From positions 1 through 41,868 of the forward strand of contig CAMNHK010000013.1 in NCBI GenBank assembly GCA_946539445.1: a stretch of 41,868 nt of DNA, written 5' to 3'. The translations under genes and the position numbers were made by a program. Below, piece after piece: positions 1-41,868 of the stretch. This DNA comes from an uncultured Caryophanales bacterium (lineage in GTDB: Bacteria; Bacillota_I; Bacilli_A; RF39; UBA660). The notes beneath the pieces were generated by a model. It ran no database searches. It was given only the letters and a program-made list of their open reading frames with translations, and was not told the DNA's origin. Numbering within the stretch: the stretch's first letter is position 1; each line of letters opens with the position of its first letter.

Positions 1-54
1 ACAGTTGGAGTAATAGGCGCTACTTCTACAGTTGGAGTAATAGGAGCTACTTCC
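1..54. repeat. 27-bp tandem repeat in the ATPase tail
   Basis: Two copies of a 27-bp unit (1-27 and 28-54) differ at two positions and encode the peptide repeat V-E-V-A-P-I-T-P-T on the minus strand. The array may continue outside the window. In-frame units of nine codons can expand or contract without breaking the gene. Confidence 0.85.
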
Positions 55-1772
55 GTAACTGGTGCAGATACTACATTACTATTTGGATCCGCTGTTCCAA
101 TTTGTACAGGATCTACCAAAGCTGGAGTAACTGGCAACATACCAGGTCCATAATTAACACCACTAGCATTTAAAACTGGTTCTGGAGTAACAAATTGTTG
201 CATAACTCCTGGTACTTGTCCTTCCACAATAGCACTTTGTGCAGTTGGAATGGTAGCGGCTACAGCACCACCAATATCCATAGTTGGAATAGCCATAACA
301 GGAGTAGGTTCAGGTTGGGCAACCGCCACAGCATCTCCTACCTCAGCATTGGTATTATCTACAAAATCATTGACGGTGAAAGACATTGGAATAGCAGAAT
401 TAGAAATATCATTTTCATCTTTTTGAATAGCAGACGTATCTAATAAATCATCGCTTTCTTCCACGGTATTATCAACTGGGATAGTCTCCATAATTTCGGT
501 AGCTATCTCGTTTTCATAATTATCATCGTCTTCATTTTCAATTTCAATATTACGATATACTTCTTCAAAAGAAGTTTTTCCTTCTAAACATTTAATCAAG
601 GCATCTTGTAACATGGTAATTGTATTACCAGAATATACCATTTTAGCTAAATCTTTTTTCTCTAATTTTTCATTACTGATTGCGGAACGAATATTATCAT
701 CAAGTTCCAACACTTCATGGAATGCAATACGTCCATGATATCCACGACGACAATGTTCACAACCTTTTGGATTGGCTTCCCAAACAGTTGCGACATCCAT
801 ATTCATAAACTTTTTAAATACTTTTTTCTCATATTTAGTAGTTTCTCTTTGGTAACGACAATCAGGACATAACATTTTCGCAAGTCTCTGAGAGATGATT
901 CCTGTAAGAGAAGTCGCTAATAAATAACGTTCAACTTCCATATCCAATAAACGTTCCACGGTAGCTAAAGCATTGTTGGTGTGGATGGTAGACAAAACTA
1001 AGTGTCCTGTAATAGAAGCACGAACAGCGATTTGTGCCGTTTCAGAGTCACGAATTTCTCCGATAAGAATAATATTAGGGTCTTGACGTAAAATAGAACG
1101 TAAAGCTGCAGCAAATGTCATTCCAATTTCCGCATTAACTTGAACTTGATTGATTCCCTCAATGTTCATTTCGATTGGGTCTTCAACCGTAATAATATTG
1201 GTTTCTGGTTTATTCAATCCTTGCAAAATAGAATAAGTAGTAGTGGATTTACCAGATCCAGTAGCTCCAGTAGTCAAAATAATACCATTAGGTAGTTCCA
1301 TCATACGTTTGATTTTTTCCAAATTCTTAGGATGGAATCCTAAAGTATCGATACCTTCAAGACTTCGAGAATAATCCAAAATACGGATAACGACTTTTTC
1401 TCCTTCATTTAATGGCAAAGAAGAAACACGCATATCCAAGTATTGATCTCCAAACGTTCCTTTGATGGCACCATCTTGAGGAAGTCTTGATTCAGTAATA
1501 TTCATATTAGCCAACAACTTCAAACGAGTTGTTAAATTCTTTTCATAAGCTAACGGTACAAAAGTATAGTCCTGACAATCTCCGTCGATACGGAAACGAA
1601 CCATCATTCCGTCTTCTCTAGGATCGAAATGAATATCAGAAGCACCATACTTAGATGCTGCTATAATAATATAATCGGCTATCTGAGTTACGGGAGTCTT
1701 CGTAAAATCGAAGGACACCATGAAACTTTCGGTACCTTTTTGCACACGCTTGACATCAAATTGGACCATCAT
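1..1772 (-). CDS. GspE/PilB/ComGA-like type IV pilus assembly ATPase, C-terminus cut by window edge
   Basis: Open frame from ATG at 1772 (preceded by AAAGGGG) running off position 1, at least 590 residues. It is the secretion ATPase that powers pilin polymerisation at the inner face of the membrane. The N-terminal MshEN-type domain is missing and the protein begins directly with the second domain (ASKYGASDIHF), as in Bacillus ComGA. Visible: Walker A GATGSGKST near residue 165, Asp box VEDPIE, Walker B LIGEIRD, His box GHLVLSTIHTN, and a zinc-type tetracysteine pair CPDC...CEHC near residues 300-345. The catalytic part ends near residue 409. After it comes an unusual tail of over 180 residues: first acidic, then Pro/Thr/Val-rich, ending in nine-residue repeats (EVAPITPT-type) at the edge. 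It is divergent from two prepilin genes, which fits a pilus or competence pseudopilus. Whether it drives DNA uptake or secretion cannot be told here. Confidence 0.9.
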   Translation of the reverse strand, partial: MMVQFDVKRVQKGTESFMVSFDFTKTPVTQIADYIIIAASKYGASDIHFDPREDGMMVRFRIDGDCQDYTFVPLAYEKNLTTRLKLLANMNITESRLPQDGAIKGTFGDQYLDMRVSSLPLNEGEKVVIRILDYSRSLEGIDTLGFHPKNLEKIKRMMELPNGIILTTGATGSGKSTTTYSILQGLNKPETNIITVEDPIEMNIEGINQVQVNAEIGMTFAAALRSILRQDPNIILIGEIRDSETAQIAVRASITGHLVLSTIHTNNALATVERLLDMEVERYLLATSLTGIISQRLAKMLCPDCRYQRETTKYEKKVFKKFMNMDVATVWEANPKGCEHCRRGYHGRIAFHEVLELDDNIRSAISNEKLEKKDLAKMVYSGNTITMLQDALIKCLEGKTSFEEVYRNIEIENEDDDNYENEIATEIMETIPVDNTVEESDDLLDTSAIQKDENDISNSAIPMSFTVNDFVDNTNAEVGDAVAVAQPEPTPVMAIPTMDIGGAVAATIPTAQSAIVEGQVPGVMQQFVTPEPVLNASGVNYGPGMLPVTPALVDPVQIGTADPNSNVVSAPVTEVAPITPTVEVAPITPT

Positions 1773-1815
1773 TTCAACCCCTTTGTCTACTTTCTATGGT
1801 ATTTTACTAAATAAT

Positions 1816-1844
1816 ATTATATAATAATTTTAACAGAATAGCAA
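1816..1844 (-). promoter_or_regulatory. Promoter of the pilus ATPase gene
   Basis: On the minus strand: -35 TTGCTA (1839-1844), 17-bp spacer, -10 TATAAT (1816-1821), start expected near 1809. The -35 overlaps the Shine-Dalgarno region of the divergent prepilin gene, and the -10 overlaps a plus-strand TATAAT at 1820-1825. Confidence 0.65.
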
Positions 1845-1861
1845 GGAGGGGAAAAGAGAAA

Positions 1862-2578
1862 ATGTTAAAAAATAATCGTCAAGGATTTGTCCTTGCAGAA
1901 ACCCTAGTAGTTACTGTATTTTTAATGTTAATATTTACAATGATATACACAAATTTTTATCCATTAATTGGAGAATATGAGAAACGAGAAACCTATGATG
2001 ACGTCGATGGAAAGTATGATGTTTTTTGGTTGAAACGAATGATTGAAGACAGTTCCTACCAAATTGGTGTAGAAAAAATTGTTAATCTTGCGGAAAGAGG
2101 ATATGCTCGTTTTGAATGTGATGATGTTTCAGCCGACGATGAAAAAAGAGAAATCTGTAAGAATATGGTAAAAGCCCTACAAGTTGAAGGCTGCAATTCC
2201 AAAGGAAATGAATGTGAAATCTATATAACTCCATATCGAATTGGAAATGGAAACGATAAGTCTGGAGACGTTTGGTTTAAAAAGACCGTGGCTCAAGAAT
2301 CATATAAACGATATGAAGAAGATTGCTTTGCGGGAGATTGCCCAACATTATATAAAAACAAATGCATTGCTAGAGAAGGAACTGGATCAGAACAGTATTG
2401 TGAAAATAAAGGTAATAAAAATGTTTTTAGAAGTGGCTTTAAAGACTATATTTCCAGTCTACCAGATTATAAAATTGAATCTTTAAACTATGCCAAGTAT
2501 CGAGTAATTGCTTGCTTTCATCATGTGAAAGACAACAACAATTATTATTCTTATGCAACGATTGAGGTGAATAAATAA
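1862..2578 (+). CDS. Prepilin-like protein, probably minor pilin/pseudopilin
   Basis: 238 residues. The N-terminus is a class III prepilin signal: short basic leader ending NNRQG, then FVLAE with the conserved Glu at +5, followed by a hydrophobic helix of about 20 residues. A prepilin peptidase would cut after the Gly. The remainder is a soluble domain with many cysteines (about ten between residues 80 and 230), suggesting disulfide bonds outside the cell. A strong AGGAGGGG site precedes the ATG. The stop overlaps the start of the next gene in TAATG, so the two are translationally coupled. The assignment to pilus biogenesis rests on the signal and the neighbouring ATPase; the C-terminal domain is not recognised. 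Confidence 0.8.
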   Translation: MLKNNRQGFVLAETLVVTVFLMLIFTMIYTNFYPLIGEYEKRETYDDVDGKYDVFWLKRMIEDSSYQIGVEKIVNLAERGYARFECDDVSADDEKREICKNMVKALQVEGCNSKGNECEIYITPYRIGNGNDKSGDVWFKKTVAQESYKRYEEDCFAGDCPTLYKNKCIAREGTGSEQYCENKGNKNVFRSGFKDYISSLPDYKIESLNYAKYRVIACFHHVKDNNNYYSYATIEVNK

Positions 2579-4656
2579 TGAAACGATTGAATAATAAAGG
2601 TATGACGATTATCGAAGTTTTGATAAGTTTCGTCTTAATTATGATGATAACGGCATCTATGTATAGTTCTGTATCTTCTTTTAATCAAAAACGTATGATA
2701 GAAGAATATAAAGAACAAATCCTAACGTACAAAAATGTTTTAACCAAAGAAATCCAAGATGATTTTATTAAAATTGGACTGGCTCATGCTAATTATGACC
2801 GAACGATAACAGGAGATATGATTACACATACTCTAAACTGTGATTTAAAAGATGGTACTCAAAGACAATTAATTGTATCGCAACGTCTTGCATACTCTAC
2901 CTACCATATTGCGGGATCTCATACATCGGATGATTATTTTATGATTCAATATGGAAAACCAACGGATTTAATTGAGTATGATATACCAGATTTAGGTTCT
3001 TCCAAAAATGAGTACAATCACGTAGTAAAAGATTTGAGTATCAATAACGTTTTAATCGATATTACGGAAGATAACGTTTTATCCATCTATATTGGCTTTT
3101 ATCATCCAGAGTTAACCACTAGATATGCGATTGAAATCATTGCGCCAATTAACTTTATTTTCTCAGGGGCTGAGTTTATTGATCCAACCAGAGAAATCTA
3201 TTTAATTAGTTATGATTTAAGAGGAGGACAAATTCCTTCTGGATTATCCAATCCGAATATGTATATGTTAAATACACCGACATTTACATTAAGCAATCCA
3301 ACCAAAGCCGCAGCCACGTTCTTAGGTTGGACAGGAAGTAATGGAGGAGTCCCTCAAATGAATGTTTCTGTTCCAACGGGAAGTTCTGGACACAAATCCT
3401 TTACGGCTAATTGGAATGATTTTAAATGTAATATTACCTATGACCCAAATGGTGGAAATTTCAGTAAAAATGCCACAAACACCACCCAAGAATGCGATTA
3501 TGGTTATGGAGATGACGGTGCTTGTACCCTTCGTTCGGCAACTTCCAATGGATTTTATAAAGCAACCAGAGAAGGCTATGAAATATGTGCTTCTCATCCT
3601 TGGGTAGCCGGAGGTAGTGCCTATGCCGCAACCGCTTATCCAACTGCTTCTATCTGTCCTGGTATTTTATCTGGATCTCAAAATGTTACATTAAGAGCAA
3701 ACTGGGCACAAAAATTTAATATAACGTACAATTACGATGGGGCAGCAGATGTCAAAAACCCATCATCTTATAATACTTGCAGTAGTCCTATTACTTTAAA
3801 AAATCCGAAAAAAGAAGGATTTGAATTCGTGGGATGGGTTGGTTCAAATGGAACTACTCCACAAAAGAATGTAGTGATTCCAACTGGTACAACAGGAAAT
3901 CTATCCTATAGAGCGGTATGGACAGAAAAAACAGTTACCGTAACGGTATACGCAGCATCCAACGATCGTATAACATTTACCGGACCAGTAACGGGTATGA
4001 TTCAAGCTTCAACCACTGGAACAGCAGTTGTTAACTTACCACTCGGATATTATACGTTCACATCTAGTATTGCCAAAAAAACCGATTTAAATACAGCTTA
4101 TACAAAGAATTTCCAAGTAAAAGAAGAAGCTCAAGTATTACTATTCTTCCCAGCTGGAGCGATTTATTGGTATGGAAATGGAGCTGTATCAGGCAGTTAC
4201 TTATATGATAAAATGGGTGGAATTGAATATGAGTATTTAGATGACGATGGCGTAAAAACAGGAAGTATCAGTGAAATTAAAAAGGAAAAGGAATGGATCC
4301 AAGTAAATCCAAATGATATTCGAGCTACCATGACAACGGAAAATAAAAACTATTATTCTCAAATTACCACGAAAAAGAGTTTTACTAGAGAAGAATATAA
4401 TCACTTACGTTGCCATGTCAGTGCTACGGAAAACTGGACCAATACAACCGATGATACCTTTATGAAGTCATCCCTATATATTACAGGATCTTCTCTTAAG
4501 AAAGAAGCCTTTGGAAAAGGAAAAGATCAATACTACAATATTGATATCACGGATTCTTCTCCTACCGCTAAATTAAAATTTAGAATTAAATCAGAAGCCA
4601 ACGGATCCGATACAGTAGAAACAGTCATCCATGCTATCTGGTTAGTAAAAGAATAA
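2578..4656 (+). CDS. Large prepilin-like protein with InlB-type (Listeria-Bacteroides) repeats
   Basis: 692 residues, far longer than a normal pilin. The N-terminus is a prepilin signal (LNNKG then MTIIEVLISF, Glu at +5) plus hydrophobic helix. After a pilin-like region of about 200 residues come three InlB B-repeat-like units near residues 210-279, 283-377 and 380-449, each with Y-D-x-x-G-G or similar at the start and (A/V)-x-W at the end. Repeats one and three share GSNG...P.GT/SSG. The middle unit is cysteine-rich. A further 240 residues follow without a recognised domain. This looks like a pilus-tip or pseudopilus adhesin, in which the pilin part serves as anchor; that role is inference. 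It is cotranscribed with the preceding prepilin and followed by a terminator. Confidence 0.8.
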   Translation: MKRLNNKGMTIIEVLISFVLIMMITASMYSSVSSFNQKRMIEEYKEQILTYKNVLTKEIQDDFIKIGLAHANYDRTITGDMITHTLNCDLKDGTQRQLIVSQRLAYSTYHIAGSHTSDDYFMIQYGKPTDLIEYDIPDLGSSKNEYNHVVKDLSINNVLIDITEDNVLSIYIGFYHPELTTRYAIEIIAPINFIFSGAEFIDPTREIYLISYDLRGGQIPSGLSNPNMYMLNTPTFTLSNPTKAAATFLGWTGSNGGVPQMNVSVPTGSSGHKSFTANWNDFKCNITYDPNGGNFSKNATNTTQECDYGYGDDGACTLRSATSNGFYKATREGYEICASHPWVAGGSAYAATAYPTASICPGILSGSQNVTLRANWAQKFNITYNYDGAADVKNPSSYNTCSSPITLKNPKKEGFEFVGWVGSNGTTPQKNVVIPTGTTGNLSYRAVWTEKTVTVTVYAASNDRITFTGPVTGMIQASTTGTAVVNLPLGYYTFTSSIAKKTDLNTAYTKNFQVKEEAQVLLFFPAGAIYWYGNGAVSGSYLYDKMGGIEYEYLDDDGVKTGSISEIKKEKEWIQVNPNDIRATMTTENKNYYSQITTKKSFTREEYNHLRCHVSATENWTNTTDDTFMKSSLYITGSSLKKEAFGKGKDQYYNIDITDSSPTAKLKFRIKSEANGSDTVETVIHAIWLVKE

Positions 4657-4680
4657 AAGTGAGAAATCACTTTTTTTCTT
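4655..4680. terminator. Bidirectional terminator between convergent genes
   Basis: Perfect 8-bp stem AAAAGTGA / TCACTTTT with a GAAA tetraloop (4655-4674) and T-runs on both sides. It lies between the + strand pilin gene and the - strand YlbJ-like gene. Confidence 0.85.
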
Positions 4681-4681
4681 T

Positions 4682-5560
4682 TTAGAAAAACCAAAAGAAC
4701 AAGAAAAAAATCATAGAAAAAGCAAATCCCAAAATTCTACCTTTCAAAAAAGAAAAATAAGAAAAAGGACTATTTTGAAGAATACTTCCTACTTGCATAT
4801 GAATGGATATTCCTCCGAAACTAAGAAAAAAAAGTAGAGTAAAAGAACGCCAAAATAAACTAGAAATCAAAGTAGTAGAAAATACACCATTCGTTAAATC
4901 AAACAGCCCATTCCAATACACGTAGAGAAAAGAGTTCATCGAAAAATAATGAGTTCCTAAAAAACCAATAACAAAGAAGAAAAGAGAAATACCATAAATA
5001 AGAATCATCGTGTGAATTGCATCTTCAATAGAGGTTTGTAAAGCTTGATAAAAGGGTTTGGAGGAAGAGGAAATAGAACATTCTCCTTTTTTCGAATAAA
5101 GAAAAAACAACACAAGATTACTAAAGAAAATCGCAAAAAAAATTTTCCAACAAATGTTTTTCTCTACCACTTGCGAAACAGAGCCAAATAAGAATAAAAG
5201 ATTGGGAAAAAAAGAAGAATAGAGGAGAGCATTTCCTTCTTCTTTTCCTAAAGATTGTTTTTCCCATAAAGAAACAATGGTCTTGGCCCCAGCCGGTACA
5301 CCACTGAAAAGACTAACTAGAAAAACATAGAAACGAGTAGAATTCTTAGGAAATAATCTTTGAATAAAATCTAGCATACCATATTCTAATAATAAACGAG
5401 AGAGTAAAAACAAAAGAAAACTAACGGGAAAAAATTTTGTTAAAAACAAAATAGAATAGCGAACGGATTCGGAAAGTAGAAGAGAAGCATTTCCAAGAAT
5501 TCCCAAAAATAGGAACCATAAACTGACAAGTATAAGTATTCTTTGATAACTTTTTTTCAT
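4682..5560 (-). CDS. YlbJ-like integral membrane protein (nucleoside-recognition/Gate fold)
   Basis: 292 residues, almost wholly hydrophobic with about eight membrane segments. Two stretches resemble Bacillus YlbJ: a loop with GVPAGAKTIVSLWE...EGNALLYSSFFPN near residues 90-115, and FGGISIHMQV near residue 250. In Bacillus, YlbJ is a sporulation membrane protein and its gene is near ylbL. Here the divergent neighbour is a YlbL-like protease, which supports the assignment. Start chosen at ATG 5560 with AAAGG upstream. What it moves or senses in a lineage that may not form spores is unknown. Confidence 0.6.
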   Translation of the reverse strand: MKKSYQRILILVSLWFLFLGILGNASLLLSESVRYSILFLTKFFPVSFLLFLLSRLLLEYGMLDFIQRLFPKNSTRFYVFLVSLFSGVPAGAKTIVSLWEKQSLGKEEGNALLYSSFFPNLLFLFGSVSQVVEKNICWKIFFAIFFSNLVLFFLYSKKGECSISSSSKPFYQALQTSIEDAIHTMILIYGISLFFFVIGFLGTHYFSMNSFLYVYWNGLFDLTNGVFSTTLISSLFWRSFTLLFFLSFGGISIHMQVGSILQNSPFSYFSFLKGRILGFAFSMIFFLFFWFF

Positions 5561-5576
5561 ATTTTTTCCTTTTGTT

Positions 5577-5585
5577 TGTTATAAT
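5577..5585 (+). promoter_or_regulatory. Extended -10 promoter of the YlbL-like gene
   Basis: TGTTATAAT with no clear -35. It shows that the in-frame TTG at 5572 lies upstream of transcription, so translation must begin at ATG 5602, which has AGGTGAT in front of it. Confidence 0.6.
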
Positions 5586-5601
5586 GATTCTAGGTGATAG
5601 A

Positions 5602-6618
5602 ATGTTTAAAAAAATCTTAAATGCCATCCTAGAATTTATAAAAGAAGAGTATAAATTTTTGATTTTTGCAATCCTTTTATACAGTATATTACAGTTTCCT
5701 CTAAATTATTATATTATTGTAGGAGGAGGAACCAGTGATGTTTCAAGCCGTATTTCAGTAGAAAACAAATATTCAAGTAAAGGTAGCTTCAATATCAGTT
5801 ATGTAACCGAATTAGAAGGAACTATCTTTACCTATGCTCTTAGTTATGTAATACCAACCTGGGATCGAGAAGATGCTAATTTATATAAATATGATGAGCA
5901 GGAAAGTCTAGAAGACATTCAATTTCGAAGTGATCTAGACCTTCGTAGTGCAAATTCAACCGCCACCTATTGGGCATATACACTAGCTGGAAAAGAAATA
6001 AAAACAACTTCTTCCCAAATATTTGTAATTGCGAAATTTGAAGACTTTGATTCTCCTTTAAAAATAGGGGATGAAATACTATCTATCGATGGTCATTCCT
6101 ATGAAACAATCTCAGAGTATAGAGAATATTTATATACCAAAAAAGCCGGAGAAACAGTTTCAATTGATGTGAATCGAAAGAAAGCAAAGAAAACACTAAA
6201 GGCGACTCTTTATGATTATGAAGATCGTGTAATACTAGGAGTTGGTCTCCAAGGAGTAAAAGATTATGAAACAAGTCCTACTCTAGAAATAAAATTTAGA
6301 GGTAGTGAATCAGGACCATCGGGAGGTTTAATATCTACCCTAGAGATATACAATCAATTAACCAAAAAAGACATAACACAAGGGAAAAAGATTGCCGGAA
6401 CCGGAACCATAGAAGAAGATGGAACCATTGGATCAATTGGTGGAGTAACATATAAATTACTAGGAGCTGAAAAATCGAAAACAGAGATATTTTTAGTACC
6501 AAGTGGACAAAATTATGAAGATGCATTACAATATAAGAAGAGTAAGAAATTAAAAATAAAGTTAATAGAAGTGAAAACCATTCAAGATGCAATTGAAAAA
6601 CTGGAGAAATTAAAATGA
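5602..6618 (+). CDS. YlbL/SepM-like membrane-anchored PDZ-Lon (S16) serine protease
   Basis: 338 residues from ATG 5602. One N-terminal membrane helix (about residues 15-38) puts the rest outside the cell. A PDZ domain lies near residues 150-225 (IGDEILSIDGHSY). The C-terminal Lon proteolytic domain shows the catalytic Ser in GSESGPSGGL near residue 240 and the catalytic Lys in GGVTYKLLGAEKSKT near residue 290. Relatives cut cell-surface peptides or help in DNA-damage and division control (YlbL, SepM). Its last bases overlap the next gene by ATGA, giving a coupled trio with the nucleotidase and the membrane protein after it. Confidence 0.85.
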   Translation: MFKKILNAILEFIKEEYKFLIFAILLYSILQFPLNYYIIVGGGTSDVSSRISVENKYSSKGSFNISYVTELEGTIFTYALSYVIPTWDREDANLYKYDEQESLEDIQFRSDLDLRSANSTATYWAYTLAGKEIKTTSSQIFVIAKFEDFDSPLKIGDEILSIDGHSYETISEYREYLYTKKAGETVSIDVNRKKAKKTLKATLYDYEDRVILGVGLQGVKDYETSPTLEIKFRGSESGPSGGLISTLEIYNQLTKKDITQGKKIAGTGTIEEDGTIGSIGGVTYKLLGAEKSKTEIFLVPSGQNYEDALQYKKSKKLKIKLIEVKTIQDAIEKLEKLK

Positions 6619-7163
6619 GAATAGGGATAGATTTAGATGATACTCTTTGTAACACTAGTGAAACCGTCCAAAAATATCTGAAAATATATGCTTCTACTAC
6701 CAATTTTTCAAAATTAGATATTATGAATGAGAAAGATTTAACCAAAGAATTTTTTAACTCTTGTTTAGAAAAAATATATAATGAGGTAGAACTAAAACCG
6801 TATGCCAAAGAAGTCATTCAAAGGTTAAGAGAAAAAAGACATACATTTTATGCCATTACAGCTCGTAGTAATACGTTTGTTCCTTCTATTAAAAATGTAG
6901 AAGAAATAACCCAAAAATGGTTAGAAAAACAAAATATAAAAGTAGAAAAAATCATAACGGCATCCTATGGTGAAAAGAAAGCAGAAGTATGTCAAGAATA
7001 TCAAATTGATATAATGGTAGATGATGATCCTTATAACATAAAAGCAATGCATGCATTCAAAGTAAATTGTATTTTGTATGATGATAAAGAACGCTTTACT
7101 TCCAGAGAAAACTATGCAACCAACTGGTTAGAAGTAGAAAAGATAATAGAAAGGAATTCGTAA
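6615..7163 (+). CDS. HAD-superfamily 5'-nucleotidase-like phosphatase (NT5C type)
   Basis: 182 residues. HAD motif I is the very N-terminus, IGIDLDDTLC, with both Asp. Motif II is the Thr in FYAITARS near residue 78, and the DDDP near residue 138 is motif IV. The family removes phosphate from (deoxy)nucleotides, or from other small phosphate esters. It overlaps the protease gene by four bases (ATGA) and is followed one base later by the next gene, so the three are one operon. The substrate is not shown by the sequence. Confidence 0.75.
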   Translation: MRIGIDLDDTLCNTSETVQKYLKIYASTTNFSKLDIMNEKDLTKEFFNSCLEKIYNEVELKPYAKEVIQRLREKRHTFYAITARSNTFVPSIKNVEEITQKWLEKQNIKVEKIITASYGEKKAEVCQEYQIDIMVDDDPYNIKAMHAFKVNCILYDDKERFTSRENYATNWLEVEKIIERNS

Positions 7164-7164
7164 A

Positions 7165-7938
7165 ATGAAAAGAATAGGATTATGGATTATGATCGGGATG
7201 TGTATCTTAATAGGATCGACTCCCAAAGTAAAAGCCGCTCATTATGAAGTGCGAGAACTAATACCAATCGAGGTAGAAACAACCGTAGTAACTTCTGTCT
7301 TTAGTTACAAAAATTTAATGTATTTTGATGGTAAAGTACAATTTGCGGGAATTAAAAATCTTACCCATGAGACTCATCCGGTAACCATAAGTATTGGATT
7401 ATTCAACAAAGATAAAAAAAATATTGGGACGATTAATTTCTGTTCGGCTGACACTCTAGATGGAAAAGAAGAAAGAGCATATGTCATTCGGGTAGGAGAA
7501 GAATATTTAGGAACAACCAGTACCATTGCTGATATCAAATATATTTCTATTTTAGGAGATAATGACAAATGTCGTACGAGTGGTAGTACGGAAAATCTAG
7601 GTCAAACAGTCGAAGAAATTGGAATGGCTAAGAACGGACAATTAGATACCAAAGCTAGTTTACTTGTAAATGTAATGATTGTCTTAGGAGTAATAGTAGT
7701 GGGTATCTTCCTATATTCTGCTTTATTTACGAAATCTTATCAAAATATGGATGGCAATCAAGTTCGCAAAGGATACAATAAAATCAACAAAAAAATGAGA
7801 GAAAGAAGAGAAGCTATTTTAAGAAATACACCACCTCCAGCTCCGCAACCAATAACCGATAAACCAGAAGAAATTATTCAACAAGAAGAACAAGCAAAAA
7901 TGGGGCAAGAAACGGATTTACACAACTTGTACAAATAG
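7165..7938 (+). CDS. Type I membrane protein of unknown function
   Basis: 257 residues; no family recognised. Visible: signal peptide (MKRIGLWIMIGMCILIGS...VKA, cut near residue 25), an extracytoplasmic domain to about residue 165 that looks all-beta with two cysteines, one membrane helix near residues 168-190 (ASLLVNVMIVLGVIVVGIF), then a basic cytoplasmic tail of about 65 residues with a Pro-rich piece and an acidic end. Third gene of the ylbL-like operon. A role as surface partner or substrate of the protease is possible but unproven. Confidence 0.6.
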   Translation: MKRIGLWIMIGMCILIGSTPKVKAAHYEVRELIPIEVETTVVTSVFSYKNLMYFDGKVQFAGIKNLTHETHPVTISIGLFNKDKKNIGTINFCSADTLDGKEERAYVIRVGEEYLGTTSTIADIKYISILGDNDKCRTSGSTENLGQTVEEIGMAKNGQLDTKASLLVNVMIVLGVIVVGIFLYSALFTKSYQNMDGNQVRKGYNKINKKMRERREAILRNTPPPAPQPITDKPEEIIQQEEQAKMGQETDLHNLYK

Positions 7939-7941
7939 ATA

Positions 7942-7973
7942 AAAAAAGAGGAAATAGTATCCCCTTTTTTCTT
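7942..7973 (+). terminator. Terminator of the ylbL-like operon
   Basis: Arms AAAAAAG-A-GG and CC-C-CTTTTTT around a 9-nt loop, with one mismatch, then T-rich sequence. Confidence 0.7.
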
Positions 7974-7981
7974 TGGAAACA

Positions 7982-7990
7982 TGATACAAT
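7982..7990 (+). promoter_or_regulatory. Extended -10 promoter of the YitT-like gene
   Basis: TGATACAAT 23 bases before the ATG at 8014, directly after the preceding terminator. Confidence 0.5.
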
Positions 7991-8013
7991 GATACTAGAA
8001 AGATGGTGAAAAA

Positions 8014-8877
8014 ATGACTAAAATTAAAAATCCAACGATTCGTACCATTTTAAATATATTAGGCTTAACCGTAGGTAGCTTATTGGCTGCTATAGCCTTA
8101 GAATTATTCTTAATTCCTAATACAATTTTAGATGGAGGAGTTACTGGAATATCTATAATACTCTATAAAATCTTTCATATTCCACTAGGATTATTAGTCA
8201 TATTATTAAATATCCCTTTTGTTTTTATTGGATATGAGAATCTAGGAAAAAGATTCCTTGTCAGAACCGTTTATTCTATGGTTATGTTCTCTATTTTTTT
8301 ATCATTCTTTGAATTGTTAGAACCATTCACAGAAGAAATATTACTCGCAACCGTATTTGGAGGAGCCCTTTTAGGAATCGGGGTAGGAATTGTCATTCGC
8401 TTTGGTGGATGTGTAGATGGAACGGAAAGTGTAGCCATTGTCATTAGCAAAAAAACCAATCTTAGTGTAGGAGAAGTTGTCTTACTATTTAACTTAATTA
8501 TTTATACAGTAGCTGGTTTTATATTTGGTTTTGATCGAGCTATGTATTCCTTACTAACGTATGTAATTACCTTTAAAGTAATTGACTTTGTATCCGAAGG
8601 TTTGGAGCAAGCCAAAGCTGCTATGATTATCACAGAAAAAGGAACCTCCCTATCAAAAGAAATATACAATCGTCTAGGAAGAACCACCACAACTTTAAGA
8701 GGAAAAGGATTAATCAGTGGAGAAAAAGAAGTTCTCTATTGTGTCCTAACGAGAATTGAATTATTTGAATTAAGACATATCGTAGAAGAAATGGATGAAA
8801 GTGCTTTTATTACGATATTAGATGTATCTGATATCATTGGAACTCATATTAAATCCAATCATCGATTCAAAAAATAA
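8014..8877 (+). CDS. YitT-family membrane protein (DUF161 + DUF2179)
   Basis: 287 residues. Five to six membrane helices fill residues 10-205, including the family-typical LFLIPNTILDGGVTGIS and FGGCVDGTES. A soluble C-terminal DUF2179 domain (about 205-280) begins MIITEKGTSLSKEI and ends near ITILDVSDIIGTHIK. YitT proteins are widespread in Firmicutes, with a transport or signalling role that is poorly defined. It stands alone, with its own promoter and terminator. Confidence 0.85.
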   Translation: MTKIKNPTIRTILNILGLTVGSLLAAIALELFLIPNTILDGGVTGISIILYKIFHIPLGLLVILLNIPFVFIGYENLGKRFLVRTVYSMVMFSIFLSFFELLEPFTEEILLATVFGGALLGIGVGIVIRFGGCVDGTESVAIVISKKTNLSVGEVVLLFNLIIYTVAGFIFGFDRAMYSLLTYVITFKVIDFVSEGLEQAKAAMIITEKGTSLSKEIYNRLGRTTTTLRGKGLISGEKEVLYCVLTRIELFELRHIVEEMDESAFITILDVSDIIGTHIKSNHRFKK

Positions 8878-8896
8878 GAGACTATTGTCTCTTTTT
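8876..8896 (+). terminator. Terminator of the YitT-like gene
   Basis: 7-bp stem AAGAGAC / GTCTCTT, loop TATT, then TTTTT. The stop codon is inside the 5' arm. Confidence 0.85.
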
Positions 8897-8937
8897 TAGG
8901 GAAGATTCCTCTTTTTAACATTTTTTTAATAAGATAG

Positions 8938-8966
8938 TTGACGAAATAGTTTGTTATTAATATAAT
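8938..8966 (+). promoter_or_regulatory. Vegetative promoter of the NAD operon
   Basis: -35 TTGACG (8938-8943), exactly 17 bp, -10 TATAAT (8961-8966). This is one of the few promoters in the window with both boxes near consensus, so the operon should be strongly transcribed unless repressed. Confidence 0.85.
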
Positions 8967-8974
8967 GTTAATAA
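8954..8974. promoter_or_regulatory. Palindromic candidate operator over the -10 box (possible NrtR site)
   Basis: Perfect inverted repeat TTATTAA - 7 nt - TTAATAA, with extra matching pairs outside (8951-8952 with 8976-8977). The 7-nt centre is the -10 box itself plus G. A dimer bound here would block RNA polymerase. The operon encodes an NrtR-like repressor, the obvious candidate ligand. Linking the two is inference; AT-rich sequence gives chance palindromes. Confidence 0.5.
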
Positions 8975-8998
8975 GAACAGTAAAGATTGGAGAAAGAA

Positions 8999-9586
8999 AT
9001 GGAGATTAAAAATATGAAAATTTACAAAAGTTGTTTAATAGTAGTAGATATGGTAAATGGATTTGTGAGGGAAGGAATGTTGCATGATGAATCTATTGCG
9101 AATATAATTCCAAGACAAATAGAACTCATCAAAGAGGCGCATCAAGCTGGTAAAGCCATTCTTTTTGTGAAAGATACCCATCAACCAGATTCAACAGAAT
9201 TTGTTCGTTTTAGAGGTTCTCATTGTTTAGCTGGAACAACAGAATCAGAACTTGTGGAAGAGTTAAAACCATGGGAAGAGCAAGAAGATACTTTCCGTAT
9301 TTTAAAGAATTCTACCAGTTTTATGGAATCCCCAACATTCCGTTCGTTTATGGCAAAACAACCAGAACTTCAAGAATTCGATGTAGTAGGATGCTGTACA
9401 GACATATGTGTCGTAAATGGAAGTATTGCTCTTGCCAATTACTTAGATGAAAGAAATCATCCTCATACCATTCGCGTACATGAAGATGCCATCGCAACTT
9501 ATGCAGAAGAAAACCGAAAGGAATACGTAGAAGCTGCCAAAATATTAATGAAACAACAAGGAATAGAATTAGTAAAAAAGAAATAA
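8999..9586 (+). CDS. pncA: Nicotinamidase
   Basis: 195 residues from ATG 8999, the start best placed after GGAG (6 nt). An upstream TTG at 8987 has no ribosome site, and ATG 9014 is an alternative. It hydrolyses nicotinamide to nicotinate plus ammonia in the cytoplasm. The cysteine-hydrolase triad is visible: Asp in LIVVDMVNGF, Lys in ILKNSTSF, and Cys in VVGCCTDICV, with the usual cis-peptide context before it. Metal-site residues Asp and His are in KDTHQPDS. First gene of the NAD salvage operon; the next start is 11 bases on. Confidence 0.9.
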   Translation: MEIKNMKIYKSCLIVVDMVNGFVREGMLHDESIANIIPRQIELIKEAHQAGKAILFVKDTHQPDSTEFVRFRGSHCLAGTTESELVEELKPWEEQEDTFRILKNSTSFMESPTFRSFMAKQPELQEFDVVGCCTDICVVNGSIALANYLDERNHPHTIRVHEDAIATYAEENRKEYVEAAKILMKQQGIELVKKK

Positions 9587-9596
9587 GGAGAAACAT

Positions 9597-11042
9597 ATGA
9601 ATCATACTTTAATGACGGATTTTTATGAGTTAACAATGGCTCAAACCTATTTTTTAGAAGGAAAACAAAAGGAAATATTTTACTTTGATATATTTTTTAG
9701 AAAGAATCCTTTCAATGGTGGATATACCGTAAGTGGAGGACTCGATGAAATCATAGAATATATCAAGAATTTTCATTTTGGAGAAGAAGAAATAAATTAC
9801 TTAAGAGAATTAGGAACTTTTAAAGAATCATTCCTAGAGTATCTAAAAAATCTTCGCTTTACAGGAAATATTTATGCCGTACCAGATGGAACCATTATTT
9901 TTCCTAATGAACCCGTAATAACCGTAAAAGCCGATGCGGTAACAGCACAAATTTTAGAAACAGCCATGCTCGCAGCCTTTAATCATGGAAGTTTAGTCAC
10001 AACTGCCGCTAAAAGAATTACCAGTGAAGCGAAAAATATCCCAGTAATGGAGTTTGGGGCAAGACGAGCAAGAGGAATAGATTCCGCAATCGAAGCTAGT
10101 AAATATGCTTTTATTGGTGGATGTTGTGGAACGAGTAATACCTATGCTGGAATGAAATATCATATACCTGCCTTAGGAACGATGGCTCATTCCCTAGTCA
10201 CAGAATGTGAAGATGAATATGAAGCCTTCTTGGGATATGCCAAAAGTAATCCCGATAATTGTGTATTTTTAGTAGATACCTATGATACGTTACGAAGTGG
10301 AGTTCCCAATGCCATTCGAGTTGCCAATGATTATTTAAAACCAAACGGAATTCCTTTTAAAGGCATACGAATTGACAGCGGAGATTTAGCTTATCTATCG
10401 AAAGAAGCAAGAAAACTATTAGATCAAGCGGGTTATACCGATACCAAGATTTGTTTAAGCAATTCCCTAGAAGAATACATGATTCGTGATCTGCAAGAAC
10501 AAGGTGCTTGCATGGATTCTCTAGGAGTAGGAGATAATATCGCCGCCTCTCTAGAAAGAGTGGGTGGAGTTTATAAACTCGTTGCCACAGAAGAGAATAA
10601 AGAACCAATCCCTAGAATCAAAGTAAGCGATGACAGTATCAAAACTACCAATCCTGGTTATAAAAAATTCTATCGCTTTTATAGTAAAGAAACAGGTTTT
10701 GCTTTAGGAGATGTCATTGCGCTAGCACAAGAAGAAATTTCCAAAGAGGAATATACCTTAGTACATCCAACAGAGACTTGGAAAACAACACATTTAACAA
10801 ACTATGAGGTAAGAGAAATGCAAGTACCAATTTTTCAAGCAGGTGTATTAGTGTATTCCCAACCATCCTTAAAAGAAAGACAAGCATACTGTGAAAAAGA
10901 ATATCAAAGTATGTATCCAGAAGTTACTCGTATTAGAAGCCCTCATATATACTATGTTGATTTAAGCGATGCCTTAAGAAATTTAAAAAACAATTTAATC
11001 AAGTATCATACGATAGAAAGAAAGGGAAAAAAGAATGTTTAA
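9597..11042 (+). CDS. pncB: Nicotinate phosphoribosyltransferase
   Basis: 481 residues, the normal length for Gram-positive PncB. It makes nicotinate mononucleotide from nicotinate and PRPP, with ATP hydrolysis. Family signs: N-terminus LMTDFYELTMAQTYF, the basic FGARRARG near residue 158, GTMAHSLV near 200 containing the His that is phosphorylated in the family, and RIDSGDLAYLS near 262. A stop-overlapping AAGGAG provides the ribosome site. Its 3' end overlaps nadE by eight bases. PRPP is supplied by the prs gene two places on. Confidence 0.93.
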   Translation: MNHTLMTDFYELTMAQTYFLEGKQKEIFYFDIFFRKNPFNGGYTVSGGLDEIIEYIKNFHFGEEEINYLRELGTFKESFLEYLKNLRFTGNIYAVPDGTIIFPNEPVITVKADAVTAQILETAMLAAFNHGSLVTTAAKRITSEAKNIPVMEFGARRARGIDSAIEASKYAFIGGCCGTSNTYAGMKYHIPALGTMAHSLVTECEDEYEAFLGYAKSNPDNCVFLVDTYDTLRSGVPNAIRVANDYLKPNGIPFKGIRIDSGDLAYLSKEARKLLDQAGYTDTKICLSNSLEEYMIRDLQEQGACMDSLGVGDNIAASLERVGGVYKLVATEENKEPIPRIKVSDDSIKTTNPGYKKFYRFYSKETGFALGDVIALAQEEISKEEYTLVHPTETWKTTHLTNYEVREMQVPIFQAGVLVYSQPSLKERQAYCEKEYQSMYPEVTRIRSPHIYYVDLSDALRNLKNNLIKYHTIERKGKKNV

Positions 11043-11784
11043 CAAAGAAGAACAAACAAGAAAGATAATCGAATTCATACAAGATTATTTTCAAAAATGT
11101 CATTTAGGAGGAGTCGTCATCGGTATTAGCGGAGGAAAAGATTCCGCCGTAGTGGCAGCTTTATTTGCCAAGGCCATTGGGGAAGAAAATATCTTAGGAG
11201 TTACAATGCCATGTCACTCTAAGGAAGAAGATAAAGAAGATGCTAAGTTAATTGCGGATACCTATCATTTTCCACTCATCAATGTGGATCTAACCAAAAC
11301 GTATGATACCTTCCACGAAGAAGTAGAAAAACTATCCGAGTTTACCAAATCCGAAGATAGTGATATAAACTTAAAACCACGTCTTAGAATGTCTACTTTA
11401 TATTATCTTGCCCAAATGATGTCTAAAAAAGAACATAAAACATATATAGTGGCAGGAACCGGTAATAAATGTGAAGAATATGTTGGATATTTCACCAAAG
11501 GAGGAGACTCCGTATCCGATATCAAAGTTTTAGCAGACTTAACCGTCGAAGAAGTAATTCAAGTAGGAGAAGTCCTAAAAGTACCAGAAAAAGTATTATA
11601 CAAAACACCCAGTGATGGATTAAGTGGTAAAAGTGACGAGGATAAACTAGGAGTAACGTATAAAGATATTGCCAAAGTCATTCACCAAGAAGAAGTTGCG
11701 GAAGAAGTAAAAGAAAAGATTGAGGCAATGCATAAAAATTGTGAACACAAATTTCATATACCAACATATTTTCAAGATAAATAA
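11035..11784 (+). CDS. nadE: Ammonia-dependent NAD synthetase
   Basis: 249 residues, the short form without a glutaminase domain, so it uses free ammonia. It adenylates and amidates nicotinate adenine dinucleotide to NAD. The PP-loop GISGGKDSAVVAA is near residue 28; TGNKCEEYVGYFTKGGDSVSDI near 141 and TPSDGLSGKSDEDKLG near 187 are family regions. The start overlaps the pncB end, showing coupling. In this operon it performs the last step to NAD. Confidence 0.93.
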   Translation: MFNKEEQTRKIIEFIQDYFQKCHLGGVVIGISGGKDSAVVAALFAKAIGEENILGVTMPCHSKEEDKEDAKLIADTYHFPLINVDLTKTYDTFHEEVEKLSEFTKSEDSDINLKPRLRMSTLYYLAQMMSKKEHKTYIVAGTGNKCEEYVGYFTKGGDSVSDIKVLADLTVEEVIQVGEVLKVPEKVLYKTPSDGLSGKSDEDKLGVTYKDIAKVIHQEEVAEEVKEKIEAMHKNCEHKFHIPTYFQDK

Positions 11785-11810
11785 AAAGAATAGGGTAAAA
11801 GGAGTTGTTT

Positions 11811-12920
11811 ATGAATCATAAAAAATTGAAGTTATTGGTAATGCCTAATTGTCAAGAATTAGGAGAAAAAGTTAATAAGGAATTAAAAAAACTGAATAAA
11901 GAAGAAGAAAACTATTTACTAGATTTCACCCCAGATCGTTTTAGTAATGGAGAAGGAAAAGTCCGTATCCATGAAAATATCAACAATGTTGATTTATATA
12001 TTTTAAGTGATATCGGAAATTATGGAATAACTTATTCCTACCATGGAATGAATCATTCAATGTCTCCGGATGAACATTTTCAAGATATAAAAAGAAGCAT
12101 TGCAGCTACCTCTGGTCATGCTTCTAAAATTAATGTGGTGATGCCACTTTTATATCAATCTAGACAAGATAAAAGAAAAGGAAACGAGTCACTAGATTGT
12201 GCCATTGCCTTACAAGAATTAGAAACGATTGGAGTAAAAAATATCATAACGTTTGATGCTCATAACTCAAGCGTGTGTAATGCCATACCAAGACTTCCGT
12301 TTGAAAACTTTTACCCAACCCATCGTATATTAGAAGAGTTAATTGATAAAGAAGATATTAAAGATCTATTAGTAATTGCTCCAGATATGGGAGCGATGGA
12401 AAGAGCTAGATACTACGCCGAAATGCTTGGAGTAGATGTTGGTGTATTTTATAAACGCCGTGACCTATCCAAAGTTGTAAATGGAAAAAATCCCATTGTG
12501 GAACATATGTATATGGGAGCCAGTCCAGAGAAGAAAGATGTGATCATTGTGGATGATATGATTGCGAGTGGTGCCTCTATCTTAGAAGTAGCAGAAAACT
12601 TACGCAATCGTGGAGTAAATAAAATCTTTTTAATCACGACATTCTCCCTATTTACCGAAGGAGATACTTGCTTCAATGAAGCATATGAAAAAGGATTGTT
12701 TACCAAATTATATTCCACTAACTTAACCTATGTACCAGAAGAAATAAAACAAAAAGAATGGTATCAAGAAGTAGATTGCTCTAAGTATCTTGCTTTGATT
12801 ATTAATACCTATAATAAAGAAGAAGATCCCACAAATTTATGGAATGGTAAGAAAAAAATATTTAATAAAATCAAGAAAAAATTAGAAGAAGAAGAAAAAC
12901 AAATGCAATTTAATTTATAG
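11811..12920 (+). CDS. prs: Ribose-phosphate pyrophosphokinase (PRPP synthase), divergent long form
   Basis: 369 residues from ATG 11811; GGAG is at 11801, and the TTG at 11805 directly abuts it, so it is too close. Makes PRPP from ribose 5-phosphate and ATP. Seen: a flexible-loop-like SRQDKRKGNES near residue 120, the DAHN metal site near 153, and the PRPP loop VIIVDDMIASGAS near 245. It is about 50 residues longer than standard Prs, with a lysine-rich C-terminal helix. Its place between nadE and nadD argues that this copy feeds PncB. Whether another prs exists elsewhere cannot be seen. Confidence 0.88.
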   Translation: MNHKKLKLLVMPNCQELGEKVNKELKKLNKEEENYLLDFTPDRFSNGEGKVRIHENINNVDLYILSDIGNYGITYSYHGMNHSMSPDEHFQDIKRSIAATSGHASKINVVMPLLYQSRQDKRKGNESLDCAIALQELETIGVKNIITFDAHNSSVCNAIPRLPFENFYPTHRILEELIDKEDIKDLLVIAPDMGAMERARYYAEMLGVDVGVFYKRRDLSKVVNGKNPIVEHMYMGASPEKKDVIIVDDMIASGASILEVAENLRNRGVNKIFLITTFSLFTEGDTCFNEAYEKGLFTKLYSTNLTYVPEEIKQKEWYQEVDCSKYLALIINTYNKEEDPTNLWNGKKKIFNKIKKKLEEEEKQMQFNL

Positions 12921-12934
12921 AAACAGGTGATTTC

Positions 12935-13528
12935 ATGAAAATTGGTATTTTTGGTGGAAGTTTTAATCCTCCTCACAATATGCATTACCAAATAGCCGAA
13001 CAATTATTATCGACAAATACCGTTGATAAAATTATCTTTGTACCAACTGGGATGAAATATGAATACAAAAACAATTTGATCCATAATGAACATCGTATTA
13101 GCATGATAAAGAAAATGATTGATCATCATCCAAAGATGGAAGTAAGTGATTTTGAATGTCAAGAAGAAGTCGTTTATACCTATCAAACTATGGATCATTT
13201 TCAGAAGATGTATCCTTCTGCCGATCTTTATTTTATTTGTGGAACTGATAATCTAAGTTATGTTGAAAAATGGAAAGAGGCAGACTATTTAATGAGAAAT
13301 TATAAATTTTTAGTAGTTTGTCGTTCTACGAATTCTCTATCGTCTATATTAGAAAAGAAAAAAGAGTATCCTCTTCAAATCGAAGTGGCAAACATTTCTC
13401 CGAAAGATATATCATCAACAGAAATTCGAGAAAAAATAAAAGAGAATCACTTAGAAGAAGTACGTCCTTATTTGCCACCAAAAGTTTACGAATATATCGT
13501 TCAAAAGGAACTATACAAGGAGAAGTAA
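12935..13528 (+). CDS. nadD: Nicotinate-nucleotide adenylyltransferase
   Basis: 197 residues, after AGGTGAT. Transfers AMP from ATP to nicotinate mononucleotide to give the dinucleotide used by NadE. The nucleotidyltransferase motif at the start reads GGSFNPPHNMH, where the family has HxGH, so Gly is replaced by Met while both His remain. The second signature, ISSTEIREKI, is present near residue 155. Length and C-terminus (YLPPKVYEYI) are normal. Sits between prs and pncC with gaps of 14 bases and one base. Confidence 0.88.
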   Translation: MKIGIFGGSFNPPHNMHYQIAEQLLSTNTVDKIIFVPTGMKYEYKNNLIHNEHRISMIKKMIDHHPKMEVSDFECQEEVVYTYQTMDHFQKMYPSADLYFICGTDNLSYVEKWKEADYLMRNYKFLVVCRSTNSLSSILEKKKEYPLQIEVANISPKDISSTEIREKIKENHLEEVRPYLPPKVYEYIVQKELYKEK

Positions 13529-13529
13529 C

Positions 13530-13994
13530 ATGAAAGAAATTATAGAATTATTAACCCAAAAAAAGAAAACCATTTCCACCATGGAATCCTGTACGGGTGG
13601 AGGAGTCGTAAATGCTATCACCAATATAGAAGGAGCAAGTGAAGTACTAAAATATAGTGCCATCACATACTCCAATGAATTTAAAATAAAAATGGGAGTT
13701 TCCAAAGAAACATTAGATAAATATACGGTTTATAGTCCCGAAACAGCCAAAGAAATGAGTAAAGTAATAACCGACTTTACAGGAAGCCATTATGGAGTAG
13801 GAATTACCGGGAAACTAAATCGAGTGGATAAAGAGAATCCCTTTGGTGAAGATAATATAGTATTTGTTAGTATCTATGATAAAGAAAAGAATCAATACTA
13901 TCCATCTACGGTAAAAGCAACCAAATCCTCTCGTCAAGACAATAAAGAATTAGTAATAGGGGAAGTCGTAAGAATATTAAAAGAAATACTATAA
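13530..13994 (+). CDS. pncC: NMN amidohydrolase-like protein (CinA C-terminal domain)
   Basis: 154 residues, only the C-terminal CinA domain, as in stand-alone PncC. The family deamidates nicotinamide mononucleotide to nicotinate mononucleotide, recycling NMN from DNA ligase and other reactions. Seen: TMESCTGGGVVNAI near residue 14 with the conserved Ser-Cys-Thr-Gly-Gly, YSNEFK near 47, and GVGITGKLNR near 90, where the common GIAGP-like motif is altered. Its position in a NAD operon supports PncC rather than the DNA-uptake link implied by the old name. Confidence 0.85.
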   Translation: MKEIIELLTQKKKTISTMESCTGGGVVNAITNIEGASEVLKYSAITYSNEFKIKMGVSKETLDKYTVYSPETAKEMSKVITDFTGSHYGVGITGKLNRVDKENPFGEDNIVFVSIYDKEKNQYYPSTVKATKSSRQDNKELVIGEVVRILKEIL

Positions 13995-14013
13995 AAAGAA
14001 AATGAGGTATCGT

Positions 14014-14838
14014 ATGACAACTTATAAAAATGAGCAAGAATTTTTAAAACAATATGATTCATCTTTATATGAGAAACTATCTATGACAGCCGATATATTA
14101 ATTGTTAGTGTATCTTCCAAAGACGTAACAAATTATCGCAAAAACGAAGAAAAAAGAATGAGCATTTTATTAGTAAAGAGAAAAGATTATCCCTATAAAG
14201 GAAAATGGTGCTTGCCAGGTGGTTTCTTAGATCCTAAAAAGGAAACGCTAGAAGAATGTGCCAGACGAGTCTTAAAACAAGAAACCAATCTTTCCGATAT
14301 TTATTTAGAACAGTTATACACATTTGATGGAATAAACCGAGATCCAAGATTAAGAGTGGTATCCACATCTTTTGTAGCACTAGTCGATAAAAATAAATTA
14401 AAAGAAAAAGTAGAAAACGCCTCTTGGTTTGATATCATAAAAATGGAAGAAAAGAATCATATTGTTTCCTTCCAATTAGATAATCAAGAAGAAACAATCG
14501 AATTTCAAGTACGGAAAGAACTAAGAGAAAAGACGAGTGATCGCTACCAATTCTATACAAAAGAGAACAAAAGTTTAGCTTTTGATCATGATTTAGTTAT
14601 TCTCTCTGGCCTAGAAAGAATTCGAAATAAATTACAGTATACGGATATCGTATTTAATATGATGCCCGAATACTTTACCTTAGGAGAACTACAACAAGTC
14701 TATGAAGTAATATTAAATAAAAAATTATTAGATCCGGCATTTCGTCGAATGATTGCCGATAAAGTTCAAAAGACAGAAAGGAAAAAAACAGGAGAAGGGC
14801 ATCGTCCCTCTTATCTGTTTCGCTATAAACATGAATGA
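14014..14838 (+). CDS. nrtR: NrtR-like regulator: Nudix domain plus winged helix
   Basis: 274 residues from ATG 14014 (GAGGT upstream), preferred to ATG 14002. The Nudix domain covers about residues 20-165, with its box near 67-93. The box is degenerate: in the REUxEExG part the sequence is RVLKQETN, so catalytic Glu positions are Val and Gln and the Gly is Asn. This suggests ligand binding without hydrolysis. Residues 216-274 (PEYFTLGELQQVYEVIL ... RRMIADKV) match the winged-helix end of NrtR, the repressor of NAD genes that lets go on binding ADP-ribose. Its place in the operon and the palindrome at 8954 fit autoregulation. A simple ADP-ribose hydrolase is less likely. Confidence 0.8.
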   Translation: MTTYKNEQEFLKQYDSSLYEKLSMTADILIVSVSSKDVTNYRKNEEKRMSILLVKRKDYPYKGKWCLPGGFLDPKKETLEECARRVLKQETNLSDIYLEQLYTFDGINRDPRLRVVSTSFVALVDKNKLKEKVENASWFDIIKMEEKNHIVSFQLDNQEETIEFQVRKELREKTSDRYQFYTKENKSLAFDHDLVILSGLERIRNKLQYTDIVFNMMPEYFTLGELQQVYEVILNKKLLDPAFRRMIADKVQKTERKKTGEGHRPSYLFRYKHE

Positions 14839-15631
14839 AATAAAACGAGTAAAACTATTTGTAAAAGAAAATGATTTTGCCAAAGAAGCTTCTCATACCG
14901 TGAAAGAAAAATTACAAAATCATGGGTATATGCTAGTAGAAGATGACTTTGATTTAGGAATAGCTGTTGGAGGAGATGGAACATTCCTAAAGATGGTAAA
15001 AGAAACAAATTTCAGAGAAGATGTTTTCTATGTAGGAGTAAATGCAGGTACCTTGGGATTTGCCCAAGATATCAGTATGGATGAGCTAGATTCTTTCTTA
15101 GAGAACCTAAAAAAAGAAGAATTCTATTATGAAGAGATAGGTATTCAAGAAGTCGAAGTACAGGCCAAAAATGAAACTCATCATTTCTGCTCCATTAATG
15201 AAATGGTAGTTAGAGAAATAGAATTAAATGCCATCCATCTAGATATCTATGTAGAAAACCGTCTATTAGAAAACTACGTAGGAGATGGAATCTTAATTTC
15301 TACTTCTTTTGGATCGACTGCCTATAATAGAAGTTTTGGAGGAAGCATTGTATATAACACATTTCATACCTTACAAATCACTCCCATCGCTCCTATAAAC
15401 AACAAACAATATCAAAGTCTAACCAATTCCGTGATTATTCCATCGGAAAAAGAAATAACCTTAATTCCAAAGGAAAAGACCCAAGATTGTATTATCAATG
15501 TAGATGGAGACTATTACCGTTATCAAGGTGTTGAAAAAATTAAAACATCCATTCAACAAAAACGAGTAAAAGTCATTCGCAAACAAGATTATAATTTTAT
15601 CAAAAAAGTAAATGAAAAATTACTAAAATAG
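14831..15631 (+). CDS. nadK: NAD kinase
   Basis: 266 residues from ATG 14831, which overlaps the regulator's end by eight bases (ATGAATGA). No good ribosome site is visible, so translation is probably coupled to the upstream gene. Phosphorylates NAD to NADP. Seen: AVGGDGTFLKMV near residue 40 with the Gly-Gly-Asp active site, SINEMVVRE near 118, and ISTSFGSTAYNRSFGGS near 155 in place of the usual TPTGSTAYSLSAGG. Size is normal for the small bacterial form. Confidence 0.92.
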   Translation: MNEIKRVKLFVKENDFAKEASHTVKEKLQNHGYMLVEDDFDLGIAVGGDGTFLKMVKETNFREDVFYVGVNAGTLGFAQDISMDELDSFLENLKKEEFYYEEIGIQEVEVQAKNETHHFCSINEMVVREIELNAIHLDIYVENRLLENYVGDGILISTSFGSTAYNRSFGGSIVYNTFHTLQITPIAPINNKQYQSLTNSVIIPSEKEITLIPKEKTQDCIINVDGDYYRYQGVEKIKTSIQQKRVKVIRKQDYNFIKKVNEKLLK

Positions 15632-15639
15632 GTGACAAT

Positions 15640-16164
15640 ATGGAAAGAAAAGGATACAAAGCATTTTATAAAGGAATGAAGAACCGGTACGGAACCTCTT
15701 TCCAAGAAGGAAAGATTTATACAGCCGATGGACCCTTAAAATTCGGAAATCCAGAAGAAGGGGGAAATGGCTTTCATTTTTGTCTGCGGATGGAAGATAC
15801 TCTGCGATATGTTCCCGCAACAGAAGAAGAATTTGGAATGGCTGAAGTAACTTCCCTAGGAGAAGTGGTAGAAGGAGAAGATGACTACAACGGTTATTAT
15901 GATATGTATGCCGCAAGATCCATTCGAATTGATAAAATCCTAACAAGAGAAGAAATCGTTGAATTAGGATTAAAACTACCAGATTATCGAGTGGTTCGCT
16001 TTCTGCAAACTATGAAATTAACGCCAGAAGAAATAGCTCGTTTTAAAGAAAAATATCAAAACAATGCTACCGTTCTAAAAGCCATTGCTTATCATCAAGA
16101 CAAAGATGAAGAGGCTTATTATCGACCAAATTCTTATTATGTAAAAGAAATCCCAAAAAGATAA
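15640..16164 (+). CDS. Unknown protein with GFHFC motif, last gene of the NAD operon
   Basis: 174 residues; AGGTGA ribosome site, eight bases after nadK, so it belongs to the operon. It starts KGYKAFYKGMKNRYG and has EEGGNGFHFCLRMEDTL near residue 45 and an acidic central part. This resembles a small domain found in phage and bacterial proteins, which I recall as DUF7666 and cannot check here. The order of elements (Y-K-x-F near the start, then a Gly-rich turn, aromatic pair and polar helix) faintly recalls compact ADP-ribosyltransferase-like folds. With its NAD context this makes an NAD-using or NAD-sensing role worth testing, but that is speculation. No signal peptide or membrane segment. 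Confidence 0.5.
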   Translation: MERKGYKAFYKGMKNRYGTSFQEGKIYTADGPLKFGNPEEGGNGFHFCLRMEDTLRYVPATEEEFGMAEVTSLGEVVEGEDDYNGYYDMYAARSIRIDKILTREEIVELGLKLPDYRVVRFLQTMKLTPEEIARFKEKYQNNATVLKAIAYHQDKDEEAYYRPNSYYVKEIPKR

Positions 16165-16187
16165 AGATTGCAAGTCTTTATCTTTTC
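16156..16187 (+). terminator. Terminator of the NAD operon
   Basis: Perfect 12-bp stem AAAAGATAAAGA / TCTTTATCTTTT with loop TTGCAAG. The last gene's stop codon is in the 5' arm. Confidence 0.8.
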
Positions 16188-16199
16188 TTTAAAATCATA

Positions 16200-16205
16200 T
16201 ATAAT
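16200..16205 (+). promoter_or_regulatory. -10 box of the plsC pair
   Basis: TATAAT directly downstream of the NAD operon terminator and 17 bases before ATG 16222, so the leader is very short. It rules out the upstream in-frame start at 16168. Confidence 0.5.
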
Positions 16206-16221
16206 AAAAGAAGGTGATAAA

Positions 16222-16815
16222 ATGAAACAAAAAGATACCATCTTTTATAAAATCGTAAAACCCCTTGTTTGGTTCTTTATTAAAGTTTTCATTCATCCAA
16301 AAGTAATAGGATTAGAAAACATACCCAAAGAGGGAAGAATACTACTCGCTGGAAATCATACCAGATGGTTAGATCCTGTATCCCTCGTTGGAATAACCAA
16401 ACGGCAAGTCCATTTTCTTGCCAAAGAGGAACTATTTCATGGAATCACAAAACCCATTGTAAAAGGAATGGGGTGTGTACCAGTAAATCGTAAAATTCAT
16501 GATAAAAGTGCTCTCGAAGAAGCCATTCATTTCTTAGAGGCAGATTTATGTATTGGTATTTTTCCAGAAGGAACCATCAATCGAACCAAAGAGGTAATAA
16601 TGCCTTTTAAAATAGGAGCTGTAAAAGCCTGTCACGATACCAATACCAAATTAGTTCCTTTTATTATTACTGGAAAGTATAAAGTATTTGGTAAAAGTGC
16701 AACCATTGAATTTTTAAAACCAATCACAATAGGAGATAATTTAGAAGAAGAAAACCAAAAGTTCATGGAACTAGTAAAAGAAAAACGAATCGAAGGGATG
16801 AAAAAATATGAATGA
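16222..16815 (+). CDS. plsC: 1-acyl-glycerol-3-phosphate acyltransferase (PlsC family), copy 1
   Basis: 197 residues from ATG 16222 with AAGGTGAT in front. Adds the second acyl chain to lysophosphatidate at the membrane, giving phosphatidate. Motif I NHTRWLD (H-x4-D) near residue 49, motif with GCVPVNR near 88, motif III FPEGTINR near 116, then PFKIGAVK. A hydrophobic amphipathic N-terminus (LVWFFIKVFI) fits membrane contact. It overlaps the second copy by eight bases through ATGAATGA, the same junction as nrtR-nadK. Confidence 0.88.
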   Translation: MKQKDTIFYKIVKPLVWFFIKVFIHPKVIGLENIPKEGRILLAGNHTRWLDPVSLVGITKRQVHFLAKEELFHGITKPIVKGMGCVPVNRKIHDKSALEEAIHFLEADLCIGIFPEGTINRTKEVIMPFKIGAVKACHDTNTKLVPFIITGKYKVFGKSATIEFLKPITIGDNLEEENQKFMELVKEKRIEGMKKYE

Positions 16816-17638
16816 AAAAATGACATCTTATAAGATCTTTAAAGCAATTCTAACGCCAATTTATCGCTTTTGGTATCGCCCAACGATTATTGGAAAAGAA
16901 AATATTCCAAAAGAAGGAGCAATTGTAGTAGCTGGAAATCATGTCCATATTATGGATCAATGTAATATTATTATTGTAACGAAGAGAAAACTTCATTATA
17001 TGGCGAAAAAAGAGTATTTTGATAATAAAAAAGTAGCTTGGTTCTTTCAAAAATCTGGCTGTATCCCAGTAGATCGTAGTAAGAAAGATACAGAGGCAAC
17101 ATCGGCTGCAAGAGAAGTCCTAGAAAAAGGACATGCTTTAGGAATCTTTCCAGAAGGAACAAGAAATGGCTTAAAAGAAGAAAAAATGAAAGAACTTCAT
17201 GATAAGTATTTTCAAGAAGAAGATTTTAAGTCCTTTCAAAAACGAATAAAAAAGAATAAAACTTCCTTTGTGAATTATCTAGAAGAATTAATAAGTTCCA
17301 AAATCATTACAGAAGAAGAGTTTAAGAATCATATTGAAGATACCAATTCATTCCTACAAGAATTAATTCAATCAAAAAGAATTACCAAACAAGACTATTA
17401 TGATCATATCTTACTTCCATTAAAATTTGGGGCAGTATCTCTTGCACAAAAAGGAAATGCCAAAATCGTACCCTATGCGATTACAGGAGACTATAAATTT
17501 CGAAGTAAAAATCTTATCATCCGAATTGGCAAACCATTTACTCCAGGAGACGACTTAGAAAAAGCCAATAAACGCTTAGACCAAACCATAAAAGAACTAA
17601 TGAAAGAAAGCATGGAAGAAGAAAATAGTGGTAAATAG
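16808..17638 (+). CDS. PlsC-family acyltransferase, copy 2, with a helical insertion
   Basis: 276 residues. The core is homologous to the gene before it: NHVHIMD near residue 40 (H-x4-D), GCIPVDRS near 82, FPEGTRNG near 118, and PLKFGAVS near 203. Between the last two lies an extra charged helical segment of about 75 residues (125-200). It contains a repeat: LEELISSKIITEEEF near 156 and LQELIQSKRITKQDY near 182, with a weaker copy before. The pattern resembles SHOCT-type helical hairpins. The insertion sits beside the acyl-acceptor region, so it may change substrate choice or bind a partner. The catalytic motifs are intact. Confidence 0.82.
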   Translation: MNEKMTSYKIFKAILTPIYRFWYRPTIIGKENIPKEGAIVVAGNHVHIMDQCNIIIVTKRKLHYMAKKEYFDNKKVAWFFQKSGCIPVDRSKKDTEATSAAREVLEKGHALGIFPEGTRNGLKEEKMKELHDKYFQEEDFKSFQKRIKKNKTSFVNYLEELISSKIITEEEFKNHIEDTNSFLQELIQSKRITKQDYYDHILLPLKFGAVSLAQKGNAKIVPYAITGDYKFRSKNLIIRIGKPFTPGDDLEKANKRLDQTIKELMKESMEEENSGK

Positions 17639-17646
17639 TGTAAAAT

Positions 17647-17679
17647 AAAGAAAGTGATAGAAGGAATTACTTTCTTTTT
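17647..17679 (+). terminator. Terminator of the plsC pair
   Basis: 12-bp stem AAAGAAAGTGAT / ATTACTTTCTTT with one G-T pair and a 7-nt loop, then T-run. Confidence 0.75.
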
Positions 17680-17705
17680 ATGGTATGATAATATTGGTGA
17701 TTAAT

Positions 17706-18557
17706 ATGATAGATAATGAATTTGATCAAGAGGTAAAATACAAACTATTTCGTACGGTAAAAGAAATATTACATCCCTCTATTTCAAAAAAGAATATCAG
17801 TGATTATAAAATAATACTAGGAGAAGAATATCTTCCTGTTAGAGTTTATTATCCCAAAAAAGTAAGTGAAATGAACCGCGTAATAATCTATATTCGTGGA
17901 AATGGAAATGTAACGGAATGTAATGGAAAGTATTCCGATATTTGTAAAAAATTATGTCTAAATACCGATTCTTTAGTAATCGCAATTGAATACACCGAAG
18001 AAAAATATCAGTATAAAAAAATGGTAGAGATGATAGCAGAAACAGTTGCCTATCTCTATCATGGATTAGAAATCAATATGATGGATCCTTCTAATATATG
18101 CCTAGTAGGAGACTCTACAGGATGTCACATCATCACAACCATTCATGCTCTACAAGCAGGAAAAATAAAGATTCAAAAAGAAATATTATTCTATCCAACC
18201 ATCAGTCTAGAATATTTTGGAAAAACCAACTATGAATCCATAGAAAAGAATAAGAACTTTAACTTACACTTAATAGAGAATCTTCAAGAATATTTTACCT
18301 TTATGATTCCGAAAAAAGAGTTAGAAGAAGATATCTATCATCCACTAAGACAAGTAAGAACAGAAATACCAAACACTTTAATTATTACTGGAAATGTAGA
18401 TTGTTTAAAAGATGAAGCCAAAGATTACTATGAAAGACTACCAAAGGAGAAAGCAAAATATGTAGAATTACCATTTTGTGCTCATGGTTTCTTAAAAACA
18501 GAAGACAAAGAATTAGATCAAGAAATATACGAAGAAGTAAAAGCCTTTTTAGGTTAA
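17706..18557 (+). CDS. Alpha/beta hydrolase, lipase/esterase-like (HSL-type)
   Basis: 283 residues from ATG 17706 (GGTGAT upstream). An earlier in-frame ATG at 17685 lies inside the TGGTATGAT promoter. Nucleophile Ser in LVGDSTGCH near residue 140, Asp in ITGNVDCLKDEA near 230, His in CAHGFL near 260, in the order expected for the family. The usual HGGG oxyanion loop is IRGNGN here, so the first His is Arg. No signal peptide, so it acts in the cytoplasm. The substrate is unknown; placed after two phospholipid acyltransferases it could act on lipid or small acyl esters. Confidence 0.7.
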   Translation: MIDNEFDQEVKYKLFRTVKEILHPSISKKNISDYKIILGEEYLPVRVYYPKKVSEMNRVIIYIRGNGNVTECNGKYSDICKKLCLNTDSLVIAIEYTEEKYQYKKMVEMIAETVAYLYHGLEINMMDPSNICLVGDSTGCHIITTIHALQAGKIKIQKEILFYPTISLEYFGKTNYESIEKNKNFNLHLIENLQEYFTFMIPKKELEEDIYHPLRQVRTEIPNTLIITGNVDCLKDEAKDYYERLPKEKAKYVELPFCAHGFLKTEDKELDQEIYEEVKAFLG

Positions 18558-18568
18558 TACTTCTTTTT
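18532..18568 (+). terminator. Terminator overlapping the hydrolase 3' end
   Basis: Outer stem AAGAAGTA / TACTTCTT with an inner AGCCT / AGGTT pairing, then TTTTT. Half of it is coding sequence. Confidence 0.65.
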
Positions 18569-18580
18569 CATTCGAAAATA

Positions 18581-18589
18581 TGATATACT
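18581..18589 (+). promoter_or_regulatory. Extended -10 promoter of the lipoprotein gene
   Basis: TGATATACT, 23 bases before ATG 18613. Confidence 0.5.
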
Positions 18590-18612
18590 GATAAAGGAAA
18601 TAAGGAGAAATT

Positions 18613-19110
18613 ATGAAAAAAGCAATAATATTAGGAATGATGATTCTATCCTTTCTTTTAGTAGGATGTACCAAAGAAGAATCAAATAACAATACCAATC
18701 CGATCTCAAACACCATGGAACATAAACATTGTACAAGAGGGGGAGAAAGAGAAAATCTAACTACAGAATTATATTATGATATTTATTACACGGGAGAACG
18801 TCTAAATCGCTTAATATCCCACGAAGCTGTAACTTCAGAAGATTCTAGTCTATTAGATACTTATGAAAATGCCTATAAAGGAATTGCTACCAACTACAGC
18901 GGCTTAGATCATTATGAAACAAATATTACTCGAAATGGAAATACTGTAAGCTTTGAAATGAATATTGACTATGATAAAATCGATATTCCGGCTTTAATTC
19001 GAATTGAAGGGGAAGAAGATAATATCTTCGAAAATGGTATTCCAAAGGTACAAAAATGGTTGGATTTAGCCGAGAAATTTGGAACAAAATGTGAATTGGT
19101 TACGGATTAG
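18613..19110 (+). CDS. Small lipoprotein of unknown function
   Basis: 165 residues. Clear lipoprotein signal: basic start, hydrophobic helix and lipobox LLVGC, with Cys at residue 19 to be acylated. After it a polar linker rich in Asn, then a domain of about 120 residues with no motif I recognise. AAGGAG ribosome site. No terminator or promoter is visible between it and tRNA-Arg, 14 bases downstream. A perfect 8-bp hairpin (19096-19117, TTGGTTAC / GTAACCAA) lies across its stop codon. The two may share a transcript that is cut to free the tRNA. Confidence 0.7.
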   Translation: MKKAIILGMMILSFLLVGCTKEESNNNTNPISNTMEHKHCTRGGERENLTTELYYDIYYTGERLNRLISHEAVTSEDSSLLDTYENAYKGIATNYSGLDHYETNITRNGNTVSFEMNIDYDKIDIPALIRIEGEEDNIFENGIPKVQKWLDLAEKFGTKCELVTD

Positions 19111-19123
19111 TAACCAAGAAACT

Positions 19124-19199
19124 GTTCGGATAGTTTAATTGGATAAAATATTTCCCTCCGACGGAAATGATAAGGGTTCAAGTCCCTTTCTGAACACCA
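19124..19199 (+). tRNA. tRNA-Arg (anticodon CCG)
   Basis: 76 nt including encoded CCA. Acceptor GTTCGGA / TCTGAAC (one G-U), weak D stem GTTT / AAAT, anticodon stem TTTCC / GGAAA with loop CTCCGAC (anticodon CCG at 19158-19160), T arm AAGGG-TTCAAGT-CCCTT. Reads CGG codons. No own promoter is evident. Confidence 0.93.
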
Positions 19200-19210
19200 T
19201 ATCAAAATAA

Positions 19211-19231
19211 AAAAACGACTTAGTCGTTTTT
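19211..19231. terminator. Bidirectional terminator
   Basis: 9-bp stem AAAAACGAC / GTCGTTTTT around TTA. It serves tRNA-Arg on + and the GDPD gene on -, whose stop codon is the loop. Confidence 0.8.
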
Positions 19232-19921
19232 CTTTTTATAATAATTTCCTACATAGATATAATCCGGACTTTGAATTTCATTTGTATCTTGAATCGTCCA
19301 TAAAAAAATAGGGTACTTCTTACTTAGTTTTTGATACTTTTTCAATTCTAATAATTTTTTATGAATAGCTAAGAAATCCGTCTTCGTATACCAAAGCATG
19401 AAAGAAGAAGGAAGCAAAATCTTCTGCCACCAAGTAGGGTATTTTTTATGAATCAAATATCCCACTTCTACATTTGGATAATGAGTTTTGAGGTAACGAA
19501 CAATTCTTGGATCAAAAGACTTTATGACAAAATTAGAAAAATCTCCTAGCTCTTTCATTAACGTATCACATACCAAAGCAATTTTTTTAGTTTGTTTAAT
19601 TTCAATATCTAAGAAAACTTTATCTTTTACTAGATCTAAAACACTTTGAAAAGTAGGAATTCTTTCTTTGGTCATTAATAGAGGGCATTCTTCAATTTCT
19701 TGAAATGTACTTTCTTGTAAGTAGATTGGAACCCCAGTCATTCTCTTTAAATTATAGTCATGAAAAACAACCAAGACATTATCTTTTGTTAACTGAACAT
19801 CTAGTTCAATAGGATAAGAATTTTGAATGGCCTTTTGAAAAGCTTTCATGGAATTCTCAGGGATTGTCTCATTATCCCATAATCCTCTATGAGCAATTCG
19901 ACTTCCTTTTTCTAGCCTCAT
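19220..19921 (-). CDS. Glycerophosphodiester phosphodiesterase (GDPD)
   Basis: 233 residues from the ATG at 19921, chosen because AAGGTGAT lies just upstream; the in-frame start at 19951 has none. Cleaves glycerophosphodiesters to glycerol 3-phosphate and an alcohol. TIM-barrel motifs: IAHRGLW with HRG, TIPENSMKAF, ELDVQLTKDN with the Glu-x-Asp metal ligands, VVFHDYN and FLDIEIK. Normal length, no signal peptide. The promoter on the minus strand has TATAAT about 20 bases upstream (near 19940). Confidence 0.88.
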   Translation of the reverse strand: MRLEKGSRIAHRGLWDNETIPENSMKAFQKAIQNSYPIELDVQLTKDNVLVVFHDYNLKRMTGVPIYLQESTFQEIEECPLLMTKERIPTFQSVLDLVKDKVFLDIEIKQTKKIALVCDTLMKELGDFSNFVIKSFDPRIVRYLKTHYPNVEVGYLIHKKYPTWWQKILLPSSFMLWYTKTDFLAIHKKLLELKKYQKLSKKYPIFLWTIQDTNEIQSPDYIYVGNYYKKKND

Positions 19922-19976
19922 ACCATCACCTTCCATTTCATTATACAACAAAAAACTTCACAAAATGAAAAAAATG

Positions 19977-19985
19977 TGATATAAT
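19977..19985 (+). promoter_or_regulatory. Extended -10 promoter
   Basis: TGATATAAT before the unknown gene at 20016, which has a strong AGGGGGTG ribosome site. Confidence 0.5.
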
Positions 19986-20015
19986 ACAACAGACATTGAA
20001 AAAGGGGGTGAATCC

Positions 20016-20504
20016 ATGAAACAAATAAGAGATATTTTATGTTATCAAACAGGATATGGAGAAATGTATTCGACAGAAGATGCATCTATAGGAAGAATCG
20101 TGATTCAAGAAGATCATTCTTTTGAAGGATTTATAGAAGATTATGGATTTTCTACAAGATATTTTGTATTTGGTAAGATAAATCCAGAAGAGGGAATGGA
20201 ATTAGTAAAATGCCGTATGTATGACAAAGAAATTCCCAAACTATATCGTGGAAAACAAGAAGGAAATCGTTTCTATGGAGATTACTTAGCAAAAAGTTCT
20301 TTTGCTGAAGTAGAATTAGGAGAATGTAAAGTAACAGTTTTAAATCCAGATTCTTACCGTGAAGTAGGAGAAATAGAAATAGAAACATTAGAACAAGAAA
20401 CCAAACGATTCCATGATTCTTTCGGTCAAGAGTCTAGTCAAATCTATGCTCAAATGATGAATTCTAAAAAAGAAGAAAAACAAAAAAAATATGCACAAAA
20501 CTAA
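20016..20504 (+). CDS. Unknown cytoplasmic protein
   Basis: 162 residues, no family recognised. No signal peptide or membrane helix. The first 120 residues look beta-rich, with a repeated pattern of short strands and turns (GYGEM, FEGFIEDYG, FVFGKINPEEG, GNRFYGDYL). The end is a charged helix rich in Gln and Lys (QETKRFHDSFGQESSQIYAQ). Strong ribosome site, own promoter and terminator, so it is probably a real, independently expressed gene. Not related to either neighbour. Confidence 0.55.
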   Translation: MKQIRDILCYQTGYGEMYSTEDASIGRIVIQEDHSFEGFIEDYGFSTRYFVFGKINPEEGMELVKCRMYDKEIPKLYRGKQEGNRFYGDYLAKSSFAEVELGECKVTVLNPDSYREVGEIEIETLEQETKRFHDSFGQESSQIYAQMMNSKKEEKQKKYAQN

Positions 20505-20520
20505 TTGTTTTGTGCTTTTT
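20493..20520 (+). terminator. Terminator of the unknown gene
   Basis: Perfect 9-bp stem GCACAAAAC / GTTTTGTGC, loop TAATT, T5. Confidence 0.85.
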
Positions 20521-20523
20521 ATG

Positions 20524-20532
20524 TGATATAAT
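20524..20532 (+). promoter_or_regulatory. Extended -10 promoter of tRNA-Thr
   Basis: TGATATAAT ending 10 bases before the tRNA; the mature 5' end is only a few bases past the expected start. Confidence 0.55.
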
Positions 20533-20542
20533 ATTGATGTAT

Positions 20543-20618
20543 GCCGATTTAGCTCAGTTGGTAGAGCAACTCATTCGTAATGAGTAGGTCGAAGGTTCAA
20601 GTCCCTTAATCGGCACCA
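20543..20618 (+). tRNA. tRNA-Thr (anticodon CGT)
   Basis: 76 nt with encoded CCA. Acceptor GCCGATT / AATCGGC, D arm GCTC-AGTTGGTA-GAGC, anticodon stem ACTCA / TGAGT with loop TTCGTAA (anticodon CGT at 20576-20578), T arm GAAGG-TTCAAGT-CCCTT region. Reads ACG. An accessory island follows its 3' end. Confidence 0.95.
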
Positions 20619-20629
20619 GTGACGAATCT

Positions 20630-20646
20630 GTTCGAACTATTCGAAC
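20630..20646. repeat. Palindrome GTTCGAA-CTA-TTCGAAC behind tRNA-Thr
   Basis: Perfect 7-bp inverted repeat 12 bases after the tRNA CCA end. A close copy (CTCGAA-CTG-TTCGAG) is at 21711-21725, at the far side of the island and also 13 bases after a CACCA. The shared core TCGAACT(A/G)TTCGA makes the pair a candidate direct repeat flanking an insertion. Confidence 0.45.
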
Positions 20647-20657
20647 TTTATATATAG

Positions 20658-20681
20658 AGAACTTGCAAAAAGTTCTTTTTT
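20658..20681 (+). terminator. Terminator of tRNA-Thr
   Basis: 7-bp stem AGAACTT / AAGTTCT, loop GCAAA, T6. Its loop also holds the -35 box of the following small RNA promoter. Confidence 0.75.
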
Positions 20682-20691
20682 ATGTTATTAT
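20663..20691 (+). promoter_or_regulatory. Promoter of the antisense small RNA
   Basis: -35 TTGCAA (20663-20668), 17-bp spacer, extended -10 TGTTATTAT (box 20686-20691). Start expected near 20698. Confidence 0.6.
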
Positions 20692-20697
20692 GTATTT

Positions 20698-20810
20698 AGC
20701 AAGAAAACTTGCATAAAATAAAAAAGAGGAACATTTAAAGTTGCAAGTGAATGTCGCCTCAATTAATTGAGTTGGACACTCTATCTAAGCAGATGAGTGT
20801 CTATTTTTTT
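20698..20810 (+). ncRNA. Putative antitoxin RNA, antisense to the 3' part of the small toxin mRNA
   Basis: About 110 nt predicted from promoter to terminator. Elements in order: 5' hairpin GCAAG-AAAA-CTTGC (20699-20712), an interrupted hairpin between GAGG (20726) and CCTC (20760) with ACATT / AATGT inside, the palindrome CTCAATT-AATTGAG (20758-20771), and a strong terminator with stem GACACTC / GAGTGTC plus ATCT / AGAT (20775-20801) followed by TATTTTTTT. It contains no ORF with a ribosome site. It converges on the toxin gene and its terminator covers the toxin stop codon, so it would pair with the whole 3' untranslated part of that mRNA, as antitoxin RNAs of the txpA/RatA kind do. Confidence 0.6.
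20714..20760 (-). terminator. Probable terminator of the toxin mRNA (minus strand)
   Basis: On the minus strand: GAGG-CG-ACATT, 14-nt loop, AATGT-T-CCTC, then TTTTTTATTTT. It would end the toxin mRNA near 20718, making it about 235 nt. Confidence 0.5.
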
Positions 20811-20952
20811 ATGACTAATACCAATAAGGTAAGAAGTGATAAAATGATACAGATGTATCTTAGGAGTTTAATCACATAAACTCTTTTTTTCATCGATATC
20901 TACCTCCTTCCTTTTTCAAGACTGGAGGACGACACTCACATTAAATGTTCCT
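20727..20952. repeat. Imperfect inverted repeat linking toxin mRNA 5' and 3' ends
   Basis: Left arm 20727-20760 and right arm 20925-20952. AGGAACATTTAA at 20727-20738 is perfectly inverted at 20941-20952. The next part, TGAATGTCG-CCTC, matches TGAGTGTCGTCCTC of the other arm with one wobble and one bulge. In the minus-strand mRNA the 5' end can therefore pair with its own 3' end. Confidence 0.75.
20801..20893 (-). CDS. 30-residue hydrophobic peptide, candidate type I toxin
   Basis: A very short ORF on the minus strand, ATG 20893 to TAG 20803-20801. It is preceded by an excellent ribosome site GAAGGAGG at 9 nt. The peptide has a basic N-terminus (MKKRVYVIKLLR), one membrane-spanning stretch (ICIILSLLTLLVLVI) and a KK end. 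This is the build of small membrane toxins such as TxpA, BsrG and Fst. A near-consensus promoter lies at 20959-20987. The leader has CCTCC (20924-20928), which can pair with the GGAGG of the ribosome site, and a 7-bp hairpin (GAGTTTA / TAAACTC, 20864-20883) sits just inside the coding part. A small RNA converges on its 3' end. A leader peptide or non-toxic membrane peptide remain possible. Confidence 0.7.
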   Translation of the reverse strand: MKKRVYVIKLLRYICIILSLLTLLVLVIKK

Positions 20953-20958
20953 AATAAA

Positions 20959-20987
20959 ATTATATCAAACATTTATTCGTGACTCAA
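20959..20987 (-). promoter_or_regulatory. Strong promoter of the toxin mRNA
   Basis: Minus strand: -35 TTGAGT (20982-20987), exactly 17 bp, extended -10 TGATATAAT (box 20959-20964). The start falls near 20952, so the RNA should begin at or next to AGGAACATTTAA. Confidence 0.75.
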
Positions 20988-21027
20988 TAGTTTTACTATA
21001 TTTTTCTATTATATATAATAAACCATA

Positions 21028-21053
21028 GTATTTTGATATTAATGTCAAAATAC
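21028..21053. promoter_or_regulatory. Palindrome upstream of the nucleotidyltransferase gene
   Basis: Perfect 9-bp arms GTATTTTGA / TCAAAATAC around 8 nt, about 60 bases ahead of the extended -10 of the next gene. No T-run follows, so an operator is more likely than a terminator. Unassigned. Confidence 0.4.
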
Positions 21054-21108
21054 CTAGGGGGTTATATATTTTGCCATAAACAAAAAATTAAAATAATTAA
21101 TAAATATA

Positions 21109-21117
21109 TGTTATAAT
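21109..21117 (+). promoter_or_regulatory. Extended -10 promoter of the nucleotidyltransferase gene
   Basis: TGTTATAAT, 26 bases before the GTG start at 21144. Confidence 0.55.
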
Positions 21118-21143
21118 AACTAGCAATTGGATGAGGTGATAAT

Positions 21144-21668
21144 GTGACTGTACCAATTAAATATAATGATACAATAGATGAATTTACTAATGATTTAACA
21201 TTACAGATGAGATTGGAAAATTATATTAAAAATCATTTTTATCCTGCTTATACACTTTCTATGTTATGCCCTATATATTTATTAGGAGGAGCTATTAGAG
21301 ATTTAATATATGCTAAAAAACCTAAAGATTTAGATTTTGTCGTTTTAGGAAAAGAAAACATTGATTTTGTAGTACAGGTATTTGAAAAATTTAATATTAA
21401 ATATTATTTTAATAGATTTGGTGGCTTTAGATTTTATTACAATGATACTAAAATTGATTTATGGTTGAGTGATGATTTATTTTCATCAATACAATATAAT
21501 GTTGATGGTTTATTCTTTGATTTAAAAAATAATTCATTATTATCTCTAACTTTTGAAGACTTTATTAATAATGGATTAAAGTTGGTAAATCCAGAAAACA
21601 ATATTGAAAAAGGAAGAGAAAAAAAGATAATAAAATTTGAAGAAAAATTTAAAATGGATAATAAATAA
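21144..21668 (+). CDS. Orphan polyA-polymerase/CCA-type nucleotidyltransferase head domain
   Basis: 174 residues with a GTG start (AGGTGAT upstream; the nearby ATG runs into a stop). The signature YLLGGAIRDLIYAKKPKDLDFVVLG near residues 45-70 gives the Gly-Gly, Arg-Asp and Asp-x-Asp pattern of the Pol-beta class II head. A further Asp lies in DTKIDLWLS near 112. The RNA-binding body of CCA-adding enzymes is absent, so this is not tRNA maintenance. Codon use is more AT-rich than in neighbours (many TTA, ATA, AAT, few GCC or ACC), fitting transfer. Stand-alone enzymes of this type occur in mobile or defence settings; the target is unknown. Confidence 0.65.
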   Translation: MTVPIKYNDTIDEFTNDLTLQMRLENYIKNHFYPAYTLSMLCPIYLLGGAIRDLIYAKKPKDLDFVVLGKENIDFVVQVFEKFNIKYYFNRFGGFRFYYNDTKIDLWLSDDLFSSIQYNVDGLFFDLKNNSLLSLTFEDFINNGLKLVNPENNIEKGREKKIIKFEEKFKMDNK

Positions 21669-21735
21669 AGTTGTAGATATCTACGGCACTCGCACCATTT
21701 TGTTAGAAAACTCGAACTGTTCGAGTATAAAAGAG

Positions 21736-21761
21736 AGCGACAATCAAAAAGTCGCTTTTTT
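21736..21761. terminator. Terminator at the right end of the island
   Basis: Stem AGCGAC / GTCGCT with a 9-nt loop, then T6; also extends by A-T pairs. It lies between the convergent island and the membrane protein gene. Confidence 0.7.
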
Positions 21762-22557
21762 AATTGCATTGTTCATAGTCTTCAAAATAATTTAAATTGA
21801 TAATATCCTCTAAATAATAATGCCCATCCTTTTGTTGAAAGACATATTGAACTTGAGGAAATTGTCCTACATTATCTTTCGTAAAATCAAACTCTTCCGT
21901 ATAGGAATCATAGACTAAAGATTCTGGCTTATAGTAATAACGATAGATTTTTTGCTTGGATTCGGAAAATTCTGCTTTCGCAACCGTAACCATAATTTTA
22001 CCATCCTTTTGTTCATACTGAATCACTTCTTGATGATAAGTAATAGGAAGAAGAGTTTCCGTCTTTTCTTTTAATAAGAACATATCAATATCACTTTGAT
22101 AATACCAAGATAAGTATTCTGCTTGATCGTCAAAGTATTCAATCGTTTCATTAAATATTTTTTTCATACCGTCCCGAATCGTATCACCCGAAACATAGTA
22201 TTGGTAATTACTTAGAAGTTCACGATTCTCCTCCAAAGAGGAAAGAAAAGTAGAATCAATTTCTTTTTTTTGAGAATCTCCATAATGTAATAGAACCAAG
22301 GAAACTCGATCATGTAAAGTATGGTTTTGAAAAGGATTTTGATAAAACCATCCCAAACAAATCGTATTACTATCCAAAGAAGGCTTCATCCATTCATAAA
22401 TCTCCCGAACTTCTTTATTTTTTATAGGTCCTATTTCTTTTTCCTCTTCCTGTTTTTCTTTCACTTGACTCAATAAAAAAGAATAACTACCATATCCTAG
22501 TAAAAGAATAATAAGAATCAGAATTAGGATAATCATAATATCACGTGCCTTGCTCAT
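21760..22557 (-). CDS. Membrane-anchored extracytoplasmic protein, unknown
   Basis: 265 residues; family not recognised. One N-terminal membrane helix (IMIILILILIILLLGYG, about residues 7-28) without a cleavage site, then a Glu/Lys linker and an outside domain. The domain has a helical first half (YEWMKPSLDS near 55) and a beta-rich second half (KIMVTVAKAEF, KIYRYYYKPESL). Start at ATG 22557 with GGAGG eight bases upstream and a TGTTATACT promoter (22578-22586) on the minus strand. Confidence 0.6.
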   Translation of the reverse strand: MSKARDIMIILILILIILLLGYGSYSFLLSQVKEKQEEEKEIGPIKNKEVREIYEWMKPSLDSNTICLGWFYQNPFQNHTLHDRVSLVLLHYGDSQKKEIDSTFLSSLEENRELLSNYQYYVSGDTIRDGMKKIFNETIEYFDDQAEYLSWYYQSDIDMFLLKEKTETLLPITYHQEVIQYEQKDGKIMVTVAKAEFSESKQKIYRYYYKPESLVYDSYTEEFDFTKDNVGQFPQVQYVFQQKDGHYYLEDIINLNYFEDYEQCN

Positions 22558-22613
22558 TTGCGATTCCTCCTAGTATCAGTATAACACATTTTTAACAAAA
22601 AAAAGAAAGGATA

Positions 22614-22622
22614 TGATACAAT
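22614..22622 (+). promoter_or_regulatory. Extended -10 promoter of csaA
   Basis: TGATACAAT overlaps the ATG at 22621, which therefore cannot be the start; ATG 22642 after GGAGG is used. Confidence 0.5.
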
Positions 22623-22641
22623 GAAAAAAAGGAGGAATTCT

Positions 22642-22971
22642 ATGGCCAGTTTTGAAGATTTCCTAAAACTTGATATCCGAGTAGGGACCATTCTAGAAGC
22701 TAAAGTATTCGAAAAAGCAAAAAGACCAGCCTATCAACTAAAAGTAGATTTAGGAAAAGAAATAGGAATTAAAAAGTCTTCTGCTCAAATAACAAATCAT
22801 TATCAACCAGAAGAATTGGTCGGCAAGCAAGTACTTGCGGTTGTTAATTTTCCACCAAGACAAATAGCGGATTTTATGTCTGAAGTATTAGTATTAGGAA
22901 CATATAGTGAAGGAGGAGTTATTTTAATCACTCCGGATCAACCAGCTAAAAACGGAGATAAGTTAGGATAA
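22642..22971 (+). CDS. csaA: CsaA-like tRNA-binding-domain protein
   Basis: 109 residues from ATG 22642, equal to the usual CsaA length. A single EMAP-II / tRNA-binding OB fold: DFLKLDIRVGTILEAKVFE at the start, SSAQITNHY near 50, VVNFPPRQIADFMSEVLVLG near 75. CsaA is a homodimeric cytoplasmic protein described as a chaperone linked to protein export in Bacillus and able to bind tRNA. Stands alone between its own promoter and terminator. Confidence 0.88.
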   Translation: MASFEDFLKLDIRVGTILEAKVFEKAKRPAYQLKVDLGKEIGIKKSSAQITNHYQPEELVGKQVLAVVNFPPRQIADFMSEVLVLGTYSEGGVILITPDQPAKNGDKLG

Positions 22972-22998
22972 AAATAAGAAAAAAGTTCTTATTTTTTT
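22971..22998 (+). terminator. Terminator of csaA
   Basis: 10-bp stem AAAATAAGAA / TTCTTATTTT, 5-nt loop, T-run. Confidence 0.75.
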
Positions 22999-23045
22999 CA
23001 TTTTCGCTTATAATAGAAACCATTGAACGAGAAAGAAGGCATTCT

Positions 23046-24008
23046 ATGGATTTTTATAGATTAATTGAAAATTTAGAGGACAAAGAAATCGACAAGATTG
23101 TTAAAAAGAGAATTGCAAAATTAGAGGAAGAATCCAAAAGAGATAATCCGAATACTCCCACGATTGGTTATATGGTAGATTATAACCCAGAAGATTATCA
23201 CTTATTAGAAAAGAAAAAGTTTAACTCCTTTGGAGTGAATATACGTCATTATCACTTTGGCTATATCCACCAAGGAACCAAAATAGTATATGGAATGACT
23301 TATAATAATTTAGGACAAGCTAGAAATAGTGGAATGTATTATTATATGGATGATACTTCCTATCTCTATGATTTTTGTCATTTTATAAAAGATAAAGAAG
23401 TATCCAACGAATATGAATTAATGGAGTATGTACTAGATTTCCTTCAAATGTATTTTGGAGTCATTAAAACGAGAGACCGAGATGATATGAATCAAATGAT
23501 TTACAAAAATGAATATCTATATCAAGCCCCTTATCGAAAACATAGTATTACCGATTTCAAAGGACAAGGAAATGCCATGTGTAGTGAATATAGTGTCTTG
23601 GCTCAAAATATTTTAAGTCTATTTGGATTTGATATGTTTTTAGTAATTGGAAGAGAAAAAACCATTACCGAAGATAGTCACGCTTTTAATTTAATATCTT
23701 TTATAGAAGAAGAAACGCAAGAAGAAGTAAATGCTTTAATCGATTATTCAAATTATGTAAAAGTATTTGACAGAGATTTCCATACCATAGGACGTTCTCC
23801 TTTTATTGCTAACTTACCAGATGTAAATGAAGAATTTGCCAGAGAATTTTTATGGGATGAAAAACATTTAGTTTTTGAAGATTATGCTTATTATATTTTA
23901 GGAGATCAAATGAGTCGCCTAGGATATGATAGAAAAAGAGATTATTACGTAAACAATACAATAATGCCTGAGATGAGTGTCAAGAAGAGTAAAATACTGC
24001 GCTCATAG
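23046..24008 (+). CDS. Cytoplasmic transglutaminase-like (papain-fold) protein
   Basis: 320 residues, no signal peptide. The candidate triad is in the right order: Cys in GNAMCSEYSVLAQNIL near residue 178, His in EDSHAFNLISF near 218, Asp in ALIDYSNYV near 240. The N-terminal 150 residues are not recognised. Such proteins are cysteine peptidases or amidases, or inactive binding modules. Promoter TATAAT at 23009-23014. A second transglutaminase-like protein, on the outside of the membrane, is at 40.6 kb, but the two share little beyond the fold. Confidence 0.7.
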   Translation: MDFYRLIENLEDKEIDKIVKKRIAKLEEESKRDNPNTPTIGYMVDYNPEDYHLLEKKKFNSFGVNIRHYHFGYIHQGTKIVYGMTYNNLGQARNSGMYYYMDDTSYLYDFCHFIKDKEVSNEYELMEYVLDFLQMYFGVIKTRDRDDMNQMIYKNEYLYQAPYRKHSITDFKGQGNAMCSEYSVLAQNILSLFGFDMFLVIGREKTITEDSHAFNLISFIEEETQEEVNALIDYSNYVKVFDRDFHTIGRSPFIANLPDVNEEFAREFLWDEKHLVFEDYAYYILGDQMSRLGYDRKRDYYVNNTIMPEMSVKKSKILRS

Positions 24009-24018
24009 AAAAGAATTA

Positions 24019-24027
24019 TGCTATAAT
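24019..24027 (+). promoter_or_regulatory. Extended -10 promoter of the SDR gene
   Basis: TGCTATAAT, 27 bases before ATG 24054. Confidence 0.5.
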
Positions 24028-24053
24028 CAAATAAGAAAGATGAGGAGATTTAT

Positions 24054-24812
24054 ATGTTTAATTTAAAAGGCAGAGTAGCTGTTATTACAGGAGCAAGTTC
24101 TGGATTAGGACGCCAAATGGCAGAAGGATTTGCCAAACAAGGGGCTGATTTAGTTTTACTAGCAAGACGTGTTGAACGTTTAGAAGAAGCCAAAGTAGAA
24201 TTAGAAAAATATGGAGTAAGAGTATTACCTTTAAAATGTGATGTAACTTCAACGGAAGACATTGATAACGCTGCCAAAGTAGCAGAAGAAACCTTTGGAA
24301 AAGTAGATATCTTAGTAAACTGTGCTGGTTCATCCAAAGACAAAGGTGTTTTAGATATGAATGATGAAGAGTGGGATTTCACAATTGCTACCGATGAAAC
24401 ATCTGTATTTAAGATGACCAGAGCATTTGGAAATATCATGAAAAAACATAATTATGGAAGAGTTATTAACATTGCTTCCATGTATGGAATGGTAGGAAAC
24501 GCAGAAATTCCAACCATCGCTTATCACGCATCCAAAGGAGCTGTTGTAAACTTTACTCGTGCAGCTGCTGCTGAATTAGCACCATTTGGAATTACCGTTA
24601 ACTGTATTTGCCCAGGTTACTTCTATACCGAATTAACAACTGCTGTATTAGATACCGAAATGTTCCAAGCCTTTGCTGCTAGTCATGTTCCAATGAAACG
24701 TTATGGAAAAGAAGGAGAATTAAATGCTGCTGCTATCTTTTTAGCAAGTGATGAAGCAAGTTATGCAACGGGAGTTATTTTACCAATTGACGGTGGATAT
24801 ACATGTGTTTAG
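24054..24812 (+). CDS. Short-chain dehydrogenase/reductase (gluconate 5-dehydrogenase or FabG-like)
   Basis: 252 residues. Rossmann NAD(P)-binding TGASSGLG near residue 13, NCAG near 90, catalytic Ser in INIASMYGM near 143 and Tyr-x3-Lys in AYHASKGA near 158, then PG and the IDGGY end. The pattern FNLKGRVAVITGASSGLG with VNIASMYG is closest to gluconate 5-dehydrogenase and similar sugar-acid reductases, but keto-acyl reductases look alike. Arg in LARRVERL after the second strand suggests NADP. Codon use (GCT, GTT) is that of a well-expressed gene. Single-gene unit. Confidence 0.82.
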   Translation: MFNLKGRVAVITGASSGLGRQMAEGFAKQGADLVLLARRVERLEEAKVELEKYGVRVLPLKCDVTSTEDIDNAAKVAEETFGKVDILVNCAGSSKDKGVLDMNDEEWDFTIATDETSVFKMTRAFGNIMKKHNYGRVINIASMYGMVGNAEIPTIAYHASKGAVVNFTRAAAAELAPFGITVNCICPGYFYTELTTAVLDTEMFQAFAASHVPMKRYGKEGELNAAAIFLASDEASYATGVILPIDGGYTCV

Positions 24813-24838
24813 AAAAAACTATCGAAAGATAGTTTTTT
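24813..24838 (+). terminator. Terminator of the SDR gene
   Basis: Perfect 11-bp stem AAAAAACTATC / GATAGTTTTTT with GAAA loop. Confidence 0.9.
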
Positions 24839-24924
24839 AATGTTCTTTTAATTTTGGAATCATACAATCATTTCGAAAAGGAGGAAAACTATCGAATAAA
24901 AACATAAGAAATAAAAAAGGAATA

Positions 24925-24933
24925 TGCTATAAT
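24925..24933 (+). promoter_or_regulatory. Extended -10 promoter before the MBL remnant
   Basis: TGCTATAAT. The 90 bases between the terminator and this box hold a GGAGG without a usable start and nothing else recognised. Confidence 0.5.
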
Positions 24934-24962
24934 TTATTTATCATTAGAGAGGATGTGAAACC

Positions 24963-25238
24963 ATAAAAAAATATCGTAACGAATGGAAATATCTTCTAAC
25001 CAATCAACAAACCTATGATTTCTTAAAAGTACCTTATCATGGTAATTACTTAAAACGATTAGAATCTCTTCTAGAAACCAAAGAGATAAAGTATGCCGTT
25101 ATTACTTCTTCCGAAGAAGAAAAAGAAGCAGAAGAAACTCTAGAATTATTAAATGAGTATCAAGTAAAAACATACTTAACGAGAAACGGAGTAGTACGAG
25201 TATTATCCGATGGAGAGAATATAATAATAAAACAATAG
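24963..25238 (+). pseudogene. Metallo-beta-lactamase-fold C-terminal fragment, no standard start codon
   Basis: 91 codons open from ATA 24963 to TAG 25236-25238. The frame closes at a TAG six codons before the ATA, and no ATG, GTG or TTG lies in between. The protein, KKYRNEWKYLL...FLKVPYHGNYLKRLES...KYAVITSSEEE...VKTYLTRNGVVRV, matches the last third of ComEC-type MBL hydrolases (where the family has LKVPHHGS). The metal-binding core is absent. A promoter and a purine-rich site (GAGAGGATGTG) are in place, and the GNAT gene starts nine bases on. It may be a decayed gene, a mini-protein started at AUA, or an ATG-to-ATA change. Confidence 0.65.
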
Positions 25239-25246
25239 GAGGCTAT

Positions 25247-25750
25247 ATGAATTATATTTGTCGAATTCCCACTTTAGAGGAATTAGTAAAAAAACAAGAT
25301 TATGAAATGGAACACTCCGATGACAAAGATAATTGGAAAGTCTGGAAAGAAAAAGCAATTTCGAATTTTGAAAATCAAAAAACAATTCCTTATTATGGCT
25401 TTTTAAATGGAGAAATCATTTCAGAAGCAACCGCTGCGATAGACAAAAACGTCATTCAAAATTCCATGAATCTAGTAAAGGAAAAAACCGTCTATTTATA
25501 TGCTTTTCGTACCATAGAAGAATATCAAGGAAAAGGCTATTTTTCTAAACTATTTCACTATATGATAGAGGATTTAAAAAAAAGAGGCTACCAGTATGCA
25601 ACGGTTGGAGTAGAACCAAAAGAAACAAAAAATAAGGAAATTTATCAAAAACTAGGGTTTACAACTTATCTGGGTACCTTTGAAGAAGAATATCCGGATG
25701 GCAGTAAAATAGAGGTTGAGTATTATCAGAAAGATTTAGAAAAAGAGTAG
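25247..25750 (+). CDS. GNAT-family N-acetyltransferase
   Basis: 167 residues, AGGAGG ribosome site. Acetyl-CoA loop in YQGKGYFSKLFHYM near residues 105-118 (Q-x-x-G-x-G/x), preceded by the beta strand TVYLYAFRTIEEY and followed by GYQYATVGVEP and NKEIYQKLGF. The acceptor is unknown. It is nine bases behind the MBL fragment and shares its promoter. Confidence 0.82.
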   Translation: MNYICRIPTLEELVKKQDYEMEHSDDKDNWKVWKEKAISNFENQKTIPYYGFLNGEIISEATAAIDKNVIQNSMNLVKEKTVYLYAFRTIEEYQGKGYFSKLFHYMIEDLKKRGYQYATVGVEPKETKNKEIYQKLGFTTYLGTFEEEYPDGSKIEVEYYQKDLEKE

Positions 25751-25768
25751 ATTCCAATCTGCTCTTTT
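25745..25768 (+). terminator. Terminator of the GNAT gene
   Basis: Stem GAGTAGATT / AATCTGCTC (one T-G) with tight loop, T5; overlaps the stop. Confidence 0.65.
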
Positions 25769-25777
25769 TGTTATAAT
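25769..25777 (+). promoter_or_regulatory. Extended -10 promoter of the CapA cluster
   Basis: TGTTATAAT immediately after the terminator T-run, 25 bases before ATG 25802. Confidence 0.5.
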
Positions 25778-25801
25778 AAAGAAAATAAGGAGTGTTGACG
25801 A

Positions 25802-26257
25802 ATGAAATTAACACAACAAGTATTACTAATAATAATAGGTACAATTGTATTAGGAGGATATATGTTACTATTAAAAAATACAACGAACATTCAAAATATC
25901 GAATATTTTTCCTTTTCTTTTAGCGAAGGAATGGCTATAAACGATAACGCTTACTATCGAATCGAATGTGAAGAGGAAAGATGCATGAAAATCATAAAAC
26001 CAGTTGGAGAAGAAAAGGAAACCAAAAAAGGAATTACTAGACAAGAAATTGAAAAACTAGAAGAATTATTAAACAAGTATCAAGTAGCTTCTTGGAATCA
26101 TTTTAATAAGTATGATAAAAATGTTTTAGATGGCAATTCCTTTTCTCTAAGCATTCGTACTTCTACTGGTAAAACATATTCTGCCACTGGTTATATGAAA
26201 TGGCCTAAGAATTACCGAGAAGTAAAACATGCCATTCAAGACTATTTTGAATCATAG
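25802..26257 (+). CDS. Membrane-anchored protein, paralogue of part of the next gene
   Basis: 151 residues. N-terminal membrane anchor (VLLIIIGTIVLGGYMLLL) then an outside domain. The last 75 residues (KLEELLNKYQ ... LSIRTSTGKTYSATG ... AIQDYF) have the same plan as residues 80-160 of the next gene (LLEELERIQE ... LKIEYESGETIYKRS ... IYEAFH): a helix, a beta pair with G-x-x-Y and a closing helix. No family recognised. First of three close genes ending with the CapA-like phosphatase. Confidence 0.6.
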   Translation: MKLTQQVLLIIIGTIVLGGYMLLLKNTTNIQNIEYFSFSFSEGMAINDNAYYRIECEEERCMKIIKPVGEEKETKKGITRQEIEKLEELLNKYQVASWNHFNKYDKNVLDGNSFSLSIRTSTGKTYSATGYMKWPKNYREVKHAIQDYFES

Positions 26258-26271
26258 AGGGGGAAAAGAAA

Positions 26272-27093
26272 ATGTTTCAAAAAGAAGAAGTATTATGTGG
26301 TGGAGTCGTTCAAGATGAAAAAATAGAAGGATATCAGGATAATATCGAATCCAAAGAAATAAAAGATTTTGAATACATTCATCCGCAATTTAGAGTAAAA
26401 TGTCAAAAGCAAGAGGATCATTTAGAAATTGAAGCCCAAGGAGGAAACTCCTTTAAAAGAGATGGAACTCTCTTCGAATTAAAATATGAAACAAAGATTC
26501 TAGACTTACTAGAAGAACTAGAAAGAATTCAAGAAGAATATCACTTAAGTAAGGATAATGGAAGAGTCTATGAAGTGGCAGGACTACCAAGTGGCCTAGG
26601 AGACACCTTAAAGATCGAATATGAAAGTGGAGAAACAATATATAAAAGATCCAATCAATCCCTAACAATCTCAGAAGAAGCTGCTATGGAAATATATGAA
26701 GCCTTTCATGCCAATGCCTTAAAAAATGGATATGATTTTACCACGGAAAAATCCACAACCAAAATCTATGATGATGCGGAAGAAGACTTTCTTCAAGGAA
26801 CTTGGAGGGGAACTCATTTTGGAGAAGAAATAGTAGTAACCTTTGAGAATCACACCGTGACTATTTACAAAGATCAAAAGAAAACCGATGAAATAGACTA
26901 TGTGATAAGAGAGGGAGAAGTCTTACCAAATCGTAAAAAAGAAGGACATAAGGGAGAGGAAAAAGAAGATTATGAATTTTTTCACGGACTCTCTTCCATC
27001 CGCAAGAAAAATGACATATTATTAACAGCCTATTTTAAAGAAGGAACGTATTCCACTTGTGAATTATTAATCGATAGAGAAGCAAAGAGGTGA
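26272..27093 (+). CDS. Unknown protein with domain shared with the preceding gene
   Basis: 273 residues, no signal or membrane helix. An N-terminal beta-rich part, the helix/beta/helix domain shared with the previous protein (about 80-160), and a C-terminal beta-rich part (GTWRGTHFGEEIVVTFENHTV) that looks like a small barrel, as in lipocalin-like modules. GGGG ribosome site, 14 bases after the previous stop and four before the next start. Function unknown; probably works with its paralogue. Confidence 0.55.
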   Translation: MFQKEEVLCGGVVQDEKIEGYQDNIESKEIKDFEYIHPQFRVKCQKQEDHLEIEAQGGNSFKRDGTLFELKYETKILDLLEELERIQEEYHLSKDNGRVYEVAGLPSGLGDTLKIEYESGETIYKRSNQSLTISEEAAMEIYEAFHANALKNGYDFTTEKSTTKIYDDAEEDFLQGTWRGTHFGEEIVVTFENHTVTIYKDQKKTDEIDYVIREGEVLPNRKKEGHKGEEKEDYEFFHGLSSIRKKNDILLTAYFKEGTYSTCELLIDREAKR

Positions 27094-27097
27094 GCCT

Positions 27098-28402
27098 ATG
27101 AAAAAAATCATTGCCTATTTAGGAATTGCTTTTTTAGTGGTAATAGGAATTTATTTAGGAAGAGCTATTATCCAGTATGATAATCCAAAAGAAACAAAAG
27201 AAGAGAAAGCAGAATCAATAGAAGAAAGAATCTATCAAAAGTTAGAGAAAAAAGAAGAAAAAGAGTTTCTAAGTTGGATAGAAAAAGAATATCCTTCTTC
27301 TCTTGAAAAACTAGAGAAAGAATTAGAAAATTCTTCTTATGACACAACCATGTGGCACAAAATAGTCGGGTATTCGTATCAAGTACTAAAAGACTTTTAT
27401 GCAAAGAAATATGATGCGATGGACAATGTAACCATATTACCGTTAAAAGAAACCAATACGATTAGTATTGTAGGAGATGTTTCGCTAGCTGATAATTGGG
27501 CTATTATGCCACAGTATGATGCTAGAGGGCAAGGGGTACTCGGAATACTATCCCAAGATATTTTAGATATTATGCAACAAACCGATTGGATGGTTGCGAA
27601 TTCCGAATTCACCGTTAGTAATCGTGGTAGTAAAATGCCAGGAAAACAATACACGTTCCGCGCTAGTCCAGAACGTTTGGAAATCTATAAAGAAATGGGA
27701 GTAGATATGGTGACACTTGCCAACAATCATGTGTATGACTACGGAGAAGAAGCCTTTCTTGATATGTTAGAAGCCTTTCAAACCCACCAAATTCCATATG
27801 TGGGAGCAGGACACAATTTATCGGAAGCAAGTATGCCATACTATTTAATTATAGGTGGCTATAAAGTAGCTTTCTTAAACGCAACGAGAGCCGAGAAGTA
27901 TATCTTAACACCAGGCGCAACCGAAGAGTCAAACGGTGTATTTCGCTGCTATGACCCAACGAACATGATCTCCCAAATTGAGAAAACGAAAGCCGAAAGT
28001 GATTATGTGATTGCCATCATACACTATGGAAAAGAAGGCTATCATGAATTAGAAGAAGAACAAGTATCCAGCTCCAAACAGTATATTGATGCAGGAGCCG
28101 ATATGGTTGTTGGACATCATGCTCATACCTTACAAGGAATAGAGTTTTATAAGAATAAACCCATTATTTATAATTTAGGAAACTTCATTTTTAATGCAGA
28201 AGTAGATGATACTGCTATATTCCAAGTACAAATAGAAGAACAAGGAATTAGTCATTATTATATTTATCCCGCTCTTCAAAAAAACTGTTATACGGATTTA
28301 CTAATAGAAGAGGGAAAACAAAGAGTCATTCGAGATTTAAATTCATGGAGTATTCATGCTTTTATTAATGAAGAAGGAGAAATCTTAGAAAGTTCGAATT
28401 AA
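27098..28402 (+). CDS. CapA/YwtB-family metallophosphatase-like protein
   Basis: 434 residues. N-terminal membrane anchor (IIAYLGIAFLVVIGIYL), a charged coiled linker to about residue 80, then the PGA_cap domain. Motifs: VGDVSLAD near 126, ANSEFT near 168, TLANNHVYDYG near 206, AIIHYGKE near 305 and VVGHHAHTLQG near 340, all metal-site positions of the calcineurin-like fold. Relatives are needed for poly-gamma-glutamate capsule export; many act on unknown surface substrates. No capB or capC is near, so capsule formation is not supported by this window. Confidence 0.82.
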   Translation: MKKIIAYLGIAFLVVIGIYLGRAIIQYDNPKETKEEKAESIEERIYQKLEKKEEKEFLSWIEKEYPSSLEKLEKELENSSYDTTMWHKIVGYSYQVLKDFYAKKYDAMDNVTILPLKETNTISIVGDVSLADNWAIMPQYDARGQGVLGILSQDILDIMQQTDWMVANSEFTVSNRGSKMPGKQYTFRASPERLEIYKEMGVDMVTLANNHVYDYGEEAFLDMLEAFQTHQIPYVGAGHNLSEASMPYYLIIGGYKVAFLNATRAEKYILTPGATEESNGVFRCYDPTNMISQIEKTKAESDYVIAIIHYGKEGYHELEEEQVSSSKQYIDAGADMVVGHHAHTLQGIEFYKNKPIIYNLGNFIFNAEVDDTAIFQVQIEEQGISHYYIYPALQKNCYTDLLIEEGKQRVIRDLNSWSIHAFINEEGEILESSN

Positions 28403-28424
28403 AAACTACGAAAGTAGTTTTTTT
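28401..28424 (+). terminator. Terminator of the CapA cluster
   Basis: 9-bp stem AAAAACTAC / GTAGTTTTT with GAAA loop; almost the same design as the SDR terminator. Confidence 0.85.
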
Positions 28425-28474
28425 ATTTGTAAAACAAGAAAAAAAAGATTATAATAAAGAACCAGGTGATGGAA

Positions 28475-30076
28475 ATGGCAAAAATAATACCAGAATATGG
28501 AATTAAATATCGTGTTATGAAATTAGCACCCGAAAAATATTTATTATTTCCAATTTCTCTTGTAAAAGGAGAAGGAAAAGTAGAAGGATTTCAAACATCC
28601 GAGGAATTACTTCCTTATGCCAATACCAAAGAAGATTATCAAAATCGTTATGTAGTAGATTCCATTTTTGCTTTAGATGAATTGGAATATATTTATGACT
28701 TTGAAGGAGACGAAGAATTCTTAACCAGTTATTTCATGGATGATCATAAAGATACTGTCTTCTTTGTTGATACCAGTAAAGAAGATGGTTTCATGCCCCG
28801 AAATGAAATCAATTTAAGAGCTCTGAATAGACAAGGAGCAGATGTATCTCTCTATATGGATGAGTCTATTCCTGCTTTAATCTTAAATGAAAAAGCGTTA
28901 AAAGAATTAACCGATACAACGGATATCGAAGAAATTCGCCTAATCTTAGAAAAATATAAACGACTAATGAAAACCTTCAAAGATATGAATCAAAAAAAAG
29001 GAGTTACCAAAATTCATTTAAAAAATGGAAAAGTAGACTCCATCGAAGTAGATCGTAGAATTGTGGAAATACCAGAGAAAAAGATCGAACCATTAGAAGT
29101 AAAAAAAGCATCCAAAGATATTTCTTATCAAGGTTTAAGAACGTATTTAAAAGAACGTATTTTTGGTCATGATGAAGAAATTGATACCATTGCGCAAAAA
29201 CTATATATGAATCATACAGCCGAAAAAGGGGAGAGCGTTGAGTCCATTTTATTAGTAGGACCAACTGGAACCGGAAAGACTGAAACCGTTCATGCGGCTT
29301 GTGAATATCTTCAAATTCCTTACGTAGAAGTAAATGCTTCTAATATTGTTCCTCAAGGAATTAAAGGAACCAGTATCGAAGATGTCATTGCCCAACTTTA
29401 TGAATCTTCTGGAAGAAACCTAGAATTAGCTGAAAGAGGATTGGTTTTTCTAGATGAATTTGATAAATTAAATGATTCAGATTTAGATATAAAAGCATCG
29501 GTAAAAAATATATTATTAACTTTTACCTCTGGTGGAACATTTCCAATTGATACCGATCGTTTTCATTTTACCTTTCAATCTCTCATGACAAACAAAATCT
29601 ATGCAGGTGTATTTGATCGCATTCATGAGGTCAAAAAAAGCATTGGCTTTGGTTCCAATATAGGAGAAATAGAGAAAATGGGAACGGATGAAGAACTTCG
29701 TAGAAAAATCATTCAAAAGCAATACTTTTCTCAAGAAGAACTAACTCGTATCAGTACCATATTAGGATATGATGACTTGGATCGTGATACCAAAAGAAGA
29801 ATCTTGCTGTCATCGAAGTTAAGTGAATTTGCCAAGAAAAAAGCTCGATATAAGAGACAATTTGGAATTGATTTAATAGCGGATGAATCCTATGTAGAAG
29901 CAATACTGGATCAAATTGAAAAGTCCGCAACAGGAATGCGTACCGTTAATAACGTCGTAAAACGTTCTATGGATGATGCAGAAAGAGCCTTATTAGAAGA
30001 AGAAACAAAAGGTTATAAAAAATTAGTGTTAACCAAAGAAACAGCCGATGATTCCAAAAAATTTGATTTGTTATAA
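28475..30076 (+). CDS. AAA+ ATPase, ClpX-like core with unrecognised N-terminal domain
   Basis: 533 residues from ATG 28475, with AGGTG six bases upstream. Residues 1-200 form a domain I do not recognise, ending in a helical KLMKTFKDMNQ segment. The AAA+ core begins near 225 (LRTYLKERIFGHDEEI, the ClpX-like start), with Walker A LVGPTGTGKTETV near 268 and Walker B LVFLDEFDKL near 325. A ClpB-D2-type small domain follows (GMRTVNNVVKRS near 490 carries the sensor-2 type Arg). The ClpX zinc-binding domain is missing and no IGF-type ClpP loop is obvious, so it may remodel proteins without a protease. Single-gene unit. Confidence 0.75.
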   Translation: MAKIIPEYGIKYRVMKLAPEKYLLFPISLVKGEGKVEGFQTSEELLPYANTKEDYQNRYVVDSIFALDELEYIYDFEGDEEFLTSYFMDDHKDTVFFVDTSKEDGFMPRNEINLRALNRQGADVSLYMDESIPALILNEKALKELTDTTDIEEIRLILEKYKRLMKTFKDMNQKKGVTKIHLKNGKVDSIEVDRRIVEIPEKKIEPLEVKKASKDISYQGLRTYLKERIFGHDEEIDTIAQKLYMNHTAEKGESVESILLVGPTGTGKTETVHAACEYLQIPYVEVNASNIVPQGIKGTSIEDVIAQLYESSGRNLELAERGLVFLDEFDKLNDSDLDIKASVKNILLTFTSGGTFPIDTDRFHFTFQSLMTNKIYAGVFDRIHEVKKSIGFGSNIGEIEKMGTDEELRRKIIQKQYFSQEELTRISTILGYDDLDRDTKRRILLSSKLSEFAKKKARYKRQFGIDLIADESYVEAILDQIEKSATGMRTVNNVVKRSMDDAERALLEEETKGYKKLVLTKETADDSKKFDLL

Positions 30077-30083
30077 GAATTGT

Positions 30084-30114
30084 AAAGAAGTAGACACCGT
30101 CTGCTTCTTTTTTT
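30084..30114 (+). terminator. Terminator of the AAA+ gene
   Basis: 12-bp stem AAAGAAGTAGAC / GTCTGCTTCTTT with one T-G pair, loop ACC, T-run. Confidence 0.8.
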
Positions 30115-30132
30115 AGAAATAAAGAATAGATA

Positions 30133-30141
30133 TGATATAAT
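30133..30141 (+). promoter_or_regulatory. Extended -10 promoter of the P-type ATPase
   Basis: TGATATAAT, 31 bases before ATG 30173, with AGGAGG between. Confidence 0.55.
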
Positions 30142-30172
30142 GAATTAGAGTAGGAGATTAGGAGGAATCACT

Positions 30173-32800
30173 ATGAAAAAAGAAGAATATTATTCTCTTA
30201 GTATAGAAGAAGTATTTCGAAAAACCCAAACATCTTCACAAGGATTATTAACAAGAGAAGTTCAAATAAGACAAGAACGTTTTGGAAAAAATGAATTGCC
30301 TGAACAAGAAAAAAACAGTATAGTAAAAATCTTTCTAGAAGAGTTAATGGATCCAATTGTATTACTATTAGTCGTTGCAATCATTGCTTCTTTAGTCGTA
30401 GGAGAAACGGTTGATGCCATTGCAATTATGGCCATCGTAGTGATTGACTTAATAGTAGGAACTTATGAAGAAAACAAAGCCAATACTACCGTTGAAGCTT
30501 TAGCCAAACTAGTCCCTGAAAAAGTAAAAGTATTACGGGATGGGAAAGAAATATTAGTAGATGCCAAAGAAATTGTCGTAGGAGATTATGTCTTTTTAGA
30601 ATCCGGAGATAAAATATCGGGAGACTTACGAATCATAGAATCTCATAATTTCACCGTAGATGAATCCATTTTAACGGGAGAAAGTATTGCAATTGAAAAA
30701 AGTAGCAAAACATTGCCAAAGAAAAAATTACCAATTACTTCTCAAAGTAATATGTTATTTGCTGGATGTAGTGTAGTAACCGGAAGAGCAAAAGCAATCG
30801 TTGTTCGAATTGGTTTAGAAACAGAAATCGGTCAAATAGCCGATACCCTACATAATACCAAAGAAGAAAAATCCCCCCTAACCATTCGAGTAGAAAAATT
30901 TTCCAAAGAAATCAGTATTTTAATAACCATTTTAGCCATTATTTTAGCGACCTTACTATTTGTAAAAGGTCTACCAACGGAGGAAGTTTTAGTATCCGTA
31001 ATTGCTCTAGCTGTGTCAGCTATGCCAGAAGGTCTTCCTCTTGCTTTGACGATGGCCTTAACCATCGCTTCTAATAAAATGGCCCAACACAAAGTAGTAG
31101 CCAAGAAACTATATTCGGTAGAATCATTAGGAAGCTGTACGGTTATTGCCAGTGATAAAACCGGAACTCTTACGGTAAATGAACAAACGGCCAAGAAAAT
31201 TTTATTACCCAATGGAATAGAGTATTTAATTACCGGATCTGGTTATAATGTAGAAGGAAGCGTTACAGGAGAAAAACTAGAATATGCCGAAGAAATAGCC
31301 AAACTAGGAGTCATCAACAATGAAGCCAAATTCACCAAAGAAGAAATGATAGGAGACTCTATTGATATAGCCTTTCTAGTATTAGGAGAAAAATTAAAAA
31401 CGAAAATAGATGACATTGAAATACTAGAAACCATTCCTTATGAATCTGCCAATAAGTATTCTGCCGTTTTTTATCGAAAAGGAAAAGATACTTACTGTAC
31501 CATCAAAGGATCTTTAGAAAAAGTAATGTCTTTTTGTAGTAGTATCAATTTTAAAAAAGATTTTAATACTACTCACTTAGAAGAACAAAACGAAGAATTA
31601 TCCAGTGATGGATATCGAGTAATTGCTCTAGCAAATGGAAAAATCGAAGCCAAAGAAGAATATAGTGAAAAAGATATAGAAAATTTAAAATTCATGGGTT
31701 TAGTTGGTTTTATTGATCCAATTCGAAAAGAAGTAGTAGGAGCCATTAAACATTGTGCAACCGCTGGAATAAAAGTAATTATGATTACCGGAGACCATCC
31801 ATTAACGGCTTTTAAAATAGCCAAAGATTTAGGTCTAACCAAAAAACAAGAAGAAGTAACAACAGGATCAGAAGTAGAAGAATACCTTCTAAAGGCAACG
31901 GATGAATTTGATGAATTTGTAAAAAGAAAAAAAGTATTCACAAGAGTAACTCCGATTGAAAAATTAAAAATAGTAGAATCCTTAAAACGCCAAGGAGAAT
32001 TTGTAGCGGTAACAGGAGATGGAGTAAACGATGCTCCTGCACTACGTTCTGCAAACATTGGAATCTCTATGGGAAGTGGAACGGATATTGCGAGAGAAAC
32101 CTCCAAAATGATTGTAATGGATGACAACTTCAAGTCCATTGTCGGTGGAGTGTTAGAAGGTAGAGTTGCCTATTCTAATATCCGGAAAATAACCTACTTT
32201 TTAATTTCCTGTGGCCTAGCGGAAGTATTGTTCTTTACGTTGTCGATTATTTTAGATATGCCAATGCCATTGGTAGCCATTCAATTGTTATGGCTGAATG
32301 TAGTAACCGATGGAATACAAGATATTGCTTTATCGTTTGAAAGAGCTGAAAAAGATATTATGAAAGAACCACCTAGGAGTCCAAAAGAAGGTTTGTTTGA
32401 TAAAACATTATACGAAGAAATATTAGTATCTGGTATTAGTATCGGTGTGATTGTATTTTTAACATGGTACTATTTATTACGAGTAATGAATTTAGAAGTA
32501 TCCATTGCGAGAGGCTATGTCATGGCTTTAATGATAATGATTCAAAATATTCATGCTTTTAATTGCCGTAGTGAAAAGAAAAGTTCGTTTGATATTCCTT
32601 TATCTAGTAACTGGATTTTTGCGATAGGGGTAATTGGATCTTTAGTATTAGGAGTGGCAGTCCTAGAAATTGACTTCTTCTCAATCTTCTTAAAAACGGC
32701 CCACGTACCATGGAATCATTTGTTATGTTTACTTGCCATGGCTTTAAGTATTTTAGTAATTATGGAAGTATACAAACAAATTAGATATAGGAAAAAATAG
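30173..32800 (+). CDS. P-type calcium-transporting ATPase (PacL/PMCA class)
   Basis: 875 residues. N-terminal cation-ATPase domain (VFRKTQTSSQGLLTREV), TGES near 165, membrane motif SAMPEGLPLAL near 285, phosphorylated Asp in SDKTGTLT near 326, hinge TGDGVNDAPALRSANIG near 620, and a six-helix C-terminal domain with LWLNVVTDGIQDIALSFE. PEGLP with N-x-x-T-D-G in helix 6 is the pattern of P2-type pumps, most likely calcium export. An extra C-terminal regulatory domain is absent. Likely keeps cytosolic calcium low. Confidence 0.88.
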   Translation: MKKEEYYSLSIEEVFRKTQTSSQGLLTREVQIRQERFGKNELPEQEKNSIVKIFLEELMDPIVLLLVVAIIASLVVGETVDAIAIMAIVVIDLIVGTYEENKANTTVEALAKLVPEKVKVLRDGKEILVDAKEIVVGDYVFLESGDKISGDLRIIESHNFTVDESILTGESIAIEKSSKTLPKKKLPITSQSNMLFAGCSVVTGRAKAIVVRIGLETEIGQIADTLHNTKEEKSPLTIRVEKFSKEISILITILAIILATLLFVKGLPTEEVLVSVIALAVSAMPEGLPLALTMALTIASNKMAQHKVVAKKLYSVESLGSCTVIASDKTGTLTVNEQTAKKILLPNGIEYLITGSGYNVEGSVTGEKLEYAEEIAKLGVINNEAKFTKEEMIGDSIDIAFLVLGEKLKTKIDDIEILETIPYESANKYSAVFYRKGKDTYCTIKGSLEKVMSFCSSINFKKDFNTTHLEEQNEELSSDGYRVIALANGKIEAKEEYSEKDIENLKFMGLVGFIDPIRKEVVGAIKHCATAGIKVIMITGDHPLTAFKIAKDLGLTKKQEEVTTGSEVEEYLLKATDEFDEFVKRKKVFTRVTPIEKLKIVESLKRQGEFVAVTGDGVNDAPALRSANIGISMGSGTDIARETSKMIVMDDNFKSIVGGVLEGRVAYSNIRKITYFLISCGLAEVLFFTLSIILDMPMPLVAIQLLWLNVVTDGIQDIALSFERAEKDIMKEPPRSPKEGLFDKTLYEEILVSGISIGVIVFLTWYYLLRVMNLEVSIARGYVMALMIMIQNIHAFNCRSEKKSSFDIPLSSNWIFAIGVIGSLVLGVAVLEIDFFSIFLKTAHVPWNHLLCLLAMALSILVIMEVYKQIRYRKK

Positions 32801-32805
32801 AGATA

Positions 32806-32814
32806 TGATATAAT
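32806..32814 (+). promoter_or_regulatory. Extended -10 promoter of transketolase
   Basis: TGATATAAT, 26 bases before ATG 32841. Confidence 0.55.
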
Positions 32815-32840
32815 AATAACAAATAAAGGAGTGATTACTC

Positions 32841-34820
32841 ATGATGAACCAAATGATGGATATTACAGAAATAAATGAACAGAAAATAGTGGATCAAATT
32901 CGTTGCTTAGGAATCGATATGATTCATCAAGCAAATAGTGGACATCCAGGAATAGTATTGGGGGCTGCTCCCATTATCTATGCGTTGTTTGCTCACCATT
33001 TGAAGTTTGATCCAGAAAATCCGTCGTATTTTAATCGCGATCGTTTTGTAATGTCAGCAGGACATGGATCTGCCTTATTATATGCTACGCTACATATGGC
33101 TGGATATAATATCACTTTAGACGATTTAAAAAAATTTAGACAATTAGATTCGATTACGCCAGGACATCCAGAATATGGAAAGACACCTGGAGTGGATTGC
33201 ACGACGGGACCTTTAGGACAAGGAATCGCTACGGCAGTCGGAATGGCTATGGCAGAAGCCAATCTTCGTACTCGTTACAAAGATGTGATTGACTTCTATA
33301 CGTATGTCCTATGCGGAGATGGAGATTTAATGGAAGGCGTTTCCTATGAGGCAGCATCTTTAGCGGGAACTTTAAAACTCCATAAGCTGATTGTCTTATA
33401 TGATTCCAATCATATTTGCTTAGACGGAAAAACCAGTGATACATTCTGTGACGATATAACTACTCGTTTTGTTTCTCAAGGATGGAACGTTATAACAGTA
33501 GAAGACGGAAATAGCTATGATTTAATATCGAAAGCGATTGAAGAAGCCAAAACTAGTACCGAAAAACCAACCTTAATAGAAATTAAAACAACGATTGGTA
33601 AGGATTCGGTATTAGAAGGAACCAATAAAGTACATGGTTCTCCTCTAACAGAAGAAGATATTACAGGAATTAAAACCAAAGTTGGAATTCGAGATATTCC
33701 ATTTATGATTAGTCAAAATACGCAAGAAGAATTTCAATATTTAATTCATAATCGTTGCGATCATTTAAATGAAAAATTCCAAGAAAAATTATTAACCTTA
33801 GAGGAAGAAACACAAAAAGAACTTCAATTCTTTATGGGAGATAATAAAAGAATTGATTTCAAGAATTTAGTATATGACGCTCCCGAATCCAAAGAAGAAT
33901 CTACCAGAGATACTTCTTCTCAAGTATTGAATTCCATCGTGTTAAATACTCCATTTTTATTAGGAGGATCTGCTGATTTATTTGCCGCTAACAAAACCTA
34001 TATTAAAGAAGGTGGCAATTTCAGTAGAGAAAACTATTTAGGAAAGAACATTTACTTTGGAGTAAGAGAACATGCTATGGCGGCTATCTGTAATGGATTG
34101 GCTCTATGTGGCTTCCGTCCGTATGCTTCTACTTTCTTATCTTTTGCAGATTATTTAAAACCAGCTCTTCGTTTATCGGCTATGATGAATTTATCCAACA
34201 TTTATATTTTTACCCATGACTCCATTAGTGTAGGAGAAGATGGGCCAACCCATCAACCGATTGAGCAACTATTAATGCTTCGTTCTCTACCAAATTTAGA
34301 TGTATTCCGTCCAGCCGATGCAAACGAAGTCATTGGATCTTACAAAGCCATTTTTGAAAAAGAAAGTGGTCCAAGCGCCATAACCTTAGCTCGTAATACC
34401 GTTCCAATCTTAGAAGAAACCAAAGTAAATGAAGTAGAAAAGGGTGGTTACATTGCCTTAGATTCTATGAGAAAACCAGATGGAATAGTAATATCTTGTG
34501 GAGAGGAACTTCATCAAGTGTTAGAAGTAGCTCGCCGCTTACGAGTAAAAGGAATTGAATTACGAGTTATCTCAATGCCAAACTTAGGAAGATTCTTAAA
34601 ACAATCTCCGGAGTATATGGAAGAACTACTTCCAGTAGAAGTTCGTAAAATTGTCGTTGAGGCATCTTCTAGTTTCTCTTGGAATAAATTAATCTACAAC
34701 AGTAAGTATTTAATTACTCTAGATGAGTTTGGAACCAGTGGTAAGAAAAAAGATGTATATCAAAAATATGGATTTGATGTAGATTCCTTAGAAGAAAAAA
34801 TAGAAAATTTACTAAAATAA
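32841..34820 (+). CDS. tkt: Transketolase
   Basis: 659 residues, full length. Thiamine-diphosphate enzyme moving two-carbon units between sugar phosphates in the pentose phosphate pathway, which also supplies ribose 5-phosphate for the Prs encoded above. Seen: SGHPGIVLGAAPI near residue 35, GPLGQGIATAVG near 117, the cofactor motif CGDGDLMEGVSYEAAS...NH near 155-190, the catalytic Glu in GVREHAMAAICNG near 408, and THDSISVGEDGPTHQPIEQL near 465. The sirA- and yneF-like genes follow, as they follow tkt in Bacillus. Confidence 0.95.
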   Translation: MMNQMMDITEINEQKIVDQIRCLGIDMIHQANSGHPGIVLGAAPIIYALFAHHLKFDPENPSYFNRDRFVMSAGHGSALLYATLHMAGYNITLDDLKKFRQLDSITPGHPEYGKTPGVDCTTGPLGQGIATAVGMAMAEANLRTRYKDVIDFYTYVLCGDGDLMEGVSYEAASLAGTLKLHKLIVLYDSNHICLDGKTSDTFCDDITTRFVSQGWNVITVEDGNSYDLISKAIEEAKTSTEKPTLIEIKTTIGKDSVLEGTNKVHGSPLTEEDITGIKTKVGIRDIPFMISQNTQEEFQYLIHNRCDHLNEKFQEKLLTLEEETQKELQFFMGDNKRIDFKNLVYDAPESKEESTRDTSSQVLNSIVLNTPFLLGGSADLFAANKTYIKEGGNFSRENYLGKNIYFGVREHAMAAICNGLALCGFRPYASTFLSFADYLKPALRLSAMMNLSNIYIFTHDSISVGEDGPTHQPIEQLLMLRSLPNLDVFRPADANEVIGSYKAIFEKESGPSAITLARNTVPILEETKVNEVEKGGYIALDSMRKPDGIVISCGEELHQVLEVARRLRVKGIELRVISMPNLGRFLKQSPEYMEELLPVEVRKIVVEASSSFSWNKLIYNSKYLITLDEFGTSGKKKDVYQKYGFDVDSLEEKIENLLK

Positions 34821-34826
34821 AACAAA

Positions 34827-34888
34827 AATAGACTTTCCATTTTGTTACCATTAGCTTGGTGATAAAATGAAAGTCTATTATATTTTTC
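34827..34888 (+). promoter_or_regulatory. Long hairpin enclosing ribosome site and start codon of the sirA-like gene
   Basis: 5' arm 34827-34850 and 3' arm 34857-34879 pair over about 23 bp with a single bulged C and two G-U pairs; loop TTAGCT. The 3' arm contains GGTGAT (34858-34863) and ATG (34867-34869). TATATTTTT follows, so it can also act as the tkt terminator. In the closed form the gene behind it should not be translated, and transcription should mostly stop. Confidence 0.75.
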
Positions 34889-35283
34889 AAATCAAAAAAG
34901 AAATAAAAAATTTATATGAAGATACACCTAGTGTATTATTTCATATTTTAAAAACCATTTATTATTTAGAAAAATCCGAAGTAGAATATGGTTACAACTT
35001 ATTCCGTCAAATCATTGTACCCATACCCAAGCAAAAAATAGATAAAGATATTTACATAAAGTTTCATCAAACAATGCCTTATTCTAAGAAAAAACAAATA
35101 CACTATATTAATAATTTATATCGGAATGAAGTAAGTCGGCTATTAGTGGGAAATACCTTTATTAAATTGGAAGCCGAACAAAACTTTTCAACATTCTTTC
35201 CCATTCTTCAAGAAGAGTTAGAAAACTGTTTTGTTTGTTCCTTTCAAAAAACTGATTTCTTTTTCTTAGAAAAACTTGCTTAA
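34867..35283 (+). CDS. sirA: SirA-like (YneE) replication-inhibitor family protein
   Basis: 138 residues. The N-terminus YYIFQIKKEIKNLYEDTPSVLF and the IVPIPKQKI stretch near residue 50 resemble Bacillus SirA. The place between tkt and yneF is the same as in Bacillus subtilis (lexA-yneAB-ynzC-tkt-sirA-yneF). There SirA binds DnaA and blocks new rounds of replication at the onset of sporulation. The C-terminal half is diverged. No sporulation genes other than the YlbJ-like one are visible here, so its trigger may be different. The start codon lies in a stable hairpin, so expression is probably tightly held. Confidence 0.65.
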   Translation: MKVYYIFQIKKEIKNLYEDTPSVLFHILKTIYYLEKSEVEYGYNLFRQIIVPIPKQKIDKDIYIKFHQTMPYSKKKQIHYINNLYRNEVSRLLVGNTFIKLEAEQNFSTFFPILQEELENCFVCSFQKTDFFFLEKLA

Positions 35284-35324
35284 CTTTTGTTTTTTCGATA
35301 AAATAAGAACAAGGAGATGAAACT

Positions 35325-35534
35325 ATGTTACATGATATTTTATTATTAGTAGTCGGAATCTTAATTGGAGCCGTTATTGGATTCTTTGTAGCAAGATACT
35401 TCATGAAGAAATATTTAAAGCAAAACCCTCCAATTAATGAAGACATGATTAAAGCTTTAATGATGCAAATGGGTAGAAAACCAAATCAAAAACAAATTAA
35501 TCAAATGATGAAAGCAATGGAGAAATATCAATAG
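35325..35534 (+). CDS. yneF: YneF-like small membrane protein (UPF0154)
   Basis: 69 residues. One N-terminal membrane helix ([22 protein letters not shown]), then the family tail [32 protein letters not shown], nearly the UPF0154 consensus. AAGGAG ribosome site and a TAAAAT-type -10 in the 40-base gap before it. Function unknown in all bacteria; order tkt-sirA-yneF is conserved. Confidence 0.9.
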
Positions 35535-35548
35535 ATATTTCTTTTTTT
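35521..35548 (+). terminator. Terminator of yneF
   Basis: 9-bp stem AGAAATATC / GATATTTCT, loop AATA, T-run; includes the stop codon. Confidence 0.8.
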
Positions 35549-35556
35549 CTTATTTA

Positions 35557-35565
35557 TGATATAAT
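35557..35565 (+). promoter_or_regulatory. Extended -10 promoter of uvrC
   Basis: TGATATAAT, 26 bases before ATG 35592, with GGAGG in front of the start. Transcription thus begins only about 20 bases before uvrC. Confidence 0.55.
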
Positions 35566-35591
35566 TTTAGTGACTTGAAAGGAGGAAGTAT

Positions 35592-37352
35592 ATGAAAGAC
35601 TTTAAAGAAAAATTAGCTCTTGTACCTACGAAACCAGGAAGTTATCAAATGAAAAATAAAGATGGCATCATCATATATGTTGGAAAAGCCAAAAACTTGC
35701 AAAGAAGACTTCGCAGTTATTTTACGAGAACGGTTACCGGAAAAACGAAAATGTTAGTAGAAGACATTGATGACTTTGAATATATTGTAACTTCTTCCGA
35801 ATTAGAAAGTTTAATTTTGGAAATTACTCTAATCAAAAAATACGATCCAAAGTATAATATCTTACTTCGAGATGATAAGAGTTATCCCTATATTGAATTA
35901 ACAAATGATAAGTATCCAACTCTAAAAATTGTTCATAATGTCAAACGGAAAAGAAATAAAAATCATCTATATGGTCCTTATCCAAATGTAAATGCCGCGA
36001 GAAAAACCGTTAATATGATTAACCGTATCTATCCTTTACGAAAATGTGAAAAATTAAAAAAAGAATTATGTTTGTATTATCATATTCATGAATGCTTAGG
36101 TTATTGTCAGAAAGAAGTTCCGCAAGAAGTAATCGAGCAAATGAAAAAAGAAATCACTTCCTTCCTAAAAGGAGACCCCGATCACATAACCAAAAAGATT
36201 CAAGAAGAAATGGAAAAAGCCTCTCTTGCTATGAACTATGAAAAAGCACTTGAATTAAAAAATATGTTAGAAGATATTGAAACAACTCTAAAGAAACAAA
36301 AGATTGATTTAAATAAAGGATATAATTTTGATTGTGTGAATTATTATTATGATAAAAACTATATTAGTATTGAAATATTCTTCATAAGAGATGGTCTACT
36401 ATTTGGAAGACATAATGAAATTGTCGCATCTTTAGAAGATGTGGAAAGTGAAGTAGAAGAATATTTAATTAAATTCTACAGTAATGGTATGACGCCACAT
36501 GAATTGCTAGTTCCAGAAGAAATGGATTCAAAGCTTCTAGAAGATTATTTCCAAATAAAAGTATTTTCTCCTCAAAAAGGAAAATTAAAAAGTTTAATGG
36601 ATTTAGCCAAAGAAAATGCGAAAGAACAAATGGAGTTACAAGAAGAAACCCTAAAGAAAGACGATGAAGAAAGAAAAAAAGCTTTAGAAGAGTTAAAGAG
36701 TTTATTAGGACTTGAAACCCTTCATCGTATGGAATCCTTTGATAACTCTCATTTATTTGGAACGTTCTATGTAGGAGGAATGGTAGTCTTTGATGATTTT
36801 CTTCCTAACAAAGATCTCTATCGAAAGTATAAAATTTCAACAGAGGTAAAAGACGATCTAGGGGCGATGAGAGAAGTACTATATAGACGGTATTTTAAAA
36901 CCATTATGGAAGAGTCTTATACCCCAGATTTAATTGTAATGGATGGTGGACAAACTCAAATTAGTGTTTGCAAAGAAATCCTTTCTTCCCTAAATTTAAA
37001 AATTCCAATCATTGGTTTAGTAAAAGATAAAAATCATAGAACCAATCACATTATGAATGAGAATTATGAAATATTACCAGTGGAAAAGGATTCAAAACTA
37101 TTCTTATTTTTAACAAGAATTCAAGAGGAAGTACACCGCTATGCCATAACCTATCATAGGAATTTAAAAGCCAAAGGCGCTTTATCCAGTGTTTTAGATG
37201 CGGTTCCAAAAATAGGGGAAGTTCGTAAAAAAGAATTAATGCGTACCTATGGTTCTTTAAAGAAAATAAAAGAAGCGCCGCTAGAAGAACTAGAAAAAAT
37301 AGTAGGCAAAGAAGCTGCTTCCAAATTAAAAGAATACATAGAAGACGTATAA
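35592..37352 (+). CDS. uvrC: Excinuclease ABC subunit C
   Basis: 586 residues. Makes the two incisions around DNA lesions in nucleotide excision repair, with UvrA and UvrB (not in this window). N-terminal GIY-YIG nuclease (PGSYQMKNKDGIIIYVGKAKNL), cysteine region (LYYHIHECLGYC), UVR motif for UvrB contact near 200-230, RNase-H-like nuclease (VVFDDF near 395, IVMDGGQTQI near 453) and a C-terminal helix-hairpin-helix end (VPKIGEVRKKELMRTYGSLKKI). All catalytic parts appear intact. Confidence 0.95.
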   Translation: MKDFKEKLALVPTKPGSYQMKNKDGIIIYVGKAKNLQRRLRSYFTRTVTGKTKMLVEDIDDFEYIVTSSELESLILEITLIKKYDPKYNILLRDDKSYPYIELTNDKYPTLKIVHNVKRKRNKNHLYGPYPNVNAARKTVNMINRIYPLRKCEKLKKELCLYYHIHECLGYCQKEVPQEVIEQMKKEITSFLKGDPDHITKKIQEEMEKASLAMNYEKALELKNMLEDIETTLKKQKIDLNKGYNFDCVNYYYDKNYISIEIFFIRDGLLFGRHNEIVASLEDVESEVEEYLIKFYSNGMTPHELLVPEEMDSKLLEDYFQIKVFSPQKGKLKSLMDLAKENAKEQMELQEETLKKDDEERKKALEELKSLLGLETLHRMESFDNSHLFGTFYVGGMVVFDDFLPNKDLYRKYKISTEVKDDLGAMREVLYRRYFKTIMEESYTPDLIVMDGGQTQISVCKEILSSLNLKIPIIGLVKDKNHRTNHIMNENYEILPVEKDSKLFLFLTRIQEEVHRYAITYHRNLKAKGALSSVLDAVPKIGEVRKKELMRTYGSLKKIKEAPLEELEKIVGKEAASKLKEYIEDV

Positions 37353-37355
37353 TTT

Positions 37356-37376
37356 GACACCTAAAATGGTGTTTTA
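37356..37376 (+). terminator. Weak terminator after uvrC
   Basis: 6-bp stem GACACC / GGTGTT, loop TAAAAT, T4A. An outer TTTGAC / GTCAAA pairing could compete. Confidence 0.4.
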
Positions 37377-37397
37377 TCCGTCAAAACGATAAATATT

Positions 37398-37406
37398 TGG
37401 TATAAT
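37398..37406 (+). promoter_or_regulatory. Extended -10 promoter of the pilin gene
   Basis: TGGTATAAT, 17 bases before ATG 37424, which has AGGTGAT just ahead; excludes the earlier in-frame start at 37415. Confidence 0.55.
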
Positions 37407-37423
37407 AAAAATAGGTGATAAAA

Positions 37424-37834
37424 ATGAATAATAAAGGTTTTACATTAGTAGAAATTTTAGCAGTAGTCTCTCTTTTGGGAATTATGACAGGGCTAGCAAT
37501 TATGGCTTATACGAGATATCTAGATTATTCGAAGAATCGAAGTTATGACATAATGGCATCGTCTGCTTCTCAAGCAATGGAAGAATATATGATGGATTAT
37601 CCAACGGCAAGAACCGCTTCTTTCCAAGAATTAGTAGAAGGACAATATCTTGAACCAACCGTTGATCCAAGTGATCGTGATAATCAATGCCGTGGTAGAG
37701 TGGATGTTACTATTACCAATACAACGGATATTAATGTAAATCACTATTCGGTTAAAGTATGTTGTGCGAATTTTAATTACACCTATACTTTCCCAGAAGG
37801 TGGCAAAACAGCCAATTCCAGTTGTCAAGCTTAA
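37424..37834 (+). CDS. Type IV pilin, ComGC-like major (pseudo)pilin candidate
   Basis: 136 residues from ATG 37424. Very short leader MNNKG, then FTLVEILAVVSLLGIM, a near-perfect prepilin cleavage site with Glu at +5 and the hydrophobic helix. A helical stalk follows (SSASQAMEEYMMDY), then a small beta domain with four Cys (NQCRG, KVCCANF, SSCQA) likely joined outside the cell. Its size and simplicity suit the main filament subunit. It is 33 kb from the other pilus genes and has its own promoter and terminator, so its dose can be set separately. Confidence 0.85.
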   Translation: MNNKGFTLVEILAVVSLLGIMTGLAIMAYTRYLDYSKNRSYDIMASSASQAMEEYMMDYPTARTASFQELVEGQYLEPTVDPSDRDNQCRGRVDVTITNTTDINVNHYSVKVCCANFNYTYTFPEGGKTANSSCQA

Positions 37835-37859
37835 AATACATCGTAAGATGTATTTTTTT
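37833..37859 (+). terminator. Terminator of the pilin gene
   Basis: 10-bp stem AAAATACATC / GATGTATTTT, loop GTAA, T-run; includes the stop codon. Confidence 0.85.
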
Positions 37860-37910
37860 CTTTCTTATCAAAGAAAAAAAGACTATAATAAAAGAGAATG
37901 AGGTGATGGT

Positions 37911-39689
37911 ATGAGTAAAATTCAAGTAATGAATGAAGTTCTCGCAAACAAAATCGCAGCTGGAGAAGTAGTTGAAAAAACAATGAACGTCGTAAAAGAA
38001 TTAGTAGAGAACTCCATCGATGCTGGAAGTACCGAAATTAGAATTCAATTAATCGATTCGGGAGTAAAGGAAATCGAAGTGGCCGACAATGGAGTTGGAA
38101 TGGATGAAGAAGACGCTAAAATGGCTTTCGAAAGACATGCCACTTCCAAATTAAAAAACCTAGATGATTTATTCTATATTGAGTCTCTTGGATTTCGTGG
38201 AGAAGCGCTTCCTTCTATTGCCAGTGTATCGAATATTCGTCTAAAAACTAGTGATGGAGAAACAGGAACCTTACTTACTTTATCTGGAGGAGAAAACCTT
38301 CAAGTAGAACGTTCGGATCTTCAAAAAGGAACAACCATCACCGTATCCGATTTATTCTACAATACCCCCGTTCGTCTAAAGTATTTAAAAAACTTATATG
38401 TAGAACTTGCGAGTATCGTAGAATATGTGAATAAAATGGCTTTATCTTATCCAAATATAAAATTTACTTTAATAAATAATGATAAATTTTTATTAAAAAC
38501 CGATGGCTCTGGAGATTTATTAAAAGTAATTTATGAAATATATGGAGTCGATATTACCAAAAAAATGATTCCCATCGAAGGAGAAAATGATGATTACTAT
38601 ATCCATGGATATATTTCCTATCCAGAAGTAACAAAAGGAAATCGGAATTCCATTACCACTCTTGTCAATGGCCGGGTAATCAAAAATAATGAATTAAATA
38701 AATGCATTGTAGATTGCTATCACACTTATATTCATAAAGATCGATATCCAGTCATTATTTTAAACATAGAAGTAGATCCAATCTTAATTGATATAAATAT
38801 TCATCCAACGAAAATGGATATTAAGTTTTCGAAAATGGAGACCTTAAAAGACTTAGTAATCGATTGTATTACGAAACGTTTAGAAGAAATATCTCTTATT
38901 CCAGAAGTAAGTGTACGAGATAGTTATTCGATTAGTGAAGTAAGAAAACAGATTACTTCCACCAAAGAAGAAGAAATAGAAGAAAAACCAAAATACGAAG
39001 AAATACAATTGGATTTTGAAGTAAAAGAGTCTTCCAAAGAAAAGAAAGAAATAAAAAAAGACGAAAAAGAAGAGAAAAAAGAAGAACCAACAGAAGAGAA
39101 AACAACAAGAATTAAAAAAATGATCCCAAGAGGAGTGGTTCTCTTAACCTATATTGTGGCAGAAAATGAAGATGGCATGTACTTGATTGATCAACATGCC
39201 GCAGCCGAACGTATTAATTTTGAAAAAATTGTAAAAGAAATGAAAGAAAAACCACTTCCAGTTGATTTATTGGTTCCTATTAAAATAGAATTAAGAAGTG
39301 ATGAGTTTATTTTAGTAAAGCAAAGATTTGAATTATTAGAAGAATATGGCTTTTCAGTAGAAGAGTTTGGAAAAAACACCATAATTGTAAGAACTCATCC
39401 ATCTTGGATACCAGAAGACAGAAGTGATGACATTATCCATAAAATTGTCGATCTAATGATAGAAAAAGGAGAATTTGATTTTGAAAAATTCACTTGGCGT
39501 ATGGCCGCAACCACAGCTTGCCGTATGTCGGTTATGGCAGGAGATTATATTTCTCAAGAAGATCAAGAATGGATATTAGAAAACATTCGTTATTGTGAGA
39601 ATCCTTTTACTTGTCCTCATGGACGTCCAACAATTATTACGTATACGCGTTATGAATTGGAAAAATTATTCAAAAGACAACTAGATTGA
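37911..39689 (+). CDS. mutL: DNA mismatch repair protein MutL
   Basis: 592 residues; AGGTGATG ribosome site. GHKL ATPase: KIAAGEVVEKTMNVVKELVENS, DNGVGM near 60, FERHATSKL, FRGEALPSIASV. Then the S5-like transducer, a Lys/Glu-rich linker near 345-405, and the C-terminal dimer/endonuclease domain with DQHAAAERINFE (the DQHA-x2-E-x4-E site), ACRMSVMAGD and CPHGRP. The endonuclease site means methyl-independent repair, with nicking by MutL itself. mutS is not in the window. miaA follows, as in many bacteria. Confidence 0.95.
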   Translation: MSKIQVMNEVLANKIAAGEVVEKTMNVVKELVENSIDAGSTEIRIQLIDSGVKEIEVADNGVGMDEEDAKMAFERHATSKLKNLDDLFYIESLGFRGEALPSIASVSNIRLKTSDGETGTLLTLSGGENLQVERSDLQKGTTITVSDLFYNTPVRLKYLKNLYVELASIVEYVNKMALSYPNIKFTLINNDKFLLKTDGSGDLLKVIYEIYGVDITKKMIPIEGENDDYYIHGYISYPEVTKGNRNSITTLVNGRVIKNNELNKCIVDCYHTYIHKDRYPVIILNIEVDPILIDINIHPTKMDIKFSKMETLKDLVIDCITKRLEEISLIPEVSVRDSYSISEVRKQITSTKEEEIEEKPKYEEIQLDFEVKESSKEKKEIKKDEKEEKKEEPTEEKTTRIKKMIPRGVVLLTYIVAENEDGMYLIDQHAAAERINFEKIVKEMKEKPLPVDLLVPIKIELRSDEFILVKQRFELLEEYGFSVEEFGKNTIIVRTHPSWIPEDRSDDIIHKIVDLMIEKGEFDFEKFTWRMAATTACRMSVMAGDYISQEDQEWILENIRYCENPFTCPHGRPTIITYTRYELEKLFKRQLD

Positions 39690-39701
39690 GTGGAGGAACA
39701 T

Positions 39702-40583
39702 ATGAAAGACATTATCGTAATTGTAGGCCCAACAGGCGTTGGCAAGACCAAATTAAGCGTAGAATTAGCAAAAAAATTAGATGCTGAAATCATCAATGGC
39801 GATAGCGTATCTATTTATCAAGATTTAAACATTGGAAGTGCGAAACCTACGATAGAGGAAAGAGAAAATATTCCTCACCACTTAGTAGATATTCGAAAAG
39901 TAGTGGAAGATTACTCGGTATTTGACTATCAAAAAGATGCCAGAAAAGCGATAGAAGAAATTGAAAAGCGAGGAAAAAGAATCATCATAGTAGGAGGAAC
40001 AGGATTATATATCAAAGCGGCTTTATTTGATTATCAGTTTACCGAAGGAACAACCTATCATACCTATGAGGATTTATCTAACAAAGAAATACAAGAAAAA
40101 ATAAGAGAGTATTCCTATACCCCCATTCCAGCAGAGAATAATCGAAAACGCTTAGTTCGGTTATTAAATAAATTAGAAAACGAGGAAACCATTACCAACA
40201 ACAAAGATGTATGCTTGTATCCGATCCAAGTAATTGGCCTAACAACCACAAGAGAAATATTATACAATCGAATTAATCAAAGAGTGGAAAAAATGATAGA
40301 GAATGGTTTAGTAAACGAAATAGAATCGTTAAAAGAATATTATCCTTCTTCTAGAATTTTAAATAGTGGAATTGGCTACAAAGAGTTTAAAGATTATTTA
40401 CTAGAAAAGAAAACATTAAAAGAAGTAATAGAGGAGATTCAAAAGAACTCTAGAAGATTTGCCAAAAGACAATATACTTTTTTTAATCATCAATTCCAAA
40501 CAAATTGGTTTGATGTAGACTTTGATCATTTTGAAAACACCATAGAGGAAGTCTATCAATTTATTCAAAAAAAAGAGAGTTAA
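39702..40583 (+). CDS. miaA: tRNA dimethylallyltransferase
   Basis: 293 residues from ATG 39702, with GTGGAGG upstream (the GTG at 39690 is part of this site). Adds an isopentenyl group to A37 of tRNAs reading U-starting codons. P-loop VGPTGVGKTKLSVEL near residue 8, INGDSVSIYQDLNIGSAKP near 34, IVGGTGLYIKAALFDY near 100, and the KRQYTFFNHQ end. Twelve bases after mutL, same operon. Confidence 0.94.
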   Translation: MKDIIVIVGPTGVGKTKLSVELAKKLDAEIINGDSVSIYQDLNIGSAKPTIEERENIPHHLVDIRKVVEDYSVFDYQKDARKAIEEIEKRGKRIIIVGGTGLYIKAALFDYQFTEGTTYHTYEDLSNKEIQEKIREYSYTPIPAENNRKRLVRLLNKLENEETITNNKDVCLYPIQVIGLTTTREILYNRINQRVEKMIENGLVNEIESLKEYYPSSRILNSGIGYKEFKDYLLEKKTLKEVIEEIQKNSRRFAKRQYTFFNHQFQTNWFDVDFDHFENTIEEVYQFIQKKES

Positions 40584-40595
40584 TCTCTCTTTTTT
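40569..40595. terminator. Bidirectional terminator after miaA
   Basis: 11-bp stem AAAAAAGAGAG / CTCTCTTTTTT, loop TTAAT, between convergent genes. Confidence 0.85.
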
Positions 40596-40597
40596 CT

Positions 40598-41524
40598 TTA
40601 TTGTAATTCTAAATAAACGTTCTCATTAAAATCATGTTGATCGACCGCTAGTTCTTTGAAAGCATAGGTTGGAATTAAGAAATAAGTATATTCCAAATAA
40701 TCTTGTCCATCGGCTGAGACAGGATCATCCCAAGTTAAATCAATATGATACCAGTTTCCTTCTATCTCAACGGCATTCCAAATATGATTTTCAGAGGAAA
40801 CTTTAAAATTCTTCAAATTCATTTTTTCTAAAAATAATGCCATCAAATCGGTGTATCCACCACAAACAGCATATCCCTCAAACAAAGGACCATAAGCAAT
40901 TTCCGATTGATACATATCAATATCTTGTTCACTTTTTAAGGAATCATATCGAGTCGTATTAATAATATAATCATGAATGGCTTGTATATTGTCTCTAGCA
41001 GCTAGCTCTGGATGAACCAGTTGAGAATACAATTCATCGACTTTTTCATTGATTTTTAGAATATCCTCTTGAATATAACTATGAGTGACATTAATGGTTA
41101 CTCGTCCCAAAGTATCATATTCTGTTTCAATATGGGAAAAACCATTATAAGGATGAACAAAATTATTAATATCCGATAACATATTCTGATTATTGGCTAA
41201 TTCCTGAATATCTTCTATACAATCTTCATAATCTTTTGGACAATAAAAGCTAAAAGATTCTTCTCCAGAATTTAAAACCGTATAATAAATATTTACAATA
41301 TCTTGAAAACTCATAGGAGAAAAAGAATCGGTAATTTTTACAAATTGAAAATCATAATCACGCCAATATTCATTTTTTTCTTCTAATTGAATATTTTTAT
41401 GAGAATTCAAAAAGGAACTAACAAAAGAATGAATATCCGTTTTTCGAATTAAAAATACTCCTACAAAAACACATACAAGACCTGCTAAAAAAATTAGTTT
41501 TGCCAAAGCAACTTTTATTTTCAT
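40598..41524 (-). CDS. Membrane-anchored transglutaminase-like protein
   Basis: 308 residues. N-terminal membrane helix (LIFLAGLVCVFVGVFLI), so the domain lies outside the cell. Candidate triad at the C-terminal half: Cys in GYAVCGGYTDLMALFLEKM near 218, His in SENHIWNAVEI near 245, Asp in YHIDLTWDDP near 260, in the pattern of the transglutaminase/CYK3 group. The N-terminal half (HSYIQEDILKINEKVDEL) is helical. Probably a surface peptidase or amidase; the substrate is unknown. AGGAGG ribosome site six bases before the ATG. Confidence 0.78.
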   Translation of the reverse strand: MKIKVALAKLIFLAGLVCVFVGVFLIRKTDIHSFVSSFLNSHKNIQLEEKNEYWRDYDFQFVKITDSFSPMSFQDIVNIYYTVLNSGEESFSFYCPKDYEDCIEDIQELANNQNMLSDINNFVHPYNGFSHIETEYDTLGRVTINVTHSYIQEDILKINEKVDELYSQLVHPELAARDNIQAIHDYIINTTRYDSLKSEQDIDMYQSEIAYGPLFEGYAVCGGYTDLMALFLEKMNLKNFKVSSENHIWNAVEIEGNWYHIDLTWDDPVSADGQDYLEYTYFLIPTYAFKELAVDQHDFNENVYLELQ

Positions 41525-41578
41525 AAAGCCTCCTTATTCTCAAACTCATTGTATCTTAAATAAAAAACAAAGTAAATA

Positions 41579-41606
41579 AAAAAACCAATTATTTCTAACT
41601 GGTTTA
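41579..41606 (-). terminator. Terminator of rpsT
   Basis: Minus strand: AACCAGTT / AATTGGTT (one G-T), loop AGAAAT, T-run; the stop codon is at its base. Confidence 0.7.
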
Positions 41607-41867
41607 CTTCATTTCATTCATCGTTTTAGTTAATCTAGATTTTAAACGAGCTGCTTTATTTTTATGAATTTTTCCACTAGACATAGCTTTATCAATTCTT
41701 TGGATTGCGATATTTAAATTGTTACTAGCAGCTTCCTTGTTTTCAGCTTTTACTTCTTTTTCAAATTTCTTTACAGCCGTTCTCATACTAGTAGTAATTA
41801 ATGAATTAACTTCTGCTTTTTTAGCATTAGAACGCATACGTTTTTTAGCACTTTTAATATTTGGCAT
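41604..41867 (-). CDS. rpsT: Ribosomal protein S20
   Basis: 87 residues, typical length. Binds 16S rRNA in the 30S subunit. N-terminus MPNIKSAKKRMRSNAKK and the C-terminal GKIHKNKAARLKSRLTK are family signatures; the composition is Lys/Ala-rich and all helical. The ATG is one base from the window edge, so ribosome site and promoter are outside. Confidence 0.96.
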   Translation of the reverse strand: MPNIKSAKKRMRSNAKKAEVNSLITTSMRTAVKKFEKEVKAENKEAASNNLNIAIQRIDKAMSSGKIHKNKAARLKSRLTKTMNEMK

Positions 41868-41868
41868 A

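Follow-up and report, generated by a model that had tools for sequence, protein, structure and literature searches.

Promoter-in-hairpin locks have been described for phage T4 gene e (lysozyme), I-TevI and segB, and for Aeh1 mobE (PMC3014915, PMC2988022). In T4 gene e, I-TevI and others of this type, the promoter is located in the DNA that encodes the 5′ side of the hairpin sequestering the ribosome-binding site, and only the late transcripts are translated (PMC3014915, PMC2988022). The junction between the tkt and sirA genes reported here, from an uncultured bacterium, shares with these locks the pairing of the Shine-Dalgarno (SD) and/or AUG in long upstream transcripts (unpaired probability 0.002 in the fold), the placement of a promoter within the 5′-strand DNA, from which a short translatable RNA would arise (as suggested by conservation and by the computed opening of the start site), and a putative guard against premature synthesis of a harmful protein. 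It differs in that the hairpin is also followed by a terminator T-tract, where the upstream gene has no other terminator, in that it belongs to a bacterial chromosome and has a sigma-A/Spo0A-like promoter, and in that the design is found repeatedly, in genera whose arm sequences are unrelated. By analogy, the element would work like the T4 gene e locks, with a presumed terminator role for the upstream gene as the addition. Intrinsic (Rho-independent) terminators likewise consist of a stem-loop and a T-rich tract just past an ORF, but here the stem is made of the promoter spacer, SD, start codon and codons 2–4 of the next gene, and the T-tract is coding. Among the chromosomal promoters, spoIIE and spoIIG of Bacillus subtilis are Spo0A-activated sigma-A promoters with a spacer of 21–22 nt. 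The likeness to them, a 0A box over the –35 and a 21-nt spacer, is found in sister genera of the bacterium under study, whereas its own genus lacks the box core and the spacer is reused here as a hairpin arm. The sirA of B. subtilis encodes a protein of the same family, and to our knowledge no such hairpin is known at its tkt-sirA junction; in the open-access literature no terminator/lock/promoter overlap was found described in Bacillus. Production of B. subtilis SirA is under Spo0A~P control, and growth is inhibited if the protein is induced in vegetative cells (PMC4285326).

The window, that is the whole stretch of DNA analysed, is 41,868 nt long. In it sirA sits between tkt and a UPF0154/YneF gene, and the elements of the junction, from 5′ to 3′, are the following:

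32841–34820, + strand: tkt, transketolase (PF00456/PF02779/PF22613), stop codon at 34818–34820.
34819–34824, + strand: putative –35 position, AAAACA (in sister genera TCGACA, inside TTCGACA), columns 4–9 of the junction alignment A3.
34827–34837 and 34839–34850 (C34838 bulged), + strand: 5′ arm of the hairpin, from fold and covariation, within the 21-nt promoter spacer and the –10.
34843–34851, + strand: putative extended –10, TGTTACCAT, with the hexamer TACCAT at 34846–34851, covering the top of the stem and the first base of the loop; T, A and T invariant.
34851–34856, + strand: hairpin loop TTAGCT, from the fold.
34857–34879, + strand: 3′ arm of the hairpin with SD, ATG and codons 2–4, from the fold.
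34858–34863, + strand: Shine-Dalgarno GGTGAT (GGTG anchored in 124 loci), with the transcription start predicted at G34858 from the –10 spacing.
34867–35283, + strand: sirA, 138 aa, inhibitor of DnaA (PF10747 above cut-off; weak 4tps_A match).
34880–34887, + strand: T-rich tail ATATTTTT, which coincides with the conserved N-terminal YYIF codons, the same across the family.
35325–35534, + strand: yneF-like neighbour gene (UPF0154; PF03672, E 9.9e-30).

The gene that the original prediction had called sirA-like is a real SirA, scoring 46.1 bits (E 8.7e-12) with the curated PF10747 profile, whose cut-off is 26. The solved B. subtilis SirA (4tps_A) gives a weak match over most of the window protein, and in this alignment I13 and Y17 fall at the DnaA-contact residues F14 and Y18 of B. 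subtilis; the residue aligned with F14, Ile in the window, is Phe in most relatives.

The tkt-sirA junction can fold into a hairpin of 23 pairs (34827–34879) with one bulged C and a 6-nt loop, whose computed energy is –27.0 kcal/mol and whose stem begins 6 nt after the tkt stop. Dinucleotide shuffles of the same stretch reach –7.1 ± 2.5 kcal/mol, none of the 200 being as good (z –8.1), and a longer stretch around the hairpin gives a z of –5.5. With the window's own folds taken as background, the hairpin has the lowest energy among 5574 sliding 75-nt folds, and among the ORF starts it is followed by one of –14.2 kcal/mol, the median being –5.2. The SD, the ATG and codons 2–4 of sirA all lie within the 3′ arm, so that the fold bears out the 23-bp hairpin with ribosome site and start codon in its 3′ arm which had been read from the sequence; of the span then proposed, 34827–34888, the start is correct and the stem ends at 34879. 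The T-rich run expected after the stem is also present but not continuous, an A breaking the run of T. The stretch therefore has the anatomy of an intrinsic terminator, with a stable stem downstream of an ORF and a U-rich, although interrupted, tract directly after it. A scan of the window for consensus promoter and terminator patterns listed neither the hairpin terminator nor the sirA promoter, probably due to the limits that it sets on spacer, counted stem and tail. In the Rfam search, no family matched the hairpin element above the gathering score, on which ground a riboswitch was rejected, and two chance microRNA matches were far below threshold.

The search for SirA covered 59 close and 386 family genomes, and 151 junctions were oriented and then classified. 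They come from a single family of uncultured Bacilli, with more than 100 genera, and SirA identity to the window drops to 31% across them; the records closest to the window bear the names of Bacilli, Erysipelotrichaceae or Bacillales MAGs, and ruminant gut is the source of some. According to class- and phylum-wide PF10747 searches, SirA is almost confined to the window's family. All genomes compared are assemblies.

The potential to form the hairpin is conserved among these relatives. In alignment A3, which contains 32 junction sequences and is the basis of the pair and covariation counts, 7 pairs have changed on both sides, with 18 such cells compared with 6.9 after shuffling, and 0 of 500 shuffles reached the observed value on any of five measures; covariation in related tkt-sirA junctions was one of the checks that the original prediction had proposed, and it came out in favour. 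The RNAalifold consensus of A3 is limited to the lower 6 pairs because the bulge puts different species in different registers, and the pairing was tested by explicit pair counts and arm swaps instead. When arms were swapped between loci with tkt directly upstream, one per genus, the native 5′ arm was the better in 29 of 32 (p 3e-8), while in the other loci it was better in 16 of 26 (p 0.12); the loci were not filtered by hairpin, since a set chosen in this way would be biased by the selection. The pairing leaves its mark on the protein-coding bases as well: the third codon, Val3, reads GTC at 36 of 44 loci with the hairpin, whereas GTC accounts for 26 of the 354 other Val codons of these genes (p 1e-26), and counting once per genus and codon there are 11 GTC and 5 GTT. 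This bias indicates that coding bases have been chosen for pairing, in agreement with the earlier claim, to which covariation and arm swaps also lend support, that pairing of coding bases is selected. Judging from the aligned junctions, the hairpin in about 150 relatives is an RNA structure under selection.

A second conserved arrangement, a putative promoter, overlaps the hairpin. Across the family, with or without the hairpin, the junction has the order TTCGACA or a near variant, 21 nt, TAnnnT, 6–7 nt and GGTGAT. The heptamer TTCGACA is found in 62 of the 151 loci, where 0.3 are expected, and is about 200 times denser there than in the upstream sequence; TAnnnT follows at exactly 21 nt in 105 loci, the next most frequent spacing having 37. 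In this layout the 5′ arm of the hairpin forms the 21-nt spacer, and the stem top together with the loop forms the –10. Positions 1, 2 and 6 of the hexamer (T-12, A-11 and T-7) show no change in any of the 32 hairpin-bearing loci, with T-7 in the loop. T-12 forms a U.G wobble in 32 of 32 (columns 31–46), although C would pair better, and G-14 of the extended –10 forms a G.U wobble in 24 of 32 (columns 29–49), although better pairs are possible. The constraints of promoter and stem thus appear to bear on the same bases. Hairpin-less relatives retain the –10 element, and at L015 and L016 the longest upstream ORF is on the opposite strand, so that sirA there probably needs a promoter of its own. 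The case for a sirA promoter inside the hairpin is one of conservation, its activity and start site being predicted; the –35 (AAAACA) and –10 (TACCAT) of the window are themselves weak. If the predicted start site is right, the leader of the sirA mRNA would be no longer than about 9 nt (34858–34866), with the SD at its very start.

Read on the opposite strand, TTCGACA is the Spo0A box, TGTCGAA (PMC3485338), and the TCGACA within it resembles a –35. Of 291 family genomes, 269 encode the Spo0A_C domain, that of the window among them (PF08769 at G000:C26, E 5.7e-42). In the sister genera that have the box, sirA may thus be controlled by Spo0A. No perfect Spo0A box was found at the –35 of the window's sirA, where the sequence is TAAAACA (reverse complement TGTTTTA). 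The window's genus as a whole has lost the CG core of the box, with AAAACA, AATACA or TAGACA in place of TCGACA, and has kept the –10 with TGn, given which the promoter probably remains; because the box is eroded, Spo0A as the trigger of sirA is uncertain in this genus. The genus (L001–L025) still encodes Spo0A despite the loss of the box core at 34819–34824, and three of its loci without tkt upstream have TCATCA or TCAACA at the –35.

The hairpin is associated with tkt. Defined as a fold with z ≤ –3, SD or ATG paired to an upstream arm and 15 or more crossing pairs, it occurs in 68 of 90 loci in which tkt lies directly before sirA and lacks its own terminator, in 0 of 23 in which tkt has a separate terminator (a class that takes in three loci moved there from the first after inspection) and in 4 of 38 without tkt upstream of sirA. 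These locus-level counts are inflated by shared descent, and the genus-level ones are a safer guide: counting once per genus and arrangement, the hairpin is found in 20 of 30 tkt-direct cases and in 2 of 31 others (Fisher p 7e-7). About a quarter of the tkt-direct loci fall below the threshold, several of them showing the same stem just under it. On the SirA tree, hairpin and arrangement both change often (19 and 17 changes), and among independent pairs about 5 of 9 supported go in the expected direction and fewer than 1 in the opposite one, too few for significance (median p 0.125). Within the window's own genus, the hairpin has been lost at L003, L015 and L016, where tkt is gone from upstream and the promoter –10, SD and ATG are kept; it is weakened at L005 and L025, which have gained a separate tkt terminator, and lost at L027, which has gained another terminator stem. 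The near-exclusive occurrence of the hairpin at tkt-direct loci that have no other terminator makes termination of tkt its most likely role, which its anatomy also suggests, and the contrast of 68 of 90 with 0 of 23 agrees indirectly with the original proposal that it doubles as the tkt terminator. In low-GC Gram-positives, e.g., B. subtilis, RNA polymerases outrun the ribosomes (PMC13323073), which makes a terminator so near the stop codon plausible.

On this evidence, we consider it likely that the junction, about 65 bp, is a composite insulator-promoter that works as follows. A polymerase coming from tkt would make the full hairpin, which together with the T-rich codons 4–7 of sirA would act as the intrinsic terminator of tkt. 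In the RNAs that read through, the SD and ATG of sirA would be held in the 23-bp stem and would not be translated: the computed probability that SD and ATG are unpaired is 0.002 in the run-on RNA of the window as compared with 0.70 in the short RNA, and the medians over the hairpin loci are 0.12 and 0.53. Expression of sirA itself would depend on its own sigma-A type promoter, with the 21-nt spacer as the 5′ arm and the –10 at the stem top and loop. The RNA would start at or just before the SD (about 34858) and, devoid of the 5′ arm, would be neither terminated nor locked. In sister genera with a Spo0A box at the –35, Spo0A~P would turn on sirA when the cells sporulate, in line with what is reported for B. 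subtilis SirA. The locked start codon of the original prediction would thus hold for the run-on mRNA, while the productive sirA mRNA probably has its start codon unlocked. An internal promoter whose RNA lacks the 5′ arm, which the same prediction had named as evidence against itself, is what the conserved –35/21-nt/–10 layout, found even in hairpin-less relatives, appears to provide; with such a promoter, the hairpin would insulate sirA from tkt transcription and would not be a control on its regulated mRNA. We lean slightly towards the wider view that these roughly 65 bp are under selection in three roles simultaneously, as tkt terminator, sirA promoter and lock on run-on translation, have arisen or been remodelled repeatedly in the family and keep a replication inhibitor silent outside sporulation. 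That sirA should be kept silent during growth is plausible by analogy with B. subtilis SirA (PMC4285326).

The hairpin might instead be a plain tkt terminator, selected only to end tkt transcription, in which case lock and internal promoter would be irrelevant and the overlap with the start of sirA would result from the short intergenic space, with codons 4–7 happening to give the U-tract. That the hairpin tracks the absence of another tkt terminator, that the stem bases adjoin T-rich codons in many lineages and that the terminator of L027 spares the SD agree with this explanation, but the –10 bases within stem and loop do not vary, even where this means a wobble pair, implying that a promoter is kept there, and L005, with its other tkt terminator, has lost the lower stem and still pairs SD and ATG. 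We regard the plain terminator as unlikely. The lock and terminator roles are not fully separable by sequence, and the lock may be a by-product, since a terminator that has to fit in after the tkt stop and ahead of the T-rich codons necessarily covers SD and ATG.

A regulated lock, in which a ligand, an antisense RNA or a protein opens the hairpin of the tkt-sirA mRNA to express sirA, would account for the full pairing of SD and ATG in the long RNA but is very improbable: no Rfam family was above threshold, no conserved alternative pairing partner was seen, the 5′ arms vary between lineages save for the promoter motif, opening would be needless given a promoter inside the hairpin, and the hairpin is mostly missing where tkt is missing. 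The RNA switch or antisense factor that the original prediction invoked to open the lock is, with no matching riboswitch family, unsupported. An operator for a DNA-binding protein, which the long inverted repeat overlapping the promoter could suggest, can hardly be the explanation and was rejected on the conserved G.U and U.G wobbles, which pair in RNA and break the symmetry of DNA, the covariation moreover keeping pairing rather than a motif and the hairpin depending on tkt directly upstream.

Housekeeping transcription that runs into a harmful neighbour is a general problem, which the composite insulator-promoter proposed here would solve twice with the same bases while still permitting the regulated expression of sirA. 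The joint constraint on promoter, terminator and coding sequence would leave a readable trace, in the form of the GTC codon bias and of the wobbles kept at the –10, and the element may serve as a search pattern for like insulators in other compact AT-rich genomes.

The tkt terminators found at other loci are variously placed with respect to sirA. At L027 a possible replacement stem (AAGCTTACAA/TTGTAAGCTT) surrounds the promoter region and stops immediately ahead of the SD, and the start codon stays free. At L118, L132 and L140 a separate strong terminator stem, built from the last tkt codons, has the tkt stop in its loop, and its T-tract runs directly into the sirA –35 (CTATTTTGACA).
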